Below are positions 1-64,000 of a stretch of 64,000 nt of DNA, in pieces. Numbering within the stretch: the stretch's first letter is position 1; each line of letters opens with the position of its first letter. The stretch is from positions 1,758,655 to 1,822,654 of the forward strand of contig CP073215.1 of NCBI GenBank assembly GCA_020342235.1. Direction: 5' to 3'. The position numbers and the translations under genes are program-made. The DNA is from Saccharomycopsis phalli. Lineage: Eukaryota > Ascomycota > Saccharomycetes > Ascoideales > Saccharomycopsidaceae. Under the pieces are notes generated by a model. That model made no database searches. It was not told the DNA's origin and was given only the letters and a program-made list of their open reading frames with translations.

Positions 1-1
1 T

Positions 2-3000
2 ATAAACGAGTGTTTCAAGAACTTAGACACGTTGATGCAAAACGTAGTTTCTAAGGATGAAGAGGAAAACAATTTACTAGACTTCAGTGACAATTTCAGA
101 AAGAACTTGCTATACATTTCAGATGCTTGCTCTGGAATTGCATACTTGTTAGACCCGGAATTTCAAGAAAAGTCTGAGGGATCGCCAAAGAAATTGACTC
201 AATTGTTAAACAATAGATTGAGACAGTTAAACTTGTCACAACGGTCATTACTAGGATTGAGTAATGGAGGCGATGAGACTCCTGCCTTATTGCCTAGTGG
301 AGTTAATACCCCCAGACTTGAGGATGGTCTGGGACAATATGAAGATGAGGTTTCTTTAAGCAGAAGTGGGTCAATTAGTAATTTAACAAACCTAACTAGA
401 AATGATTCGTCGACTAGCTTGAATAGCTTTGAAGCAGAGGCTAAATTTTCGGAACTAATGCCTGAAAAGACGGGTGGTGACGGGGATGCCACTCCTGCAA
501 TTGGAGGATTAATGAATCCTGCAATAACATGTAGAGCTCAAAAGCTTTATACGTGCAACTACTTTTTTGGAAATACCAAAGAGCAACGCCAAAAAAGTGA
601 CTTATACAAAAAAATTCACAGTTTGCACAAGAAAGTCGGAGAAAAATTGCATGAGGTTTACCTATTTCTTATAGCCAAATATCCTAATGATGTTAAGTTA
701 TTTAAGAGATTTCTCCATACTACTCAGGTGTGGTTTTGCGACTATGGATCAGAACAGACTTTGAAATCCTTTGATGATAATTTGGTTACTTACAAATTTT
801 TGAAAGGCATTCAATTCATTGATGGAATTGAAGACCCGTACACCAGAATCACTGTGGGCTCTAAGATAGAACGATACCATCGTCAAAGAGTAGTGATTCA
901 TGCCGGAAGTAGATTTTTAACTAAATTAGACAAGTTGTTGTTGAATGACATAATCCAATTGTCAATGTCTATTTACTCTGGTATTGCAGATGCTGCTTTG
1001 GACTCTTTGAACGGCTCAATGAAGAAAGTCATGGGATCCTATGGTGTGTTGGTGAATACATTATTTACAGAACTAGAAGCTGTCATCAAAGAAAATGATC
1101 ATAAGAAAATCCAGAGCGCATTAAATGTTTTTATGATCAGCAGATTGAAGACCAGAATTCATGGTGACTATAAGAATCTCAAAAAGTATGCTCTGTTCTT
1201 ATTGCAGTGTATGAATGTTGATCACCAGGCTAACAATGATTTAGCACGCGCTTTGTATCATCAATTCGGGTTATTGGTGAAGATTCCTACGTCTGTTTGC
1301 ATTATCGATCTAGAAAGTATCAATGCTATAAAACCACCTGACAGTATTGTTGATGTGGATATCAAGTTGCTTAGAACTGCAAAAGAAAAGAAGAGACACG
1401 CATATCTAGACAACTTGAAGGATCTTCAGAAGTTGGTATTGAATGATGAAACTTCCAAGGAGAATTCGTGGAAGATCTCGGTGTCAAACATGAACCTATT
1501 GATACACTTGCAAAATGACTATGAAATCCCAACTAATACTGAGATTTTACGGTTATTATTTGATAGATCCAGATCTCCTCATCCTGATATTTCACAGACT
1601 GGCTTGTTTGGTATTTATGATATCCTCGGAAAGTTGCAACAGTTGTCCAGTTATGGGTACAATTTGCGTAAACTTGCCGAAATCAATCTGCTTCCTTCAG
1701 AGATTATTAATGTTAACACTGACTTTAAGTCCTTAGGGCATAATTTCATGGAGGATTTCTCTAATGAGCTAAAGAAGAAAGATAATTTTGAGTATTTTAT
1801 TGATGACAAAATATGCGAAGGGTGGTTATTTTGGGATAAGAAAATGCAAGCAATTGATAATATCCCTCGTACCACCTTATCACTTAATAAGCATGACAAC
1901 CAAATGATTGATACAGTGGGTAGATTGATGAATAAGCAATGGTTGGACATCCTAGTCAAGCACATGATCGAGAGTAACGATGAGCAATCCAAGTTTCAAG
2001 GAAACCATGTATATTTTATGGTTAAATTGGTATCTTTTGTTTGTGCTGGAAAACTAACAAATATTAGTTATCAAGATATTGTTGACGTTTTAACTGCTGC
2101 TTATGTTAAGGATGAGAAAAGTTCACATGTTGTCACTTGTGAAATGATGTGCGGATTATTGATTGCTACCAAGTACACGGATGCAGAAAGTTTAAAGCTT
2201 AGAGATAGATTCGTTTCTAATACTTTGGATAAAGTGTTCGCTGACCTTTCACCGGATAATAATCATGTTTGGAAAATTTTCTCTTGGTGGATTCCATATC
2301 ACTCAGATGTTAGAAGATACTTAAAGCCGCTCAACAGTTTATTGAGTTATAGACCTATTCCTGGAGAAGAATCTCCATTTATTCAGGCTACCAGGTTATC
2401 TTGCTTGAAATCATTTATTACCAGTATGAGTTGGAGATACAGAGAGGCAGATTCATTAATCAAGGACTTGCTGGAGCTTATTTTACATCCTTATCAAGCA
2501 GTAAGAGACCAGATTGCCACAACTTTCACAACGGCATTATATTGCTATTTTAATACTTCCTATCCAGACTTCCAGACGTTTGTCAAAGCTAACCAAGAAG
2601 CTGGGCCTTTAGGATTGGTTCCTTATCAGATTCCAAAACATGTTCTCGCGTACATCACAGATGCATTTGAGGCAGTTGCTTATTTCAGAAACCAGATAAA
2701 ACCTAACGATGCCGTGCAGGATATTTTGAATTCGCCATATATATATGGGGCTAGAACTTTGGTTGTTATGCTTAAGGTCCTGGTGAAGGCTAGTGCTGGT
2801 GTTGGTATTGTAGGGATCATCCGCAGCCACATTTCTCCGTTCTTACTCAACTTGGAAAACATGAGAGATACCTGCAAATTGGCCAATATTGACCCTAGTG
2901 CTATATATAGAGGACTTGCTCAACTTCCTTTCCGCAGTGAGCATGTGGCTGATATTGTTGAGTTGATTCTTACAAACGGAGGAATTCCAAACCCATCATG

Positions 3001-3565
3001 GCATCAATTGCTTGTGATAATCTCCTTTACTGAGATATTCTATTTCCGTCAATTATTACTTCTCACGTCTGAACAGAACCAGGCGCTCGTCAACCACATG
3101 ACTGGATTAGTGTTTAGTCCTCATTTGGAAGTTAGGGAGGTTGCGTCAGTGGCGTTGTCCGGTATGATTCATTGTTCCCCTACAAACGAGCAAGCAAAGA
3201 TAATTCCAAAGTACATTGAATCCTTTGGTCAAATCATCAAGAAATTTAAGCTGATTCCAAAGAAGAAGAGAAAGACTATTAGTGTGGCAGAAAAGAATAG
3301 GCTACATGGTGCCACTCTTGGACTAGGTGCCTTGGTAATAGCCTTTCCTTATAAATCACCTCCGCCAATTTGGTTTCCTAAAGTATTGGAGTTGCTTTCT
3401 GATAATGCATTTGGTGTGTCTGGTGTTGTGGATAAGGCTTCCAAGGGAGTGTTGAGTAACTTCAAAAAGACCAGACAAGATACGTGGCATATTGATAGTA
3501 AGATATTCAGTGAAGATCAATTGCAAGACTTGGAAGGTGTTTTACGAGAGAGCTACTTTGTATGA
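2..3565 (+). CDS. BLM10: Proteasome activator Blm10/PA200, C-terminal part (5' end outside window)
   Basis: Blm10 is a giant HEAT-repeat solenoid that caps the 20S proteasome core and aids its assembly and ATP-independent peptide breakdown, mostly in the nucleus. The reading frame is already open at base 2, upstream of the first ATG at 35, so the gene enters from outside. About 1,188 residues are visible, compared with roughly 2,000 or more for the family. The visible part is helical throughout, with no transmembrane segment, and has a Ser-rich loop near residues 95-145. Family C-termini dock in alpha-ring pockets through a hydrophobic-Tyr-X tail; here the last three residues are Tyr-Phe-Val, so the usual penultimate Tyr is Phe. 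The identification rests on overall sequence character recognised by eye, not on a search. It converges on NIP1 with 1.1 kb between the stop codons. Confidence 0.85.
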   Translation: MNECFKNLDTLMQNVVSKDEEENNLLDFSDNFRKNLLYISDACSGIAYLLDPEFQEKSEGSPKKLTQLLNNRLRQLNLSQRSLLGLSNGGDETPALLPSGVNTPRLEDGLGQYEDEVSLSRSGSISNLTNLTRNDSSTSLNSFEAEAKFSELMPEKTGGDGDATPAIGGLMNPAITCRAQKLYTCNYFFGNTKEQRQKSDLYKKIHSLHKKVGEKLHEVYLFLIAKYPNDVKLFKRFLHTTQVWFCDYGSEQTLKSFDDNLVTYKFLKGIQFIDGIEDPYTRITVGSKIERYHRQRVVIHAGSRFLTKLDKLLLNDIIQLSMSIYSGIADAALDSLNGSMKKVMGSYGVLVNTLFTELEAVIKENDHKKIQSALNVFMISRLKTRIHGDYKNLKKYALFLLQCMNVDHQANNDLARALYHQFGLLVKIPTSVCIIDLESINAIKPPDSIVDVDIKLLRTAKEKKRHAYLDNLKDLQKLVLNDETSKENSWKISVSNMNLLIHLQNDYEIPTNTEILRLLFDRSRSPHPDISQTGLFGIYDILGKLQQLSSYGYNLRKLAEINLLPSEIINVNTDFKSLGHNFMEDFSNELKKKDNFEYFIDDKICEGWLFWDKKMQAIDNIPRTTLSLNKHDNQMIDTVGRLMNKQWLDILVKHMIESNDEQSKFQGNHVYFMVKLVSFVCAGKLTNISYQDIVDVLTAAYVKDEKSSHVVTCEMMCGLLIATKYTDAESLKLRDRFVSNTLDKVFADLSPDNNHVWKIFSWWIPYHSDVRRYLKPLNSLLSYRPIPGEESPFIQATRLSCLKSFITSMSWRYREADSLIKDLLELILHPYQAVRDQIATTFTTALYCYFNTSYPDFQTFVKANQEAGPLGLVPYQIPKHVLAYITDAFEAVAYFRNQIKPNDAVQDILNSPYIYGARTLVVMLKVLVKASAGVGIVGIIRSHISPFLLNLENMRDTCKLANIDPSAIYRGLAQLPFRSEHVADIVELILTNGGIPNPSWHQLLVIISFTEIFYFRQLLLLTSEQNQALVNHMTGLVFSPHLEVREVASVALSGMIHCSPTNEQAKIIPKYIESFGQIIKKFKLIPKKKRKTISVAEKNRLHGATLGLGALVIAFPYKSPPPIWFPKVLELLSDNAFGVSGVVDKASKGVLSNFKKTRQDTWHIDSKIFSEDQLQDLEGVLRESYFV

Positions 3566-4682
3566 TACAGCTGGCCCAGTGAGAAGGAGTGTTAGAAGGC
3601 AACGATCGAATCACGTTCAAGGCACTCTCTGAGAAAACGTAAACTCATATAAACGAATAAACCGATTATCTAAATTTAATGTAGTTTCTTATAGTGTTGC
3701 TTTATTTGATAGATAGATAGAATCAAAACAGCCACTTTTACTCATCACACAGTAACTTGAACATGGAAAAAGCCAAACTGGTGGTTTAGTTCCAACCGGG
3801 CTACTTAACCGAATAGATGTTTTGGTTCAAGGTAGCGTTGACGTGCAGCTAATGCATCAGTGCAGCTTGAAGGTGGAGATTCAGGAAAAATATTTAACTT
3901 GGAAAATTGTAATATAGTTGGGATTTGTAAAAATGGATAATTTGTAAATTTTTAGTTTATTTTAAGAGTGAAACTCTTTTTCAAGGTGTAAGACCGTGTC
4001 AAAATAATGCTACGACTCAGATAATGAACAATTCTGTGAACATTACTAATCAATATGACGATAATTAATAAAGATTAGAATGCTATTTGCTAATATTATC
4101 TTTTCACAATTTTATCTAGTTAACTGCTTATATTAATTTTACCATTCTTACAAATTATACTATTGTCACCGTTGTATGTAATTTTCAATATTGTGTAAAG
4201 TCAAACTGCAGTTTCAGCTTAATTTGAAAAGTAGGGAACTAGCTTATTTAATATATAATATGTAGGAATTTTCTTAATAAAATATTTTAAATTAGATGAT
4301 AGTACCTAAGTATTGAGACGTTCAAAATGTTTCCGGTAACTAACTACTTGAGAGAATTTCGCTAAAATTCCTCATTGCTAGCCTTAAATTATCGCAAATG
4401 TATAGCAATATCAATGGTGATGTATGTAGGAAGAGATTAAATAAATGAAAAATCTGTTTACACATTTTCCGTTTAAAAATGTTGAGCAACAAGGAGCTAT
4501 CATTCAGGTTATATATACCAACCACGTGATCAAGGCATGTTGGCTTACATAGGGGTTATGATTACTTCAAATAAAGTGACTATAAACAGATTGCTCTATT
4601 ATCAGAATTGCCCTCCAGAGTCGCAGTAAGACGACCAAAAGTCACTTCTAGTTACAAAGTTATTCAAAATATATTGATACGG
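3566..4682. other. Convergent intergenic region, AT-rich
   Basis: This stretch lies between the BLM10 and NIP1 stop codons. It is AT-rich with poly-T and poly-A runs that could serve 3'-end formation of both genes. The short ORF at 4340-4525 has no recognisable content. One CACGTG box occurs at 4523-4528. I see no RNA gene or mobile element. Confidence 0.6.
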
Positions 4683-7283
4683 CTAGTTTCTTCGTCTACT
4701 TCTCTTTTCCATACCGTTCAAAGCACCTGCTATAATACCATTTGTGTTTGAAGATATCTTGAAATTCTGACTATGGTTGTGGGAAGAAGGTTTGTTGTTT
4801 GTGCTGCTGTGGTTATTATGGTGGGACTGAGACTGCTGTTGAGACTGTTGATGACCACCGGCAGCCAATCTTTCATTCTTCTCGGCCAACTGTCCAACCT
4901 TCTCTGCCAATGTTATTGACAATTCTTGGACCTTATTCAACTCATGGCCGTGGATAAAGTAGATGGATGAGGTTTTCTGGTCGAGAGCTGCGAATATTTC
5001 CTCATTGAAGATCATCTTGGATAAGATGGAAGACACCTTAGACTCGGACAATTCAAAGATCTCAGACAATTTGAGGATGGACAACTTGGCGTAGTTAGTT
5101 CTGAATTGGAACAAGTAAGTTCTCAAGCCCTCAACCTGCAACTTGGCCTCAATCATTTTCTTAATGTCCTCTGAGTTGCCCAACAACTTCCATACTTCAA
5201 TGGACTTGATGTAGTTGGAGGCCTTCTTCCATTCTCCCAACTGCAAGAACTTAGCGGCATGCAATATAAAGTCTTTAGTGTTTTCTGGAGGTCCCTGGAA
5301 GAGTTGCTTTTCGTGAAATTCCAAGGCTCTTCGGAAAGACTTTGACGTCAATTTTTTATTTATAGCGGCATTCCCTAGTTGAGCGTACTGTGGGATCTCA
5401 ATCAATAAGGAAGCAGTCAAGAATACTGCTTCCAAAAGCTCCAAGTTAATGTGCATATGGAACGGCAACAAGCGTTGCTTGTCTGCAGCCACACTGCTAG
5501 AATTATATTGTTGCTGTTGCTGATATCTTTGAATGCCCTGGCCTAACAACTCACGTTGTCTAGCTGATGTGGCAATCTCCTGCAAAGTCTGCAACGACTC
5601 CTCGATAAAACCAAGCTTGAACGCACACAAGCCCAACTGCACCAAAGTTCTGTTAAACAAGACCTGGAGCGAAGGGTCGGAGGAGTGGATAGTCGACTGC
5701 AAGTGCGACATGAGCATCATGTCTCTGGCCTTGTAGTACTGACTATTGTATGCATAGTAGTAAATATGGCAGAGCATGGCCTTCTTGCGGAAGACCGATT
5801 TGGACTGGCGATATATTAAGGAGCAAAGAGTGTTCAACAATGTGTCACTGTAGGCCTTGTCAAAGGCCTCTGGTCTGGTTGAAACGAGCGAGTTCTTGTC
5901 CTTACCAAGAGCTTTCCAGGCGGATTTCTCGTTGAACTGGATCAACTCAATCGGCTTGAAGTATAAGTGGTCGATTCTTCGCAAGATTATTCTAAACAAT
6001 TGCTCGTTCTTATCTAACTCTGGGCACAATGATTCTATGTACACCTGCGATCTTAAGATCAAGTTATAGAGCTTCGACTCGTCTCTCAATCTCTGGATGT
6101 ATTCGCTGGTATGTGGGTCAATCACAAGCAACGACCGGGTCAACTCATCGTCCAATCTTTCAATAAATGACGAGATTGAGCCCAAAATGTCTACAATGCC
6201 GTCGCTGTTAGCCTCCGGCTCGGCTTCAAAGTCCCAGCCACCCTCTGCGGTCTCAGTAACCCGGTACTTGTCACTGGACTCCAAGATGGTCAACAACGCA
6301 GAAATGTCGGCCTCGGTCTTGGTCCATTGCTCGATTGGCATGAAGTTGGTGTTCAACGCAAAGTCAAAACGGGTAGGAATCAACAACAAGTAGATTGAGA
6401 TGAACTGGAACGGACTGCTGGCAGACTTCAATAATGTCTCCAAGATAGTGACTTGCTCATATCTGTCAACGTTCTTCTTTCCTCGGTTCTCAATAACCAT
6501 CCGGAGTGTCGAAGGGATGTCTAATACCTCCTCTTCTGGGCTTCGTGTGGCCACGGTCGAAGGCTTACCAAGAGTGGATCCGCCAAGCGACACTGGCTCC
6601 TCAGACGCCTCATTCTCATAGTCATCTGGACTCTCTCTAAATCTGGCGATCTCGCGCTCATGCTCTCTTGTGGACTTTTTCACCCGTTGCTTGACACTGT
6701 TGAATGCCTTGGAGGTGGCTCCGTTCATCTTCTGGTTTTCCTTGCTGACGGCGATAATCTCGTCCTCCAACTCGGCAATTGCCTTGATGTAGAATCCCGG
6801 CGTTGGGATATTCTGTTGGCTCGACTTGATTATCAATTTATTCAACTTGTCAAACTCCTTGGATACCGTGATCCAGTCGTCCAAATTAGATGCGTTCTCA
6901 ATCTCCTCTGTGGCCTTTTTGATCTCCTCCAACAACTTCTCTTTGGCCGATTTCACCACCTTCTTATTATCGTCTTCGTCTTCAGAACTCGACTCGTCGT
7001 CCGAATCAGGTATGTTCGATCCCTTTAAGAAATAAGCCACAGATCTCTGCGACGAAGGCTCACTCTTCAAGAACTTGTTTGGAGCAGCGAGATCGTCATC
7101 GTCATCATCATCGTCGTCGTCGAAATCATCGTCATCGTCGTCATCATCATCTTCTAATGGCTCGTCTGAGGAGCTACCGCTTCCCTCTTCAGAAGAACTA
7201 AGCAATTCCTCCTCCGAAGTCGAGGCAAGAGACTCCTCATCCGAATCAGAATCGTAACTGGCAGCAAAGAACCTGGAACTCAT
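4683..7283 (-). CDS. NIP1: Translation initiation factor eIF3 subunit c (Nip1)
   Basis: eIF3c is a core subunit of eIF3. It links eIF1, eIF5 and the 40S ribosome during scanning and start-codon choice in the cytoplasm. The product is 866 residues, close to the family length. Its N-terminus (about 1-110) is a Ser/Asp/Glu-rich acidic tail with two long Asp runs, typical of fungal Nip1. The middle is helical, and a PCI domain follows near residues 590-790, ending in a Gln/His/Asn-rich and basic tail. The start at 7283 is the first ATG and gives the expected N-terminus beginning MSSRFF. The gene lies 148 bp downstream of eIF3k on the same strand, and that gap holds a Reb1-like site. The GAT/GAA-rich acidic tract is the reason for the poly-Ser antisense ORF seen there, which I do not count. 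Confidence 0.95.
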   Translation of the reverse strand: MSSRFFAASYDSDSDEESLASTSEEELLSSSEEGSGSSSDEPLEDDDDDDDDDFDDDDDDDDDDLAAPNKFLKSEPSSQRSVAYFLKGSNIPDSDDESSSEDEDDNKKVVKSAKEKLLEEIKKATEEIENASNLDDWITVSKEFDKLNKLIIKSSQQNIPTPGFYIKAIAELEDEIIAVSKENQKMNGATSKAFNSVKQRVKKSTREHEREIARFRESPDDYENEASEEPVSLGGSTLGKPSTVATRSPEEEVLDIPSTLRMVIENRGKKNVDRYEQVTILETLLKSASSPFQFISIYLLLIPTRFDFALNTNFMPIEQWTKTEADISALLTILESSDKYRVTETAEGGWDFEAEPEANSDGIVDILGSISSFIERLDDELTRSLLVIDPHTSEYIQRLRDESKLYNLILRSQVYIESLCPELDKNEQLFRIILRRIDHLYFKPIELIQFNEKSAWKALGKDKNSLVSTRPEAFDKAYSDTLLNTLCSLIYRQSKSVFRKKAMLCHIYYYAYNSQYYKARDMMLMSHLQSTIHSSDPSLQVLFNRTLVQLGLCAFKLGFIEESLQTLQEIATSARQRELLGQGIQRYQQQQQYNSSSVAADKQRLLPFHMHINLELLEAVFLTASLLIEIPQYAQLGNAAINKKLTSKSFRRALEFHEKQLFQGPPENTKDFILHAAKFLQLGEWKKASNYIKSIEVWKLLGNSEDIKKMIEAKLQVEGLRTYLFQFRTNYAKLSILKLSEIFELSESKVSSILSKMIFNEEIFAALDQKTSSIYFIHGHELNKVQELSITLAEKVGQLAEKNERLAAGGHQQSQQQSQSHHNNHSSTNNKPSSHNHSQNFKISSNTNGIIAGALNGMEKRSRRRN

Positions 7284-7346
7284 TGTCTGGTATCTCTTGG
7301 TTTATGGGCTACTTACTTGAAAAAAATTTTCCTACTGGGTATGGTC

Positions 7347-7353
7347 CGGGTAA
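7347..7353 (+). promoter_or_regulatory. Reb1-like site in the NIP1 promoter
   Basis: CGGGTAA matches the core of the general regulatory factor Reb1 site and lies 64 bp upstream of the NIP1 ATG, within the 148-bp gap to eIF3k. Reb1 sites in such gaps both clear nucleosomes and stop read-through transcription. The function is inferred from the motif only. Confidence 0.5.
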
Positions 7354-7431
7354 TGTTCAGATAGCTACACTGGCGGATTACTTGGAGTTACGTCTCCAAC
7401 ATGTTTTTAAAATTATTATTCGTTTATATGT

Positions 7432-8274
7432 TTATTGCTCAAGACTCTCCTTGATTAATCTCGATAACTGGTCAAGTTTGATATTCTCACTACTGATTAT
7501 TGGATTGGTGGTGTTGGTACTCGATACCCGGTTGTCACTGGTTTTCTCAATGAGCCCCACATCCTTGTTGATGAGCACGTAGTCGCCGCTGATGTCAAAC
7601 GACTTCTGTTCACCTATGAGCTTGACGAACTCTTCGTCATATATATTGAGATAGTCCTGTAGCAACACCAGGCTGATTTTCGAGGTGATCTGGGAGTTCC
7701 CGTTGGTGTAGCCCTTGTATATTAAGACCAAAATCAACCGGCGGATGCTGTTCTCAAACGAGTTGGAGAGGTACGAGTTTAGGATCAAGTCTTGGTATGC
7801 GTCCTCGCTGCGCAACAACTTCCAGAAAGCAGCAAATTTGGCTGAAGTTAAGAGCAAATACAAGTCCCTAATCTTGGACACGGAGTCGCAGAATTGAGTC
7901 ACCGCTGGGTCCTGACTGCGCAAGTTGGAGACGTCACTCAAGACATACACTGGGAGAAGATGCAAGTACAACTCAAAGTCTGAGTCGCAGAACTTTGTGA
8001 GTCCCAATAGCAAAACGTTCACGGTGCATTCCTCGCGCTCTTCTGTTAATGCCTCGGAAGATAACTCGTATAGTTTGAGAAGCGCCAAGTTGGCGTTGGC
8101 GTCGCTAAAGTTTTGCTGGCATTGCACCTTGATGTAGTCCTCCAAGTCCTTGATCACAGAGACATCATAACGCTTGAGTGTCGTCAATGTTTCGGTGATG
8201 GACGCTGGTCGTTGGGCAGGGGCTTCTATTAATGTATTGTTCATTGAGGCAAATGTATATTGTAACGTCTGCAA
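7432..8274 (-). CDS. Translation initiation factor eIF3 subunit k
   Basis: The 280-residue product reads as eIF3k, a small PCI/winged-helix protein of the CSN8/PSMD8/eIF3K group that forms the outer arm of eIF3 together with eIF3l. The key match is near residues 25-70: an ETLTTLKRYD stretch followed by DYIKVQC and NANLALLKLYEL, which corresponds to the fungal eIF3k N-terminal pattern. A further match is SAKFAAFWKLL near residue 145. It is longer than typical eIF3k (about 220-240 residues) because of a Ser/Thr/Asn-rich insert near the C-terminus. A second Met at residue 11 (8244) is an equally possible start. Saccharomyces cerevisiae lacks this subunit, so its presence and its position beside eIF3c are informative. 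Rpn12 was considered, but the N-terminal pattern fits eIF3k better. Confidence 0.82.
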   Translation of the reverse strand: MQTLQYTFASMNNTLIEAPAQRPASITETLTTLKRYDVSVIKDLEDYIKVQCQQNFSDANANLALLKLYELSSEALTEEREECTVNVLLLGLTKFCDSDFELYLHLLPVYVLSDVSNLRSQDPAVTQFCDSVSKIRDLYLLLTSAKFAAFWKLLRSEDAYQDLILNSYLSNSFENSIRRLILVLIYKGYTNGNSQITSKISLVLLQDYLNIYDEEFVKLIGEQKSFDISGDYVLINKDVGLIEKTSDNRVSSTNTTNPIISSENIKLDQLSRLIKESLEQ

Positions 8275-8296
8275 TTGTTAAATTTTTCGAACGCAG

Positions 8297-8303
8297 TTAC
8301 CCG
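8297..8303 (-). promoter_or_regulatory. Reb1-like site in the eIF3k promoter
   Basis: TTACCCG (CGGGTAA on the minus strand) sits in the 61-bp gap between the PEF1 stop and the eIF3k start, 23 bp from the ATG. A site this tightly placed probably ends PEF1 transcription and opens the eIF3k promoter. The role is inferred. Confidence 0.5.
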
Positions 8304-8335
8304 GGCGCGACTACAGCGGATATACTTATACTATA

Positions 8336-9202
8336 TTACTGGAAACTTAGCACTTCCTGGATATACTTGTCAAAGGGAAATATGGCAACGCCCTTCTCCT
8401 GGCCGTCAAATTTCTTGAACGAGTTGGTGCACCGTAATAACCAAATCAAGCTCTCCACATAGCTGTCAAACTTCAAGTAGATTCCCCCACCACCATGGCT
8501 GAACTTTTGGAAAACGTACAACACCGTGTCGGTTGGAAGACGGTACCCGAAATTCTTTAAGGTCTCCTGGTACTCGCTGAACGTGATTGTGTTGCTTTTG
8601 TCCTTGTCGTACACCGTAAATACTTTTCGCCAGTGCGAGATGTAGTTCCACAAGTGGTAAAACTCGCGAAAGTCAATTGTCCCGGACGAGTCCTTGTCAA
8701 ATAACTTGATCATCACCCGCACAGTAGAAAGCTGGAATTGTGTCTTGTCGGTGTTGTACAACGCCATTGCCAACTCGTTCTCGCTCAAAAACCCGCTGCC
8801 GTTCCGGTCGACTTTGTTAAACAACACCCGCAACAGAGCCTCCACCCGTTCTGCATCCGACGTGTTCTGCGCTGCCAAAGGATTAGGCTGCCGGATTTCC
8901 TGCGGCGGCTGCTGCTGGTACACGGGAACCAGCTGCAGCAGGCGCGAGGCCTGTTGGGGGTGAAGTGGGGGTGGCTGTTGCCGGGGTGGCTGCTGCTGCT
9001 GCTGCTGCGGCGGCGGTGGCGGTTGCTGCTGGAACTGTGGGGCGTTCAAATGTAGCTGCTGCGTCGGTTGCTGCTGGAACTGATATTGCTGCGGCAATGG
9101 CCGTTGGTAGCCCTGGTGCGGCTGCCCCTGAGGAGGCGGCTTCTTCTGCATCCGCTGATGCTGCTGCTTATGATTCTGGCCGTTGGTGGAGTTTGGGCTC
9201 AT
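8336..9202 (-). CDS. PEF1: Penta-EF-hand calcium-binding protein (Pef1-like)
   Basis: The product has 288 residues. Residues 1-115 are low-complexity Pro/Gln-rich sequence, as in ALG-2, peflin and yeast Pef1. Residues 118-288 form a penta-EF-hand domain. The first loop (DRNGSGFLSENE) and the third-type loop (DKDSSGTIDFRE) have canonical Ca2+ ligands, and a further loop reads DKDKSNTITFSE; the last hands are degenerate and serve dimerisation in this family. Yeast Pef1 binds Ca2+ and Zn2+ and affects polar bud growth and cation response. The stop codon is only 61 bp from the eIF3k start. The long CAG/CTG-type repeats of the Pro/Gln tract create open reading frames on the other strand that are artefacts. 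Confidence 0.85.
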   Translation of the reverse strand: MSPNSTNGQNHKQQHQRMQKKPPPQGQPHQGYQRPLPQQYQFQQQPTQQLHLNAPQFQQQPPPPPQQQQQQPPRQQPPPLHPQQASRLLQLVPVYQQQPPQEIRQPNPLAAQNTSDAERVEALLRVLFNKVDRNGSGFLSENELAMALYNTDKTQFQLSTVRVMIKLFDKDSSGTIDFREFYHLWNYISHWRKVFTVYDKDKSNTITFSEYQETLKNFGYRLPTDTVLYVFQKFSHGGGGIYLKFDSYVESLIWLLRCTNSFKKFDGQEKGVAIFPFDKYIQEVLSFQ

Positions 9203-9458
9203 TCTGGTAAACGCCTGCTTTGGCGTGGGGAAAACCTGACTGTCAGTATGGCGGCCTTGACCCGGACGTAACTTACCACAAGCTCGTCTGTGTTTCTTCT
9301 GGACATGTGGTTATAAATTCTAGATGCCCAAGATCCGTTTTATTATTACTTCGAAGTCACGTGATCCAGGACCCGTCATTTTGTTTACGCGCTCCGCCCG
9401 CCAGCTACTACAATAATTATTCAGTACATTCAATTAAAATTTACATCAGTATCCTATT

Positions 9459-9928
9459 TTAATCTCTACCTCTACCAGCGACTCTTCTTCCTGGACCCCC
9501 TGGACCTGCACGTCCACCTCTGAAACCTGGCTTTTGTCTTTCTGGGATAGACTCCTTTAATCTGGTGATTGGCAAGATTCCCTCTGGAACGTGCAACCAC
9601 TCTCTCAAGAACTCAACACCTTCGTCAGTCAAGGTGTAGTAGTAGTATTGCCACGAGAATTGGGTCTTGACGTATCCCTTGGAGGTCAAGGATTGCAATG
9701 CCTTGATCACATACAAGTTCTTGGTGTCAATAACATCGTGCTTAATTTCAAAATCCTTCTTAGCAACAACTACACCCTCTATCTTGTTAGTATTCTGCAA
9801 TCACTTCTCTGGATCCTGGTCCGTCTCTTTCTCTCTCAAAAATTCTCGCCATCATCCATTCTTAATCTCTACATACCTTGGAAAAGATATTGGTGGATTT
9901 TTTTTCTGTCTTCCTTTGGAATAAGCAT
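9459..9928 (-). CDS. RPS10: 40S ribosomal protein eS10 (Rps10), two exons
   Basis: eS10 sits in the beak of the 40S ribosome near the mRNA entry channel. Exon 1 runs 9928-9877 and encodes MLIPKEDRKKIHQYLFQ plus the first base of a Glu codon. Exon 2 runs 9778-9459. The joined product has about 123 residues. Exon 2 contains the invariant winged-helix core (LYVIKALQSLTSKGYV and SWQYYYYTLT). The C-terminal tail is Gly/Arg/Pro-rich and ends RGRD, resembling metazoan eS10 more than the short Saccharomyces tail. The intron position after the Gln codon matches the conserved RPS10 intron of yeasts. An in-frame Met inside the intron (9800) gives a misleading single-exon ORF. Two CACGTG boxes lie upstream. 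Confidence 0.95.
9779..9876 (-). other. Spliceosomal intron of RPS10
   Basis: This 98-nt intron begins GTATGT (9876-9871), has a perfect TACTAAC branch site (9792-9786) and ends in AG (9780-9779). The branch A is only 8 nt from the 3' splice site. Removing it restores the conserved eS10 reading frame. Confidence 0.93.
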
Positions 9929-10296
9929 ATTGTTACAATTCACTAATCACAATAGTATTTATGAATTTTTTCACCTATCATTTTTTTACACCCAAAAGTT
10001 TACACACGTGACCAGTATTCAATCCCCATTTTGATTTCATGGGCACTTTGCCAGTCACGCATGAAGCCCGGTAACAACGCACGTGAACATAGCGTGATAC
10101 ACCACGCCACAGTACGGGTCTCAGCTACTGAATTATAAAGAACATAGTATTCCTACTATACTCAAACCAGAGTATACCGTAATCTAACCCAAACCAAAGT
10201 ACACATTCGTAGCTGCTATAAAAGCCATAAAAAAAAAAAAACGTTCTGTTAGCCTGTTGTTTCTTCATTGCATCATTCAACAGACACATAATTGAG
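9929..10296 (-). promoter_or_regulatory. RPS10 promoter with two CACGTG boxes
   Basis: This 368-bp stretch between RPS10 and EDC1 holds CACGTG at 10005-10010 (extended CACGTGACC) and at 10080-10085, plus T- and A-rich tracts. In Candida-type yeasts, ribosomal protein genes are known to be driven by Cbf1 together with Tbf1, and the boxes fit Cbf1. I did not see a clear Tbf1 ACCCTAA site. A run of 12 A bases at about 10231 lies just below the EDC1 3' end. Confidence 0.55.
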
Positions 10297-10950
10297 TCAT
10301 GGCAAGTTTAATTGCTTCTTCAATTCATTAGAAGCCTGCTCGTTCTGACCAACCGCAAGAGGAAGACCTCCATATGGGTACGGTGGATATCCGTAGAAAT
10401 TTGGATGTGGAGGAGGTGGAGGGTACCCGTTGAAAGAGTGGCCAAATGGAGGAAAGAAACCTACCGGAGGTTGATTGTAGTTTGGAATTCCATGTGGTGG
10501 ATTCATATGTGGGGGAGGAAGTTGATTTGGGGGAGGTAAATGATTTGGAGGAGGTTGACTCGCAGGAGATTGATTTGAAGGAGGTTGACTCGCAGGAGGT
10601 TGATTTGAAGGAGGTTGATTCACAGGAGGTTGATTCGAAGGAGCGTTGGAAGACGCAACCAAGTCGTCAAAGGATATCTTTGTGCCCTGCTGTCCAGGAG
10701 GACTGTTTGTAGATCTGAAGCTGGGTTTTGGCAAGTCGCTTAGTTTCGGCGCCGAGCCGTGAAACGACGATCCTGCGTAGGAACCCTCGGTCTTTTTCAG
10801 CTTGTCGTGCTTTTGCTTATTGTGGCTAGTATTGGCTGCTTTGCCACCATTCACCAGTCTCCCCCTTGTTCTTCGCTTGGAGTTAGTCTTTGGGACCAGG
10901 TCGGAGGAGAAATTCACGGGTTTACCATTAGGTAGTACGGGAGTGGACAT
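10297..10950 (-). CDS. EDC1: Edc1-type enhancer of mRNA decapping
   Basis: Edc1/PNRC proteins are short, disordered activators of the Dcp1-Dcp2 decapping enzyme in the cytoplasm. This 217-residue protein has the diagnostic activation and binding module at residues 58-78: a YAG motif (58-60) with nearby Phe63, then LPKPSF (73-78), which corresponds to the Pro-rich ligand of the Dcp1 EVH1 domain. Upstream is a basic RNA-binding-like stretch (KRRTRGR, residues 25-31). Downstream is a Pro/Asn/Gln-rich tract built from a repeated five-residue unit such as NQPPS, followed by aromatic-Pro-Gly sequence. The short C-terminal ELKKQLNL could be helical. The match to yeast EDC1/EDC2 is motif-based, because these proteins diverge elsewhere. 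Confidence 0.78.
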   Translation of the reverse strand: MSTPVLPNGKPVNFSSDLVPKTNSKRRTRGRLVNGGKAANTSHNKQKHDKLKKTEGSYAGSSFHGSAPKLSDLPKPSFRSTNSPPGQQGTKISFDDLVASSNAPSNQPPVNQPPSNQPPASQPPSNQSPASQPPPNHLPPPNQLPPPHMNPPHGIPNYNQPPVGFFPPFGHSFNGYPPPPPHPNFYGYPPYPYGGLPLAVGQNEQASNELKKQLNLP

Positions 10951-11312
10951 GACTTTTTGGGTATTGCTGCTTGTATTCTAACTATGTATCATAGACCAAG
11001 TACTGGGCTTTCCTTGGTTTGTTGGCCAAACGCATAGTCACAGGTTATGTGCCCGTGCTACAGGGTGAGCATAACATTAATCAAACAGTAATATACAACG
11101 GCTAAACTATAAAGCGAACGACACGGGTGACGATAAAAGCAGCAGTAAGAAAGTAACAGGAAGAAACAGAAGTGACCAGTGGCGAAAAGACGGGAGTTGG
11201 GGGTGCGTGAGAAGTCGGAAAGAATGAAAATGAGAAAAATAAAACGAACATGTAGTTGAGGTGGTCGCGTAGTCTGGGTGATTCGTAAAACATAACATCA
11301 GGTGAACCCTGT
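10951..11312. other. Intergenic region upstream of EDC1
   Basis: This holds the EDC1 promoter and the 3' region of the coiled-coil gene. No recognisable binding site, RNA gene or repeat is evident. Short ORFs here overlap the neighbouring genes' ends and are not credible. Confidence 0.5.
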
Positions 11313-12431
11313 CTATCGGCTGCTCAAGCGGTTTTGATTCGCGAGCATACCTGGCTTGACGGTTCTGGCGTCCTGCAAGTCGCACGACGGCTGGATTTCG
11401 TTGATAACTTGCATGGAGATTGGGGAGAAGGACCGCTCGGATCGCTTTGGTTTTATGGAGGAGATTTTTGGGGAGCTGGACAAGACCTTTGGTGGCATGA
11501 CGTAATCCATGTGGGGTTTTTCCAATTCGACTGCAGAGTGGTTTTCCTCGTCACCACACATGTATACCGAGCTTCTGTAGCTCAAAGGCGAGCTGATGTC
11601 GCTTGGAGAAGGCCCTGGCTTTTCTCGTGAGGGACTGAAGTACATGGATAACTGGTGGACGCGCTTTTTGGAGTTGGAAGTGAGCGAACGAACCGACATC
11701 GCCGAGGACGACTTCTTTCGGAGCTCAAGAGCAGATCCGGGGCATGAAATATTGATTGCCGACTTGTTGAGCGATAGGAGACTGCTGCTGGACGATTGCC
11801 GGCAATGCTCGTTTGTCACCTGGCTGTTTAATGTCGACTGAGAGGTCTTGGAGTGAAGATGTGGCACGTCGGTAGGTTCCATGAAGTTGATGGAGTCGAA
11901 TAAGTTGTGAATGAATGATGTTGCGTCCTCCGAGTTGTCGAGATACCCAGGCGCGCCAATCTCCTTGTCTGGGGACTCGGAAAGAGTGGTACACGCGGAA
12001 GAAGCCTTGCTGATGCCATCATGCTCAAAGATGTAGGACGATCGGGACGCCCTACTGCTCTCGGGGACCTGGTACTTTTGTTCATATGTCAAGACGGTGG
12101 CCTTTAACTCTTCCACCTGGTTGATCAATATCTGGTTCTGGCTTTCCTGTAACTTCAACTTTTCCAACAACTCGATGTTGGTCTTTTCGTAAACATGGAT
12201 TAAATCTTCGTCCTCCTCTTGGCACTGATCAAGATCGTCCTCTACGTCTACCTCTTTCTCCAATATCTGCTCGACTGCAGCTAGAGTCTTCTCCAGAGTC
12301 TTCTCATTTAACGATTGGCAAAGAGCCACAACCTGCTCCTTCAAGAGTGCAATTTGCTTATCCTTTAAGGCTATCTGGGAATCCTGGTGGGATCTAAAGA
12401 GTTTTTTGAGCATTGTCAAGGGTATATCCAC
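11313..12431 (-). CDS. Coiled-coil protein with Ser-rich tail, unrecognised
   Basis: I do not recognise this 372-residue protein. Residues 7-120 form a strong coiled coil with regular Leu/Ile spacing and Lys/Glu/Gln content, interrupted by an acidic patch (about 68-80, rich in Asp/Glu). Residues 125-372 are Ser/Thr/Pro-rich with many SP or SSP sites (for example near SPDKE, PSPSDISSP and RSFSP), which suggests phosphorylation by a proline-directed kinase. There is no membrane segment. Such an architecture suits a cytoskeletal, spindle-pole or polarity adaptor, but that is only a guess. A start at Met7 (12413) is possible. The gene is divergent from the large gene-free region to its right. Confidence 0.72.
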   Translation of the reverse strand: MDIPLTMLKKLFRSHQDSQIALKDKQIALLKEQVVALCQSLNEKTLEKTLAAVEQILEKEVDVEDDLDQCQEEDEDLIHVYEKTNIELLEKLKLQESQNQILINQVEELKATVLTYEQKYQVPESSRASRSSYIFEHDGISKASSACTTLSESPDKEIGAPGYLDNSEDATSFIHNLFDSINFMEPTDVPHLHSKTSQSTLNSQVTNEHCRQSSSSSLLSLNKSAINISCPGSALELRKKSSSAMSVRSLTSNSKKRVHQLSMYFSPSREKPGPSPSDISSPLSYRSSVYMCGDEENHSAVELEKPHMDYVMPPKVLSSSPKISSIKPKRSERSFSPISMQVINEIQPSCDLQDARTVKPGMLANQNRLSSR

Positions 12432-15400
12432 GACAGGTTGTGCGCGTTATTAATGAAAGTATATGGTATAGAGAATATCTGCGTGAGGAAAAAGCAGGAG
12501 ATTTACTCATTAATATGGCAATAAGCAAACAAACTTGTAACTCTAAGACATAAAAATTTGTCCAGTAAACAAATAGAGCCGTGGCTGCAGCCCGATTCAG
12601 CAGGGTGAATTCGGGATTTACGCATGCCAAAAGTATACTTGTTTACACCCTGAAGTGTGGTGGCCACGCCGATCCTCATCTGTCAGAAGTCTCGCCGATC
12701 CTTACTATCCAACAAGTACACATTGCTCGCGACTTTGGGCGATACGAAAGAGAAATATCTCTTTACAAGAATTGCCACTTTGTATGTGGATTTGGATTCT
12801 AAGTGGATCTCTGCGAGAACATGCTGCTGCGTGTCACAGCAGAAAAACGTGAAAAGACGCACCAGAATGCCATAATCACAGCCGAGGGAGCTTGTATCTT
12901 GGGAATGTACCAGAAAGAAATGCCGAGTAGTTCCAGGAAATTGCGAAAGGGAAATTGCCAGTGGATGTGACAAATGGTATATCTTTGTAGCCACCGGCCC
13001 ATTCTGATTTGCATGGCTTGTGGAAACGTCGCTTGTCCTCCCAATACTACTGCAATTCGGTATTCACCCAGTAGCCCACCATGCCCCTGGATAGCTTACA
13101 TGTTCTCTTTGCAATTCTGTATGACATGGTGGCACTAGTGCCCAATGCTCAAAAGAGCTATAGTCCGAGACCCGAGACCCTCTTTCTGGGGCCAGCCTTT
13201 GGATCGTGTGCCGCTAGCCTATGATGCTCGTCCCACATGAGCCGCAAGGGCTCGTGACCATAAATGGGTCGGCCAGTAGCCACGCCGAACCAAGGGGGTC
13301 TTTTCTCAGCGGGACTCTCGTGCTAGGGGGTGGGTTTCGTGCGATGTTGTGACATTGGTGGCGTGGGGCATTTTGACTCTGGGTACCTTTGAAAACCGTC
13401 CTGAGGGTCTCTTGCAGCGTAGTGCTTGAGTGGGTTTGCCCAGAAATAACTGGTTTATTGGTTCGTCAGCGTCGCAACAATCGCCGACACGCAAGATCTG
13501 TGGCCAATTCAGCAGTATCTGTAGGAACATAGAGCGTCCAAGCACTGTCGATGCGCGATCTTCTTCAGTTGCAAGTAGTGGATCTGTGATCTCCGTTTAA
13601 AGTTCGATACCGGGTTCAAGGTCACCGTGGTAGATCTTTGGGAGCGTTCGCTTACTGGCAGATTCATTTTCAGACACTCCCTGTAGACAGACCGAGATTC
13701 GGCGTAATACTCAATACATTTCTTCTTTCGTCAACGGTGTCATGCTATTTGCCAACCTCGGTCCCACCGGCAAAACCCAATGGGTAGACAATAAACTACA
13801 TCCACTCGCCAATTATAGAATGCGTACCGTTGGGACTTAGTAGCCCCATCCCGTCGTTTACGTATATAAAGTATCTTAGCTACTACCACAGGCTGATCGT
13901 TGAGCCCGACAATCCACGAAATTCACCAGCACACAAACCTGCTTGACGTCTTGCTGGAATATTCGGATGTCATTTGACTCATTAGTTGATCCATTGGCCA
14001 GTTATGCACTTTACATTTTGTACAACTCTTGGAAAAGATCGAGTCAAACTACCCTACAAATGCAGCCACATGCCCCCCGTCCCTCCTTTGCTCAAGACCA
14101 CCAGCTCCAACTAGTATTCTTTTGAGCTTGTAGATGGTAGCCAAGCTAATTGGGCTGGCCTTATTTTCGCTCTTGGTATGTTAGAAATTAGACTGATGGT
14201 AGAGCAGGATGCTCATTGGCAATCTACATTTTCTGGCTGCAATGGAAGAAAAAGACTCGCCAAGACCAAGCAATGCTCCTCCAATACTGAAGTCCGTTCC
14301 AAATTGTGAAATTAGGCATGCAAGCAACTTCTCCACCGCAAAAAACGGCATTTATTGACCGAGCCAATTCCCGAAACCATCCAAAACAGATTTGAGGCAG
14401 CTTCGAGAAACAATTTGACATTACATACCTATAATTTCATTTTTTTCAATTTTCTCGCTTCTCTACGTAAATTCTGTATCCATCTGTACTGCTTTGAAAC
14501 ACCCATAGTCTCCTCAACATGCCACCAGTAAAATCAGCTATATGCCTCGATATTAGCATAGGCACATATCTTCGTAAATGGGAGTAAGCCGAAGTCAGTG
14601 TTAGCCGAAGCCAGGGTAGGCCGGAGTCTAGCTTCACACAATCGCCACAAGGGCGGTGCCAAAGTCTATTTCAATGTTTGTCGTGTAAAATAATTGCACA
14701 ACAGAAAAAAAAAAGCCCCAATAGCTGCCGCCCTAGTTTAGTACCACCTCACAAGATTATGGAGCATCATGCATTTGATGGTCTAGAACCGTTCGATGTC
14801 AGACCCATGTAACGAGATATATTAGTGAGGTCGATCATGCATTTAAGGAACTCACAAAGCCCATGGCGTAAAGGGCCATAAAACAAAAGGAAATTTATGG
14901 AAAAAATATTGCCTGATGATGCACTTGGTCCCAATAATAGCCGAGTCGATTCTTTTGCGAGCCAGTAAAGTTTACAGGCACTACCGGGATAATTCACCCG
15001 CAGGTATGAATTTTAGCGACGCTAGCTGTTGCATTGGAATACTCAAATTTATCGCATCAGTTAGAACGCAGGTCATTACCGTATCACTCGCTCAGTTTAT
15101 CTGCTATTTTCTTGATTTATTGGGTTTCGATTCAAGACACGTATGCCGGTTGGTGTCTAAGCATGCAGATGGGACAATGGAGTAAAAAGGAGATTGGCTG
15201 TATGTACAAGGCTTTGCTAATAAAAGGTTGGGGCAGGAATTCAGACACATTGCCACTGTAGTAAACATGATCTGGTACCTGTATCGCTTAAGCCACTATA
15301 ATACCATATCCTGACGCCTAGTTCTCTGCGGTATATTATTTGGGCTGAGGGACGTTTCACATTTTCCATCATCGTCCAATCAGATGGCCGGATAGGTTCA

Positions 15401-17382
15401 TCACACTATTTACCACAACAATAGGGGTACTTGATAATGGTGCTACACCCCATTGTGTCTCTCATTTTTTACTCTGACACTTGCTAATAGCTCGGTTCTT
15501 TGTCTAGCAAGTACCCGGCTATTTATATTCCATGTCTGGCTAAACTGAGACCAAATGCCGGAACTCTTTCCGTCCTCTTGTCTTTCTATGGCTGTTTCTG
15601 CATTCATGTTTGCCAATTTTTCCTGTTGACCGGCATGTGTTACCGATTGGCCTACACAGAGCCAGTGTGTTGACATCAATCTCAGGTATGATCAGTTTTG
15701 GTCTGCCACACTGACATTCCAGAAGCATACCCTCGGCTGAATATCATGAGAGACATCATGGAATTATCTGAACATATTCTGTAATTTGTTCTAATTATAT
15801 CCTGCTGATGAATTTTCTTGCAGATGAATTTTTTCGTCAAATGAGGTGATTGCAGCAGGCCCAATATCTGCATTAGAGGCACCAGTGAATGTTGGTCTAT
15901 ATTCGATTTCAAGTACCCTCAAACGTAGAAAATCATATAGATATATTCTGTTCCGGTATCTTATATTACCCTGGTGTAGTAGTAACGTTTGAAAATTCCT
16001 TGATATGGTAGTTAATTCTTGTTCCGTTTGTTGAGTCCAATCCTACCAGAAATCAACTGTTTGGCATCCAGCGGATTAATATTCAGACAAAAAAGTACCA
16101 ATATGGTCTTCATAAACACAGTTTTAGAGGTTCGAAGCAAGAAATGTTTGTGAGAGTTTAGCAATGAATGACTTCCACTCTGTGGACCTTGGCCACCAAA
16201 AAAGGACCGGAATTTGGTGCATCCATTTTACGGCTTCGTGGAAATGTCATTGTCATTAGATTTTTATGGCCTGATTTGAAGTACTCTTAATCCTTTTCCG
16301 CTGGGGCTACCGCTTATCATGTAAGGGAGTAAGCCTCATTGATAGCTGATCACTTACAAAAACTCTACAGTTTCTGAATCTGTTTGAGTTTGCTACATGG
16401 GGCCATTGTGGAAAAGGGCTTATGGATACGAGTGCAGATGTAGTCATTGTAGAGTCAATCCCGTTTAAGGATGTCGTTATTATTGGACGGTCCTTGGTGT
16501 TGACTAAGCACCAGCAGATAATATTCTCGGTAGATGGAAGTAGGGAACAGTAGAAGAACCCACGTGAGGACTTTATTCTGCTACTAAGGAAAGGCGACTT
16601 CATCTTGAGTTATCACTAGTACGTAGAGCTTCCCCACTTGTGACCCAGCGGGTGTCCGATTTCCAGTACGTCTCACGGCATTTTCCGCCTCTTGGTGTCC
16701 GCTGATCAGTTCCGTGTATTGATGATGCCAAGACGCTCCAGCCAGTACATTTTGCGTATCATCCTACTTTGTTTGGCCATGATGTAGACAGCTTGACGTT
16801 GCTAACACTCCTTCACTTGCCAACCAAAGTGGAAAATCCAGCTAAGGCTACCAATACAATGTTTTCGTATACAAAGAATTCTTGAACAAGAATATTCAGC
16901 ACATTCCCAATGTGTTTGAGACTGTGATCCGAGGATACTTGACCGATGGTGCGGAGATCGCTAGAGATATTGAATGTGGAGCTACGTAATCTGTACAGAA
17001 GATGCTTTCTGCAATACTTCAAAAGCAGCAAGCCTGTCAGCATCTTGGTAAGGAAAGGTTTACTTACTGAGTGGGGCCTTGCAATTCTGGTCGCTTTATA
17101 CACTAGACCACTTAAACAGTACAATAGGCCACTTTCTATTCCTATTCTATATTGTAGTTGCCACTATATCTAATTAGCGCATCATCTACCATCCTTACAA
17201 ACGTTCTTACCTTGGACCCAAACATTTGTACCGTGGTTGGTTACTCTGACGTCCGCTTTTGGCTAGGCGGCATACAGCAAAGACACGGCACATTTTGAGG
17301 AATGCAACTGCCCCATGGTACAAAATATATTTATATACCAGGCATGAACTGGAGTTAATCATATCTTACACTGATACGTGAA
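12432..17382. other. Five-kb region without a recognisable gene
   Basis: No ORF here exceeds about 103 codons and none looks like a known protein. Unlike a decayed AT-rich spacer, base composition is mixed, and a block near 13,130-13,650 is GC-rich (two 60-base lines at 13,201-13,320 count about 60% G+C, against roughly 40% in nearby genes). The block contains a perfect 12-bp palindrome GGCACTAGTGCC (13131-13142). No tRNA, rRNA, LTR or LINE signature was found. The region separates the divergent coiled-coil and GPI-protein genes, so it may be a long shared regulatory region or may encode noncoding transcripts. Both are inference. Confidence 0.5.
14584..14631. repeat. Three imperfect 16-bp tandem units
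   Basis: Three adjacent 16-base units share a core of the form GT(A/T)(A/G)GCCG(A/G)AG. They are short and imperfect, and could be a binding-site cluster or chance. They lie in the gene-free region. Confidence 0.5.
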
Positions 17383-17994
17383 ATGAAATATATTATTGTT
17401 GCTGGCTTGGTTTCCGGTATCTCGGCCCTACATGGCGTTGGCGCTCCTGTAGGATTCACCACCTCGGTGGACCCAACACTAGATCAAGACACTACTTCAT
17501 CTAGTATGGACAGTGACACAGACGCAAGCTCCCCAACAGACTCCGCCAGTGCTTCCACCACGAGTTCCATGCCAGCTTCGTCGGCATCTCTGAGCAGCAC
17601 GGTGCACATGCCGCTATCCGAATCTGGATCTACTACTACAAACAAAACAGGCGCAGTTGTCACTGGCACTCCGTCACCAGTCTCATCTTTTCATCCTACG
17701 TCTTTTACCCGAGTTGCTGTCGCTGGTTTTACCAACACCTCTATGCTGAGTTCTCCAAGCTCCAGTTCCAGCAATGTGGTCATGTCCAACCAAGTAAGCT
17801 CAGAGAAACATACAATGTCCGGATCCTCTACCCACATACTTAACCTCTCCTCGTCAAATTCCTTATCACCCTCCTCAACCTCTTCATCCTTTTCGTCCTC
17901 CTCGTCATCTGTCAAGTCTGGTGCTGGCGCCGACAACTTGAAGACAGGAGGCGGTTTTGCTGCTGCCGCAATGTTTGTGCTTGCTCTCATTTAA
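17383..17994 (+). CDS. Small Ser/Thr-rich GPI-anchored cell-wall protein
   Basis: The 203-residue product starts with a secretion signal (MKYIIVAGLVSGISALHG) and continues as a Ser/Thr-dominated stalk suited to O-mannosylation. There is one NKT-type and one NTS-type N-glycosylation site. It ends in a small-residue stretch (SGAGADN) followed by a hydrophobic tail, FAAAAMFVLALI, the pattern of a GPI attachment signal. I see no adhesin domain, so it is probably a wall structural or spacer protein. A TATA-like sequence lies near 17325-17338, about 45-58 bp upstream of the ATG. The upstream intergenic region is unusually long (5 kb), as seen for some heavily regulated surface-protein genes. Confidence 0.8.
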   Translation: MKYIIVAGLVSGISALHGVGAPVGFTTSVDPTLDQDTTSSSMDSDTDASSPTDSASASTTSSMPASSASLSSTVHMPLSESGSTTTNKTGAVVTGTPSPVSSFHPTSFTRVAVAGFTNTSMLSSPSSSSSNVVMSNQVSSEKHTMSGSSTHILNLSSSNSLSPSSTSSSFSSSSSSVKSGAGADNLKTGGGFAAAAMFVLALI

Positions 17995-18128
17995 ATTCAT
18001 TTTCTGTATTACTAAGACTCATATAGCTGCAATATACATGTTATAGGCCGTGTAGATTTTCTGAATGACCCGTGTAGTTGGTGCAAAAAGCACACAAAAA
18101 AATTATCTAGCATCACATTTTCCAGACC

Positions 18129-21100
18129 ATGGACGTTTCCAATCGCACCGAGCAGATCACCAAGAAATTAAGAGGATCAAAAAATATTGACGAGGTTCTT
18201 GAGTTGACTCTTTATTTATTGGAAAATGAAACGCCTTTACCTCAGAAACAGGTGTTTATTCTACACATGTTGGATCACCGACTCAATGGTGACTTGAATT
18301 CAAAAAAGAACATCACCGCTCTGAACCCATTAACTTGGAAGTGTCTTGCACTTCTATTGGACCAGACTCGTTTAAAAATAATCCCCGAATCTCAGAGATT
18401 GGTGATGGTCCAGTTATTTAAGGGCATGAGAGTCGTGGAGTTGGTGACCAACAGCATGAGTCCCCAGCTTGTAGGACCAAGTCTCGAATTCCTACAAACC
18501 ATGATGAATGAGAATTTACTAAATTTATCAAGTAAAAACTCTTCAGGTGCATTGGAAATGTTTTTGTCGGTCTTCCAGCGGTTCTTGGAGACAATAACTA
18601 CGAGTCATGACAAATTTAAATACTGGCTAGGCATATTGGAAAATGTCTACCAGTATTTACTCGCAAATGAATCTATTAATGAGTATTTCAATAAAAGGGA
18701 CTCGCTGAAAAATGGAAACATCAAAGATTTGGTGAAGTTTCACAAAGACAATTCCAAAATCGTCCAGAGAATGTTCTTGGAAAGCAAGTTATTAGGAATA
18801 CTTCTCAATATACTCAGAAATGAGCGCATGGTGTTTCCAGTGAGAATTGTTAATATATTTTTGAAAAATCTGGTGAGCCCTGATGTATCAGACTCGAGCA
18901 AACTCAATTACCAACAGCTTATTGTAAATGTGGCAATGCTTACCGACCAACCCAGACAGAATTTATTGCTATTATACCGGTTCATCTTGGATATTTTTTC
19001 TCGTCAGCAATTCAGCGAAGCAAACCGCATTCTTATCCTCTCCATCCAGGCTATAAGTGACATCACTATTAATGAACTACTTCAAGTGAATATTGAGAAC
19101 TTGATAGAGAACCCTCGGTTGGAAATTTCTTTGAGCCCCGAATATATTACTGAATTGTACCAGCAGGAGCTTATGAAGACTGGAATAGACTACGAGACTT
19201 TTAATGACATGAAAATTACAGACTTTGTGCCACCTGAGAATATTGATTCATTAAACATACAGCTATTAAGACAACTTTTAACCATCGACAATAAATTTCA
19301 TACAAGCAAAAACATTGACAAGTACGGATTCTTTATAGTTGTACTCTATTGGGGCTCTAGTCACATTTCTGAGATATTCCAGCAGTTTTTTAGTTATTTT
19401 TCTCGCAATTCATTGCTATTCATGGAGTTCTTGAACTATTACAAAAAGTTATACACCATTAAGGCGGATTACCAGTTTGACTCCTTGGTGACTTCGAAGT
19501 TGGGTGTTCTTTCGTTACCTCAATTGATCGGCATATACAAGAATCAGGTTTCAGATATAACAGGATCTAATAGTGATGCATGCTTGGCTATGTTGATTGT
19601 GTTCACGAAATACTTGAACTCCAAATCCAGCAACTCTAACATCTTCAGTAGCGCAAATCTACTCAAAGATACGTTCACTACGATATTCCAGCTTGGATTC
19701 GACACTGAATTATACCATGAACTTCTATTTCAGATATATTCTTTCGTTGATAATGAAGATTTTTCTCCAGGCCAATTTACCGGTAAATTCTACGGTCAAT
19801 TATTAACTCTAGAATACATTGAAACATCTGGTGCCAATATTGATATAGACTCAATATTTTCAGACATTTTAAAGTTGATTAAACTGGAAGATCTGCGCGT
19901 TGATGCGATCACACTTTTGTTTCAACGTTTCTTTAATATCATAAGTCAAGCCTCTGGGCAGGTACAAAAAAAATTAGTTCTGAAGCTTTTCAGCTTGGTA
20001 GAGCTTCCAAGCGATATTCTTGACAATAAGCTTATATTTGAGTTTCCATCAGTGTCAAATACCATAATTGAGTACGCCATTAGCCATTTGAAGCTGTGCT
20101 GTACTTGGTTAGAAAAGATTCCGGTACATTGTTTCACCAAGACACAGAAAGTTCAATTATTAAATAAATTAGAAGAGCTTGTTGTCAAGACGGATTGGGT
20201 AAAGCATCATTCACTTGCTATATTGGTAAGACGGTGTATAATCCATATTCTCGCATTTCCTACATTCAACTCAAAGTTGGAAACCAAATCAATGGCGCCT
20301 ATTTTTAAAGGTTTTGAATACTATTCCTGCGCCTCTGAAGACGAATATGAACGCTTACACAGCATTATGAATTTAAATCAAAAGATCGTTACCCAAGTGA
20401 TAGACAGTCATCTTCAGCAGCATGAGGAGAAAACTTCCCAGTCATATATCAAGCAATTAATTATTGAGTTAAAAAAGCCAATAATTGAACTGACATTGAT
20501 CAATTCCGCAATATTCCAGCATATTTCAAACTTCTATACATTTGAGTCTGACTTCCTAGAACTCAAGACTAGTTTTATTGAATATTGTCAAAAGGAACTA
20601 CAAGAAGATCGGACCGCGAAATCTCCATTAATGTACTTGGTAATTAGCAGCACTCTATTTTCGATCACTGACAAATGCACATGGATCAGTCCGAAAGTTT
20701 TTGATTTTGAGTCGCCTGAAATTGAGCGCCAACTCCTTTTAAGACTCCAGGTGGCCCAATTTCTGATATATTCAAGTGCGATTTCTACATGCAACTACCT
20801 TTCGTTCCTCGCAAAAGCATATGATTTAATAAAAAGAGTTACCGGCTCCTCAGAGGACGTTCTAGTGACTTTGGAACGGAGCGTGTTCAAATTCTACGAG
20901 CGATCTGAAGAAAAAGACGTTGTATTTTGTTATGCCTTTTTGCTTCATTCCTTAGATTCGCAAGACTCGGACTCTTTGATACAGTTAATGATGGTATTTC
21001 TCAAAATCTTCAAAGACAAAAAATATGAAACTATAGACATGAGAAAAGTCCTCACTCGAACCTTGTCAAGAGTTCTCATGGAGACAAATAATAGCATGAT

Positions 21101-21707
21101 CTCAGGATCTTTGATGTTAATAAAGTTGATTGTGGATAAGTTGAATGGCTACTTTACGCAGTACACTTTTGAACAGACTCTTGAGTTGATATTTAGTATC
21201 AGTTGCTTGGCAGACACCGAGGATGTCATAACAGAGATTGCCCAAATATTAGCCAGAATGCTTCTATTGAATAGAAATAGACTCTCGAATCGATATCACA
21301 TATTGATAGAGATATACTCGAAATTATTTGAAAAACTCAGCAGCTTTTCGGTGACCAGTGCAAAGGCAGTCACTCGAAGTTTGGAGAACTTGTGTCAACC
21401 TAGTGACCAGTCGGCCAAGACATTAACAAAGCACAAGAGCGAGCTACGATTAAATACCGGTATCATTAAAAAAGATCTTCGAAAGCACTTACCCAACTTA
21501 CTTTTATGGTTCATTCGCTATTCAATCATGTTGGACTACCCGATAAAGGTGAAAGAGATTCTCGTGAACCAGGGAGTGTTTGTCATATTTGACGTTTTGT
21601 CAGACAAGGAGATTGCAGTCACAAATGCACACTTAGATAATTCAGGACGGACATATTTCAAGAGTTTGTACGAGGATTATCAAAAGTATGGTAAATGGAA
21701 GCAATAA
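18129..21707 (+). CDS. URB2: Ribosome biogenesis factor Urb2/Npa2
   Basis: Urb2 acts in the nucleolus with Npa1/Urb1, Dbp6, Nop8 and Rsa3 in the earliest 60S pre-ribosomal particles. The predicted protein of 1,192 residues matches the family length (1,174 in S. cerevisiae). It is helical throughout with no catalytic motif. The C-terminal Urb2/Npa2 signature is clear in the last 90 residues: LRKHLPNLLLWFIRY, then VFVIFDVLSDKE, and finally GRTYFKSLYEDYQKYGKWK. The start at 18129 is the first ATG after an A-rich leader. It stands 134 bp downstream of the GPI-protein stop on the same strand. Confidence 0.9.
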   Translation: MDVSNRTEQITKKLRGSKNIDEVLELTLYLLENETPLPQKQVFILHMLDHRLNGDLNSKKNITALNPLTWKCLALLLDQTRLKIIPESQRLVMVQLFKGMRVVELVTNSMSPQLVGPSLEFLQTMMNENLLNLSSKNSSGALEMFLSVFQRFLETITTSHDKFKYWLGILENVYQYLLANESINEYFNKRDSLKNGNIKDLVKFHKDNSKIVQRMFLESKLLGILLNILRNERMVFPVRIVNIFLKNLVSPDVSDSSKLNYQQLIVNVAMLTDQPRQNLLLLYRFILDIFSRQQFSEANRILILSIQAISDITINELLQVNIENLIENPRLEISLSPEYITELYQQELMKTGIDYETFNDMKITDFVPPENIDSLNIQLLRQLLTIDNKFHTSKNIDKYGFFIVVLYWGSSHISEIFQQFFSYFSRNSLLFMEFLNYYKKLYTIKADYQFDSLVTSKLGVLSLPQLIGIYKNQVSDITGSNSDACLAMLIVFTKYLNSKSSNSNIFSSANLLKDTFTTIFQLGFDTELYHELLFQIYSFVDNEDFSPGQFTGKFYGQLLTLEYIETSGANIDIDSIFSDILKLIKLEDLRVDAITLLFQRFFNIISQASGQVQKKLVLKLFSLVELPSDILDNKLIFEFPSVSNTIIEYAISHLKLCCTWLEKIPVHCFTKTQKVQLLNKLEELVVKTDWVKHHSLAILVRRCIIHILAFPTFNSKLETKSMAPIFKGFEYYSCASEDEYERLHSIMNLNQKIVTQVIDSHLQQHEEKTSQSYIKQLIIELKKPIIELTLINSAIFQHISNFYTFESDFLELKTSFIEYCQKELQEDRTAKSPLMYLVISSTLFSITDKCTWISPKVFDFESPEIERQLLLRLQVAQFLIYSSAISTCNYLSFLAKAYDLIKRVTGSSEDVLVTLERSVFKFYERSEEKDVVFCYAFLLHSLDSQDSDSLIQLMMVFLKIFKDKKYETIDMRKVLTRTLSRVLMETNNSMISGSLMLIKLIVDKLNGYFTQYTFEQTLELIFSISCLADTEDVITEIAQILARMLLLNRNRLSNRYHILIEIYSKLFEKLSSFSVTSAKAVTRSLENLCQPSDQSAKTLTKHKSELRLNTGIIKKDLRKHLPNLLLWFIRYSIMLDYPIKVKEILVNQGVFVIFDVLSDKEIAVTNAHLDNSGRTYFKSLYEDYQKYGKWKQ

Positions 21708-22107
21708 TGTATATATAATACAACAAAGCATGATATGTGAACCAAGGTGTGCGTGTATATATGTAGAATAGTACCTGTTCTAAGAATGTTACATACCTAT
21801 TATATTTTTTGATACCAAATTCCAGTGCTTCTATTTTTTGATTATCAACAGTCCGATTTCCTTCTCCACGTATCATACTAGTGCATTTGGCAAAAGGCTA
21901 CTCGCCGTAGATATATGTATTCTTCTCTCTGATTCCAGAAGCAAGTATATTGTTAACTATCTTATGAACTCGTTTTCTAGTTACTATATATTACACACGT
22001 CATAATACTGCGTATGTATGTAAAGGTACATGGGCGTAAAATCACATCGATTCACGTGACCAAACATATAAATATAGAGTTCCTGTGAATAGGCCATTCA
22101 TTATCAA
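21708..22107 (+). promoter_or_regulatory. Upstream region of the aldo-keto reductase gene
   Basis: This 400-bp gap has a TATA box TATAAATA at 22067-22074, about 34 bp before the ATG, and a CACGTG box with flank TCACGTGAC at 22052-22060. The left part is AT-rich and serves as the URB2 terminator region. A TATA box fits a regulated, stress-type gene. Confidence 0.55.
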
Positions 22108-23070
22108 ATGGTTCAATTAAAGAATTCTACCAAAACATTTCGTCTCAACACTGGTGCTTCAATTCCAGCCGTTGGCCTTGGAACATGGAAAGCCACCGAT
22201 GAAGCTGAGGCCTTTAACTCTGTCCTTCAGGCCATCAAGGCTGGCTACAGACACATTGATACTGCACATGTCTATGGGAATGAGAAACAAGTTGGTGATG
22301 CAGTCAATGCCGCTATAAAGCAAGGAATAGTCGAGAGAGAAGAGTTGTTCATCACTACCAAGCTCTGGAACTTCAATCACCGACGTCCTAAAGAAGCCCT
22401 TCAAGAATCTCTTGATAGATTAGGCCTTGACTACGTTGACTTGTACTTGGTCCATTGGCCGGTGACAACCATCGAAAAGAAAGATAAGGATGGTAATATC
22501 GTTTTTTTGCCTCCAAAAGGAAAGCCGGACTACGAATCGTACTTTGACAGGGACTGGGACTATTTGAAGACCTGGCATTTGCTTCAGCTGGTGGTAGGTG
22601 AAGGTAAGGCAAAGGCCATTGGGGTTTCTAACTATAATTTGCCGCGATTGAAGAAGCTTCTTGAACATAAGGACACCAAGGTGGTTCCTGCTACCAACCA
22701 AGTCCAACTACACCCACTATTGCCTGAGGTAGAATTAGTCGACTATGCCAAGCAGCACGGTATTATTATCGAGGCATACTCACCACTAGGATCAAATGAT
22801 GCTCCTGTTTTGAAGAACGAGTTGGTTAATCAAATTGCTAAGAAAAACAACATCCCTCCTGCTAACGTCATCTTCAGCTGGATCGTGTCTCGGGGAATTG
22901 TGGTGTTGCCAAAATCAGTGCATGAACTGAGAATTATTAGCAACTTGCAAGTCGCTGATTTGCCACAGGAGGATCTCAAATCACTCACCGAGTTTGCAGA
23001 GAAGAATGGGGGTCCGCACAGAATTAGTACGTCTGTATGGCTTCCAGAAGATTTCTGGGACAATACTTAG
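22108..23070 (+). CDS. NADPH-dependent aldo-keto reductase, Gcy1/Ypr1 type
   Basis: This cytosolic AKR enzyme probably reduces aldehydes or ketones with NADPH. In the Gcy1/Ypr1 group the substrates include glyceraldehyde, methylglyoxal and dihydroxyacetone-type compounds. The 320 residues cover the full (beta/alpha)8 barrel. The catalytic tetrad is visible: Asp in HIDTAHVYGNE, Tyr in the same motif, Lys in TTKLWN and His in LVHWP. The cofactor end has LPKSVHELRI, the usual IPKS-type loop. The only CTG codon falls where relatives carry Lys or Glu, so Ser would fit at least as well as Leu, but this is weak. The TAG stop overlaps the TAA stop of convergent DIA2. Confidence 0.88.
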   Translation: MVQLKNSTKTFRLNTGASIPAVGLGTWKATDEAEAFNSVLQAIKAGYRHIDTAHVYGNEKQVGDAVNAAIKQGIVEREELFITTKLWNFNHRRPKEALQESLDRLGLDYVDLYLVHWPVTTIEKKDKDGNIVFLPPKGKPDYESYFDRDWDYLKTWHLLQLVVGEGKAKAIGVSNYNLPRLKKLLEHKDTKVVPATNQVQLHPLLPEVELVDYAKQHGIIIEAYSPLGSNDAPVLKNELVNQIAKKNNIPPANVIFSWIVSRGIVVLPKSVHELRIISNLQVADLPQEDLKSLTEFAEKNGGPHRISTSVWLPEDFWDNT

Positions 23071-25190
23071 CTTGTATAGGAATTATAGCCAAACCGGAGC
23101 CACGTTTCAAGTAATGGGTCGCACTCAATTTCCAGTAGATACTCTGGAACCAAGTCTCCAAAGAGTTTTTTTGAGAACCCATCCATGCCATGGAGAATCA
23201 CTTTTTTTAGATGTAACCGATCTATTTCCCGTTTTATTTCCTGCAATTGTATCACGGGCTCTTTATTTCTGCTCCGTACTTTACTGGACATCGAGTGTGT
23301 CTTTCGGCTGCTCTGCATATGTGGTGGCCGATAATCAATAAACTTCAACAATCCATACAGAGTGATGCTGTTAAAGCTGAGATCCACCATGCTAAGGTTA
23401 GCGAACACTTTATCGTCGCGATCTCTGAGCCTCGAAATCGTGTTCGCAAAATAGATTAGACTTGTATCCGTGCAATTTGTCAGCGGTATCATCAATTCTT
23501 CAATATTTGGCACTGAATTAATGAGCCGCTCAAGTACAGTAACCAACTCACTAGTGATATCAGGGAAAATATGATTCCCACCAATGTTCAATCTTCTTAA
23601 TTGCTTTCCTACAACGTCTAGAATTGCCATCAAGTCCAAAAAAGGTCTGCCACAGTTGTACAAGTCAAGATCCACAAGCTGGCGAATATCTGGAAACAGC
23701 ACAAGGGCATTGGAAACCCCAAGGGGAAGATGCTCTCTGAAAACTAACTTTGTTAAATTAGGCATGAAAGAGTACCCCGCAAAATAGTTTAAATCCACAG
23801 CGTCGTTCTGCTCAAGAAAGAGCATATCCAACCTTGGAAGTGACAAAATCTTGCGTCCGCAGCATTCAGGCGAGGTTCCTGCAAGCGAAGACCAGTCAAA
23901 GCCGACAATAATCAATTCAGTCAAACTGGATAGGCAATTGTTTTTGAATAATACATCTAGAGGAAGTCTAGAATAGTGATATTTCTGGCCTTTTCGGGCA
24001 ATAAGCAGAAGACGCTTTAGGCTAGTAAATTGAGGAAAGCTTAAGTCCTCGTTTAATCTGCTTACTTCCAGCAGGTACTGACTGGGGATTCTAATGTTAG
24101 CCTTGCTCAAGTTGTTATGGCCATTTACGAATAGCAACAGAAGTGTACTCAAACTTGGAAGCAAGCGAAGGATATGATGCTCAATCAGCGGAACTGTGGA
24201 TATTGAGAGGTAGACATGGCAAAGCCCACTACAAAATGCTTCACCAGAGTTCCTTAGATGCTCTAAAAACTGGAGCAAGTCAAGATCCCACAATCGAAGA
24301 ATTAGATTCCTCACACGTAGATTGGCCCTATTATTGCACAAAGTGCGGACCGCATAACCTTCAGAGGCCACTTTGTTGATGGAAAGAACATCTAGACGAC
24401 GAACATAGCCTTGTCGTGAAGACCGTTTTAAAAATGAATAGAATTGATTAAACGCCGTCGCAGACAATGGATATGTTAGATTGAATGAGGTAAATAAATC
24501 ACCTAACTGCAATATCTTAGATCTCCATAATTTAGATACTAACGTCATGGTCTGGAGTACTTCTCTCATTGAAATATGCTTGAATATTAACAAAAGTATT
24601 TCCATGGGGAATTTAGAAACAAAGTCGCTCGACTCTTTTTGATAATATACCTCTTTTAGTACTTGTATATTGATCCGGGGCCTCTTTACTACTTTCGTTT
24701 GCTGACTCGTGGTCCGCTTTTTCAACTTACTTTTGACAATCTGTCTTTGCTTCTGTAATTCATATAGCAGAGTCTTTGAGATATTCACATTGCTATTACT
24801 CTCAACCGCCTTGAGCCCTTTGGAATAGACATTATATGCCTCATGGTAGTTGGATTGTGCCGCCAAAATCTGGCCCAATCGGAGGTAAGGCTTTGTTCCA
24901 AAAGGCTGAATCTGCAATAAAGTCAGGGCATCAGTACGCGCCTTATCATAGTCACCCAACTGGAAATAAGCAACCAGCCTGAGATCATAAAGAGAAATTA
25001 GCTTGGGATGGAATAACTTCCCAGTAGAAGGCTGAGGTGCTAACCCTAGCTTTTCTCTCTCCTGTATTATAACTGAATCACTTAGCAGGGTTAATTCTCT
25101 GATTAGTTTACTTATGAGAGTAATTGACGCGTCGTATTGCCTTGCTTTTAGGTACCTCTTGCAATTTGAAATTGAATCTTCCAAGTTCAT
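23067..25190 (-). CDS. DIA2: SCF F-box protein Dia2 (TPR, F-box, LRR)
   Basis: Dia2 is the substrate-binding subunit of an SCF ubiquitin ligase at replication forks. It promotes CMG helicase removal by targeting Mcm7 and supports genome stability. The product is 707 residues, close to yeast Dia2 (732). Order of parts: TPR-like helices at about 1-150 (YDKARTDALTLLQIQPFG and YHEAYNVYSKGLKAV); a basic stretch (KSKLKKRTT) and KRPRIN, possibly a nuclear localisation signal; an F-box at about 188-230 (FPMEILLLIFKHISMREVL); then leucine-rich repeats to the end. The start at 25190 gives a clean N-terminal helix. Convergent with the aldo-keto reductase; the two coding regions share 4 bases. Confidence 0.88.
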   Translation of the reverse strand: MNLEDSISNCKRYLKARQYDASITLISKLIRELTLLSDSVIIQEREKLGLAPQPSTGKLFHPKLISLYDLRLVAYFQLGDYDKARTDALTLLQIQPFGTKPYLRLGQILAAQSNYHEAYNVYSKGLKAVESNSNVNISKTLLYELQKQRQIVKSKLKKRTTSQQTKVVKRPRINIQVLKEVYYQKESSDFVSKFPMEILLLIFKHISMREVLQTMTLVSKLWRSKILQLGDLFTSFNLTYPLSATAFNQFYSFLKRSSRQGYVRRLDVLSINKVASEGYAVRTLCNNRANLRVRNLILRLWDLDLLQFLEHLRNSGEAFCSGLCHVYLSISTVPLIEHHILRLLPSLSTLLLLFVNGHNNLSKANIRIPSQYLLEVSRLNEDLSFPQFTSLKRLLLIARKGQKYHYSRLPLDVLFKNNCLSSLTELIIVGFDWSSLAGTSPECCGRKILSLPRLDMLFLEQNDAVDLNYFAGYSFMPNLTKLVFREHLPLGVSNALVLFPDIRQLVDLDLYNCGRPFLDLMAILDVVGKQLRRLNIGGNHIFPDITSELVTVLERLINSVPNIEELMIPLTNCTDTSLIYFANTISRLRDRDDKVFANLSMVDLSFNSITLYGLLKFIDYRPPHMQSSRKTHSMSSKVRSRNKEPVIQLQEIKREIDRLHLKKVILHGMDGFSKKLFGDLVPEYLLEIECDPLLETWLRFGYNSYTS

Positions 25191-25376
25191 GGCCCAGCAA
25201 CCTCAACGCGTTGCTTGATGCAAACTTAAATGAATACTCACCATGCATTTTCCTGCATGATAGGACCAAGTTTCCTGTCATTTCTTCCTTACCATTTCCC
25301 TAGTCTTAAAAACTATTTAACTGGGCAGCAAGAAAGAAATTTAAAATCTAGTGATTTATTTTATTTTTTATTTATC

Positions 25377-26153
25377 ATGAGAAAACTTTCTGTCTTCGTT
25401 GTTGCCATCGTTCCTATCATAGCACTCAATGCCTCACGTATGGTCATTCTAGAACCAAATAATACATACACAGAAACCGGTGTAACAACTGTCAGTGATA
25501 CTGTGTCTATTTCAAGTGGAAGAGGTGCATTGGCAGCTTTTAGGTTATTGATAAGCGTTTGGCTAGCGTACACAAAAACCTTCCGTGGTTACATAAAAGG
25601 CTGTACTCCCTTGTACGTTGATGATTTCCCGCCTTTCAAAATTACAGTTTGTACCATCAAGACAGTTTCTTTTGTTCTCAAAACACAAATGGCGATTCTT
25701 GCTACTATCCAACATACCCAAACTATTTACAAGGAACTTGATGAAACCCAAGTTTTTGAGATTGGTTTGAAGGCGTATTTACGCCGCTCTAGACACGAAA
25801 ATATACAGGGTGGATACAAAGTTATTGAAGATAACGATGTATTCAAAACTTCGCAGCTTTCTCTTGCTTTTCCAAAAAATCGTGGTAGTCCAAAGGCCAT
25901 AATTGAGACAACTTACAATAAAACCACAGGAAATGCAATAATCGGAACTTCATTTAAACATGGGGTATATACGGTTGAATTTGATATGGGCTTCAAAATG
26001 AATGATCTCACTTTTGAATATTTGGACTACTTGAAAATGTTCCATTGTGTGACTACGGAGGCCTCAAGAGCAATAAAAGGAAAGCCCAACAAAGGATGCT
26101 TAGGAAACCTTCCTTACAATCTTAAAATCGATAACATTAGAAGTCATGCATAG
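25377..26153 (+). CDS. Secreted protein of unknown function
   Basis: I chose the ATG at 25377 rather than the longer ORF start at 25230 because it gives a clear signal peptide (MRKLSVFVVAIVPIIALNAS) after an AT-rich leader. The product is then 258 residues. The mature part has four Cys, which could form two disulfides, a hydrophobic stretch near residues 50-65 (ALAAFRLLISVWLAY), two N-glycosylation sites and a basic C-terminus. There is no GPI tail. I recognise no family. It lies between DIA2 and LTN1, converging on LTN1 with only 41 bp between stop codons. The coding part has AT-rich codon use similar to LTN1. Confidence 0.7.
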   Translation: MRKLSVFVVAIVPIIALNASRMVILEPNNTYTETGVTTVSDTVSISSGRGALAAFRLLISVWLAYTKTFRGYIKGCTPLYVDDFPPFKITVCTIKTVSFVLKTQMAILATIQHTQTIYKELDETQVFEIGLKAYLRRSRHENIQGGYKVIEDNDVFKTSQLSLAFPKNRGSPKAIIETTYNKTTGNAIIGTSFKHGVYTVEFDMGFKMNDLTFEYLDYLKMFHCVTTEASRAIKGKPNKGCLGNLPYNLKIDNIRSHA

Positions 26154-26194
26154 TCTATGCTTTCCAAAATATATCTTAATATACATATTTACAC

Positions 26195-29100
26195 TCAACT
26201 ACTTCCTATTCTAAACGCAAACTCAGCCCGACATAAAGGACAAGTATTGTTCCCCGAACTCTTAAACCACTTGAACAAACAGCCACTATGAAATTTGTTT
26301 TGGCATGTAGTGCATGTTTTGTTAGGCAACGATTTATCTTGAATATGAAGAATAGCGTAACAAATAGCACACTCTTCAAAGCCACTGAAATGAAGATTGA
26401 TATTTTTGTTAAAAAGCTGGATTGCATCAAATATTAACGTACTCTCTGACTGCGAATTGCTATTTCCGGCACTAGAGCCTATACCAACATTCACTAAATT
26501 CTGACACGCAAGGACCCATGACTTCCATACAATTTCCTTCACACCAATTCTTAATGGTGCATTCACAATAATATTTGTCAAAGGATAGGCAGGAGGAAGC
26601 CTGATACTGAGCTCCGTGGTCTGCTCATCAATCAAATATTGTGACTTAATTTCATTGTTACTTCTGTTTATCTTTATAGAGTGATTGGTATCATTTGTAA
26701 TGTTTTGTGCATTAATCAATCTTTGCAACTTATTCAATTCCTCCTCAATTATAATCTTGCCTGTAAAATTCGAAGCAAACTTCTCAATCTGTACCTTCTC
26801 TTGTTTGTTACGAATATTCAAAAACCATGATTGGACAAGGGTTTTAAACTTCATCTGAATCTCATAAAAAATGTGAATCAATATTATCTTGATCTCAGTT
26901 AAATTCAATAAATCGCCTCCTGAATATGTGAAGTAATCATAGATCGTTATGTCATGCGAAATCACTTCATTCTTCCGTGTGATCAAAGGATCACTTGAAA
27001 TATTAAGTTGTTTGAAAATCCAAGTTAGCAAACTCTCAATCGCGTTCTCTGGTAATTGACTCATATAATATTGGCACAAATATCCGGGAATGAATTCATA
27101 GAAAAATTGCAATATGTTCAACCAGCTCCAGAGGTATTTATACAACACCAAAAAGGACTCATGTTCAATGTAGTCTTGAAATGGAATATCTTTAATATTC
27201 CTTATCAACTGCTCTGGAATCTGGAATATCAACGAGTTATCCTTCATGATTTGCTTATAATTTAATGCAAAGTTAACCTTAAACTCTTTCTGCTTGTATT
27301 CAATCAAATTAGTAATAATAAATGAACCAAATCTTTTGAACTCTAACGATTTAGAGTTATATAAATGAAGCTTTGATACCCCCTCAATAATATCGGGTAG
27401 TCTGTCCTCAATGTGACTGTACACCTCGAAGTGCTCATTTTGAATCAATCTCTTAAACAATTCTGTATTGATCAATATTGACTGATCCATTTGGTAATCT
27501 TGCAAAAAGTCATTGCACAAATAACCACAAACAATGTTCAGTAATTCATCTCTTATAGACCCCAAAAAGTCTTTAGTCCAATTTATTTCACGTGCATATT
27601 GATATTTCTCAAAGTATCCATCCAAACTAATCAAAACTTTCAATAAGTGATACAACAAGTTATTATACCGAGCAACCTTCAATTTAGAATCAACATTCGC
27701 AAGTTCAGTACCTACCAATGATAGTCTATCTATCAATAATTCTTCCATAAGCAACTCCAACACTTCCGATTTGCTAATAGACTCGTCCTCAGTTTGAATC
27801 AAAGATTTAAAGAAAATAATCACTTGAGTAAATAAATTCACGTGATCAAAATCATATGCCACCTCTGAGTAAAACCACCCTTTAAAGACCTTCATCATCA
27901 TCCCCAACTGGACTCCTGCTATATGCGGTGCAATACTGGTCACCTGATTTATCACTAAAAGGTTAGCTAAGCTAGGGGCCTTTTTTGGATCCAACAAATC
28001 GGAGACATAAAACCGCTTAATTCTATCCAATTTATCGCCAAGAAGAAATTTCGGCAATATTGGTATTAATGTCAATAACATAAGGTAATTGGATTTGCTG
28101 ATTATCAGCTTGTTCACCCAATTGTAAATTATGTCCGAGTCAGTTGCAGTTATCTCAGTTTGATATATCGTAACCAATTTTAACAATAACTTCTGATACA
28201 ATTTTGCATAGTAAAATTTTGCAATTTCACTAATAGCCTCATCAATAGATTGTTTTAAAGACACACAAACTGCTGAGAGGTCCTTTGTGCTTCCACAAGC
28301 AGGGTTTATTTGAAACACATTAGACAAGAAGAACTCATTATTAATATGAGGTATTCCAACCGTATCAAGTAGTGAATCAAAGGCTTCAGATTCTAAAACG
28401 GTAGACATATTCTCAATTGCCTCAACCTTCTCATTAATATCAAATGTATCACTGTTATATCCGTAATTATCTGTCAGAAAAATATTGCAATCACTAGAAA
28501 AGATGGCTATAAGATTAATAGCTATCAATAGATCGGTGCTATCTCGGGAAAGTTTAACAAGGTTGACAAGAAACTTCCCATACATTAGCAAGTCTAATTC
28601 ACTTTTGAACAACCCGGTCAGGCAGTCATCGGACTCATTATCAATCAAATAAAGATACGAGTTGATAGAGTTATCTATCAATGAAAGTCCGAGCTGAACT
28701 TTCAGACAGCAAAGATATGTTATAGAGGATGCTATATCCGATGATGCAGGAATGACCTTCAAAGCATTGGATGGAGTATCAGTGAAATATTGAACTATCT
28801 GCAGAGTTATTTCCTTATTGTTAGCACCAATAATATGGATTAAAGAATCCATTAACAAGCTTAGTAAACCATCATCGCCATCAAACGCCAATTTTAATAC
28901 TGATTTCATAGTATCATTATCCAAGTGATTCCAAAATATATCAAAAACATTGATGCCAATTGTTAATAATTTATTTGAAAATACACTAAAGTTGACTCTA
29001 CTTTGTGAAAATTTTTTCCAAAAAAGTAAAGCCTCTTCTTCACTTTCAACAATCAACTTAGAATAAAGTGAAGTTAATATGTCAACATTAACAAATTTAA

Positions 29101-30970
29101 AGCAAATACTAATTCTGTTGACACCATTATCAACGGCACTCTCAGTCACGAATTTATCAGATATAAATTTATCCAATTTTGTAGATTGAACTTTGGCATT
29201 ATTTCGAAAATTTTCCAAAAATCGGCCGACCTTCGCCACTTTAACAGTATCATCGCCGGCCCACGCAATCACATTTTCAATTTCCTCAGTTAGTAAAATT
29301 TTCAACCCTTCAATTTCAATATCCCCCTGCTTTGAATCTAACTCAATGAGAATTTTTATGCTTCCTTCAAAGTTATCAATCGTCAATTGCCTTGCAAAGT
29401 GCGACTTAAGGTATGTTGTAATATAGACAGCCAGATATCGATTAAGGTAGCCCAACTTGATTAAGCTGAAAACCAAAGCAACTTGAAGCTCGGCTTTGTC
29501 AGAAACACACAGATTGTCAATAAGCCCACATTTATCTGCTAATCTCTTTAAGTACTCTTCTGATAATTCGGTACTAGCTAAATTCTTTAACGTCAACAAG
29601 AACTCTGGAATGCTTTCATTACCAACTTGATCCATTTCACTATCTAAAACAGTTTTAATATCGTCTTGTGCCATTGTGCGGAATACACGAGTGAGATCAG
29701 AAAGCAAGCCATTCTTACCTACTAAGCTGATAAGAAACGTGACAGCTTCATGCTTATTGTGTAAGTTAGAATAAAATAAATCAAAAATCTTGTTATAATA
29801 AAATAAGATCCCAGTTAATGACCTTCTATTCTTAAACCCCGCAGTTGTAATAGGAATTGCTAAGTAACTGTTAAAATCTTCCAGTGAAGAATAATCAATC
29901 ACAGCAGCAGGAAGCTTCTCTAGTAAGTTAGATAGGCACAAATGAAAGACAGCTAAAGAATTATTGAGGAATCGATTAATGAACGTAATAAATATCTTTT
30001 TAAATTTCAATAGTGCGTCATCACTCAATTTCGATAAGTCCACGTGATTAAAACTCTCAACAATAAGTACTGTTAACGACTCATAATAGGTTTTATTGCT
30101 ATTAACAATCTTCAAAAGCTTTAATAAAAGCTTTAAAATCCCATTAGACTTAATGCCTTTAATATTTTCTGACATGCATGCAATCAAACACACCAAGAGA
30201 TTTCTCTTCACGCTCAAATAACTGTAATCTTCGGAGTTAGTCACTAACTGACCCCACAACTTCACATCATCGGAAAGAATTTGCTCAAGAATTCCCTCAT
30301 TCTTGGAATCAATAGTACCCAGTTTCACATAAAAGGTTAGCATACTAATGATAGACGAGAAGCTTCTGGTGTATGTCAAGATACACTCTTCTTGGGAGAA
30401 AGATGCCTTATCGGTAAGAGTTTCCACCGATTCATATTTAATGAAGTATTGTATCAATTCCAAGCACTCTCCTTGGAATATTTTAAACAAGTTATTCTTC
30501 TTTTCCGAAGAGTTGTTGAAGCACTCTAGAATACATTTATTTGTTTCAGTGACAGTAAGCTTGTCCAGGTCAAATAATCCCAAAAGCCATATTGGAACCA
30601 AACTTTTCAAGTAATGTGCAGCCTTCTTTCTGTAACTGCTAATAAGAACTGAATTTAGTCTATGAGCACTGATGCGTATAAGCTTATCATTGTTAATAGC
30701 TAGCTTTGGGTACATTTGCACAAAAAACGGAACAAACAGGAAGTTAGCGTCAGTATTGCCACCATCTTGAAAAAATTTTATTAAGGAATTAAGAGACTTG
30801 AGCTTTGTCTTTGGATCTTTTTTCTGTAAACTCTTACCCAAAGGTCTTAGTAACGAATTATCAATGACATTTGACGCAGGCAAATTCTGAAAATAAGAAA
30901 ATGAGTACAGTACATCTGTAAACAGCATAGAGCTATTGTTGTCAAAAGGATTGACGAATGCCATTTGCAC
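26195..30970 (-). CDS. RKR1: E3 ubiquitin ligase listerin (Ltn1/Rkr1)
   Basis: Ltn1 is the RING ligase of the ribosome quality control complex. It ubiquitinates nascent chains stuck on 60S subunits together with Rqc1, Rqc2 and Cdc48. The 1,591-residue product fits the family (1,562 in S. cerevisiae): a conserved N-terminus (LLRPLGKSLQKKDPKTKLKS), a long HEAT-like helical middle, an RWD-type region near 1,440-1,530 (LSIRLPPAYPL, preceding VNAPLRIG) and a C-terminal RING in the last 55 residues. RING ligands are visible: CAIC, CTTC, FHSGC and CPLC. Met3 is an alternative start. The gene is very AT-rich. Confidence 0.95.
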   Translation of the reverse strand: MQMAFVNPFDNNSSMLFTDVLYSFSYFQNLPASNVIDNSLLRPLGKSLQKKDPKTKLKSLNSLIKFFQDGGNTDANFLFVPFFVQMYPKLAINNDKLIRISAHRLNSVLISSYRKKAAHYLKSLVPIWLLGLFDLDKLTVTETNKCILECFNNSSEKKNNLFKIFQGECLELIQYFIKYESVETLTDKASFSQEECILTYTRSFSSIISMLTFYVKLGTIDSKNEGILEQILSDDVKLWGQLVTNSEDYSYLSVKRNLLVCLIACMSENIKGIKSNGILKLLLKLLKIVNSNKTYYESLTVLIVESFNHVDLSKLSDDALLKFKKIFITFINRFLNNSLAVFHLCLSNLLEKLPAAVIDYSSLEDFNSYLAIPITTAGFKNRRSLTGILFYYNKIFDLFYSNLHNKHEAVTFLISLVGKNGLLSDLTRVFRTMAQDDIKTVLDSEMDQVGNESIPEFLLTLKNLASTELSEEYLKRLADKCGLIDNLCVSDKAELQVALVFSLIKLGYLNRYLAVYITTYLKSHFARQLTIDNFEGSIKILIELDSKQGDIEIEGLKILLTEEIENVIAWAGDDTVKVAKVGRFLENFRNNAKVQSTKLDKFISDKFVTESAVDNGVNRISICFKFVNVDILTSLYSKLIVESEEEALLFWKKFSQSRVNFSVFSNKLLTIGINVFDIFWNHLDNDTMKSVLKLAFDGDDGLLSLLMDSLIHIIGANNKEITLQIVQYFTDTPSNALKVIPASSDIASSITYLCCLKVQLGLSLIDNSINSYLYLIDNESDDCLTGLFKSELDLLMYGKFLVNLVKLSRDSTDLLIAINLIAIFSSDCNIFLTDNYGYNSDTFDINEKVEAIENMSTVLESEAFDSLLDTVGIPHINNEFFLSNVFQINPACGSTKDLSAVCVSLKQSIDEAISEIAKFYYAKLYQKLLLKLVTIYQTEITATDSDIIYNWVNKLIISKSNYLMLLTLIPILPKFLLGDKLDRIKRFYVSDLLDPKKAPSLANLLVINQVTSIAPHIAGVQLGMMMKVFKGWFYSEVAYDFDHVNLFTQVIIFFKSLIQTEDESISKSEVLELLMEELLIDRLSLVGTELANVDSKLKVARYNNLLYHLLKVLISLDGYFEKYQYAREINWTKDFLGSIRDELLNIVCGYLCNDFLQDYQMDQSILINTELFKRLIQNEHFEVYSHIEDRLPDIIEGVSKLHLYNSKSLEFKRFGSFIITNLIEYKQKEFKVNFALNYKQIMKDNSLIFQIPEQLIRNIKDIPFQDYIEHESFLVLYKYLWSWLNILQFFYEFIPGYLCQYYMSQLPENAIESLLTWIFKQLNISSDPLITRKNEVISHDITIYDYFTYSGGDLLNLTEIKIILIHIFYEIQMKFKTLVQSWFLNIRNKQEKVQIEKFASNFTGKIIIEEELNKLQRLINAQNITNDTNHSIKINRSNNEIKSQYLIDEQTTELSIRLPPAYPLTNIIVNAPLRIGVKEIVWKSWVLACQNLVNVGIGSSAGNSNSQSESTLIFDAIQLFNKNINLHFSGFEECAICYAILHIQDKSLPNKTCTTCQNKFHSGCLFKWFKSSGNNTCPLCRAEFAFRIGSS

Positions 30971-31270
30971 AACTCCAGAAATTGTTTGCTATTCTACCAC
31001 CGTTCAAGACTTTTCTTTCATGATTAGTGATACCACAGGGCTCTCAACCTTCCATTATAGTGACTACAAAGGCAAAGAGAATTATCCCAATCTTAAAAGT
31101 CTGGCTAAATAAGTTTGGAGTATATTTGTAATGATATCATGGTTATATATATTTACTTATGTAAAGGCAGAATAATAAAGCCTGCGCCAACTTGTTGGAT
31201 TTTTGATTATGCATGGTACCATGGAATGAATTGGCGTTCGATGCTAAAATCTTTTTTTGCCGTTACTGCG
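30971..31270. other. LTN1 upstream region
   Basis: Promoter side of LTN1. It is AT-rich and I see no clear binding site. Its right end meets the 3' end of a LINE relic. Confidence 0.45.
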
Positions 31271-34080
31271 ACGAATAATATATGTATTATTTTATTTAAG
31301 GCTATAGTTATACTTCGACTCCGGAGAGATTGATACTTCACCGTCTAAGTCTAGGGCTGGCGCCACTATATATGTTGCTTAGAGAAAGCCCTTCGAATGG
31401 ATAGAAAAACTCCAGGCGGGACTTTTAGTTTTTGTGCTGGTAATTTGTGCGTGGGGCAGGCTGAGCTCTCGCCTCGGGTACTAGCACCGTAGCCTGCCGT
31501 AAGGTTGAACGAATAATATATATATACTAATAAAATATTGTAGAAAATTTGGAGTATAATACATAGTATTTTGGAGCCCAAAAATGAAGGTTGTGTATAA
31601 GATTGTAATAATAATATTCTTCGTCCTAGATCATTCAATGGCAGATTGGCTACTGCTTTGTATGCATCCCTTACTTGTTGAGTGAACCACCTCTTTGCAC
31701 GGCTATTTACTTGTTTCACTGGGGTGATTTTATCAATGACTTTCTTTAAGCTGTTTCTTAATGTGGTAGCAGCCCTGATTGGCATATCCTCTGTGCCGAC
31801 TGTGCTCGCGAAGCGGCACCTATCTAGACTAGTGTGCACACATTGCTAGCTTGTTTTGGCATGACTGTGTGTTGTTCTTGGTTTTAGCTTGTTTGTCCTA
31901 TCTGAAGGGCGGAGGGTCACTCGGGGGTGGAAATGGTTGGAGCTGAATTGTATAAGGTTTTGCAGTCGACTAACCTGTCCTTCCAATCTATCGATGATGA
32001 ACGTGTCGTAAACAGTATTCCCATCTCTATGAGTGGTGTGGTCTATGATATGAAAGGGCACAGTAGTATATTCATTTCTATGATACCGTCTATCTTCATT
32101 GAATTCTTTTTTTTGCCTCTGATCATGCAATACTGCTGAAAACGGGAGAGGAATGAGCAGCATCAACATCGCCCATTACGATTCCCCCAACAGTACCTTG
32201 TCTCTTTATCATAAAATCTATCATTAATTTTAAAGGCAATGATTCGTGGCAGATATTCGAGTCACGAGGAGGACAGTAAATAGTAAGGAAATACATAGTT
32301 TACTTCTTTTATGCAGTAGTAATTGATTCTAATACAGTCCCGGTATTGTAGCTCTTTAATGAACATAATTTAATAGCCGAATTTTTATCTTTGGGTACCC
32401 TGTTCACATATGTTGTAGGCCTAGGCCATGTCAGTGATTCACTGGCCTGTGGGAAGTAATCATACTTGTCGCAAGTAGCATGGTTGAACGTTTCATTGGG
32501 GCTGTGCTGGCGTATGGTTTCCTGAATTAATAAGATGACTTGTGAATTTTGATAGTGGTGTAAGATTATTTCGAGATTTGGTCTTTATTTCTGAATGTAA
32601 ACTGATATTAATGTAATCTTCATCGGGTGCTGTTTCAACGGGAGTCACTGTACGAAGCCGACTTCCTAAGGTTTAACCGTAGATTGTAACAGGTGAATGA
32701 GTTTTCATAAAATGCTGGCTATGTGTCTGTAGTACTGATCGTTAGGTTTCTTGGCACATATGATACATTTGCCATATGGGGCGGTGGCAGCAGAATTTCT
32801 ATCATATTGCGTGGTAAGTGTTCAGCAAATGGTTGTGGTTGCGGTGCATCCCTTCTGTTATTGGATCCCTGGTTCGGGGAATCTCTTCTGATTCTTGTTC
32901 GAAGTTCATGATTGCTAGAGCCTTTTTCTTGGGTCGCGTGTCTCATCGTAGTCCTCGAGACCACAGTATCTTTCAAAGAATCTGTATTGCTGTTTAGTTG
33001 CAAATCTCGCTGTTTTTTCATCAGGAAAAAAGATTCGTGCTGCGTATCTCCTTTTCGTGACCGGTGAGACGTAGTCCCAATTTGGCATGCTTTCACTTTT
33101 GATGAGTGGTTTCGGGGTGGCGCTTATAGTTTTCCCCTTCCATTGCTTCTCTCTGAGTACCTGTGTGATTTCTTCTCCTAACCTGGTTGGTGAGAAGTAG
33201 CATAACGGAACATTTCTGATTACTCTAGAGGGCCATGGTCTTGTTTTGATAACTCGCGGTGAGCTAAGACTTATTCGGAGATTGAATTGCTCGTCGTCAG
33301 TGAGAGGTTCATTGAGATAAACCTTGAAGTTGTTTAATCTCGTGAGTGATAGGTACTTGATTTTTCCGTCAGAGCTGTCGACGAGGTCCTTGAAGATGGT
33401 ATCATACTGAGCGGTCAAATCTTCAGTCCACTCTCGGTTTCGAAGATTCTGAAAATATATTAATTGAGCAGCGTCTTCAAAGTCTATTCCGACCAGTTCT
33501 ACTTCCCGTACACTGTTTTGGGTGGAAATTCTATTGCTTTGTTGGTGATTAGCGACTGCCTTAAAATAATCGTCGGGATGATACGCATCATAATTTGGAA
33601 GCCCTGCATTGAAGAGAAGCAGTTGTGGCAGTATCCCGATATGAGTGGAGACTCCTTCAACGACCAGTTTGAACACGCCAAACATTTCACGGACGGCTTG
33701 AGTTTGCTCCTCAGCTAAATAATTTGTATTCTTGAACCGGGTGGGGTGGGTGGATTGATAAGGCTGACTAATAAATGGTTCGACATTGTGTCGGATCAAA
33801 CGTGGCGAAGGAGGCAATTTTTCACATGTTGGTGGGGTGTACCTGTTTGTTTCATCTTTTGAGAGGCTAGTCTCATCCTTCTCAGGGAGTCCAAAAAGAT
33901 TTTCGTCATGGCGACTAGGATTGTGTTGTAACGCTCTGGTAGAGTTTGGATCAGATTGATTTAAACTAATAGTGTCTAATTGAGAATTTATTAGGTTTTC
34001 TGGGGTTTGAGGCTCAAGAGAATCGCCCAGGGTGCCATCCTCATTGTGTATATCTTCATGTTTGGAAGAGCTCACTTTTG
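31271..34080 (-). mobile_element. Degenerate LINE (non-LTR retrotransposon), internally deleted
   Basis: This minus-strand relic is related to the intact LINE at 50.2-55.3 kb. From the 5' side it holds an open ORF1 (see 32915-34075), the ORF2 start (ATGAAGATT near 32,624), and broken endonuclease-domain pieces (32169-31846 shares THRDGNT and LEGQV; 31839-31640 shares RRFAS, KRWFTQ and DAYKAV). It then jumps to a 3' untranslated region without the RT domain. The 3' end has TTAT-type tails near 31,271-31,300. The 3' UTR resembles segments near 40.2, 41.7 and 42.0 kb, so it belongs to a second LINE family. It inserted about 230 bp upstream of the F-box gene. Confidence 0.85.
32915..34075 (-). 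pseudogene. LINE ORF1 (Gag-like) relic, still open but start codon lost
   Basis: The frame is open for about 386 codons and aligns with ORF1 of the intact element: shared features are VYLNEPLTD, SRVIRNVP, PNWDYV and ARIFFPDEKTARFATKQ, ending RKR. The position equal to the ATG of the intact ORF1 is GTG here (34075-34073), so translation would have to use an ATG in flanking DNA 16 codons upstream (34123). The C-terminal 90 or so residues of the intact ORF1 are missing after a stop. Having so long an open frame beside a shattered ORF2 is notable. Confidence 0.75.
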
Positions 34081-34305
34081 AGTATAGGATTAAAAAGGTG
34101 TATAGATTTCTAACATAATGCAATACAAAATCTAAGTTAGCTATTTAAAATAATAATTTATTGAAACCCTTAGACTTACTCCATAGGTTATACATCTATA
34201 TTTTCTCTATAATGAAGCCTAGGTTTTCATTGGTTGTTTGTCTATCATGATTTGTGGCCCTGGTCAGAGTGATGCATAAATGAAAGTGCTTGAAAACCAG
34301 GGCAA

Positions 34306-35973
34306 ATGGCCATTCAACGATTCCCTGGAGAAATATGGGAGAATATTTGCGCCAGTCTTGATATAAAAGATGTTTTATCTTTGCGATTAGTTTGCAGGCC
34401 AATCCATTACAGTATGCATTACCACCGAATTTGGAAGAATATTGTGAGGACTATGTGGTATGAGTTTGCGGATTCGGATAGACAAGAGTTCCTAGCTATA
34501 GATGATTATTTTGAGACGTTTAAAATAAGAAGTAGGGAAGAAATACGAATTGAGAAAATACTAGATAGTTGCTGCTGGCCAGAATCAAGTATTGAGAACA
34601 TCATTTCCAATGGCTGGAAAATAGTAAGTAGTGGCAGGTTTGTCGTGTACTCGTTATTGAATATTGTCAGTAAGCTTGAGCAGCAACCACTAGAGAATAT
34701 GATGAAAATATTTATTGCCAAGCGGCTTATAAAGTCATTAAGAGGAAAACAGGGCATTGAGCTAATTAACGAGTCTTTTCGGCAGTCTCAAAATGCATCA
34801 GTACATGAGCCTGAAAATTGGCTTTTCCAGTTTAGCTTCTTTGACCTGGCATTTGACAAGCTATTACATATACGGAATACGGTCATAGATGAGGTAATTA
34901 CTAGATATAAAGAAGTAAAGACCCAAGTTGGGGACTTACCACTCAAAAATAGAGTATTATTCATAGCAGCGCAACTCCAGAAAATTTGGACGTCTCAGAA
35001 AGATATTGAAGTATCCTCAAATTCTATTCTTGGAGTATATCAGGGCCAGTCATCAAGCGCATTTCATGCAGAGATGTTTGAGTATGCTATTATTCACAAG
35101 ATTGCCACTTTATTGGGTGTTAATTGCGCGGTAACACATGGTGGACTTATCGTTTACACAGAAGACCAGGAAGATTTCCCTTACCTTGTGTTTGTAGGAA
35201 ATACGGCCCGTATGACGGTGCATGAATTTAGTGATTTGCACATGACTCTGAGACATCATGCTCTATATTGGATTACCATACCTATATCCTATGTGGAAAC
35301 ACTTACATTGGCACTTGAGTCTATTGATGTTACCGAGAAACGTAGCACTTTTGCTTCATTTACAGAGATTGACCTCAGTTATTTGGCGAGCTACTGTAAG
35401 TTGGTTTCTAAAAACTATGATAATTCAGCTGAGTATGCTATGGAATGGGAAATGGAAGAGTGGAATGAATGCTTTTTAGAGCATATTAAAGGGTGGCAAG
35501 TGTTTGACTATTGTTGGATGAAAGATTATCTTCCTACTGATTTCATAAAGCAGGATCTCAAACGACTAAAGCTGGCGCGTGATTTTACCGATGGCTTTAT
35601 TAGGTGCTTAATGAGTGAATTTTTAGATGATACGGCGGTCGAGTTTCTAAGCAAGAGGACTGGGACTTTGGACTTTGAAGTCGGGGATATATTGTGCAGT
35701 TCCCGTTTTGCACTGCCACAAGTGTTTCTCGGCGCAATTGAGCAATTGGGAAGTGTGTATGTTGGGACTCTTAATGGAGTATTTTTATCTAAACTTGAAG
35801 GATTAAAGTTATATGACTGGGAACTGAATCTCTCCAAAGTACAGCAGTATACTAATGAAAAGGTTGGGATACTAATTGAAGGATTTGACTGTCAGAAGCG
35901 TCGATTCAGATTGAGTAATGTGTGGAAATTAATATGGAGCGAATTTTGTGATAACAGGGAACAGATTTACTGA
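34306..35973 (+). CDS. FBXO21-like F-box protein (F-box, SirB1/transglutaminase-like, YccV-like)
   Basis: The 555-residue protein begins with an F-box (residues 4-45: FPGEIWENICASLDIKDVL then RLVCRPIHYSMH), the Skp1-binding module of SCF ubiquitin ligases. The middle (about 80-350) is helical and resembles the SirB1/transglutaminase-like core found in FBXO21 proteins, around HKIATLLGVNCAVTHGGLIVY. Residues about 458-545 (FEVGDILCSSRFALPQVFLG, later GILIEGFDCQKRRFRLSNV) resemble the YccV/HspQ beta-barrel that completes the FBXO21 architecture. The overall order fits that family, known from filamentous fungi and animals. The start at 34306 puts the F-box at the N-terminus. A LINE relic ends just upstream. 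Confidence 0.68.
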   Translation: MAIQRFPGEIWENICASLDIKDVLSLRLVCRPIHYSMHYHRIWKNIVRTMWYEFADSDRQEFLAIDDYFETFKIRSREEIRIEKILDSCCWPESSIENIISNGWKIVSSGRFVVYSLLNIVSKLEQQPLENMMKIFIAKRLIKSLRGKQGIELINESFRQSQNASVHEPENWLFQFSFFDLAFDKLLHIRNTVIDEVITRYKEVKTQVGDLPLKNRVLFIAAQLQKIWTSQKDIEVSSNSILGVYQGQSSSAFHAEMFEYAIIHKIATLLGVNCAVTHGGLIVYTEDQEDFPYLVFVGNTARMTVHEFSDLHMTLRHHALYWITIPISYVETLTLALESIDVTEKRSTFASFTEIDLSYLASYCKLVSKNYDNSAEYAMEWEMEEWNECFLEHIKGWQVFDYCWMKDYLPTDFIKQDLKRLKLARDFTDGFIRCLMSEFLDDTAVEFLSKRTGTLDFEVGDILCSSRFALPQVFLGAIEQLGSVYVGTLNGVFLSKLEGLKLYDWELNLSKVQQYTNEKVGILIEGFDCQKRRFRLSNVWKLIWSEFCDNREQIY

Positions 35974-37002
35974 CTTTTTGGTATTGAGCAGGATGTTTAT
36001 GTTGCTCCGATTAACTGAACTTAGAGATCGTATGGAGATCTAATAAGGCAGAAGGAAGTTAGAACGAAAAAAACAACTTTACTAGAAGGAAGTGGGACTG
36101 GGTTAATGAATATTACATCACTCTTGAGAGAATATAAGTACCAGTGAATTTTTAGGATACAACAAGAACCAAACTATTTCCCGTAATAAGATATGAAGGC
36201 TATAATCGAGAAAAACTACTAAATGTAACTCATATTAGTAGTTATTCTATACATACATGAAGAGACGGAAAAATGTATGATTTCACTTTATTTATATTCA
36301 GAATTCGAGGCTTATCACTTTTTAAGTGATAGTATTCAGGTTAATAACGCAATTTATTGTACCTGAGCGATCAGTTTAAAATATTTGACTACATTCTTTT
36401 GACGCTGCGGTTATAAATTCTTTAAAACAAACTTATATGTTAGACTGGAGAAAAGGGAAATTTTGATGAGAGCAGCATTTCTATAATAATTTTTCAGTTA
36501 TGATCCGCCTGGTGGGTGACAAGCGACTATTCCAGGATATACTGGTCTGCATGAATGTCCGACAGATAAGCATGACAAGTGATACAGAACACATTGTCTG
36601 AATGCAGTTCTATGAGTAGTGCAAAAGACATGCAATTCAAATGTTTAGTATTATATCTTGAACAGTTGTGCGGTGCATGATCATAATGCAAAATGACGCT
36701 TTCTATACGTCGATTGTTAGACTAATGCAAGGAGTCACTAAAAATCTTTTACTCAAAACCACCTATGGTATACCCGATGATCATTTCAGGTCTTCCGTCA
36801 TTACATACTAGCGTTCTTCTATACTATATAAGAATCGAATAAGGTGTTGGCGTTTCTTACTGTTTTCTCCAACGGTATGACCAGAGCGATAGGGTCTTCG
36901 ACCGAACGGCCCACTGAATCTAAGAGCTTAATTCTGTCAGCCAATAATATTTTATTCTACAGATGCATAAAATTCGTAGATTTTTGTAATCCAATAATTT
37001 AA
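35974..37002. other. Convergent intergenic region
   Basis: This 1.03-kb AT-rich gap lies between the F-box gene and the transporter stop codons. A hairpin-forming sequence TATCACTT-TTT-AAGTGATA lies near 36315-36333. No ORF, RNA gene or clear mobile-element piece was seen. Confidence 0.5.
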
Positions 37003-38553
37003 CTAAACATGTTCAACCTTTGCACGTACGTGAAACTTGTCGGTTGAATTGACAGATGCATTCTCCGCGTATTCCACTGACTCCTTCTCCATGTCCAAAT
37101 CTCTATTGTGCAACTCATCACCTTTGCGTACGTGGTTTGTTCCACCAAATAGTTCATCAATCTCCTCCAAGGACTTGCCCTTTGTCTCAGGTAACACAAA
37201 CCAGGTAAAGAGGACAAGTAAAAAATTGACAGCCACAAACAAGTACATGGCACGGAATCCCTTTTGGGCAAAGAATGTTGGAAAAAATTGATTGATTATT
37301 GCATTGGTGGCATTCTGAAACTGTGAAGCCATTCCGACAGAAATAGCTCTAACTTCCATTGGGAACATTTCTGACGTAACAATCCAGACAGTTCCACCCC
37401 ATCCTGGCTTGTAGAACATTGAAAAGAGATAAAAGAGAAATACAGTCACAATTCCAGTAGATTTCTTAGGCTTTCCATCTGGTAGAGTAGGCACATTTGT
37501 TTCAACAACAGCAATAACTAACATGGTGACACACATTCCTGCAGCAGAAATAAGAAGCATTAACTTGCGGCCCCATCTATCAACAATCCAGAGAGCGTTT
37601 AATGTGAAAAGAATACTAAAAGTAGCATTCAAGGCATTAATAAGTTGAATGGTATTTGCTGACTTAAATACCGGCTTGTAAATAATTGAAGAATAAGAGT
37701 TTAGCGAAGCCTGTCCAGTCAACTGTTGACCACCGTTAATGACAATAGCAATGGCAAATCTCTTTAAAAGAGACTTATCAAGGTATATTTGCTTATACTG
37801 ACTCCACAATGATCCAACAATTGCATGTTCATACTCAATAGCAGCTCTAATATCGTGGAACTCCTGTTCAATGTCATCATTAGGTCTTCTAATGAGAGCT
37901 AGAGCTGCTTTCGCCTCATCAAATTTTGATTTGTTCACTAACCACCGCGGAGACTCAGGCATAAATGGAAGATTGACCATGATGAAGATTGGGGCAAGTA
38001 ATTGAAACATCACAACAATCCGCCAATCCCAGTCGCCGAGCTTTTTGGCGTTTTTGGTGCATGCATAGTTAATCCAGAAACAAATGAAAGAGCCTACCGA
38101 GTAGAAAACTTGGAAGATCGAGACCGTCTTACCTCTCATTGAAGTAAGAGAGATTTCTGAAATGTACACTGGAGCAACAGGAAGTGCAAAGCCTTGAGCA
38201 ATACCAATGATGAGTCTTCCGGCTAAGAATACTGGAAATCCTCGAGGCTGGCACACTTGCATAATAGTTGCAATTATAATAAGTACACAACCAATCCACA
38301 TTGGAACTTTCCGACCCCATTTGTCAGAGACCCACCCAGTAATGAAGAACCCGGCAACAATACCACCTACGGTATATGCTGTGTTTATTCCACCAATAAC
38401 TTGGTTATTTGGATGCCGGTTATACGCAATCCAGTTCTCAGAACCTTGCACAGCGTTAAACACCGATGCATCGTACCCATAGAAAATCATACAACTGGCA
38501 GCGATACAGACATAGTACCAAAGAGTTAAAATTTGTTTTGAAGGAAGTCCCAT
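37003..38553 (-). CDS. MFS sugar transporter (sugar porter family)
   Basis: The 516-residue membrane protein has about 12 transmembrane segments and the sugar-porter signatures: GYDASVFNAVQ in TM1, GRLIIGIAQGFALPVAPVYISEIS, the SDKWGRK loop, PESPRWL after TM6, DRWGRK, and PETKGKSLEEIDELF after TM12. It resembles the fungal subgroup of Lac12-like permeases (note ASVFNAVQGSENW and YSVGSFICFWINYA). The carried sugar cannot be told from sequence; a disaccharide or hexose:proton symport in the plasma membrane is likely. The N-terminus is short, with a single credible start. It is the last host metabolic gene before the retroelement-rich zone. Confidence 0.9.
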   Translation of the reverse strand: MGLPSKQILTLWYYVCIAASCMIFYGYDASVFNAVQGSENWIAYNRHPNNQVIGGINTAYTVGGIVAGFFITGWVSDKWGRKVPMWIGCVLIIIATIMQVCQPRGFPVFLAGRLIIGIAQGFALPVAPVYISEISLTSMRGKTVSIFQVFYSVGSFICFWINYACTKNAKKLGDWDWRIVVMFQLLAPIFIMVNLPFMPESPRWLVNKSKFDEAKAALALIRRPNDDIEQEFHDIRAAIEYEHAIVGSLWSQYKQIYLDKSLLKRFAIAIVINGGQQLTGQASLNSYSSIIYKPVFKSANTIQLINALNATFSILFTLNALWIVDRWGRKLMLLISAAGMCVTMLVIAVVETNVPTLPDGKPKKSTGIVTVFLFYLFSMFYKPGWGGTVWIVTSEMFPMEVRAISVGMASQFQNATNAIINQFFPTFFAQKGFRAMYLFVAVNFLLVLFTWFVLPETKGKSLEEIDELFGGTNHVRKGDELHNRDLDMEKESVEYAENASVNSTDKFHVRAKVEHV

Positions 38554-39918
38554 TATTTGATGGTCAATAAAGTAAGAATTACAACTATTTATAGGCGTCT
38601 CATGTTGTCATGTCGTTTTAGCTTATTTCATGCACTCCACAATTTTGACCTTTCTCCACCAACAGAACCCTACTGATGTTTACAGGTAACACATATATCA
38701 AAATGAGACGCCCTGAGTTTTGGCAGGTACTGATTTTCCCAAGGGTCCGATATCATAATAAACACGGCAGAAATTACTAAAATTTTATCCTTTGATTATT
38801 TTCTACTATCCTATATTAAATAATATTAATCTAATGAATTATCAATTTCCCTATAACCTGCTGGATTACCCCGGCAGTATTTTTCTTGGCTCTTTTTTTT
38901 TATTTTCATACCAATACGTGCCCCCTCCTTGGTCCCATAGTTGCATGCATTGATAGCGGGAGATTTTCATAAAAGTTACCGACATGACGTAGTTGAAAGT
39001 CCCTTCTTGGTAACAAGGCTAAAATGACTACAGGCAAACAAAAATACACCAATTACTATCTATTTTATTATATTATAATTCAGCGTCGGAATCAGTTGAC
39101 CATTTATTTATTTATTTACTAATTTGTTTGACTTTGATGTTTAATTTGGTTGTGTTTGTAGAATGTATGATACCACGATATTCACTTTCTCATCTTTTTG
39201 CTATCGGCTAGTGCCCGCAATTTGTTCCTAAACTCATGCATCATTACTATTTTAGTGTATCAACTTTCCATACGACCTTGGTATACTAGCATTTTGATCA
39301 CCCTTTATTTTTCTTTTATCGCATGAATAGTTGCTACAACGCCCAGCACCAAGGAGATTATCTTGGCGCAGTTCCAAGAATTCTTAGCCTTACCTGGATG
39401 TCTTGGCCAGACTCAGTCTCTTGATGCGGAGGAGCCAATCAGAAGAGAGAAAATCGTCCGAGGAAAAGTACATGAAGATCTTGTATGTACCCCAGTTTGT
39501 TCCGGCATATGATTACATAAACTCTGCAAAACTACTTCATTCTACCGATATTTTGTCCTTACTGATATGTTTGTTAAGCAATGAAAATACATTTTATAAA
39601 AGCTAGAAATATATATTTGGATTATTCTTTGCCATTAGCGAGCATTTAAAAGTCACTAGTTACAAAACTGTTACATTTAACATTACATGCTTGTCTTAAA
39701 CTTAATTCAGAGTTCGTCCATGACAATTCTAAATTCTTCGGCTTGTATCATTACGGAATAGCCGCAGCTGGTGGGGGTGGAGCCTGTATATGACCATGCC
39801 TGCAATAATAAGGGAGGTAAACTAGTGGGGGAGGGGTTTATTTTTTTTTTGCATCTTTGAATAGCATTTCCACAGATTATTGTAAAGACAAGTGTGATTA
39901 ACGTAGGATATTTTTAAT
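38554..39918. other. Upstream region of the transporter gene, no gene seen
   Basis: About 1.4 kb of AT-rich DNA. The transporter promoter side has T-rich tracts and a CCCCTCC element near 38,922 that could be a zinc-finger repressor site (Mig1-like, weak). Purine-rich GGGGG stretches occur near 39,770-39,840. The short ORF at 39403-39606 has no recognisable content. Confidence 0.45.
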
Positions 39919-40150
39919 AGTTGTAACTTAATAAGTAGGGTACGTGTTAATAAAATAGCTATAATATATTCGCTCGACTATTCAAATAAAAGTCTAACTA
40001 TTTATACTTGAAAATGAATTGAATTAATTAATTGATAAAGAAGAACTAAAACCTGTTGGGGCGAGTTTTTTTCCAACATGGTTATTTCAGCAGGAAAAGA
40101 AGCATAATCGACCGATAGAGAAGCAGAATTTCCAAAAGGCGGACTAAATT
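39919..40150 (+). repeat. Dispersed repeat, probable solo LTR (copy 1)
   Basis: It shares with five other places a stretch of the form AAAATAGCTAAAATATATTCGC, then TTGA, TTCA, GAAAAGT, CTATTTATACTTGAAAA and, in longer copies, GCCTGTTGG with TGGTTATTTC. The other copies are near 41,491, 49,510, 59,515, 61,597 and, reversed, 45,805-46,105. The embedded CTATTTATACTT is TATA-like, which is why I suspect LTRs. Confidence 0.55.
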
Positions 40151-40420
40151 ACCGGAAAGATACGGAAATTAATACATCACCATCTAAGAGTAAGGACGGC
40201 GTTGCTATGTAATTGCCGAAAGAAAAATCAACAGCAGAAACAAATACTTCCGACTATTATTTGTGGAACTGTGGGGTAAGGAGAATTAGTGAGGCAGTGA
40301 GCTTTCGCCAAGATAGTTTGTGACCTTGGCTACACCCGGCCCGGGGTACTAGCACAGCAGCCTTCCTAAAACACTGTAACGAGAAGGAATCTACCAGTCA
40401 AGTACGGACTAGTAGAATCC
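40151..40420 (-). mobile_element. LINE 3' UTR relic
   Basis: The stretch with CACCATCTAAG, GGACGGCG and GGTACTAGCAC near 40,170-40,370 parallels the 3' UTR of the 31.3-kb LINE relic (CACCGTCTAAG, GGCTGGCGCC, GGTACTAGCAC). No coding part remains. Confidence 0.5.
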
Positions 40421-40829
40421 CATGGTTCCTTTAAGCTCCACCTTGTCTACAAATAAAAGACGGGCTTGTTCGGCGGAGGTTATACCTTTATGAACTGTTC
40501 TTGAGCTCGGATGGTGTTGGTTAGAGCATAATAGTGGGGCCATTGTAGAGATTGCAAGACTTTTTCTTAATTACGAGTAATGCTAGCTATTTTCACTTCC
40601 GGGAATTAGCAAGTCATACAATGTAGCGTTTTGTGAAGAAGAGGTTTCTATTGATGATGTACGACCTTGTGCCTGACATGGAATGGGTTAGCTTTGGTAT
40701 TGAATAAGGTCTTGATGCTGCTAGACACTAAGCATTGACCACTGAATATAGCTTGCCGATCCGCTGTATGCTCGTTTGGGCTCGGCCAGGATCTCCACAA
40801 GAAGTAGCTCAGACTTATTAGTGGTTACC

Positions 40830-41251
40830 TGTATTCAGCTTTTGCGTATTATTGGTACCTAGTGCTTGCATTGATTGTGTAAGAAGCCCGGTCACCCTTA
40901 TTGCCGAATGTGACCGCTGAATCTCATCATGTGTTGGAGGAATCGTATTCCAACACGTTGTGGTAGAACTCAATGTGTTTGCGGACTGATTTGTGATCAG
41001 TAAACACTTTTCCAAGCTTATTGCGTACGCCATAAATGGAATCTAGTATTTCATCAATGCGTGATACAATTTGAGCTTCTAAGAGCTCTGGGCATCGGAG
41101 GTTATGTATGATGGAGGGGGAGTGAATCCCACATCTTTTGCACTTTGGGTAATCGCTGCCAAATAGTTTACGCAACGAACCGTCTGTGAGGCTTTTTCCA
41201 CTGGGTAGTTGTGATGCCAAACTTAGGATTGCCTTGGGGCCTGCAAGCACT
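40830..41251 (-). mobile_element. 5'-truncated LINE copy, 3' end of ORF2
   Basis: The minus strand reads LAGPKAILSLASQLPSGKS, then the zinc-binding motif CKRCGIHSPSIIHNLRC and an ending EYDSSNT, nearly the same as the C-terminus of the intact ORF2. Homology stops abruptly at about 41,251, typical of 5' truncation during target-primed reverse transcription. Confidence 0.85.
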
Positions 41252-41490
41252 TCACCGGAAATGTTAGAGCAGATATATCAATTCACGTCAGCCATGATAA
41301 TTAGTAAAACTCCTAAGCTTCAGATTCTTTGCTTTATTCATTTGGAATTGAATGAGTTTCCAGCTGATATTAATTAGCCGAATAGCCGACACGCTATTGT
41401 ATTCTTCGTGAGTATTCGGCAACTCCATTGCCGAGTACTGTCAATGCACGTGACTAGTTATGCAAAGGCTATTTAGTTTTGGCCTTAACT

Positions 41491-41690
41491 GTAATATAGT
41501 AAATAAAATACGTGTGGATAAAATAGTTAAGATATATTTGCTTGAATATTCAAAGAAAAGTATGACTATTTATTCTTGAAAAAAGGGAGTGGACTTGGCT
41601 AGACCATTGCTTCCTTTGTACAGCAAATTGGGCCAGAAAACGAGTTAAGAAAAAAGATAAGAAAAAGTTCCAAGAAGAACAAAGAAGAAA
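41491..41690 (+). repeat. Dispersed repeat, probable solo LTR (copy 2)
   Basis: It matches copy 1 through AAAATAGTTAAGATATATTTGC and CTATTTATTCTTGAAAA. Its right half (GGACTTGGCTAGACCATTG) is shared in reverse with 45,805-46,010. Confidence 0.5.
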
Positions 41691-41694
41691 TTCA

Positions 41695-42480
41695 GAGCAT
41701 AATAATAGTATGTTTATTTGAGGCTATATCTATAGTAGGATCCCAAGTGAGATTTACAAACCGTCGCCTACTACCAAGGACGGTGCCGCTATAGAGTTGT
41801 CTGGAGAAGGCCCAGGAGCAGAGATAAAATACTTACGGCTAGTGCTGAAGCAAAAGAGGAAGCTACCAGTTTACCACTGACATAAAATATTTGCATCTTG
41901 TAGTGTGATGTAAGGTAGGTCTTGTTGGAGTCAATGAGCTCTTGTCGTTCTTTGATAGGGTACACTAGTGTCCAGGGTCATGTGGATCTTCTTGATGAAG
42001 GGGCATGCATAGAGTTCGTTGTTATAATAATATGTTTATTTACTTCTATAGCTATACTAGACTCCCCTAGGAGGTGGTATTGATATTTCACCGCCTAAAA
42101 AACCAAGGATATACCCATCCAGAATTAACGTGTAGAATCCTTTAAGGGTCGGATAAGTGGTGGGCCGGGGCGAGGGAGATCATCAGGATTTTTCTATCAG
42201 ATTGAGAGACGATATTCTTGGGTTGGGTATCGAATTGGTCGCAATTTACGGAATCCTACTCTCTACTATGAGTGTTAACATAATAGGTCAATCTGTCTGC
42301 AGTTTCTAGGTATTTGTCCGTGGGTTTTGACACCTGAATTTTGACCTGGATAGTGATTTAGCCACGTTTTGGTGAGGTAGATTGGGGTTTTAAGTCTGAC
42401 GTACTTAGCGTAGTCTCTTCTCTGATGGGGACTTCGCACTAGTAATAATAAATAAATAATAAGTAATAGTAGTAGTGAGC
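41695..42480 (-). mobile_element. Two adjacent LINE 3' UTR relics
   Basis: Two 3' ends follow each other, each starting with ATAATAAT..TATGTTTATTT and a GCTATA core (41,699 and 42,017). Each resembles the 3' end of the 31.3-kb relic. No ORF is recognisable in between. The TAGT/AATA microsatellite at about 42,437-42,475 lies at the far end. Confidence 0.5.
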
Positions 42481-42724
42481 TCAATAAGATACGTGGTAGT
42501 AGTGGTAGTGTCAGGCTATCTTACAGACGTAAACTATATCTATTTTGAACTAAAGATCTTCAAGTCTAAACTACCATCTTTTATACCTGCATCTCTCACA
42601 TATACGTGTCCACTATGTGATAGCGGAGTCATACTATGCATCGTAATAGATCGGCGTCCATGCTCCCTATGTTGTCCATTCCGCTTATCACGTGACCATA
42701 TTCTTGTATCATACTTCGCATGAT

Positions 42725-43249
42725 GTCAAAGTCATGTTCGGTTTACAAGAACCGAATAGTTTCCTGTTGTCCAACCTCGCGGGGGAGGGTCCATGTGTCA
42801 AGTTTGACAAAGGCAGCGATGCCCCCAAGTGCCGCGGTGAGTATTCTGAAAATTTCTTTGGCGTCACGGGCCCCGGTCTCAATTGAGTATTTCGAGTTCT
42901 CGGTTCGGGAGGGGTTGGCGGCGTCGTAAGGTTGGATGAGCTTTTGTTCGACGCTTTGTCGGCTCCAAGTTTGTGGAAGCGGCGTTCTTGAACGTATTGG
43001 AGTGATGTGATCGCTTGTTTGGTCTTCTGAGGAGTCGGTGCCGACATCGTCAGTGAGTCCGAAGACTTGTTTAGTTTGGCGGTTGGGTTGGGTTGCTGGT
43101 GCTCTGGTGCTGTTTGGATCAATTTCAAGTTGGTTAATGGGTTCACCTTGAGAATCCATGCAGTTTACTGTCGTTTAGGGCCCCGATGGGTCGCCCGGAG
43201 GTTCAAACTCATTTTGTATTTCAGCAAATTGGGAAGGGCTCATTTTTAA
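42725..43249 (-). pseudogene. LINE ORF1 5' fragment, frameshifted
   Basis: From 43,249 leftward the minus strand reads MSPSQF, then IQNEFEPPGDPSGP, matching the N-terminus of the intact ORF1 (MSSSQIGETQNEFEPPGDP). It then continues in two other frames (MDSQGEPINQL, and later RQSVEQKLIQPYD), so at least two frameshifts or stops separate the parts. The 3' two-thirds of ORF1 and all of ORF2 are missing on the left. Confidence 0.85.
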
Positions 43250-43504
43250 TCGCCTGTAGAGGTCGTGGGTGCGATCCGGCATGGTCTCGGGCAAGCTTAA
43301 CATACAATAAGAATATCTTGTATGTTTATCATATTGTAAGTCATAAAAATATTGTAGTCCAATTGGACTATTCAATTGCTTATAGATCTCTAAGCACAAT
43401 CCCAGTACCCCACAGATTACAAAATATATTACAAGGGGATCAGGTGAAAGTCATGTGACCAAGCTTATAACCTGGCTTGTTGAAAAATTTTTTAAATCAG
43501 ATCA

Positions 43505-43617
43505 GGACGTGTGGCCGAGTGGTCTAAGGCGCCCGACTCAAGAGTTAATCTCTTCGGCTGTATAAGCTGAGTATTCGGGTCTCGTAAGAGGCAAGAGTTC
43601 GAATCTCTTCGCGTTCA
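43505..43617 (+). tRNA. tRNA-Leu(CAA) with intron
   Basis: This is a class II tRNA with a long variable arm. The acceptor stem is GGACGTG paired with CGCGTTC (two G-U pairs). The box A region is TGGCCGAGTGG and box B is GAGTTCGAATC. The anticodon CAA lies at 43539-43541, followed by G37, then a 31-nt intron (43543-43573) at the standard 37/38 position. It decodes UUG, the main Leu codon of these genes. It closely resembles Saccharomyces tRNA-Leu(CAA), which also has an intron. Confidence 0.95.
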
Positions 43618-43631
43618 CTATGATTTATATT

Positions 43632-43705
43632 GCCGGGCTAGCCTAATTGGTTAGGGCGTCTGACTTCTAATCAGGAGACTCTGGGTTCGAGTCCCAGGTC
43701 CGGTG
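43632..43705 (+). tRNA. tRNA-Arg(UCU)
   Basis: A 74-nt cloverleaf starting GCCGGGC and ending GTCCGGT with discriminator G; the first pair is G-U, as in the Saccharomyces homolog. The anticodon stem is TCTGA/TCAGG with loop CTTCTAA, giving anticodon UCU for AGA codons. The T arm is CTGGG-TTCGAGT-CCCAG. It begins only 14 nt after the Leu tRNA, with no run of four T between. Confidence 0.95.
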
Positions 43706-43710
43706 TATCC

Positions 43711-43717
43711 TTTTTTT
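43711..43717 (+). terminator. RNA polymerase III terminator (T7)
   Basis: Seven T follow tRNA-Arg by 5 nt. It is the first such run after the start of tRNA-Leu, so it would end a two-tRNA transcript. Confidence 0.8.
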
Positions 43718-43999
43718 AGTATTTATTAATCATTATTTTTAATCACACCTAAAGTAGACAGACGTATATCCGTGAAATGTACTTGTTCTATCCGAGTTCG
43801 TGGTCTCATAACCATGAATCGTGATGTACTTATACCAAGGACGTGACTCATTACCCTACCTATATTGTTCTGTAGAAAGGATTTACTGTCTCCTAGTTAA
43901 TTAGTTAAGGTTTTTATAGACAGAATGTATTACGATGTCTATTAGACCCATTATGTGAAAACGAAAGTCGTTATTGATACTTCTTTACTACCATATGCG

Positions 44000-45340
44000 G
44001 TATAATACAAAAAGTAGATAATGAAGTTGTTGCATTTTTGTCTTAGAGGCAGAAGCCCTAGATTTATTGATGACATGACTATTGTCAAAAAGGGTACCCG
44101 TGACGACATTGAGCACACGATACATGCTTGTTTGGGCGAATGTCACGAATAGTGACAAGAGAATATCAATTGTTTTCATTATGGACACAAATTCCACTAC
44201 ATTAGATCCGGAAAGAACCGAAGACGAGTGCCGACATGTGCTTGTAGCCCATAACTTCCAAACGAAGGAACAAAATTGGATACAAATCAAGCTAAATTAT
44301 TGAGAATTACCGATGAAATGCAGCCCAGCTTCCGAAGTCATCACAAACAAACATTCTCCAAGATATGTCACACGGTTGAACGAATACTATACTTCACTCG
44401 GATAGCGCATGACACAACAGGCAACAAAACGATAATATTATTAAAAACATATGTAATGCCGATTATTTCATGTGGTATGGTGATTTTTTTTGACAACATT
44501 ACTGAAACCCAATGGGATCAAGTGAACGTTATGTTCAACTCAATATTGAGACCGACAGTGGAATTCCCATACCAGCTTCCATATCAATTATCTACACCGA
44601 AAGTTGCAAACAACCACCTCAAGTACCACTCAAATATCTTACAATAAACAAGGCAATGCGATGGTTCATGGACACATCTAATTGAACCCGGTTGGTGCCA
44701 GTTCACTACAACCAGTATGAATCGACAGATCATCAAAAGTATGCATTCCAAAATAACACATTATCCAGGATATGCTAAGAGTGATCGCAACGCAGATTCC
44801 ACACACCAGAATCTTTGAGGCCATCACAAAACTACTTGTGAAGAGGACTGACTATATAGTAGAACAAAAGAGACTTAAGAAGGACTATCATTTAATAAGG
44901 ATGTTTTAACACTCCCACATTCAGATGCCTCAGGAAATGACATCACAATAAGTAATTAAAGAATGTCAGGATACTATCACCTTGCACTGTGACTACCTCA
45001 CACTGTGACTACTTCCCAAGGCATCACCAAAAAAGCGCGAGGAATGAACATAAAACTATTCATCGTCTGCAAAAATGAAACCAAGATCCTCTTATGGGAG
45101 GAGTCTGCGGTTCCCAAAATGATCTTCAGCTTGTTTTTTCAATTACTTGGTGGAGCCAACCTCACAGGCGGCGAATTGCTATGGTTATTTGGAAATGAGG
45201 GTCTGATAAATACATACGCAAACACATAGAGTTTTACAGGAATGTGATGGAGCATGACACTGCTAACACATGATGAGACTGAGTGAGCAAGCCTGTCTTA
45301 GACAAGAGTGCCCAGGCTTCTATATTCGATTTTTGAAGGG
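44000..45340 (+). mobile_element. Degenerate LINE copy on the plus strand, 3' half
   Basis: It begins in the RT domain: RFIDDMTIVKKGTRDDIEHT near 44,050-44,115, equal to GFIDDITIVK of the intact ORF2. It continues through SFRSHHKQTFSK and TQWDQVNVMFNSILR at 44276-44647, then many stops. It ends at HIEFYRNVMEH and a stop near 45,260, followed by the 3' UTR signature GACAAGAGTGCCCAGGCTTC. It is oriented opposite to the other LINE copies nearby and is clearly dead. Confidence 0.85.
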
Positions 45341-45609
45341 TTCATCAATGCGTTCTGCAGTCCGTTAATGTTTTGGACTTAATGATCAAAAGGAAAGAGA
45401 AGACTAAGAGAAGGCATTGTACTATTGCATATAACTAAAGGAACAAACCCAGAATGCGGTCATGAATAACAAAATGGTAGGTATCTATAACAAGGGAAGA
45501 TTCCAGTGCTACATATAATAGAAGTAACGGTGAAATGACTGGACAGAATAGCAGTCGGCGGGGACATGCAAAGATGACGCCTAACGTGTTGCCTCTTTGA
45601 CATGTGGGC

Positions 45610-45790
45610 TTATCATACGTATTAAGTCAGGAGAGGTCTCCGAGCTCAATGATAGAGTCAAGAGTAGCAGTGTGAGATATAGCACGTTGATCCGGCATGA
45701 TCCAGGAGGTAAAAGGTGGATGTGAGGCATTTAAATCACCCATGATGACCTCTTTGAAGCGGCAACCACAGGTTATGAGGTAATGCTGGA
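45610..45790 (-). mobile_element. LINE endonuclease-domain fragment
   Basis: The plus strand shows TGAGGCATTTAAATCACCCATGA where the intact ORF2 has GGGCTGCATTGAGGTCGCCCATGA (the GDLNAA motif). Flanking parts match more loosely. It is a short, strongly diverged piece. Confidence 0.55.
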
Positions 45791-45804
45791 CCGTCTGTGT
45801 GGCT

Positions 45805-46105
45805 CAAAGAAAATGGCCTAGCCAAGTCCATTCCCTTCCCACATCAGCATGGTCTTTCTCATAATTTCCTATCATTGTTTGAAGATCTTAATTGCTTTAC
45901 GCTGAACATCTTTTTCTTAGTTCTTTTTCTTGTCATTTCTTTAACTTGTTTTCTGGGCCAATCTCTTATGTATATGCAATGGTCTAGCCAAGCCCATTCG
46001 CTTCTACAAGGAGAACATGTCTCCCTTTTTTTTAGTATACATAATCAAACAAATATATTTTAGCTATTTTACTAACTCATATCCTAGTCACTATATTATA
46101 AAATA
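45805..46105 (-). repeat. Dispersed repeat, probable solo LTR (reversed copy)
   Basis: It is the reverse complement of the 41.5-kb copy: it contains ATATATTTTAGCTATTTTAC and two versions of ATGG(C/T)CTAGCCAAG(T/C)CCATTC (near 45,814 and 45,978), so the segment has an internal duplication. Confidence 0.5.
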
Positions 46106-46119
46106 TCTAATATCTTCAT

Positions 46120-47640
46120 TATAACTGGCAGTGAATGAGCGTTGCATTTTCCACATGGTAGGCTTTAGTTAGACTTAATCTCGTTCGGGATCTCCAGGGG
46201 CGGTGTCTCGAGAGGTTTGTTGACTTGAGATGTTGTCCTCTGGCGAATTGTCTTGAACCTGGGCTACAGGCGTGGTCTCGCCATTTGGAGTAGCTGTTGG
46301 GGGACAACTAGAGCGGGGTCTCTTGTAATTGGGTTTTCGTTTCAGATTGACTACGCGTGACTATCTCGCTGTGTTGGCTTGTGATCTATTCCGTTGGTGG
46401 GCACATTTATTGCCGTTTTCTTGGATTTGACCGCTCTCTCGTGGCGTACACTGGGAGGGGATTAATCCCGTTAAGATAAAATCTTTGCTTGGTGAAGTAG
46501 GTGGCGGTATCTTCATTTGGAAAGAAGAGCTTGGCACAGTAAGTGTCGTTGTTGTCTTCTGGGATGTTGTCCCAGTCAATGTGGACATCTTGTTTAATGA
46601 GAGCTCGTGGAGGGGCTGAGAAGAGTGGGTCCTCCCAATCTAAATCTTTGATGTTTTCGACGAGGAAAGCGTGAAGGTTGGCTGGTGAGAGACGGAGTGG
46701 AATGTTTCCCAAGACGCGCGTGGCCCAAGGGCTCAGGTCAAGAAGTCCTGGTGATTCAAAGATGGCCACAACAGTATTTTTTTCCTCCATACTCAATGGC
46801 TTGGAAACGTGAATTCTGATTTGTTTGGAACGGGTGAGTGAGACGTGAGTCACTTCTGGAAAATGTTCAAGCAAAGCTCTGAGCTGCTTGCCTTGGTGGG
46901 CCCTTTCGGCTCGGGAAGATGGATATGGATTTGGATTCTTAATGCAGAAGAGTTTCCCTTGGGCATACAATTCCCTTCCGTCAACATAACCAGGTTCATT
47001 GAGGTGCAATTTTTGAGTTGGGCGAGTTGAAGATGGTTGTTTTTGCAAGTCAGCGGCGGCTACTTGGGAGTAGCTGGTGTCTGTGGTGGACCTGAGTAGA
47101 GCCCTCAGCTCCCGGACGTCGGCCAAGAGAGTATCGTAATTCTTTTGAACTCTGTGTTGATACTGAATGAGGTGGTTGATGTGCTCTGTGGTTGATCTTT
47201 CCCAGTCAGATGTAGGCTGTCCAGAGTAGTACTGCAGGATGACAGTATTAGTGTTATGAGCCCATGGCCCAACGTGGTCCGACATGTTGTCTGTGGGGGT
47301 AAGAGGGCCTAGCTCTACGAGCTCTTTTGCGATGGGCTGAGGTAGATGGGATGTCGGCCAGACGGTTATGGGTGCTGGTAAAGGATATTCTGTTCCGTGT
47401 TGGGCAGCGGAGCTGCTCTTAGTGGCAAAAATAGGGGGTTGGTGCGATGCAGTTGCATCTGACCATGGTTCCTGGATTGGCTGCCGCGGCAAGCCTGGGT
47501 GATTTTCAGTCATCAGCGGATTGCCCAGGGGACCTGCCCGGGACGATTGATGAACCGAGGGAGCCTTTGACCCGTTGTATACTTTACTTTCAGAAACGTG
47601 ATTCCTGGATGCAAGATTTTTCATGTTCTATAATTTTCCA
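46120..47640 (-). mobile_element. LINE fragment of a divergent family (ORF1 part)
   Basis: It holds one ORF1-like frame (46407-47624) plus a short continuation to about 46,120. There is no ORF2. The right end falls just upstream of the ORF start. Higher GC than its surroundings, like the intact LINE. Confidence 0.65.
46407..47624 (-). CDS. LINE ORF1 (Gag-like) protein of a second family
   Basis: The 405-residue protein shares the ORF1 C-terminal domain of the intact LINE: LHLNEPGYVDGRELY, HVSKPLSMEEKNTVVAIFES, TRVLGNIPLRLSP, RALIKQDVHIDWDNIP and AKLFFPNEDTATYFTKQRF, ending in an RKR-type basic tail. This may be an RRM-like RNA-binding fold. The N-terminal half is Pro/Ser-rich and unrelated in detail to the other ORF1, with a helical stretch near 130-170. 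The whole frame is open although no ORF2 follows. It may be a recent partial insertion or a retained Gag-like gene. Confidence 0.6.
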   Translation of the reverse strand: MKNLASRNHVSESKVYNGSKAPSVHQSSRAGPLGNPLMTENHPGLPRQPIQEPWSDATASHQPPIFATKSSSAAQHGTEYPLPAPITVWPTSHLPQPIAKELVELGPLTPTDNMSDHVGPWAHNTNTVILQYYSGQPTSDWERSTTEHINHLIQYQHRVQKNYDTLLADVRELRALLRSTTDTSYSQVAAADLQKQPSSTRPTQKLHLNEPGYVDGRELYAQGKLFCIKNPNPYPSSRAERAHQGKQLRALLEHFPEVTHVSLTRSKQIRIHVSKPLSMEEKNTVVAIFESPGLLDLSPWATRVLGNIPLRLSPANLHAFLVENIKDLDWEDPLFSAPPRALIKQDVHIDWDNIPEDNNDTYCAKLFFPNEDTATYFTKQRFYLNGINPLPVYATRERSNPRKRQ

Positions 47641-47794
47641 AAAATAACATATTTAATGCAGTCACTGCACAATTAACAACATCATTCGGTGATCCATTCG
47701 GTAATTCAAAATATAGATTAACAAGGTACTAAATAAGACCAAAGCCAATCAGATCAAGCTTGTGAAAAAACAACTTTCCCTAACGGGCCTAATT

Positions 47795-48128
47795 GGTAGC
47801 TCCTTGCAACTTTTCTGTCTGCTCAAAAGTAGTATCGCTTCCAGGGCTCACAACATGTAGTAATCTAACATTTCTCTCAATGGCTTCCATATCTTAATAT
47901 TGTAAATATACTAATTCTTGTTAATCTATCTAGCTCTTTCACAGATATTTATATTGGTTTAAGCGATGGAGTATTCCCTTCTTCTAGCTATTTCACAGCT
48001 ATTCATATAAGTTTGAGCGCCGGAATATTCCCTTGTTCTAACTGTCTACCATTTTTATATGCTTCTCTGAGATGTATGCAGTTATTCTTAGTCCCTGAGA
48101 TCTTAGTCCCTGAGATCTTCGACATCTG
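47795..48128 (-). mobile_element. Old copia-type LTR with adjoining internal sequence
   Basis: The stretch 47,804-47,850 (GTAGCTCCTTGCAACTTTTC) matches the internal edge of the LTR element at 58.9 kb. It is followed by a diverged LTR from about 47,854 (TAGTAATCTAAC, then AATGGCTTCCATATCTTA) to about 48,127 (GATCTTCGACATCTG). Its primer site on the minus strand reads GTTGTGAGCCCTG, closer to the initiator-Met anticodon arm complement than the younger copy. Confidence 0.7.
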
Positions 48129-48134
48129 AAACTC

Positions 48135-49700
48135 TACGAAAATCTGGAGCAGTGACAGGGTTTGTGGTTACGGGCCCCGTCCTTCAAACGGGTGAGATGA
48201 GGTGAAAAAAATTGGCGAGGCATCACCTTCATCCATGTCAAGCATTGCACAATATTCTTGGAAATCAGTAAATAGCGGAGCGTTGGCGATGTTCGACGTG
48301 ATGTAATAATAGTGGCTGTCACAACCACAAATGGTAAAGAAAAGCATGGTAAGAGTATCTTGGATCGAGAGGCAAGTAATGTGACTGTGCAGCGTGTTGA
48401 TGTAAATTGAGGCAATTCTGATACTTGGCTTGTGGTGGAAGTTCACCGAAAATCTGCAGGAGCTGAAATGGTTTCTTGCAAAGCAAAGAGAAAGTGTCCT
48501 TGAGGATGTTGATAGCATAGCTGATGTCGGGGAACAGCTATCGATGTAGACGGTAGCATTCTGGTTGATGTTGGGTGGAGAATCTAGTAAGATGTGGGAA
48601 AGAATAATAAGCGTTGGAAAAAAGATGGTTGGGCGTGGTGCAAAGGAAGTGGTAGTATCAGTTGTGAGTGAGAATTGATGTGTATCAGGGCAACGAAATG
48701 AGTTTCCTACTGTGTCATGGACATAGTGGATGACTGATTGTTCAAATTTAGTGACGTGGCGGTATGCGAAGCGTCCCAAAAGTATTACCAGGAGAGATTA
48801 ACAAATTACTGGGAAAGTGTAAAATGTGGTGCCAAAAAACATCTGACCTTTGTACAAAAAATTGTATCTAGGATGATTCAAATAGTCAGCCAAGCAAGGC
48901 GGAATAATGAGACACATGATGGTCACGTTATGACGAAAGACGGGAAATAAAGTCCACAACGATTAAAGTGTTGGTAAGAAAGCTAAGATTATCCGGCTTA
49001 CAATACCTTGAACTAAGGTACTACTCGATTTGGAAGCGAATACGACAAATATATTGATAGATTACTTAGAAGAGGGATTGAAGGTATGAGAATCTTGCGG
49101 TGTAGTAATTGTCACTGTCAGCATAGCAGTGACGTAGCTCAGTACTATGGCGAGTGTGACAACATTTAACAATTGCAGGAAACTTGGTGGAATCAAAGTG
49201 GTGATAGCAACTGAGAAAGAAAACTCATCCGGGACGTCGATTAGCATGGGGATCAGGGACTCAGCAGGGCACGAAGCGATGCTACTGGATATGGAAGCAG
49301 AGCTGATCAATATATCAGCATTCTAAGTGAAGCCAGTGTCAATGACTGTAAGTTGCGGAACAAAGCGGAGTGGTGGAGATCCCATTATGTACATTGCGAG
49401 TTTGAAAAAAACTGAGGTGAAAGAAAAAGCAAGTGGATGTAGCAGATAATGATGAAAGGTATTATCAATGTGTAAAGTTTAGAGTTCTCTGTGTCTTAGT
49501 ATTGGTGTCGCCATGTATTATAGTAACTAGGATAGGAGTTGGTAGAATGGGCAAAATATACTGGCTTGACTTTTCAGAGAAGAGACTATTTACTTATATT
49601 TGGAAATGAAGCACAATTACTAAAAAGATAAGGAAACTGTGAGAAGATCAGGAATTGGTGTAGCTACTACGATAAGAAGTGAAGTATCATGTCGTGGTTC
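48135..49700. repeat. Subtelomeric duplicated segment, copy A
   Basis: This segment is collinear with 55,263-56,596 plus 59,264-59,635 (copy B). Shared anchors include GCATTGCACAATATTCTTG, ATCGATGTAGACGGTAGC, GGTCACGTTATGACGAAAGA, CAAGCGATGCTACTGGA-like sequence and TAGCTACTA(C/A)GATAAGAAGT. The minus-strand ORF at 48168-48779 has no intact partner in copy B, which carries about 170 bp more sequence at 55,500-55,670, so I treat it as remains of a decayed gene. Copy A ends where copy B continues into a protease gene. Confidence 0.8.
49253..49257. other. Paralogous empty insertion site of the LTR element
   Basis: Copy A reads GGGGATCAGGGACT without interruption. Copy B has the same sequence split by the 56,597-59,258 element with TCAGG on both sides. 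The site gives independent proof of the insertion. Confidence 0.9.
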
Positions 49701-49760
49701 ACAACCACTGCAGAATAGTTCACTAATGCGAGGTTGGCGTTGGTGATGTCTCACCAACCT

Positions 49761-50193
49761 ATAATAATAATATTTATTTTTGTATTTAGCTATATATTGT
49801 ATCCGGCAATACGGTTATTAGACAGATATATTTTCACTCAGGAACATCCTGAGGCAGCATTGCTGTTGAAGAAAACCCTTTGTCAACCCTCACTTGGTTG
49901 CTTGGGATTAAAAACTTCAATGGGAGCAGTCTTATTGTTGGTACTTAGTGATTGTGTTGATTATGTGAGAAGCCTGGTCACCCTTGTTGTCGAATGTGAT
50001 CGCTGAATCTCATCATGTGTTGGAGGAATCGTATTCCAACACGTTCTGGTAGAACTCAATGAGTTGGTGGACTGATTTTTGGTCGGCAAACACTTTTCCA
50101 AGCGTATTGCGTATGCCATGAGTGGAATCTAGTATGTCATCGATGCGTGATAGAATTCGGGCTTCTAAGAGCTCTGGACATCGGAGGTCATGT
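49761..50193 (-). mobile_element. 5'-truncated LINE copy (3' end only)
   Basis: It parallels the 3' terminal region of the full-length LINE: tail ATAATAATAATATTTATTTTT, then ACGGTTATTAGACAGATATA, and the end of ORF2. It stops at AGGTCATGTA. The full-length LINE tail begins at the next base. Several differences per 100 bases separate the two, so it is an older copy. Confidence 0.88.
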
Positions 50194-50448
50194 ATAATAA
50201 TAATAATATTTATTTTTGTATTTAGCTATATATTGTCTCCGGCAATACGGTGATTCGACAGATATATTTTCACTCAGGAACATCCTGAGGCAGCATTGCT
50301 GTTGAAGAAAACCCTTTGTCAACCCTCATTTGGTTGCTTGGGATTAAAAACTTCAGTGGGGGCAGTTATATTGTTGGTGCTTGGTGCTTGTATGGATTGT
50401 GTAAGAAGCCTGGTCACTCTTGTTGTCGAATGTGACCGCTGAATCTCA

Positions 50449-53400
50449 TCATGTGTTGGAGGAATCATATTCCAACACGTTCTGGTAGAACTCAAGGAGT
50501 TTGTGGACTGATTTTTGGTCGGCAAACACTTTTCCAAGCGTATTGCGTATGCCATGAGTGGAATCTAGTATGTCATCAATGCGCGATAGAATTCGAGCTT
50601 CTAGGAGCTCTGGGCATCGTAGGTCATGTATGATGGAGGGGGAGTGAGTCCCACATCGTTTGCACTTTGGGTCATCATTGCCAAATAATTTGAGCAACGA
50701 TCCGTCTGTGAGGCTCTTTCCGCTGAGTAGTTGTGATGCCAAACTGAGGATTGCCTTGGGGCCTGCAAGTGCTTCCGTGAGGAGGAGCTTGGTTTTGTCT
50801 CGGTGCACTTTGAAAGGAGTGGTGCTGATTTTGCGTGCGTTCCTATAGTGGTTTGGGAATGATTCGCTGGTTGAGGTGATCATTGCTTGCCACTCTTTGG
50901 TTGCTGCGTCTGAGGCTATTTTCTTGAGCATCTGGATGCGGGTCCGTCTTGGATCTTGCATCGGTGGCGGGTCGTCCTCGAGTCGTTGTTCCTCTAGTGC
51001 ATAATCCGCGCGTTGTTCAAGTAATCGAGCGGCTGCGTCAAACGTTCTGATATCTGGATTGTGAGGGGCTGTTGCCTGTAACATGTCCTGGATAAGAGGG
51101 CGCTTTGGAATTATGATTCTCGTGCTTCCATTGATCGTGGTAGTTTGGAACAAACTTGAGCGGACTGGGTTTTGGCGTGATGTATTCATGAACCATCTCA
51201 TAGATTTCATTATTGCCAAGGACTTGAGTAGGATCGTTGGTGGTGGAATACCACTTTCGATATAGATGATCGGGGTGGACGTGGGTCTGAGGAGGCCTAG
51301 CGCCAGTCGTAGGATTGAGTTGAATATCACACTGACCTGACCCCATTGGGTTTTTGTCATGCTGTTATAGAACACCTCGAGTCCATACGATATGATGGGG
51401 ACTGCGCACGTTTTGAACAATATTATCGTGGTACGTCCCGTGGTTCCTCGTGTCATTCGGCTTAAGTACCTTATTTGTTCAGCAGTACGGCGCATCTTGG
51501 ACAATGTTTGTTTTAGATGGCTCCTGAAGCTGAGTCTTGAATCAAGGGTAATGCCTAATAACTTGACCTCGTTTGTTTCCTCCTTTCGTCCTCCGTTCGG
51601 AAGTTGGAGGCTAGATTCACAGTTCGGTAACCGTCTTCGATTCGGGAAGAATCGTATGTATTGTAGTTTCGGGCCATAGTCAAAGCTTGTGAAATTCTCT
51701 TGACCCCATTGATGGCATTCCTGTAAGCATCGTTGAAGTGTATGCTCAATGTCGCCTCGGGATCCCGTTTTGACAATTGTAATGTCATCAATGAATCCTA
51801 AAGCCACAGCCCCTTTCCGCTCAAGCCGGTTGTAGAGGTCGTGGGTGTAGATCATGAAGAGGATTGGAGAGATTGGAGAGCCTTGTGGGACACCGAACGT
51901 AACGGGGAGGTGCTGGTCTGATAACTGTCCATCAATTTTTAGCTGAGTGCTTCGGTTCTGGAGGAAGTTATTAGTCCAATTAATTATCTCGGGTGGAGCG
52001 CCGACGGCCTGCATCTTTTGTAGTAGGATCGGGTGGCTCATGTTGTTGAAGGCACCTTCAATGTCGACTAGGACTGCTCCGGAGTGGCTGGAGTTGTCTA
52101 GTGGCATTTTCTGGTTGTCCTTGAGGTGAGTCTGGGCGTGGACCTTGAGGTTATTTACTAAGGTTGTAACCGCATCCGTTGCGCAGTACCCTTTGCGCCC
52201 CCCAAATTGGTAAGATGGAAGTTGGATTTTGGCAACCAATCTTTGGGTCATGATTGACTCGAAGATTTTCCCAAGTATATTGAGTAAGCTAATTGGTCGA
52301 AATGATTTTGGTGTCTCGTAATTGGCCTTTCCCGGTTTCGGGATTACTACCGTGATGCTGGTTTTCCACTGTTTGGGGAATGCTCCAAGTTTGAGGCACG
52401 CGTTGTAGATCAATTCCAACTGGTCAGGGAAGGTTTTCCCATGCCAAAGCTCCCTGATTTGACCAACGGTGAGCTGGTCAGGACCTGGAGCTTTTTTGAG
52501 CTTTAGGTATCTGATGGTGTTGAATATTTCCTCCTTCGTTATTGGTTCGATGTCGTCCCAATGAGTGTTGTGCGGTTGGAACGAAGCTGGCGTGAGGCTC
52601 TCACCTACAGTGATCTGTGGGTAAAAGGTTTTGCCAAAGGCTTCGTGTTGTTCCTCGTACAGTTTCATCATTCTATGGCGCTTTGCTGGGTTTGTGTATC
52701 TGTAAGCAGTCCAGATGGTGGTGTGGTCCAACTTGAGTAAGAAATCATTCCAGCACTTGGATTTGGCTTTTTGAACAGTTTCCTGAAAGGCCTTCTGAGC
52801 ATTGCTTCGTTCTGGATTGTCCATTGCGAGGCTTGTGACAGTTCTATACGCGTCTTTGACTTCTTGAGTGAACCACCTTTTTGAGCGGCTATTTACTAGT
52901 TTCATCGGGGTGTTTCTGTCAATTAGTTGCCTTAGACTCTGGGTTAACTTGGCGGATGCCTTGTTTAGTTCATCCTCTGTGTGGATGGCGCTTGCGAACC
53001 GACGTTTATCTAGTGTTGCACGTACCTTTGACCAGTCCGTTTTAGAGTAGTTATGCACCGTTTTTGGCTTGATCTTGTTCGACATGTCGGGAGGGCGGAG
53101 TGATACGCGAAGACCGAAGTGGTCGGAGCCGAATTGCCGAAGCTTTGGCTGTGGTGTCACTTGCCCTTCCAACTTATCGCTGATTAGTATAACATCAAGA
53201 GTGTTACCGTCACGGTGTGTGGGCTGGTCGATGATGTTAAGGCATTGGAGTTTCCCCATTTCCATGATGTCATCGATCCTCAGTGTGGCCTTCCGTGCTT
53301 CCACCCCTGCTATGTTGCGAGAGGTAAAGGCTGGGTGGGCTGCATTGAGGTCGCCCATGATAATTCCATTGAAAATTCCTTGTTTGTCTATAATGTAGTT

Positions 53401-53802
53401 TCTTACTAGTTTTAGCGACCGGGACTTGAGGTGGGCCTTGGAATCGTGCGGCGCATTGTAGATGTTGATGATGTCTACAACTTGCTTTCGTGATTCTAAG
53501 GTGATTCCCACACAGTCTCTATCTTTTAATTCATTGATATACCTTGTGCGGTAGCCATATTGTTGATCTTTAATTTTCTTGTTAACATATGTCGTGGCCC
53601 TAGGTCGGGCTGACTGGTCGTTTACCTCAGGGAGGTAATCATATTTGTCATAGGCGGCGTGGTTGCAAGTCTCATCGGGGTTGCACTGACGTGCAGTCTC
53701 CTGGACTAATAGTATTACTGCCGAATTCTTGTAATGGTCAAGGACCGCTTCTAGATGCGGCCTTCGTTTCTGGATGTTGATCGAGATGATTGTTATCTTC
53801 AT
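50449..53802 (-). CDS. LINE ORF2: endonuclease-reverse transcriptase
   Basis: The 1,117-residue polyprotein carries out target-primed reverse transcription. Residues 1-235 form an AP-like endonuclease with the expected residues: ET in LLVQET, GDLNAAHP (about 148-156), THRDGNTLD and SDH in GSDHFGL. The reverse transcriptase spans about 400-720: APGPDQL, FRPISLLNILGKIFE, VLVDIEGAF (motif A), GVPQGSPISPILF (motif B) and GFIDDI (motif C, FIDD instead of the more common YADD). A C-terminal zinc motif C-x2-C-x8-H-x3-C lies near 1,045-1,062. This tail and the motif C suggest the I/R1/Tad/Jockey side rather than L1-type Zorro elements known in Candida. No RNase H domain was recognised. It starts inside the ORF1 stop (ATGA). 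Confidence 0.95.
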   Translation of the reverse strand: MKITIISINIQKRRPHLEAVLDHYKNSAVILLVQETARQCNPDETCNHAAYDKYDYLPEVNDQSARPRATTYVNKKIKDQQYGYRTRYINELKDRDCVGITLESRKQVVDIINIYNAPHDSKAHLKSRSLKLVRNYIIDKQGIFNGIIMGDLNAAHPAFTSRNIAGVEARKATLRIDDIMEMGKLQCLNIIDQPTHRDGNTLDVILISDKLEGQVTPQPKLRQFGSDHFGLRVSLRPPDMSNKIKPKTVHNYSKTDWSKVRATLDKRRFASAIHTEDELNKASAKLTQSLRQLIDRNTPMKLVNSRSKRWFTQEVKDAYRTVTSLAMDNPERSNAQKAFQETVQKAKSKCWNDFLLKLDHTTIWTAYRYTNPAKRHRMMKLYEEQHEAFGKTFYPQITVGESLTPASFQPHNTHWDDIEPITKEEIFNTIRYLKLKKAPGPDQLTVGQIRELWHGKTFPDQLELIYNACLKLGAFPKQWKTSITVVIPKPGKANYETPKSFRPISLLNILGKIFESIMTQRLVAKIQLPSYQFGGRKGYCATDAVTTLVNNLKVHAQTHLKDNQKMPLDNSSHSGAVLVDIEGAFNNMSHPILLQKMQAVGAPPEIINWTNNFLQNRSTQLKIDGQLSDQHLPVTFGVPQGSPISPILFMIYTHDLYNRLERKGAVALGFIDDITIVKTGSRGDIEHTLQRCLQECHQWGQENFTSFDYGPKLQYIRFFPNRRRLPNCESSLQLPNGGRKEETNEVKLLGITLDSRLSFRSHLKQTLSKMRRTAEQIRYLSRMTRGTTGRTTIILFKTCAVPIISYGLEVFYNSMTKTQWGQVSVIFNSILRLALGLLRPTSTPIIYIESGIPPPTILLKSLAIMKSMRWFMNTSRQNPVRSSLFQTTTINGSTRIIIPKRPLIQDMLQATAPHNPDIRTFDAAARLLEQRADYALEEQRLEDDPPPMQDPRRTRIQMLKKIASDAATKEWQAMITSTSESFPNHYRNARKISTTPFKVHRDKTKLLLTEALAGPKAILSLASQLLSGKSLTDGSLLKLFGNDDPKCKRCGTHSPSIIHDLRCPELLEARILSRIDDILDSTHGIRNTLGKVFADQKSVHKLLEFYQNVLEYDSSNT

Positions 53803-55256
53803 TGTGATCCAACTTGGCTTGAGTCACTGTGGGAAACCATCTGAGTTCGACTTGACCGTAGATTATATCTTGATGTCGAGTTCTCATCAGGAGCTGGGTA
53901 AGTCTCCGTCGTATTGATCACTAGATCTTTTGGGATCTTGGGTTGACTGGAGGGGTTACTCGTGGCGTTTGGGTTTCCCGGTGTGCCGCTTTGTGCGGTG
54001 GAAGCAGGAGGGATGGAAGATGGTTGGCTCGTTTTTGACTTGGAGCCGCGGCTTCGGCGTGGCCGTCGCGGTGACTCTTTGAGGAGGTCAAGGTGAGTCC
54101 GTTTCCGGATGTTGCGCTTTCCCTTGTACTCGGTTAGTCTGTGGATTTCTCCTTCGATGCAGTAGCGTTGTTCTGACGCGAATTGCGCTGTTGCCTCGTC
54201 CGGGAAGAATAACCGAGCTGAGTAGCGTTTTGTGCATTCGATAGGGATTGTGGACCAATCCGGCATGTTTTCTGGGCTAATGAGTGGTCTTGGTGCGGAA
54301 CACAAGGCTTCTCCTTCCCACTGCGCATTTCTTAAGGTTCTCGAAATTTCGAGTGCGACGTTGTCGGGGGAGAAGGTTGCTGGGACGTTTTGGATTACCC
54401 GTGAGACCCATGGTTTTGTGTTGAGTGGTCCTGGTGATCCGAGCGCAGATTGGAGTGTCAACTTGTTTTCGTCGGTGAAGGGTTCGTTTAGGTGGACCCG
54501 GAAGTGGTGCGCCGCGGTGAGGCTGATCATGCTGATCTTGCATGCCGACTGGTCAATGATGGCTTTGGACTCAACTTCGAATTGGATGCGTTTTGCAGCA
54601 CTCCATGTTCGACTTTGAGGATTAACGTAATACGCTAATCTGCCAGCTGTTTCAAGGTCTTTGCCAGTTGGTCTTTGCTCCCGGGTTTTGGTTCTGGTTG
54701 CAGTGTGGCCACGTTTTGATGAGGTGGCCGGGGGTGCGAGGAATGCATGTTGGGTTTGTAGAAATTGAATGGCTTCCTCCTGTCCAGCTTGGCGGAGGAA
54801 GGTGGTTGAATCAAGTTTGTAAAACCGGGCGGCCCCAGAGATTGCGTTAGTGAGTACTCCGTAGGCCTGTATAGCGTCACGAGCCCTGTCCTCAAATGTG
54901 TAATTTGAGTTCCCGCTTTGGGAGGGGTGGTCAGTTTCATAAGGTTGGATAAGCTTTTCTTCGACGTTTTGTCGGTTCCAAGTTTGTGGGGGTGGCGAGA
55001 TGGCACCCGGTGGGGTGTTGTATCCGCTTGTTTCGTGTTCTGAGGGGTCGGTTTCGTCCTCCTCGGTGAGGCCATAGGATTTTTTAATTTGGCCGTTGGT
55101 GTGTGTTGCTGGTGCCCTGGCGGCACTTGGGTCAATTTGAAGTTGGTTAATAGATTCGCCGTGGGAATCCATGCGGTTTGCTGTTGTTTGGGGCCCTAAT
55201 GGGTCGCCCGGGGGTTCAAACTCATTTTGTGTTTCACCAATTTGGGAAGAACTCAT
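53799..55256 (-). CDS. LINE ORF1: Gag-like RNA-binding protein
   Basis: The 485-residue protein has a Pro/Asn/Thr-rich N-terminus, a helical middle (about 120-170) and a conserved C-terminal domain (about 220-385) with LNEPFTDENKL, SRVIQNVPATFSP and ARLFFPDEATAQFASEQ, which could be an RRM-like fold. A strongly basic segment follows (GKRNIRKR, then RRPRRSRGSK), suited to RNA binding. No CCHC knuckle is present. The start MSSSQIGETQNEF is supported by the same start in the 43.2-kb relic. Its stop overlaps the ORF2 start. Confidence 0.85.
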   Translation of the reverse strand: MSSSQIGETQNEFEPPGDPLGPQTTANRMDSHGESINQLQIDPSAARAPATHTNGQIKKSYGLTEEDETDPSEHETSGYNTPPGAISPPPQTWNRQNVEEKLIQPYETDHPSQSGNSNYTFEDRARDAIQAYGVLTNAISGAARFYKLDSTTFLRQAGQEEAIQFLQTQHAFLAPPATSSKRGHTATRTKTREQRPTGKDLETAGRLAYYVNPQSRTWSAAKRIQFEVESKAIIDQSACKISMISLTAAHHFRVHLNEPFTDENKLTLQSALGSPGPLNTKPWVSRVIQNVPATFSPDNVALEISRTLRNAQWEGEALCSAPRPLISPENMPDWSTIPIECTKRYSARLFFPDEATAQFASEQRYCIEGEIHRLTEYKGKRNIRKRTHLDLLKESPRRPRRSRGSKSKTSQPSSIPPASTAQSGTPGNPNATSNPSSQPKIPKDLVINTTETYPAPDENSTSRYNLRSSRTQMVSHSDSSQVGSQ

Positions 55257-55262
55257 TTTTTT

Positions 55263-56596
55263 TCATCTTCATACATGTGAAGCATTGCACAATATTCTTG
55301 AAAGTCAGTAAATAGCGGAGTATTGGCGATGTGCGACGTGATGTGGTAGGAATGGCTATTACAACCACAAATGGTAAGGAAAAGCGTGGTGAGAGTATCA
55401 TAGATCGAGAGGAAAGTCAAGTAATGAGACTTTGCAGCGCGTTGAAGTAAATTGAGACAATCCTGATGCTTCGCTTGTGGTGGAAATTCACTAGCGAGTT
55501 GTTACAATGGGTGGAGAGTGTATTGTGCGTGTTGGCGAGCTGCATGTGTTTTGGTGCCGAACAAAAGAATGAATTCCTCAAGGGCTGAGGTGGCTTGAAT
55601 AATTTCGAGGTTGTGCTTAAGGTGGGAAAAGAGGTGATTCATTTCTATTCTGAACGCTGAGATTACTGAGAATCAGCAGGAACTGGAATGGTTTCTTGCA
55701 AAGCGAAGAGAAAATATCGTTGAGGATGTCGATAGCATAAGCGTTGTCACTGAATATCTATCGATGTAGACGGTAGCTTTTTTTTCTGGTAGATGTTGGT
55801 TGGAGAAACTAGTAAGACGTGGGAAAACATAATAAGCGTTGAAAAAAGGATGGTTGGGAAAGGTGCAAGAGAAGTGATTATATGAGTGGTGACTGAAATT
55901 GATGGGCATGAGGGCAACAAAATTAGTTTCCTATTGTGTCATAAATATAGTGAATGACTGAATGATCAACTTTAGTAACGTGTTGGTGTGGTCTGTGGGT
56001 ATGCCGAACGCTCCAAAAAATATTTCCAGAAGAGATAGACAAGGGATGAGAAAATGACTGGGAAAGTGTAAAGTATGGTGCCAAAAAGTATCAGACCTTT
56101 GCATAAAAAATTGTATCTAGGACGATTGAGATAGTCAATCATGCAAGGCGGAATAATGAGACGCATGATGGTCACGTTATGACGAAAGACGAGAAATAAA
56201 GTCCACAACGATTAAAGTGTTGGTAAGAAAGTTAAGATTATCCGGGATATAATACCTTGCACTAAGGTATTACTCAATTCGGAAGCGAATACGACAAATC
56301 TATTGATAACCTATTTGAAAGGGGAATCTAAGGTATGGGAATCTAAGGTATGGGAATCTAAGTTATGGGAATCCAAGGTATGGGAATCCAAGGTATGGGA
56401 ATCTAAGGTATGGGAATCTAAGGTATGGGAATCTTGCGGTGCAGTAATCGTCACTGTCAGCATAGCAGTGACGTAGCTTAGAGCGATGGTGAGTGTGATA
56501 ACATTCAAGAATTATAGGACACTTGGTGGAACCAAAGTGGTGATAGCCGGGGAGAGCGAAGATCCTTGCGGGTCGTTGATTGGCACGGGGATCAGG
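55263..56596. repeat. Subtelomeric duplicated segment, copy B, left part
   Basis: Collinear with copy A (48.2-49.26 kb). It begins at the LINE 5' junction and ends with the TCAGG target duplication (56592-56596) of the LTR element. No intact gene is recognisable; minus-strand frames contain helical protein-like stretches (for example NILKDTFSLLCKKPFQ in copy A and its partner here), which suggests a decayed gene in both copies. Confidence 0.78.
56329..56431. repeat. 15-bp minisatellite (about 7 units)
   Basis: Units of the form GGTATGGGAATCTAA repeat head to tail. Copy A has a single unit at this place (GGTATGAGAATCTTG near 49,083), so the array expanded in copy B only. Confidence 0.85.
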
Positions 56597-56875
56597 TGAC
56601 GTAATCTAGCAGATCCTTATGGCATCCATATCTTCTATTATAGATAATTCATCTTCTTGTTACTATTCTAGCTATTTTCTGTCCTATTTATATTATTCTT
56701 TAAGATGCATTCAGTTATCCTTAACTTCAGATGTCTGTACCGGTGATCTCCTTAATGTATGACCCCACTGTCCATCTCCTTAATTTATGAGATCCCCAAT
56801 AGGACGATCTCCTTAATCTCTAGGATTTTCGACATCTTCAACATTTAATCTCTCAGATCTTCGACATCTTCAACA
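56597..56875 (-). repeat. Left LTR (3' LTR of the element)
   Basis: 279 bp, matches the right LTR at every position I compared. Bounded by TG...CA in minus orientation. Contains repeated CTCCTTAAT and TCTTCGACATC motifs. Confidence 0.92.
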
Positions 56876-56884
56876 CCCTCCCTT

Positions 56885-56970
56885 AACTGAAAGCTTCTCA
56901 TTCCACACAGAAATTAACTCATTGAATTTACTATCTGCTAGAATCTTTGTGAGCACGTCTGCAATATTTC
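56885..56970 (-). pseudogene. Remnant of copia Pol (end of RNase H)
   Basis: The minus strand gives an uninterrupted frame with NIADVLTKIL, then KFNELISVWN, ending at the polypurine tract. The N-x-AD-x-LTK motif marks the C-terminus of Ty1/copia polyproteins. Upstream frames are broken. Confidence 0.75.
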
Positions 56971-57612
56971 TTCAGCACCAAGTTCTTCATCCTATGGTTC
57001 TAACCATCAAAGCATTTCTTTGACCCTACCGCCAATTATAGTTTCTTCATTTCTTTGATCAATCGTTTCTGAAGCCTTCCACTTCAATTTCCTGCGCCAT
57101 AGACATAGCGGAATAATAGCAGCTACCTTCATCAAAAACTAAGCATGCGTCACCGTAGCAATAATTAGTTTCGTCGGATAAAACAACCGACACCTCTCAT
57201 AGTGCTTCATATTATATGTAGACTCCATCATCAATGGAATTTCATCAAAACTTGATAACCCATCAGTCATAACTGTTTTCCATCAGCACTTCTCCGGTTC
57301 TTTATTCGCATATATCAAACTCTTCACTTAACTGCCTTGATGCATTCATTCCTTTACCCCATTTTGCTAAGAATATCAGGAAAATATCAACCCATGACGG
57401 GCTCCCATGAAACTGGTGAATAACTTTATTTCCAAATCTTCCACTTTAATCAGTCCTAACTATACCAACTCAGTGCAGTGATCCTTTACTCTGAAGTTGT
57501 CTCTCACTGACAATAATAAGCTTAATTAGCACTTCAATGCTTTCTGAAATACTTTCTTTTCTTGTATTTCCTTTCATTGTATCGATGATTTCAATCATGT
57601 CAGCTGCATAAA

Positions 57613-57917
57613 TCATCACAGCTCCTTCACTAATCACAGCTCCTTCACTAATCACAGCTCCTTCACTAATCACAGCTCCTTCACTAATCACAGCTGTTTC
57701 ACTAATTACCGATCTTTCACTAATTACCGATCTTTCACTAATTACCGATCTTTCACTAATCACCAATCTTTCACTAATCACCGATCTTTCACTAATCACC
57801 GATCTTTCATTAATCACCGATCTTTCACTAATCACCGATCTTTCATTAATCACAGCTCCTTCATTAATCACAGCTGTTTCACTAATCACAGCTGCTTCAC
57901 TAATTACAGCTGTTTCA
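57613..57917. repeat. 18-bp minisatellite inside the LTR element
   Basis: About 17 units like TCACTAATCACAGCTCCT, with variants carrying ACCGATCTT. On the minus strand they make an open frame (57470-57889) of six-residue units such as SVISER. I regard the ORF as a by-product of an 18-bp period. Confidence 0.88.
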
Positions 57918-58035
57918 CATCATTGTCTTTCATTTGGTCCAACTTTGCTTCTTCGCCAATGAAACTAGAACTTCCTGAGCGTCATTACTATCCTGGTCAA
58001 TCATATCTATTTGCCACTTGACATCCATGTCTGCT

Positions 58036-58573
58036 AATAAATCTCCTGACTATCCATAAGTCTCTTAATAAGTCTCCTGACTATCTATAAGTCTCTTAAT
58101 AAGTCCCCTGACCTTCCATAAGTCTCTTAATAAGTCTCCTGACTATCTATAAGTCTCTTAATAAGTCCCCTGACTATCCATAAGTCTCTTAATAAATCTC
58201 CTGAGTATCTATAAGTGTCTTAATAAGTCCCCTGACCTTCCATAAGTCTCTTAATAAGTCTCCTGACTATCCATAAGTCTCTTAATAAATCTCCTGAGTA
58301 TCTATAAGTCTCTTAATAAGTCTCCTGACTATCCATAAGTCTCTTAATAAATCTCCTGAGTATCTATAAGTCTCTTAATAAGTCCCCTGACCTTCCATAA
58401 GTCTCTTAATAAGTCTCCTGACTATCCATAAGTCTCTTAATAAATCTCCTGAGTATCTATAAGTCTCTTAATAAATCTCCTGACTATCTATAAGTCTCCT
58501 AATAAGTCTCCTGACTTTCATAAGTCTCTTAATAAGTCTCCTGACTTTCCATAAGTCTCTTAATAAGTCTCCT
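58036..58573. repeat. 31-bp minisatellite inside the LTR element
   Basis: About 17 units built from ATAAGTCTCTTAATAAGTCT followed by CCTGACTATCC, with alternating variants (GACCTTCC, GAGTATCT) that form a higher-order pattern. A 31-bp period breaks any reading frame, so it is not coding. Confidence 0.88.
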
Positions 58574-58720
58574 AATAATCCCAACACAGAAATCCGATAC
58601 CTCTTTTCCCCCTTTGACAGCTGAACCATACTAGGGTCAGCTTCATTCGAGGTAGAGGATCCACTATTAAGTGCTTCTCTAAAACTCCTCATAAATTTGA
58701 TTCACAGGATTATTAATATT

Positions 58721-58975
58721 CTAATAAGTATCTTTGGGCAGTCTATTTTGCAATAAAATTCCATTGAGAGCATCTAATCCATTAGTTGCTTTAGTCAATA
58801 GACCATTGGGCGAACTGTCTGGTAAACCACGACCCCCCATTAACAAGATACTGAACAAGACCAATGCCATACGGATCAAACTTCTGAACGAACACCTTTG
58901 CCCATCTGGCATAACTGGTAGCTCTTCGCAACTTTTCTGTTGGGTGAAAAACAGCCGCGCTTCAGGGTAACTCAT
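58721..58975 (-). pseudogene. Gag N-terminus remnant of the LTR element
   Basis: An 84-codon frame starts at an ATG that lies within the primer-binding site (58975-58973) and reads MSYPEARLFFTQQ. The relic at 47.8 kb has similar sequence at the same place (GCAACTTTTCTG), so this end of the element is conserved in the family. No known Gag motif is visible. Confidence 0.5.
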
Positions 58976-58979
58976 AACC
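58971..58979 (-). other. Primer-binding site, initiator-Met tRNA anticodon-arm type
   Basis: GGTTATGAG on the minus strand directly follows the LTR with no spacer. It is complementary to CUCAUAACC of the initiator tRNA-Met anticodon arm, the half-tRNA priming known from copia and Ty5-type elements. A CCCTG follows after three extra bases. Confidence 0.7.
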
Positions 58980-59258
58980 TGACGTAATCTAGCAGATCCT
59001 TATGGCATCCATATCTTCTATTATAGATAATTCATCTTCTTGTTACTATTCTAGCTATTTTCTGTCCTATTTATATTATTCTTTAAGATGCATTCAGTTA
59101 TCCTTAACTTCAGATGTCTGTACCGGTGATCTCCTTAATGTATGACCCCACTGTCCATCTCCTTAATTTATGAGATCCCCAATAGGACGATCTCCTTAAT
59201 CTCTAGGATTTTCGACATCTTCAACATTTAATCTCTCAGATCTTCGACATCTTCAACA
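58980..59258 (-). repeat. Right LTR (5' LTR of the element)
   Basis: 279 bp, partner of 56597-56875. It is followed by the second TCAGG (59259-59263). Confidence 0.92.
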
Positions 59259-59263
59259 TCAGG

Positions 59264-59640
59264 GACTTGGCAGGTCCTGAAGCGATGCTACTGGAGATGG
59301 AAGCAGAGCAGATCAAAATATCATTATTCTAAGTGAAGCCAGTGTCAATGGCTGCAAGTTGCGGAACTAAGAAGGGTGGCGGAGATCGGATTATGTACAT
59401 TGTGAGTTTGAAAAAAACTGAGGTGAAAGAAAAAGTAGGTGCAGGTAGCAGATAATGATGAAAAGTATTGACAATGTGCAAAGTTTAGAGCTGTCTGCGT
59501 CTTAGGTTTGATACCTCCATGTATTATAGTAACTAATATAGGTTGGCAAAATGGCTAAAATATATTGGTTTGACTTTTTAGAGAAGAAAAGGAATTGGTG
59601 TAGCTACTAAGATAAGAAGTAAAGTATCATTTTATTTCAA
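59264..59640. repeat. Subtelomeric duplicated segment, copy B, right part
   Basis: It continues the match to copy A after the LTR insertion (GAAGCGATGCTACTGGA, TTTGAAAAAAACTGAGGTGA and TAGCTACTAAGATAAGAAGT) and includes one copy of the dispersed LTR-like repeat near 59,515-59,600. It leads into the 3' end of the protease gene. Confidence 0.78.
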
Positions 59641-59679
59641 TGTACGTTGAATAATGCATCAAGCATTATTGACAAAAGA

Positions 59680-60678
59680 TTATTCGTTAATATCATTCTT
59701 AATCAATGGAGCAGTGGTATATTTAGCCAGACTAATAGGATTTTTGTTGGCATAATGCTTGAGCAATTCTTTCATATCTTGAGAATTGAGATCACCTTTC
59801 TCATATCTGCTTTTTGGATTTGGGTTAACTGAAATAAAGTAAGCAACAAGACCAGATACCTGTGCAGCGGCATATGAGGTACCTTTGAGTTCGCCTTGCT
59901 GAAAAAAGATTCCTTCACCTTGCTGAAAAAAGATTCCTTCACCAGTGGCAAAAAAATCAATACATTTTCCCCAGTTTGCAAAGTAAGATTCTTGACCACG
60001 TAAGTTGCTTGAACCAACAGTGATTGCGTATTTTGAACTGGCGAATGGAATTGTGCAAGCATCTTGGCCTGCGTTACCTGCAGCAATTACCACATGAACA
60101 TTTGGATTATCTTTAAGGATTTTATCAATAAACTGCAGTGCTTCATGAGGTGGGGCTGATGAAGGAGTATCAGTGTTACCAACACCGATGCTGATAACAA
60201 TACCTTTTGGATGAGTCTTGAGACGATTTTCATGATAATCATTGATTGCAAAGATAATTCCATTGATAATGTCCTTACCAGTAGATTGATCTTTGAATCT
60301 TGTAGGGACGAGGAATATCTTTGCATTTGGAGCAACACCAGCATTTTTTCCGGCAGCAAGAAGGGCAACATTGACTGCATGATAAGAATTATCAGGGGGA
60401 GAACGATTTTTGTCAGATTCCTGTCTATAGAGGACTTCGGGTTCATGAACAAAATGGTTTTTGAAATGAGGAAGTGGTATCAGAGGAGCGGTGTCGATGA
60501 GGTAGATGGCTACACCTTCACCAGCCTCACTCTGGTATTGATATTTGTAGTTGCCATCAGCAGGTAGAAATTTGGCAGGATTTGAGATACGAGCCAAGTA
60601 GTTTGGAGCATTTTCTCGGGTGAGAATTTCAGCAAGAGATAGAGGGAGGAGAAGAAAGAAGAGAATTGAGATGAGCAT
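59680..60678 (-). CDS. Secreted subtilisin-like protease (S8), without propeptide
   Basis: I chose the ATG at 60678 because it opens a signal peptide (MLISILFFLLLPLSLA) and matches the paralog's start; the longer ORF to 60837 adds unrelated sequence. The 332-residue product is a proteinase-K-type subtilase. The catalytic Asp62 (YLIDTA), His100 (SYHAVNVA, replacing the usual HGTHVAG), oxyanion Asn202 (AAGNAG) and Ser268 (GTSYAAA) are all present. The I9 inhibitor propeptide that normally folds such enzymes is absent: the mature-type N-terminus (NAPNYLARIS) follows the signal directly. A 24-bp duplication repeats eight residues just before the active Ser. It could be a weak or regulated protease, or a non-enzymatic binding protein. 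Confidence 0.82.
   Translation of the reverse strand: MLISILFFLLLPLSLAEILTRENAPNYLARISNPAKFLPADGNYKYQYQSEAGEGVAIYLIDTAPLIPLPHFKNHFVHEPEVLYRQESDKNRSPPDNSYHAVNVALLAAGKNAGVAPNAKIFLVPTRFKDQSTGKDIINGIIFAINDYHENRLKTHPKGIVISIGVGNTDTPSSAPPHEALQFIDKILKDNPNVHVVIAAGNAGQDACTIPFASSKYAITVGSSNLRGQESYFANWGKCIDFFATGEGIFFQQGEGIFFQQGELKGTSYAAAQVSGLVAYFISVNPNPKSRYEKGDLNSQDMKELLKHYANKNPISLAKYTTAPLIKNDINE
59896..59943. repeat. 24-bp tandem duplication in the protease gene
   Basis: Two perfect copies of a 24-base unit (59896-59919 and 59920-59943) repeat the residues GEGIFFQQ. The paralog at 62.3 kb lacks the repeat. Confidence 0.95.
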
Positions 60679-61180
60679 AATGAAGAAGTAATGGGAAAAA
60701 TAATGAAGATTAAATATAAGATTGATTATTACAAAAGATATAGCCGTGCATGATATTGGATCGGCGAAGTGGATATAGAAAAAACATAGGATGAGGGATT
60801 TATGGTATGGAGTAAAGAGTGTTGGGTGGAACTGCATATGTGCATGAGGGGAAATGTGAGGTAGATGGGTTGAAGAAGAATTTAGAGAGAGAGAAAGTAC
60901 AAAAAAAAAAAAGAGAATGAAGAGAGGAAGTGGATCAATAGGGAGTGGATAAATAAGGATTTGGGAGGGTCTACTTAGGCATTGTAAGGTGGAGGAAGGG
61001 AGAGAGGTAGAGCAATGGAAATGCAGAGGATAGGGCTACATGATACATGAAGAGGAATGAAACGGCACAGTGTTGGTAATGAGAAGTATTATTGTGAGGG
61101 ATTTCTTCAACATCATTGAATGTCGTGATGTCTGAGTCCGTAGGATATGACACAAGCGGCATCTCGCCGTAAACCATCCT
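60679..61180. other. Upstream region of the inner protease gene
   Basis: Purine-rich on the plus strand, with GAGAGAGA and A12 tracts near 60,890-60,912. It resembles the region upstream of the outer protease gene (shared GAAATGTGAGG(T/C)AGATG), so the promoters are paralogous too. No gene recognised. Confidence 0.5.
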
Positions 61181-61285
61181 TGTTGAAGATGTCGAAGGTC
61201 TGAGAGACCAAGGAGATCGTCCTATTGGGGATCTCATAAATTAAGGAGATGGACAGTGGGGTCATACATTAAGGAGATCACTGGT
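61181..61285 (+). mobile_element. LTR fragment, plus orientation
   Basis: It starts TGTTGAAGATGTCGAAGG and runs through GGGGATCTCATAAATTAAGG, the reverse complement of the 56.6/59.0-kb LTRs. It stops where a second LTR piece of opposite orientation begins. Confidence 0.8.
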
Positions 61286-61440
61286 ATATGTCGTAAGCTA
61301 GCGTTTCTCTCAATGGCTTCCATATCTTACTATTGTAGATATTCTTATTCTTGTTACTATACTAACTATTTCCTGTCCTATTTATATTCTTTCTGAGATG
61401 CCTTCAGTTATCTTTATCTCATGACATCATTATTAGTATG
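61286..61440 (-). mobile_element. LTR fragment, minus orientation
   Basis: It begins TGTCGTAAGCTAGCG and continues CAATGGCTTCCATATCTTA and TGCCTTCAGTTATC, matching the other half of the same LTR family, closest to the 47.85-kb relic. Together with 61181-61285 it forms a head-to-head junction. Confidence 0.75.
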
Positions 61441-61547
61441 ACCTCATATTATTATAAGTTCACTATTAGTATGGCCTGATAACTTTATTAGATTGCTAAT
61501 GCTATGGCCTCATACTGTTAATATACCATTAACAGAATGACATCATG

Positions 61548-61575
61548 GTACTAAAAGATAGTAATCTTTTAGTAC
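61548..61575. repeat. Perfect inverted repeat, 12-bp arms
   Basis: GTACTAAAAGAT and ATCTTTTAGTAC are separated by AGTA. It may be a hairpin, or the joined ends of an element. No function can be assigned. Confidence 0.85.
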
Positions 61576-61596
61576 AAACTTATTTATTATGCATGA

Positions 61597-61880
61597 TGTA
61601 ATATAATAACTAGGATACGAAGTTGGTAAAATAGCTAAAATATATTCGCTTGACAATTCAGAGAAAAGTCGAACTATTTATACTTGAAAAAAGAGTGAAA
61701 TAATCTTTCGTCAGAACAGAACTAAGGCCTGTTGGAATTAGTTATCATCTGTAGATTGGTTATTTCGGGAAAGGATAAAGCACAACGGATAAAAGGGAGA
61801 AGCACAATTGCCAAAGACGAGCACAATTGATAAAAGACTAGCATAATTACCGTAAGGAAGTGGAAATGGTGCGTAGCCAA
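61597..61880 (+). repeat. Dispersed repeat, probable solo LTR (copy near telomere)
   Basis: The longest and best copy: TGATGTAATATAATAACTAG, then AAAATAGCTAAAATATATTC, CTATTTATACTTGAAAAAAG, GGCCTGTTGGAATTAG and TGGTTATTTCGG. Confidence 0.6.
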
Positions 61881-61983
61881 GAAGCATGTGAAAATTAAGG
61901 GATTAATGTAGCTTCAAGAAAGAAATGTAACCCTTTTTTATTACACATGATGTATTTCAACATGCATTAGCTCTTTCAACACT

Positions 61984-62032
61984 TTCAACAGGAAGATCTC
62001 CTTAATCTCTCAGATCTTCGACATCTTCAACA
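61984..62032 (-). mobile_element. End fragment of the copia-type LTR
   Basis: CTCCTTAATCTCTCAGATCT and TTCGACATCTTCAACA match the outer end of the 279-bp LTR. What follows (CATTCACCC) resembles a decayed polypurine tract. Confidence 0.7.
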
Positions 62033-62184
62033 CATTCACCCTTGTATCATCATTATATGGCCATTGTACCCGACACACCAGCGAGCACTACTTATGGAAT
62101 GCTGTCTGTAATATCAGAACATCTGGTGATCACGACATGTTTACTGTGATCGCTGTCGATATTCAAAAGTAAAACGATGTTCTT

Positions 62185-62237
62185 GGAGACAATATATAGC
62201 CAAGTACAAAAATAAATAATAATATTATTATTAATAT
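62185..62237 (+). mobile_element. LINE 3' terminal fragment, plus strand
   Basis: GGAGACAATATATAGCC and ACAAAAATAAATAATAATAT match the coding-strand 3' end of the full-length LINE, including the triplet tail. It lies just beyond the stop codon of the outer protease gene. Confidence 0.75.
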
Positions 62238-62265
62238 GACTATCCTGATAGTACATCTTGTATTT

Positions 62266-63234
62266 TTACGGTGTGGCAAAATCATTTCCAATTAATTTAG
62301 CAGTAGTACGCTTGAACGAAGTAATAGCATTTTTGTTGGAATGAAGATTGAGCAATTGTTTCATCTCTTTCGAGTTATAATCACCATTTCTATATCTACT
62401 TGTCGGGTTTGACTTGATTGAAATGAAGTAAGCAACAAGGCCAGATACCTGTGGAGCGGCAAATGAGGTTCCTTGGAGTGGAACACGATTAATTTCAATA
62501 CCCTCGCCTATAGCAAAAAAATCGACATGTCGACCCCAGTTAGAAAAACTAGATTCATAACCATGGAGATTGCATGAACCAACGGTGATTGTATTTTCTG
62601 AAGTGACAAATGGAACTTGACTGGCATCAACCATACCATCACCAGATGGAATGACGATATGAACATTTGGGTATTTGTTGAGAATTTCATCTAACTGATT
62701 CAGAAGATCACGAAGAGAGATTGATGGAGCAAAACTATTGGCAATGTTGACATTGATAACAATACCTTTGGAATGAGTGTTTAGACGATTATTGTGATAA
62801 TCATTGATTGCAAAAGTGATGCCGTTCATAATGTCAGAGGTGGTAGATCCTTTGAACCATGCAGGGACAATGAATACTTGAGCATTTGGAGCAACGCCAG
62901 CATTCTTTCCTGCGGCAAGAAGGGCAACATTGATAACATCAGTGGATTGATCAGGCGGTGAACGACTCAGATGAGATTTGCTGGGATAAAGGATTTTGGG
63001 TTGATTGTTAAATTGATTTTTGAAATTAGCAAGCAGTTTCAGGGGAGCGGCATCGATGAGGTAGATAGCTACACCTTCACCAGCTTGACTTTGATATCGA
63101 TAGGTGTAGGGGCCAACGGAGGGTAGAAGTTTGGTAGATGTTGAGATGCGGGCCAAATAGGCAGGAGCATCTTTTTGTAAGATAATTGTAGCAATAGTAA
63201 GATGGAAGAGATAGAAGAAGATTGGGAAGAGCAT
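62266..63234 (-). CDS. Subtilisin-like protein with lost catalytic residues (pseudoprotease)
   Basis: It is a paralog of the 59.7-kb gene and is 322 residues long from the ATG at 63234 (signal-like MLFPIFFYLFHLTIATI). The longer ORF to 63525 only adds a translated minisatellite. Asp61 (YLIDAA) and Ser257 (GTSFAAPQVSG) are kept. The catalytic His is Asp99 (STDVINVA where the paralog has YHAVNVA), and the oxyanion Asn is Asp199 (PSGDG for AAGNAG). It should therefore be inactive as a protease. The frame is fully open and the fold-defining segments (LLAAGKNAGVAPNA, FAINDYHNNRLNTH and ITVGSCNLHG) are intact, which suggests a retained non-enzymatic role or a very young loss. No I9 propeptide is present. 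Confidence 0.75.
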   Translation of the reverse strand: MLFPIFFYLFHLTIATIILQKDAPAYLARISTSTKLLPSVGPYTYRYQSQAGEGVAIYLIDAAPLKLLANFKNQFNNQPKILYPSKSHLSRSPPDQSTDVINVALLAAGKNAGVAPNAQVFIVPAWFKGSTTSDIMNGITFAINDYHNNRLNTHSKGIVINVNIANSFAPSISLRDLLNQLDEILNKYPNVHIVIPSGDGMVDASQVPFVTSENTITVGSCNLHGYESSFSNWGRHVDFFAIGEGIEINRVPLQGTSFAAPQVSGLVAYFISIKSNPTSRYRNGDYNSKEMKQLLNLHSNKNAITSFKRTTAKLIGNDFATP

Positions 63235-63396
63235 GATGAAGAAAAGATAGAGGGAATATAGAAGATTATATATAAGTTTGAGGGGAAAGGGCGAAGTGAA
63301 AGAGATGTATGGGATGAGTATTGGGTGGAAGGGCATAGGGGACTGGAGAAATGTGAGGCAGATGAGATGAAACATGGAGTTGGATATGAGACAGGG

Positions 63397-63540
63397 ATTT
63401 GACAATGCATTTGACAATGCATTTGACACGGCATTTGACAAGGCATTTGACAATGCATTTGACACGGCATTTGACAAGGCATTTGACAAGGCATTTGACA
63501 CGGCATTTGACAAGGCATTTGACAAGGCATTTGACGTAAG
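63397..63540. repeat. 12-bp minisatellite upstream of the outer protease gene
   Basis: Eleven units of ATTTGACAATGC, ATTTGACAAGGC or ATTTGACACGGC (63397-63528), plus one variant unit. The period is four codons, so all frames stay open and give four-residue repeats (ALSN/AVSN on the minus strand). Confidence 0.95.
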
Positions 63541-63717
63541 TAGGCAGGTGATGCAGAAAGGACATGTGACGTAACATTATCATGCGCCACAAAAGGGTCA
63601 TGTGATAAGATTTTCATGTGATGTGATAATGGCACGTGATAGCCGTAGTCAGGTGATGTAATTAGCATGTGACGCGGCATTAGCAGTTGTGGCATAGCCG
63701 TCAGGTGATACTGTAAG
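63541..63717. repeat. Subtelomeric array of CANGTGAY motifs
   Basis: Eight CA(G/T/C)GTGA(T/C) motifs start at 63545, 63563, 63599, 63615, 63633, 63650, 63666 and 63702. Spacing is 16-18 bp, or 36 bp (twice that). One is a full CACGTG. They may bind a bHLH factor such as Cbf1 or a telomere-associated protein; the sequence alone does not tell. Confidence 0.7.
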
Positions 63718-63723
63718 ATGAGC

Positions 63724-64000
63724 GGATGAGCGGATGTGCGGATGTGCGGATGTGCGGATGTGCGGATGTGCGGATGTGCGGATGTGCGGATGTGCGGATG
63801 TGCGGATGTGCGGATGTGCGGATGTGCGGATGTGCGGATGTGCGGATGTGCGGATGTGCGGATGTGCGGATGTGCGGATGTGCGATGTGCGGATGTGCGG
63901 ATGTGCGGATGTGCGGATGTGCGGATGTGCGGATGTGCGGATGTGCGGATGTGCGGATGTGCGGATGTGCGGATGTGCGGATGTGCGGATGTGCGGATGT
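63724..64000 (+). repeat. Telomere, 8-bp repeat GGATGTGC
   Basis: One GGATGAGC variant (63724-63731) is followed by 19 perfect units (63732-63883), one 7-base unit lacking a G (63884-63890), 13 perfect units and 6 bases of another. The G-rich strand points to the window end, as at a right chromosome end. Two adjoining units contain ATGTGCGGATGT, one mismatch from the Rap1 site on this strand (RTGTRYGGGTGT), so Rap1 could bind. Confidence 0.95.

Follow-up and report, generated by a model that had tools for sequence, protein, structure and literature searches.

The described LINEs of Candida albicans (Zorro) and Yarrowia (Ylli) are of the L1 type and carry poly-A tails. What kind of LINE, then, is the one found near a chromosome end of the budding yeast Saccharomycopsis phalli, whose tail is built of TTA/TAT triplets, and how did it come to be there? 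We analyzed it within a stretch of 64,000 nucleotides (the window). A sequence-only reading of this DNA had proposed an intact LINE outside the L1 type, either from a distinct yeast lineage or transferred from a filamentous fungus. Judged from its sequence, the element, whose family is here called F1, is probably an APE-type LINE that is autonomous and has moved recently; of the elements tested, the fungal Tad type stands nearest to it.

Architecture of the element

The element is complete and runs along the minus strand (55260..50194, ~5.07 kb). The same genome holds two further families, F2 and F3, with open ORF2s that are ~50 per cent identical. The parts of the F1 element are as follows.

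50194..55260, minus strand: complete F1 LINE, from the 5′ end at 55260 to the 3′ end at 50194, within the TTA tail (ends placed from the junctions); the unit is common, at 99.9–100 per cent, to full-length copies elsewhere in the genome
53799..55256, minus strand: ORF1, 485 aa, open; no Pfam match at E up to 1, residues ~205–376 weakly predicted to be tandem-RRM-like, no CCHC knuckle seen
53799..53802, minus strand: ATGA, read from the sequence, in which the ORF1 stop TGA overlaps the ORF2 start ATG
50449..53802, minus strand: ORF2, 1117 aa, open; APE endonuclease, reverse transcriptase (RT) and C-terminal Cys-His motif, no RNase H match
53098..53802, minus strand: APE-type endonuclease domain, ORF2 residues 1–235 (PF14529 E 7.7e-12, PF03372 E 3e-4)
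51691..52344, minus strand: RT core, RVT_1 (domain match), ORF2 residues 487–704, motif C FIDD
50614..50664, minus strand: C-x2-C-x8-H-x3-C motif, ORF2 residues 1047–1063, kept in F2 and F3
50194..50448, minus strand: 3′ UTR with terminal (TTA)n/(TAT)n tail, read from the sequence

Because the 5.07-kb unit recurs at 99.9–100 per cent identity with different flanks, F1 is not a chance ORF. A Pfam search of ORF2 returned RVT_1 (E 1e-29) and Exo_endo_phos_2 (E 7.3e-11), and, as is characteristic of APE-type LINEs, the APE endonuclease (PF14529) lies N-terminal to the RT within a single ORF. All of the endonuclease residues that we take to be catalytic are present (N9, E35, Y115, GDLN at 150–153, D203 and SDH at 226–228), as are RT motifs A (VDIEGAFNN), B (GVPQGSPISP) and C (FIDD). 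The same residues and motifs are kept in F2 and F3, with the exception of one E/K change inside motif A of F3. The predicted fold of ORF2 was set aside as too poor to use (mean pLDDT 39.7).

The sequence-only reading is thus borne out in its account of an intact LINE with both ORFs open, its endonuclease and RT residues in place, and a Cys-His motif, FIDD and a TAT-triplet tail all present. Its coordinates were right; the minus-strand orientation was absent from it.

The predicted fold of ORF1 is weak (mean pLDDT 48.6), and the best RRM-like match of the model has an E of 3.5e-3, with none at 0.001 or better; a tandem-RRM-like fold of residues ~205–376 is only a weak lead from modeling. No CCHC zinc knuckles were seen on inspection of ORF1 of F1 and F2, and an ORF1 profile had no match to ORF1 of the Tad-type element introduced below and nothing below E 0.06 in the PDB.

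Copies, tails and insertion sites

The survey of genomic copies that the sequence-only reading had called for found 48 ORF2 matches, five of them full-length copies at 99.9–100 per cent identity, and ORF1 is also open in four of these five. A 97 per cent identical copy on C2 carries one stop in ORF2. The 54 synonymous and 41 nonsynonymous codon changes between it and F1, against a neutral expectation of 72–78 per cent nonsynonymous changes, indicate purifying selection. RVT_1 has 97 matches genome-wide; among those left unassigned by the ORF2 search, four were examined, and three are F3 fragments and one is telomerase RT-like. An L1/Zorro-type element may be present elsewhere in the same genome.

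The triplet tail is a constant feature of the family. The window copy and all 39 of the 3′ ends that were read (40 were scored; one of the 39, L064, is an imperfect triplet run) end in TTA/TAT triplets, not in the poly-A expected of the L1 clade. Of the 11 copies whose 5′ end is visible, seven are flanked by target-site duplications of 12–15 bp, whereas 108 mismatched flank pairs, used as a control, reach at most 7 nt; no duplication was seen at the window copy. Such duplications, together with 5′-truncated copies, are as expected of APE-type LINEs. Additionally, of the 40 scored 3′ ends, nine are no more than 25 kb from a chromosome end, where 1.1 would be expected. The 3′ tail of the window copy abuts, without a gap, a 5′-truncated copy of F1 itself, and the window also holds six older LINE remnants and a telomeric array.

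49761..50195, minus strand: 5′-truncated F1 copy, 435 bp, 94 per cent identical, following the intact element without a gap in head-to-tail order
31618..34075, minus strand: older F1-related remnant, ORF1 (35 per cent identity) and N-terminal part of ORF2 (46–50 per cent)
40847..41253, minus strand: F1-like 3′ end remnant, 81 per cent protein identity
42154..43243, minus strand: F1-like ORF1 remnant
44063..45202, plus strand: F1-like ORF2 remnant, on the opposite strand
45561..45797, minus strand: F2-like ORF2 remnant, 73 per cent identity
46332..47624, minus strand: F2-like ORF1 remnant, 62 per cent identity
63717..64000, plus strand: telomeric array that closes the contig, made of 35.6 copies of the unit GATGTGCG

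A proposed retrotransposition cycle

The 5′ UTR of F1 is almost absent (~4–5 nt ahead of ORF1), so F1 RNA, once made, would probably be almost leaderless. ORF1, a putative RNA-binding protein, would be translated first, and ORF2 would follow via termination–reinitiation at the ATGA overlap. The ORF2 endonuclease would then nick A+T-rich DNA, the freed DNA 3′ end would pair with the UUA repeats at the 3′ end of the RNA, and the RT would copy the RNA from the paired end, that is, by target-primed reverse transcription. The outcome would be variable (TTA)n tails, 12–15-bp duplications and many 5′-truncated copies, and F1 may be active at present. F1 would join Zorro3, the working yeast LINE model, as a second, different model for target-primed reverse transcription: a compact, apparently young, Tad-side yeast element with a triplet tail and without RNase H. 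It would help to tell which of RNase H, the zinc knuckles and poly-A a LINE can do without, and to explain the persistence of such elements at yeast chromosome ends.

Affinities and origin

The Tad type is represented here by one LINE, L040, on a contig titled Ponticaulis sp. (PABS01000003.1); two Ponticaulis sp. proteins have been listed as misassigned Tad-clade LINE sequences (Arkhipova 2020; PMC7643828, Table 1). It was the single contig reached by one motif pattern in genome contigs, where an alignment query found no LINE relatives. An alignment query and two motif patterns found none in viral contigs either: of the four matches to one of these patterns, three lacked any similarity to F1–F3 at E up to 1, and the fourth reached only E 0.4–0.9. 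Plasmid tblastn relatives (25 of the 30 listed, from 217 records in total, are annotated as group II intron RTs) and phage matches (two unannotated records only) were discarded.

The APE endonuclease and RT of L040 are colinear with F1 residues 3–864 (27 per cent identity, E 2e-77), and the two elements have in common the blocks RPISLLN..GK (which is also the search pattern by which L040 was found), SKRWFTP and PQGSP.SPIL. Both have two ORFs with a stop/start overlap, which is ATGA in F1 and F2 (the ORF2 start letters are identical in F3) and TAATG in L040. The tree and BLAST comparisons covered F1–F3, L040, human L1 and a 234-aa piece of R2; Zorro, Ylli, I, R1 and Jockey stood outside them. 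By blastp, the RT of F1 scores 194 bits with L040, 94 with R2 and 78 with human L1, whereas that of F3 scores 95 bits with both L1 and R2. In the RT trees, L040, from the clade that includes Tad1 and MGR583, is nearest to F1–F3 (support of 87/96, 99/99 and 97/97 in three row sets, with one Tad row only and long branches flagged).

Trees that group F1–F3 with human L1, the only L1 in the sample, have lower likelihoods in all three row sets (AU test; P = 0.012, 0.039 and 0.068, the third being above 0.05). In two of the three sets, the AU test did not reject a grouping of F1–F3 with R2 (P = 0.064 and 0.378), and in two it did not reject L040 with L1 (P = 0.087 and 0.38). Elements of the R2 group lack an APE endonuclease and carry a restriction-like endonuclease at the C-terminus; that of F1 is of the APE type and N-terminal. 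A position of F1–F3 outside L1 is therefore supported by these trees and scores within a small sample, and this part of the sequence-only reading stands. Two of its cues were weak: a Cys-His motif at the C-terminus has also been reported from L1 and from the I factor (PMC2881922), and FIDD alone names no clade.

That F1 is a diverged L1-type element that lost its poly-A tail is unlikely, even though the described Candida albicans and Yarrowia LINEs are L1-type. Zorro3 resembles F1 as a two-ORF endonuclease–RT LINE of a budding yeast, with recent copies, a C-terminal zinc-finger-like domain and a 5′ UTR of only 5 bp, and Ylli as a multicopy two-ORF yeast LINE with an APE-type endonuclease and truncated copies. 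RNase H is missing from F1–F3 as it is from L1 (none appears in the figure text of PMC2881922), and a profile that included L040 (A3) ranked L1 ORF2p (105 bits) over R2 (89 bits). The RT trees and BLAST scores nevertheless favor the Tad row, and, compared by description rather than sequence, Zorro3 has separate, non-overlapping ORFs, poly-A tracts and L1 kinship, and Ylli has poly-A tracts and no identified duplications, unlike F1.

A separate lineage that is sister to Tad and not inside it (Deceiver, Inkcap, I or R1/Jockey-like, or one of its own) is a substantial possibility, a little short of an even chance. RT identity of F1–F3 to the single Tad row is only 31–32 per cent. RNase H follows the RT in L040 (PF00075, E 5.6e-11) and in published Tad elements (PMC7643828; Paracoccidioides) but has no Pfam match in F1, F2 or F3 at E up to 1. 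Zinc knuckles are visible by eye in ORF1 of L040, from which this expectation is taken (zf-CCHC_3 E 0.018, below the cut-off), and were not seen in F1 or F2; the Tad element of Paracoccidioides reportedly has a poly-A region, whereas the F1 tail is (TTA)n. The tail recalls the Drosophila I factor, whose 3′ end also consists of short repeats in place of poly-A, the UAA repeats being essential for precise initiation according to a title cited in PMC2881922; by description, not sequence, the I factor differs in its RNase H, three ORF1 Cys-His motifs and UAA, not UUA, repeat. Only indirectly do the RPISLLN..GK and SKRWFTP blocks, which F1 has in common with L040, speak against a separate lineage.

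The proposed transfer from a filamentous fungus gained no support, and a recent one is very improbable. In favor of a recent transfer, the codon usage of F1 ORF2 correlates at r = 0.54, and that of F1 ORF1 at 0.40, with the pooled usage of nine host genes in the window, against 0.50–0.90 for single host genes versus the rest, and GC content is 0.46–0.52 in LINE ORFs versus 0.34–0.46 in host genes. Off-host codon usage is, however, common in mobile elements, and at least three families with ~50 per cent identical ORF2s share the genome with older relatives (35–50 per cent identity), which suggests long residence; an ancient transfer of the lineage may have occurred. Tentatively, F1–F3 and these relatives could form a long-resident LINE lineage of budding yeasts, separate from Tad proper, that has lost its RNase H and uses UUA repeats for priming. 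Its insertions would tend to fall in A+T-rich DNA at chromosome ends and in the TTA tails left by earlier LINEs, old copies thereby providing sites for new ones.

The F1 endonuclease alone found no endonuclease in the PDB. A profile that included L040 found L1 endonucleases and no R1-type endonuclease at E up to 0.001. When single proteins are searched against the PDB, the next-best relative differs: F1 finds R2 first (67 bits; L1, 58 bits), and L040 finds L1 (65 bits), with R2 absent among the matches listed.

Structure, copies and relatives of the window element

The window carries a complete LINE of the family that we call F1, with two overlapping ORFs:

55260..50194, minus strand: complete F1 LINE, ~5.07 kb
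55256..53799, minus strand: ORF1, 485 aa
53802..50449, minus strand: ORF2, 1117 aa

The leader before ORF1 is about 4–5 nt, and the stop of ORF1 overlaps the start of ORF2 in ATGA. ORF2 has RVT_1 (E = 1e-29) and Exo_endo_phos_2 (E = 7.3e-11) domains and no match to RNase H at E-values up to 1. The sequence-only reading had reported the endonuclease (EN) and reverse transcriptase (RT) residues as in place, together with a C-x2-C-x8-H-x3-C motif; the putative catalytic residues and the motif were found, and both are kept in two related families of the same genome, F2 and F3. The ORF2s of F2 (L034) and F3 (L035) are open and are 51 and 50 per cent identical to that of F1, and the F2 ORF1 is also open (27 per cent identity to F1 ORF1). 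F1–F2 distances at the three codon positions (0.39, 0.325, and 0.652) are a further sign of protein-level selection. The 3' ends of F1–F3 have a common stretch, TATAGCTA...TAAATAA(A/C)ATTATTATT, in which F1 is the most divergent.

A survey of genomic copies, proposed in the same reading, was carried out with ORF2 against the 14.15-Mb genome (8 contigs) and gave at least 48 matches (41 scored of 519 candidates). At least five copies, including the window element, have a full-length open ORF2 and element DNA identity of 99.9–100 per cent; by coordinates, ORF1 is intact in four of them (C1:1.61M, C4:0.51M, the window, and C7:1.25M; contig and Mb position) and broken in C6:0.33M. The C1:1.61M copy is 100 per cent identical to the window copy over 5066 bp. 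A C2 copy 97 per cent identical to F1 has one stop in ORF2 and differs from the window element by 54 synonymous and 41 nonsynonymous codons in ORF2, and by nine of each in ORF1. Because the nonsynonymous share in ORF2 is below the neutral expectation of 72–78 per cent, this comparison indicates that F1 coding function was maintained.

Two other kinds of RT-like frame were seen in the genome. L042 (C6:316000-318400) holds a 667-residue open frame that by eye resembles telomerase reverse transcriptase, and the top RVT_1 matches (e.g. C7:782297 and C2:384426) lie in long open frames of up to 1571 aa, which may, at a guess, be Ty3/gypsy-type LTR elements.

Placement relative to Tad, L1, and R2

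Searching the whole genome_contigs collection with the motif RPI[AS]LLN..GK...E retrieved one contig, L040, titled Ponticaulis sp. Its LINE encodes EN, RT, and RNase H, has apparent zinc knuckles in ORF1, and matches F1 over residues 3–864 (27 per cent identity; E = 2e-77). Two Ponticaulis sp. proteins have been described as misassigned Tad-clade sequences (Arkhipova 2020, PMC7643828); they likely derive from this contig.

In blastp comparisons, the RTs of F1, F2, and F3 score 194, 188, and 190 bits against L040; 94, 100, and 95 bits against R2 (a 234-aa piece); and 78, 79, and 95 bits against human L1. RT trees, in which long branches were flagged, separate F1–F3 and L040 from the rest with support of 87/96 (eight rows), 99/99 (seven rows), and 97/97 (six rows). 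Across three row sets, the AU test gave P-values of 0.012, 0.039, and 0.068 for grouping the three families with L1; 0.013, 0.064, and 0.378 for grouping them with R2; and 0.022, 0.087, and 0.38 for grouping L040 with L1. An extra unrooted tree with an L045 row that was cut outside the RT core (and replaced in the eight-, seven-, and six-row trees) splits F1–F3, L040, and L045 from L1, R2, and group II (86/95). Its midpoint root as drawn sets L040 and L045 apart, but because the unrooted split joins them with F1–F3, this tree is not in conflict with the F1–F3 and L040 grouping. L045 1315-2592 belongs to an Alicyclobacillus fastidiosus plasmid (NZ_CP104070.1) and is a decayed, unannotated LINE-type RT with stop codons, perhaps eukaryotic contamination.

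The endonuclease evidence is divided. PF14529 outscores PF03372 by 24.5 bits in the F1 EN piece, 45.8 bits in L040, and 16.1 and 14.0 bits in the whole ORF2s of F2 and F3, with a difference of -1.6 bits in a 174-aa human L1 segment. However, a profile including L040 retrieved L1 endonucleases from PDB (E-values of 1.8e-5 to 4.4e-4) and no R1-type endonuclease, which counts against a non-L1 placement. Within this small sample of rows, the view that F1–F3 are not L1 is well supported: RT blastp and the trees agree with the earlier assignment outside L1, with the third AU P-value for grouping with L1 at 0.068. "Tad clade" is the nearest tested name, yet the missing RNase H does not fit it.

Among budding-yeast LINEs, the ORFs of Zorro3 are separated, its leader measures 5 bp, and poly-A tracts are present (PMC1965478, PMC7175516); Ylli is described as L1-type with poly-A and no target-site duplication found (PMC5014426); and terminal poly(A) was among the criteria identifying Scheffersomyces LINEs (PMC8546629). 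Because Jockey and L1 LINEs are reported from Hanseniaspora gamundiae (PMC6353571), and a table for Brettanomyces bruxellensis (48 LINEs) has LINE/L2 matches of about 50 bp (PMC6493715), no claim can be made that F1 is the first LINE outside L1 to be found in budding yeasts. Among papers screened mostly by title and abstract opening, we recognised no published account of the F1 element.

Insertion marks, tails, and a proposed mechanism

Exact direct duplications of 12–15 nt, lengths that are upper bounds because the first bases may be tail and the last the element's leading A, flank seven of the 11 F1 copies with a visible 5' end; 108 mismatched 5'/3' flank pairs gave 7 nt at most.

Direct duplications at F1 copies (contig and Mb position)
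12–15 nt: b C4:0.51M; d C6:0.33M; e C7:1.25M; g C6:0.41M; h C1:0.017M; i C6:0.02M; j C1:0.89M
4–5 nt only: a C1:1.61M; c window; f C2:0.13M; k C7:1.53M

Forty 3' ends were scored of 395 candidates (a 41st match was merely 33 bp), and TTA triplets close all 39 that were read (C1:1576239 was left out), in runs whose length ranges from roughly 3 units to 20 or more, imperfect in L064. The TAT-triplet tail of the sequence-only reading recurs, as a TTA run, at the window element's 3' end and at the other F1 3' ends. The long arrays of L071, L073, and L076 (over about 15 units) perhaps reflect microsatellite growth out of the LINE tail. According to a review (PMC2881922), the 3' boundary can consist of short sequence repeats, and UAA repeats are reported as essential in the I factor (paper cited in PMC2881922).

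The most likely reading of the sequence is that F1 is an autonomous LINE with recent activity. ORF2 would be translated by termination-reinitiation after ORF1, the sole argument for such coupling being the ATGA overlap; a UAAUG case is reported for SART1 (paper cited in PMC2881922). Reverse transcription would be target-primed from the UUA repeats of the element's RNA tail. Six of the seven duplications begin with TTA, TA, ATA, or ATT (the other with AAA), which fits pairing with a UUA tail.

Tail joins and chromosome ends

The tail of the window element directly joins a 5'-truncated F1 copy of 435 bp (94 per cent identical), and at least one further 3' end (L061) has the same head-to-tail join. 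The F2 copy L034, with TTATTATTACACA on either side, immediately follows an F3 3' end and its TTA tail; LINE tails can therefore serve as insertion targets, although one or two such cases are too few to establish that they are preferred. The 69 bp behind the truncated F1 copy (49692-49760), an unnamed short repeat, recur near the F1 copies L017 and L032 (98.6–100 per cent).

The window ends at the contig end in a telomere array:

63717-64000: GATGTGCG repeat, 8-bp unit

The repeat also occurs at nine of 12 other contig ends examined; the C2 start is N, and the C6 and C7 starts are other sequence. Nine of 40 scored F1 3' ends lie <25 kb from a chromosome end versus 1.13 expected (binomial P = 1.4e-6), as do, at <30 kb, five of 18 F2/F3 matches among those of the ORF2 search; both cut-offs were picked after the list was seen, and the excess could be exaggerated by subtelomeric duplications that chromosome ends share. 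Six further LINE remnants lie in the window (31.6–47.7 kb), along with several short stretches that match like a 3' UTR. The element's 5' flank (55263-56600) is ~82–87 per cent similar to a second block (48223-49260); parts recur at the C1 right end, which makes this a subtelomeric repeat. The F1 copies L016 (C1:1.61M) and L011 (C1:0.017M) have identical 5' flanks over 1495 bp and different 3' flanks, one beginning inside an F2 element, a pattern indicative of LINE-mediated ectopic exchange or duplication. Adjoining the telomere are two related minus-strand ORFs (59680-60837 and 62266-63525), subtilisin-like by eye.
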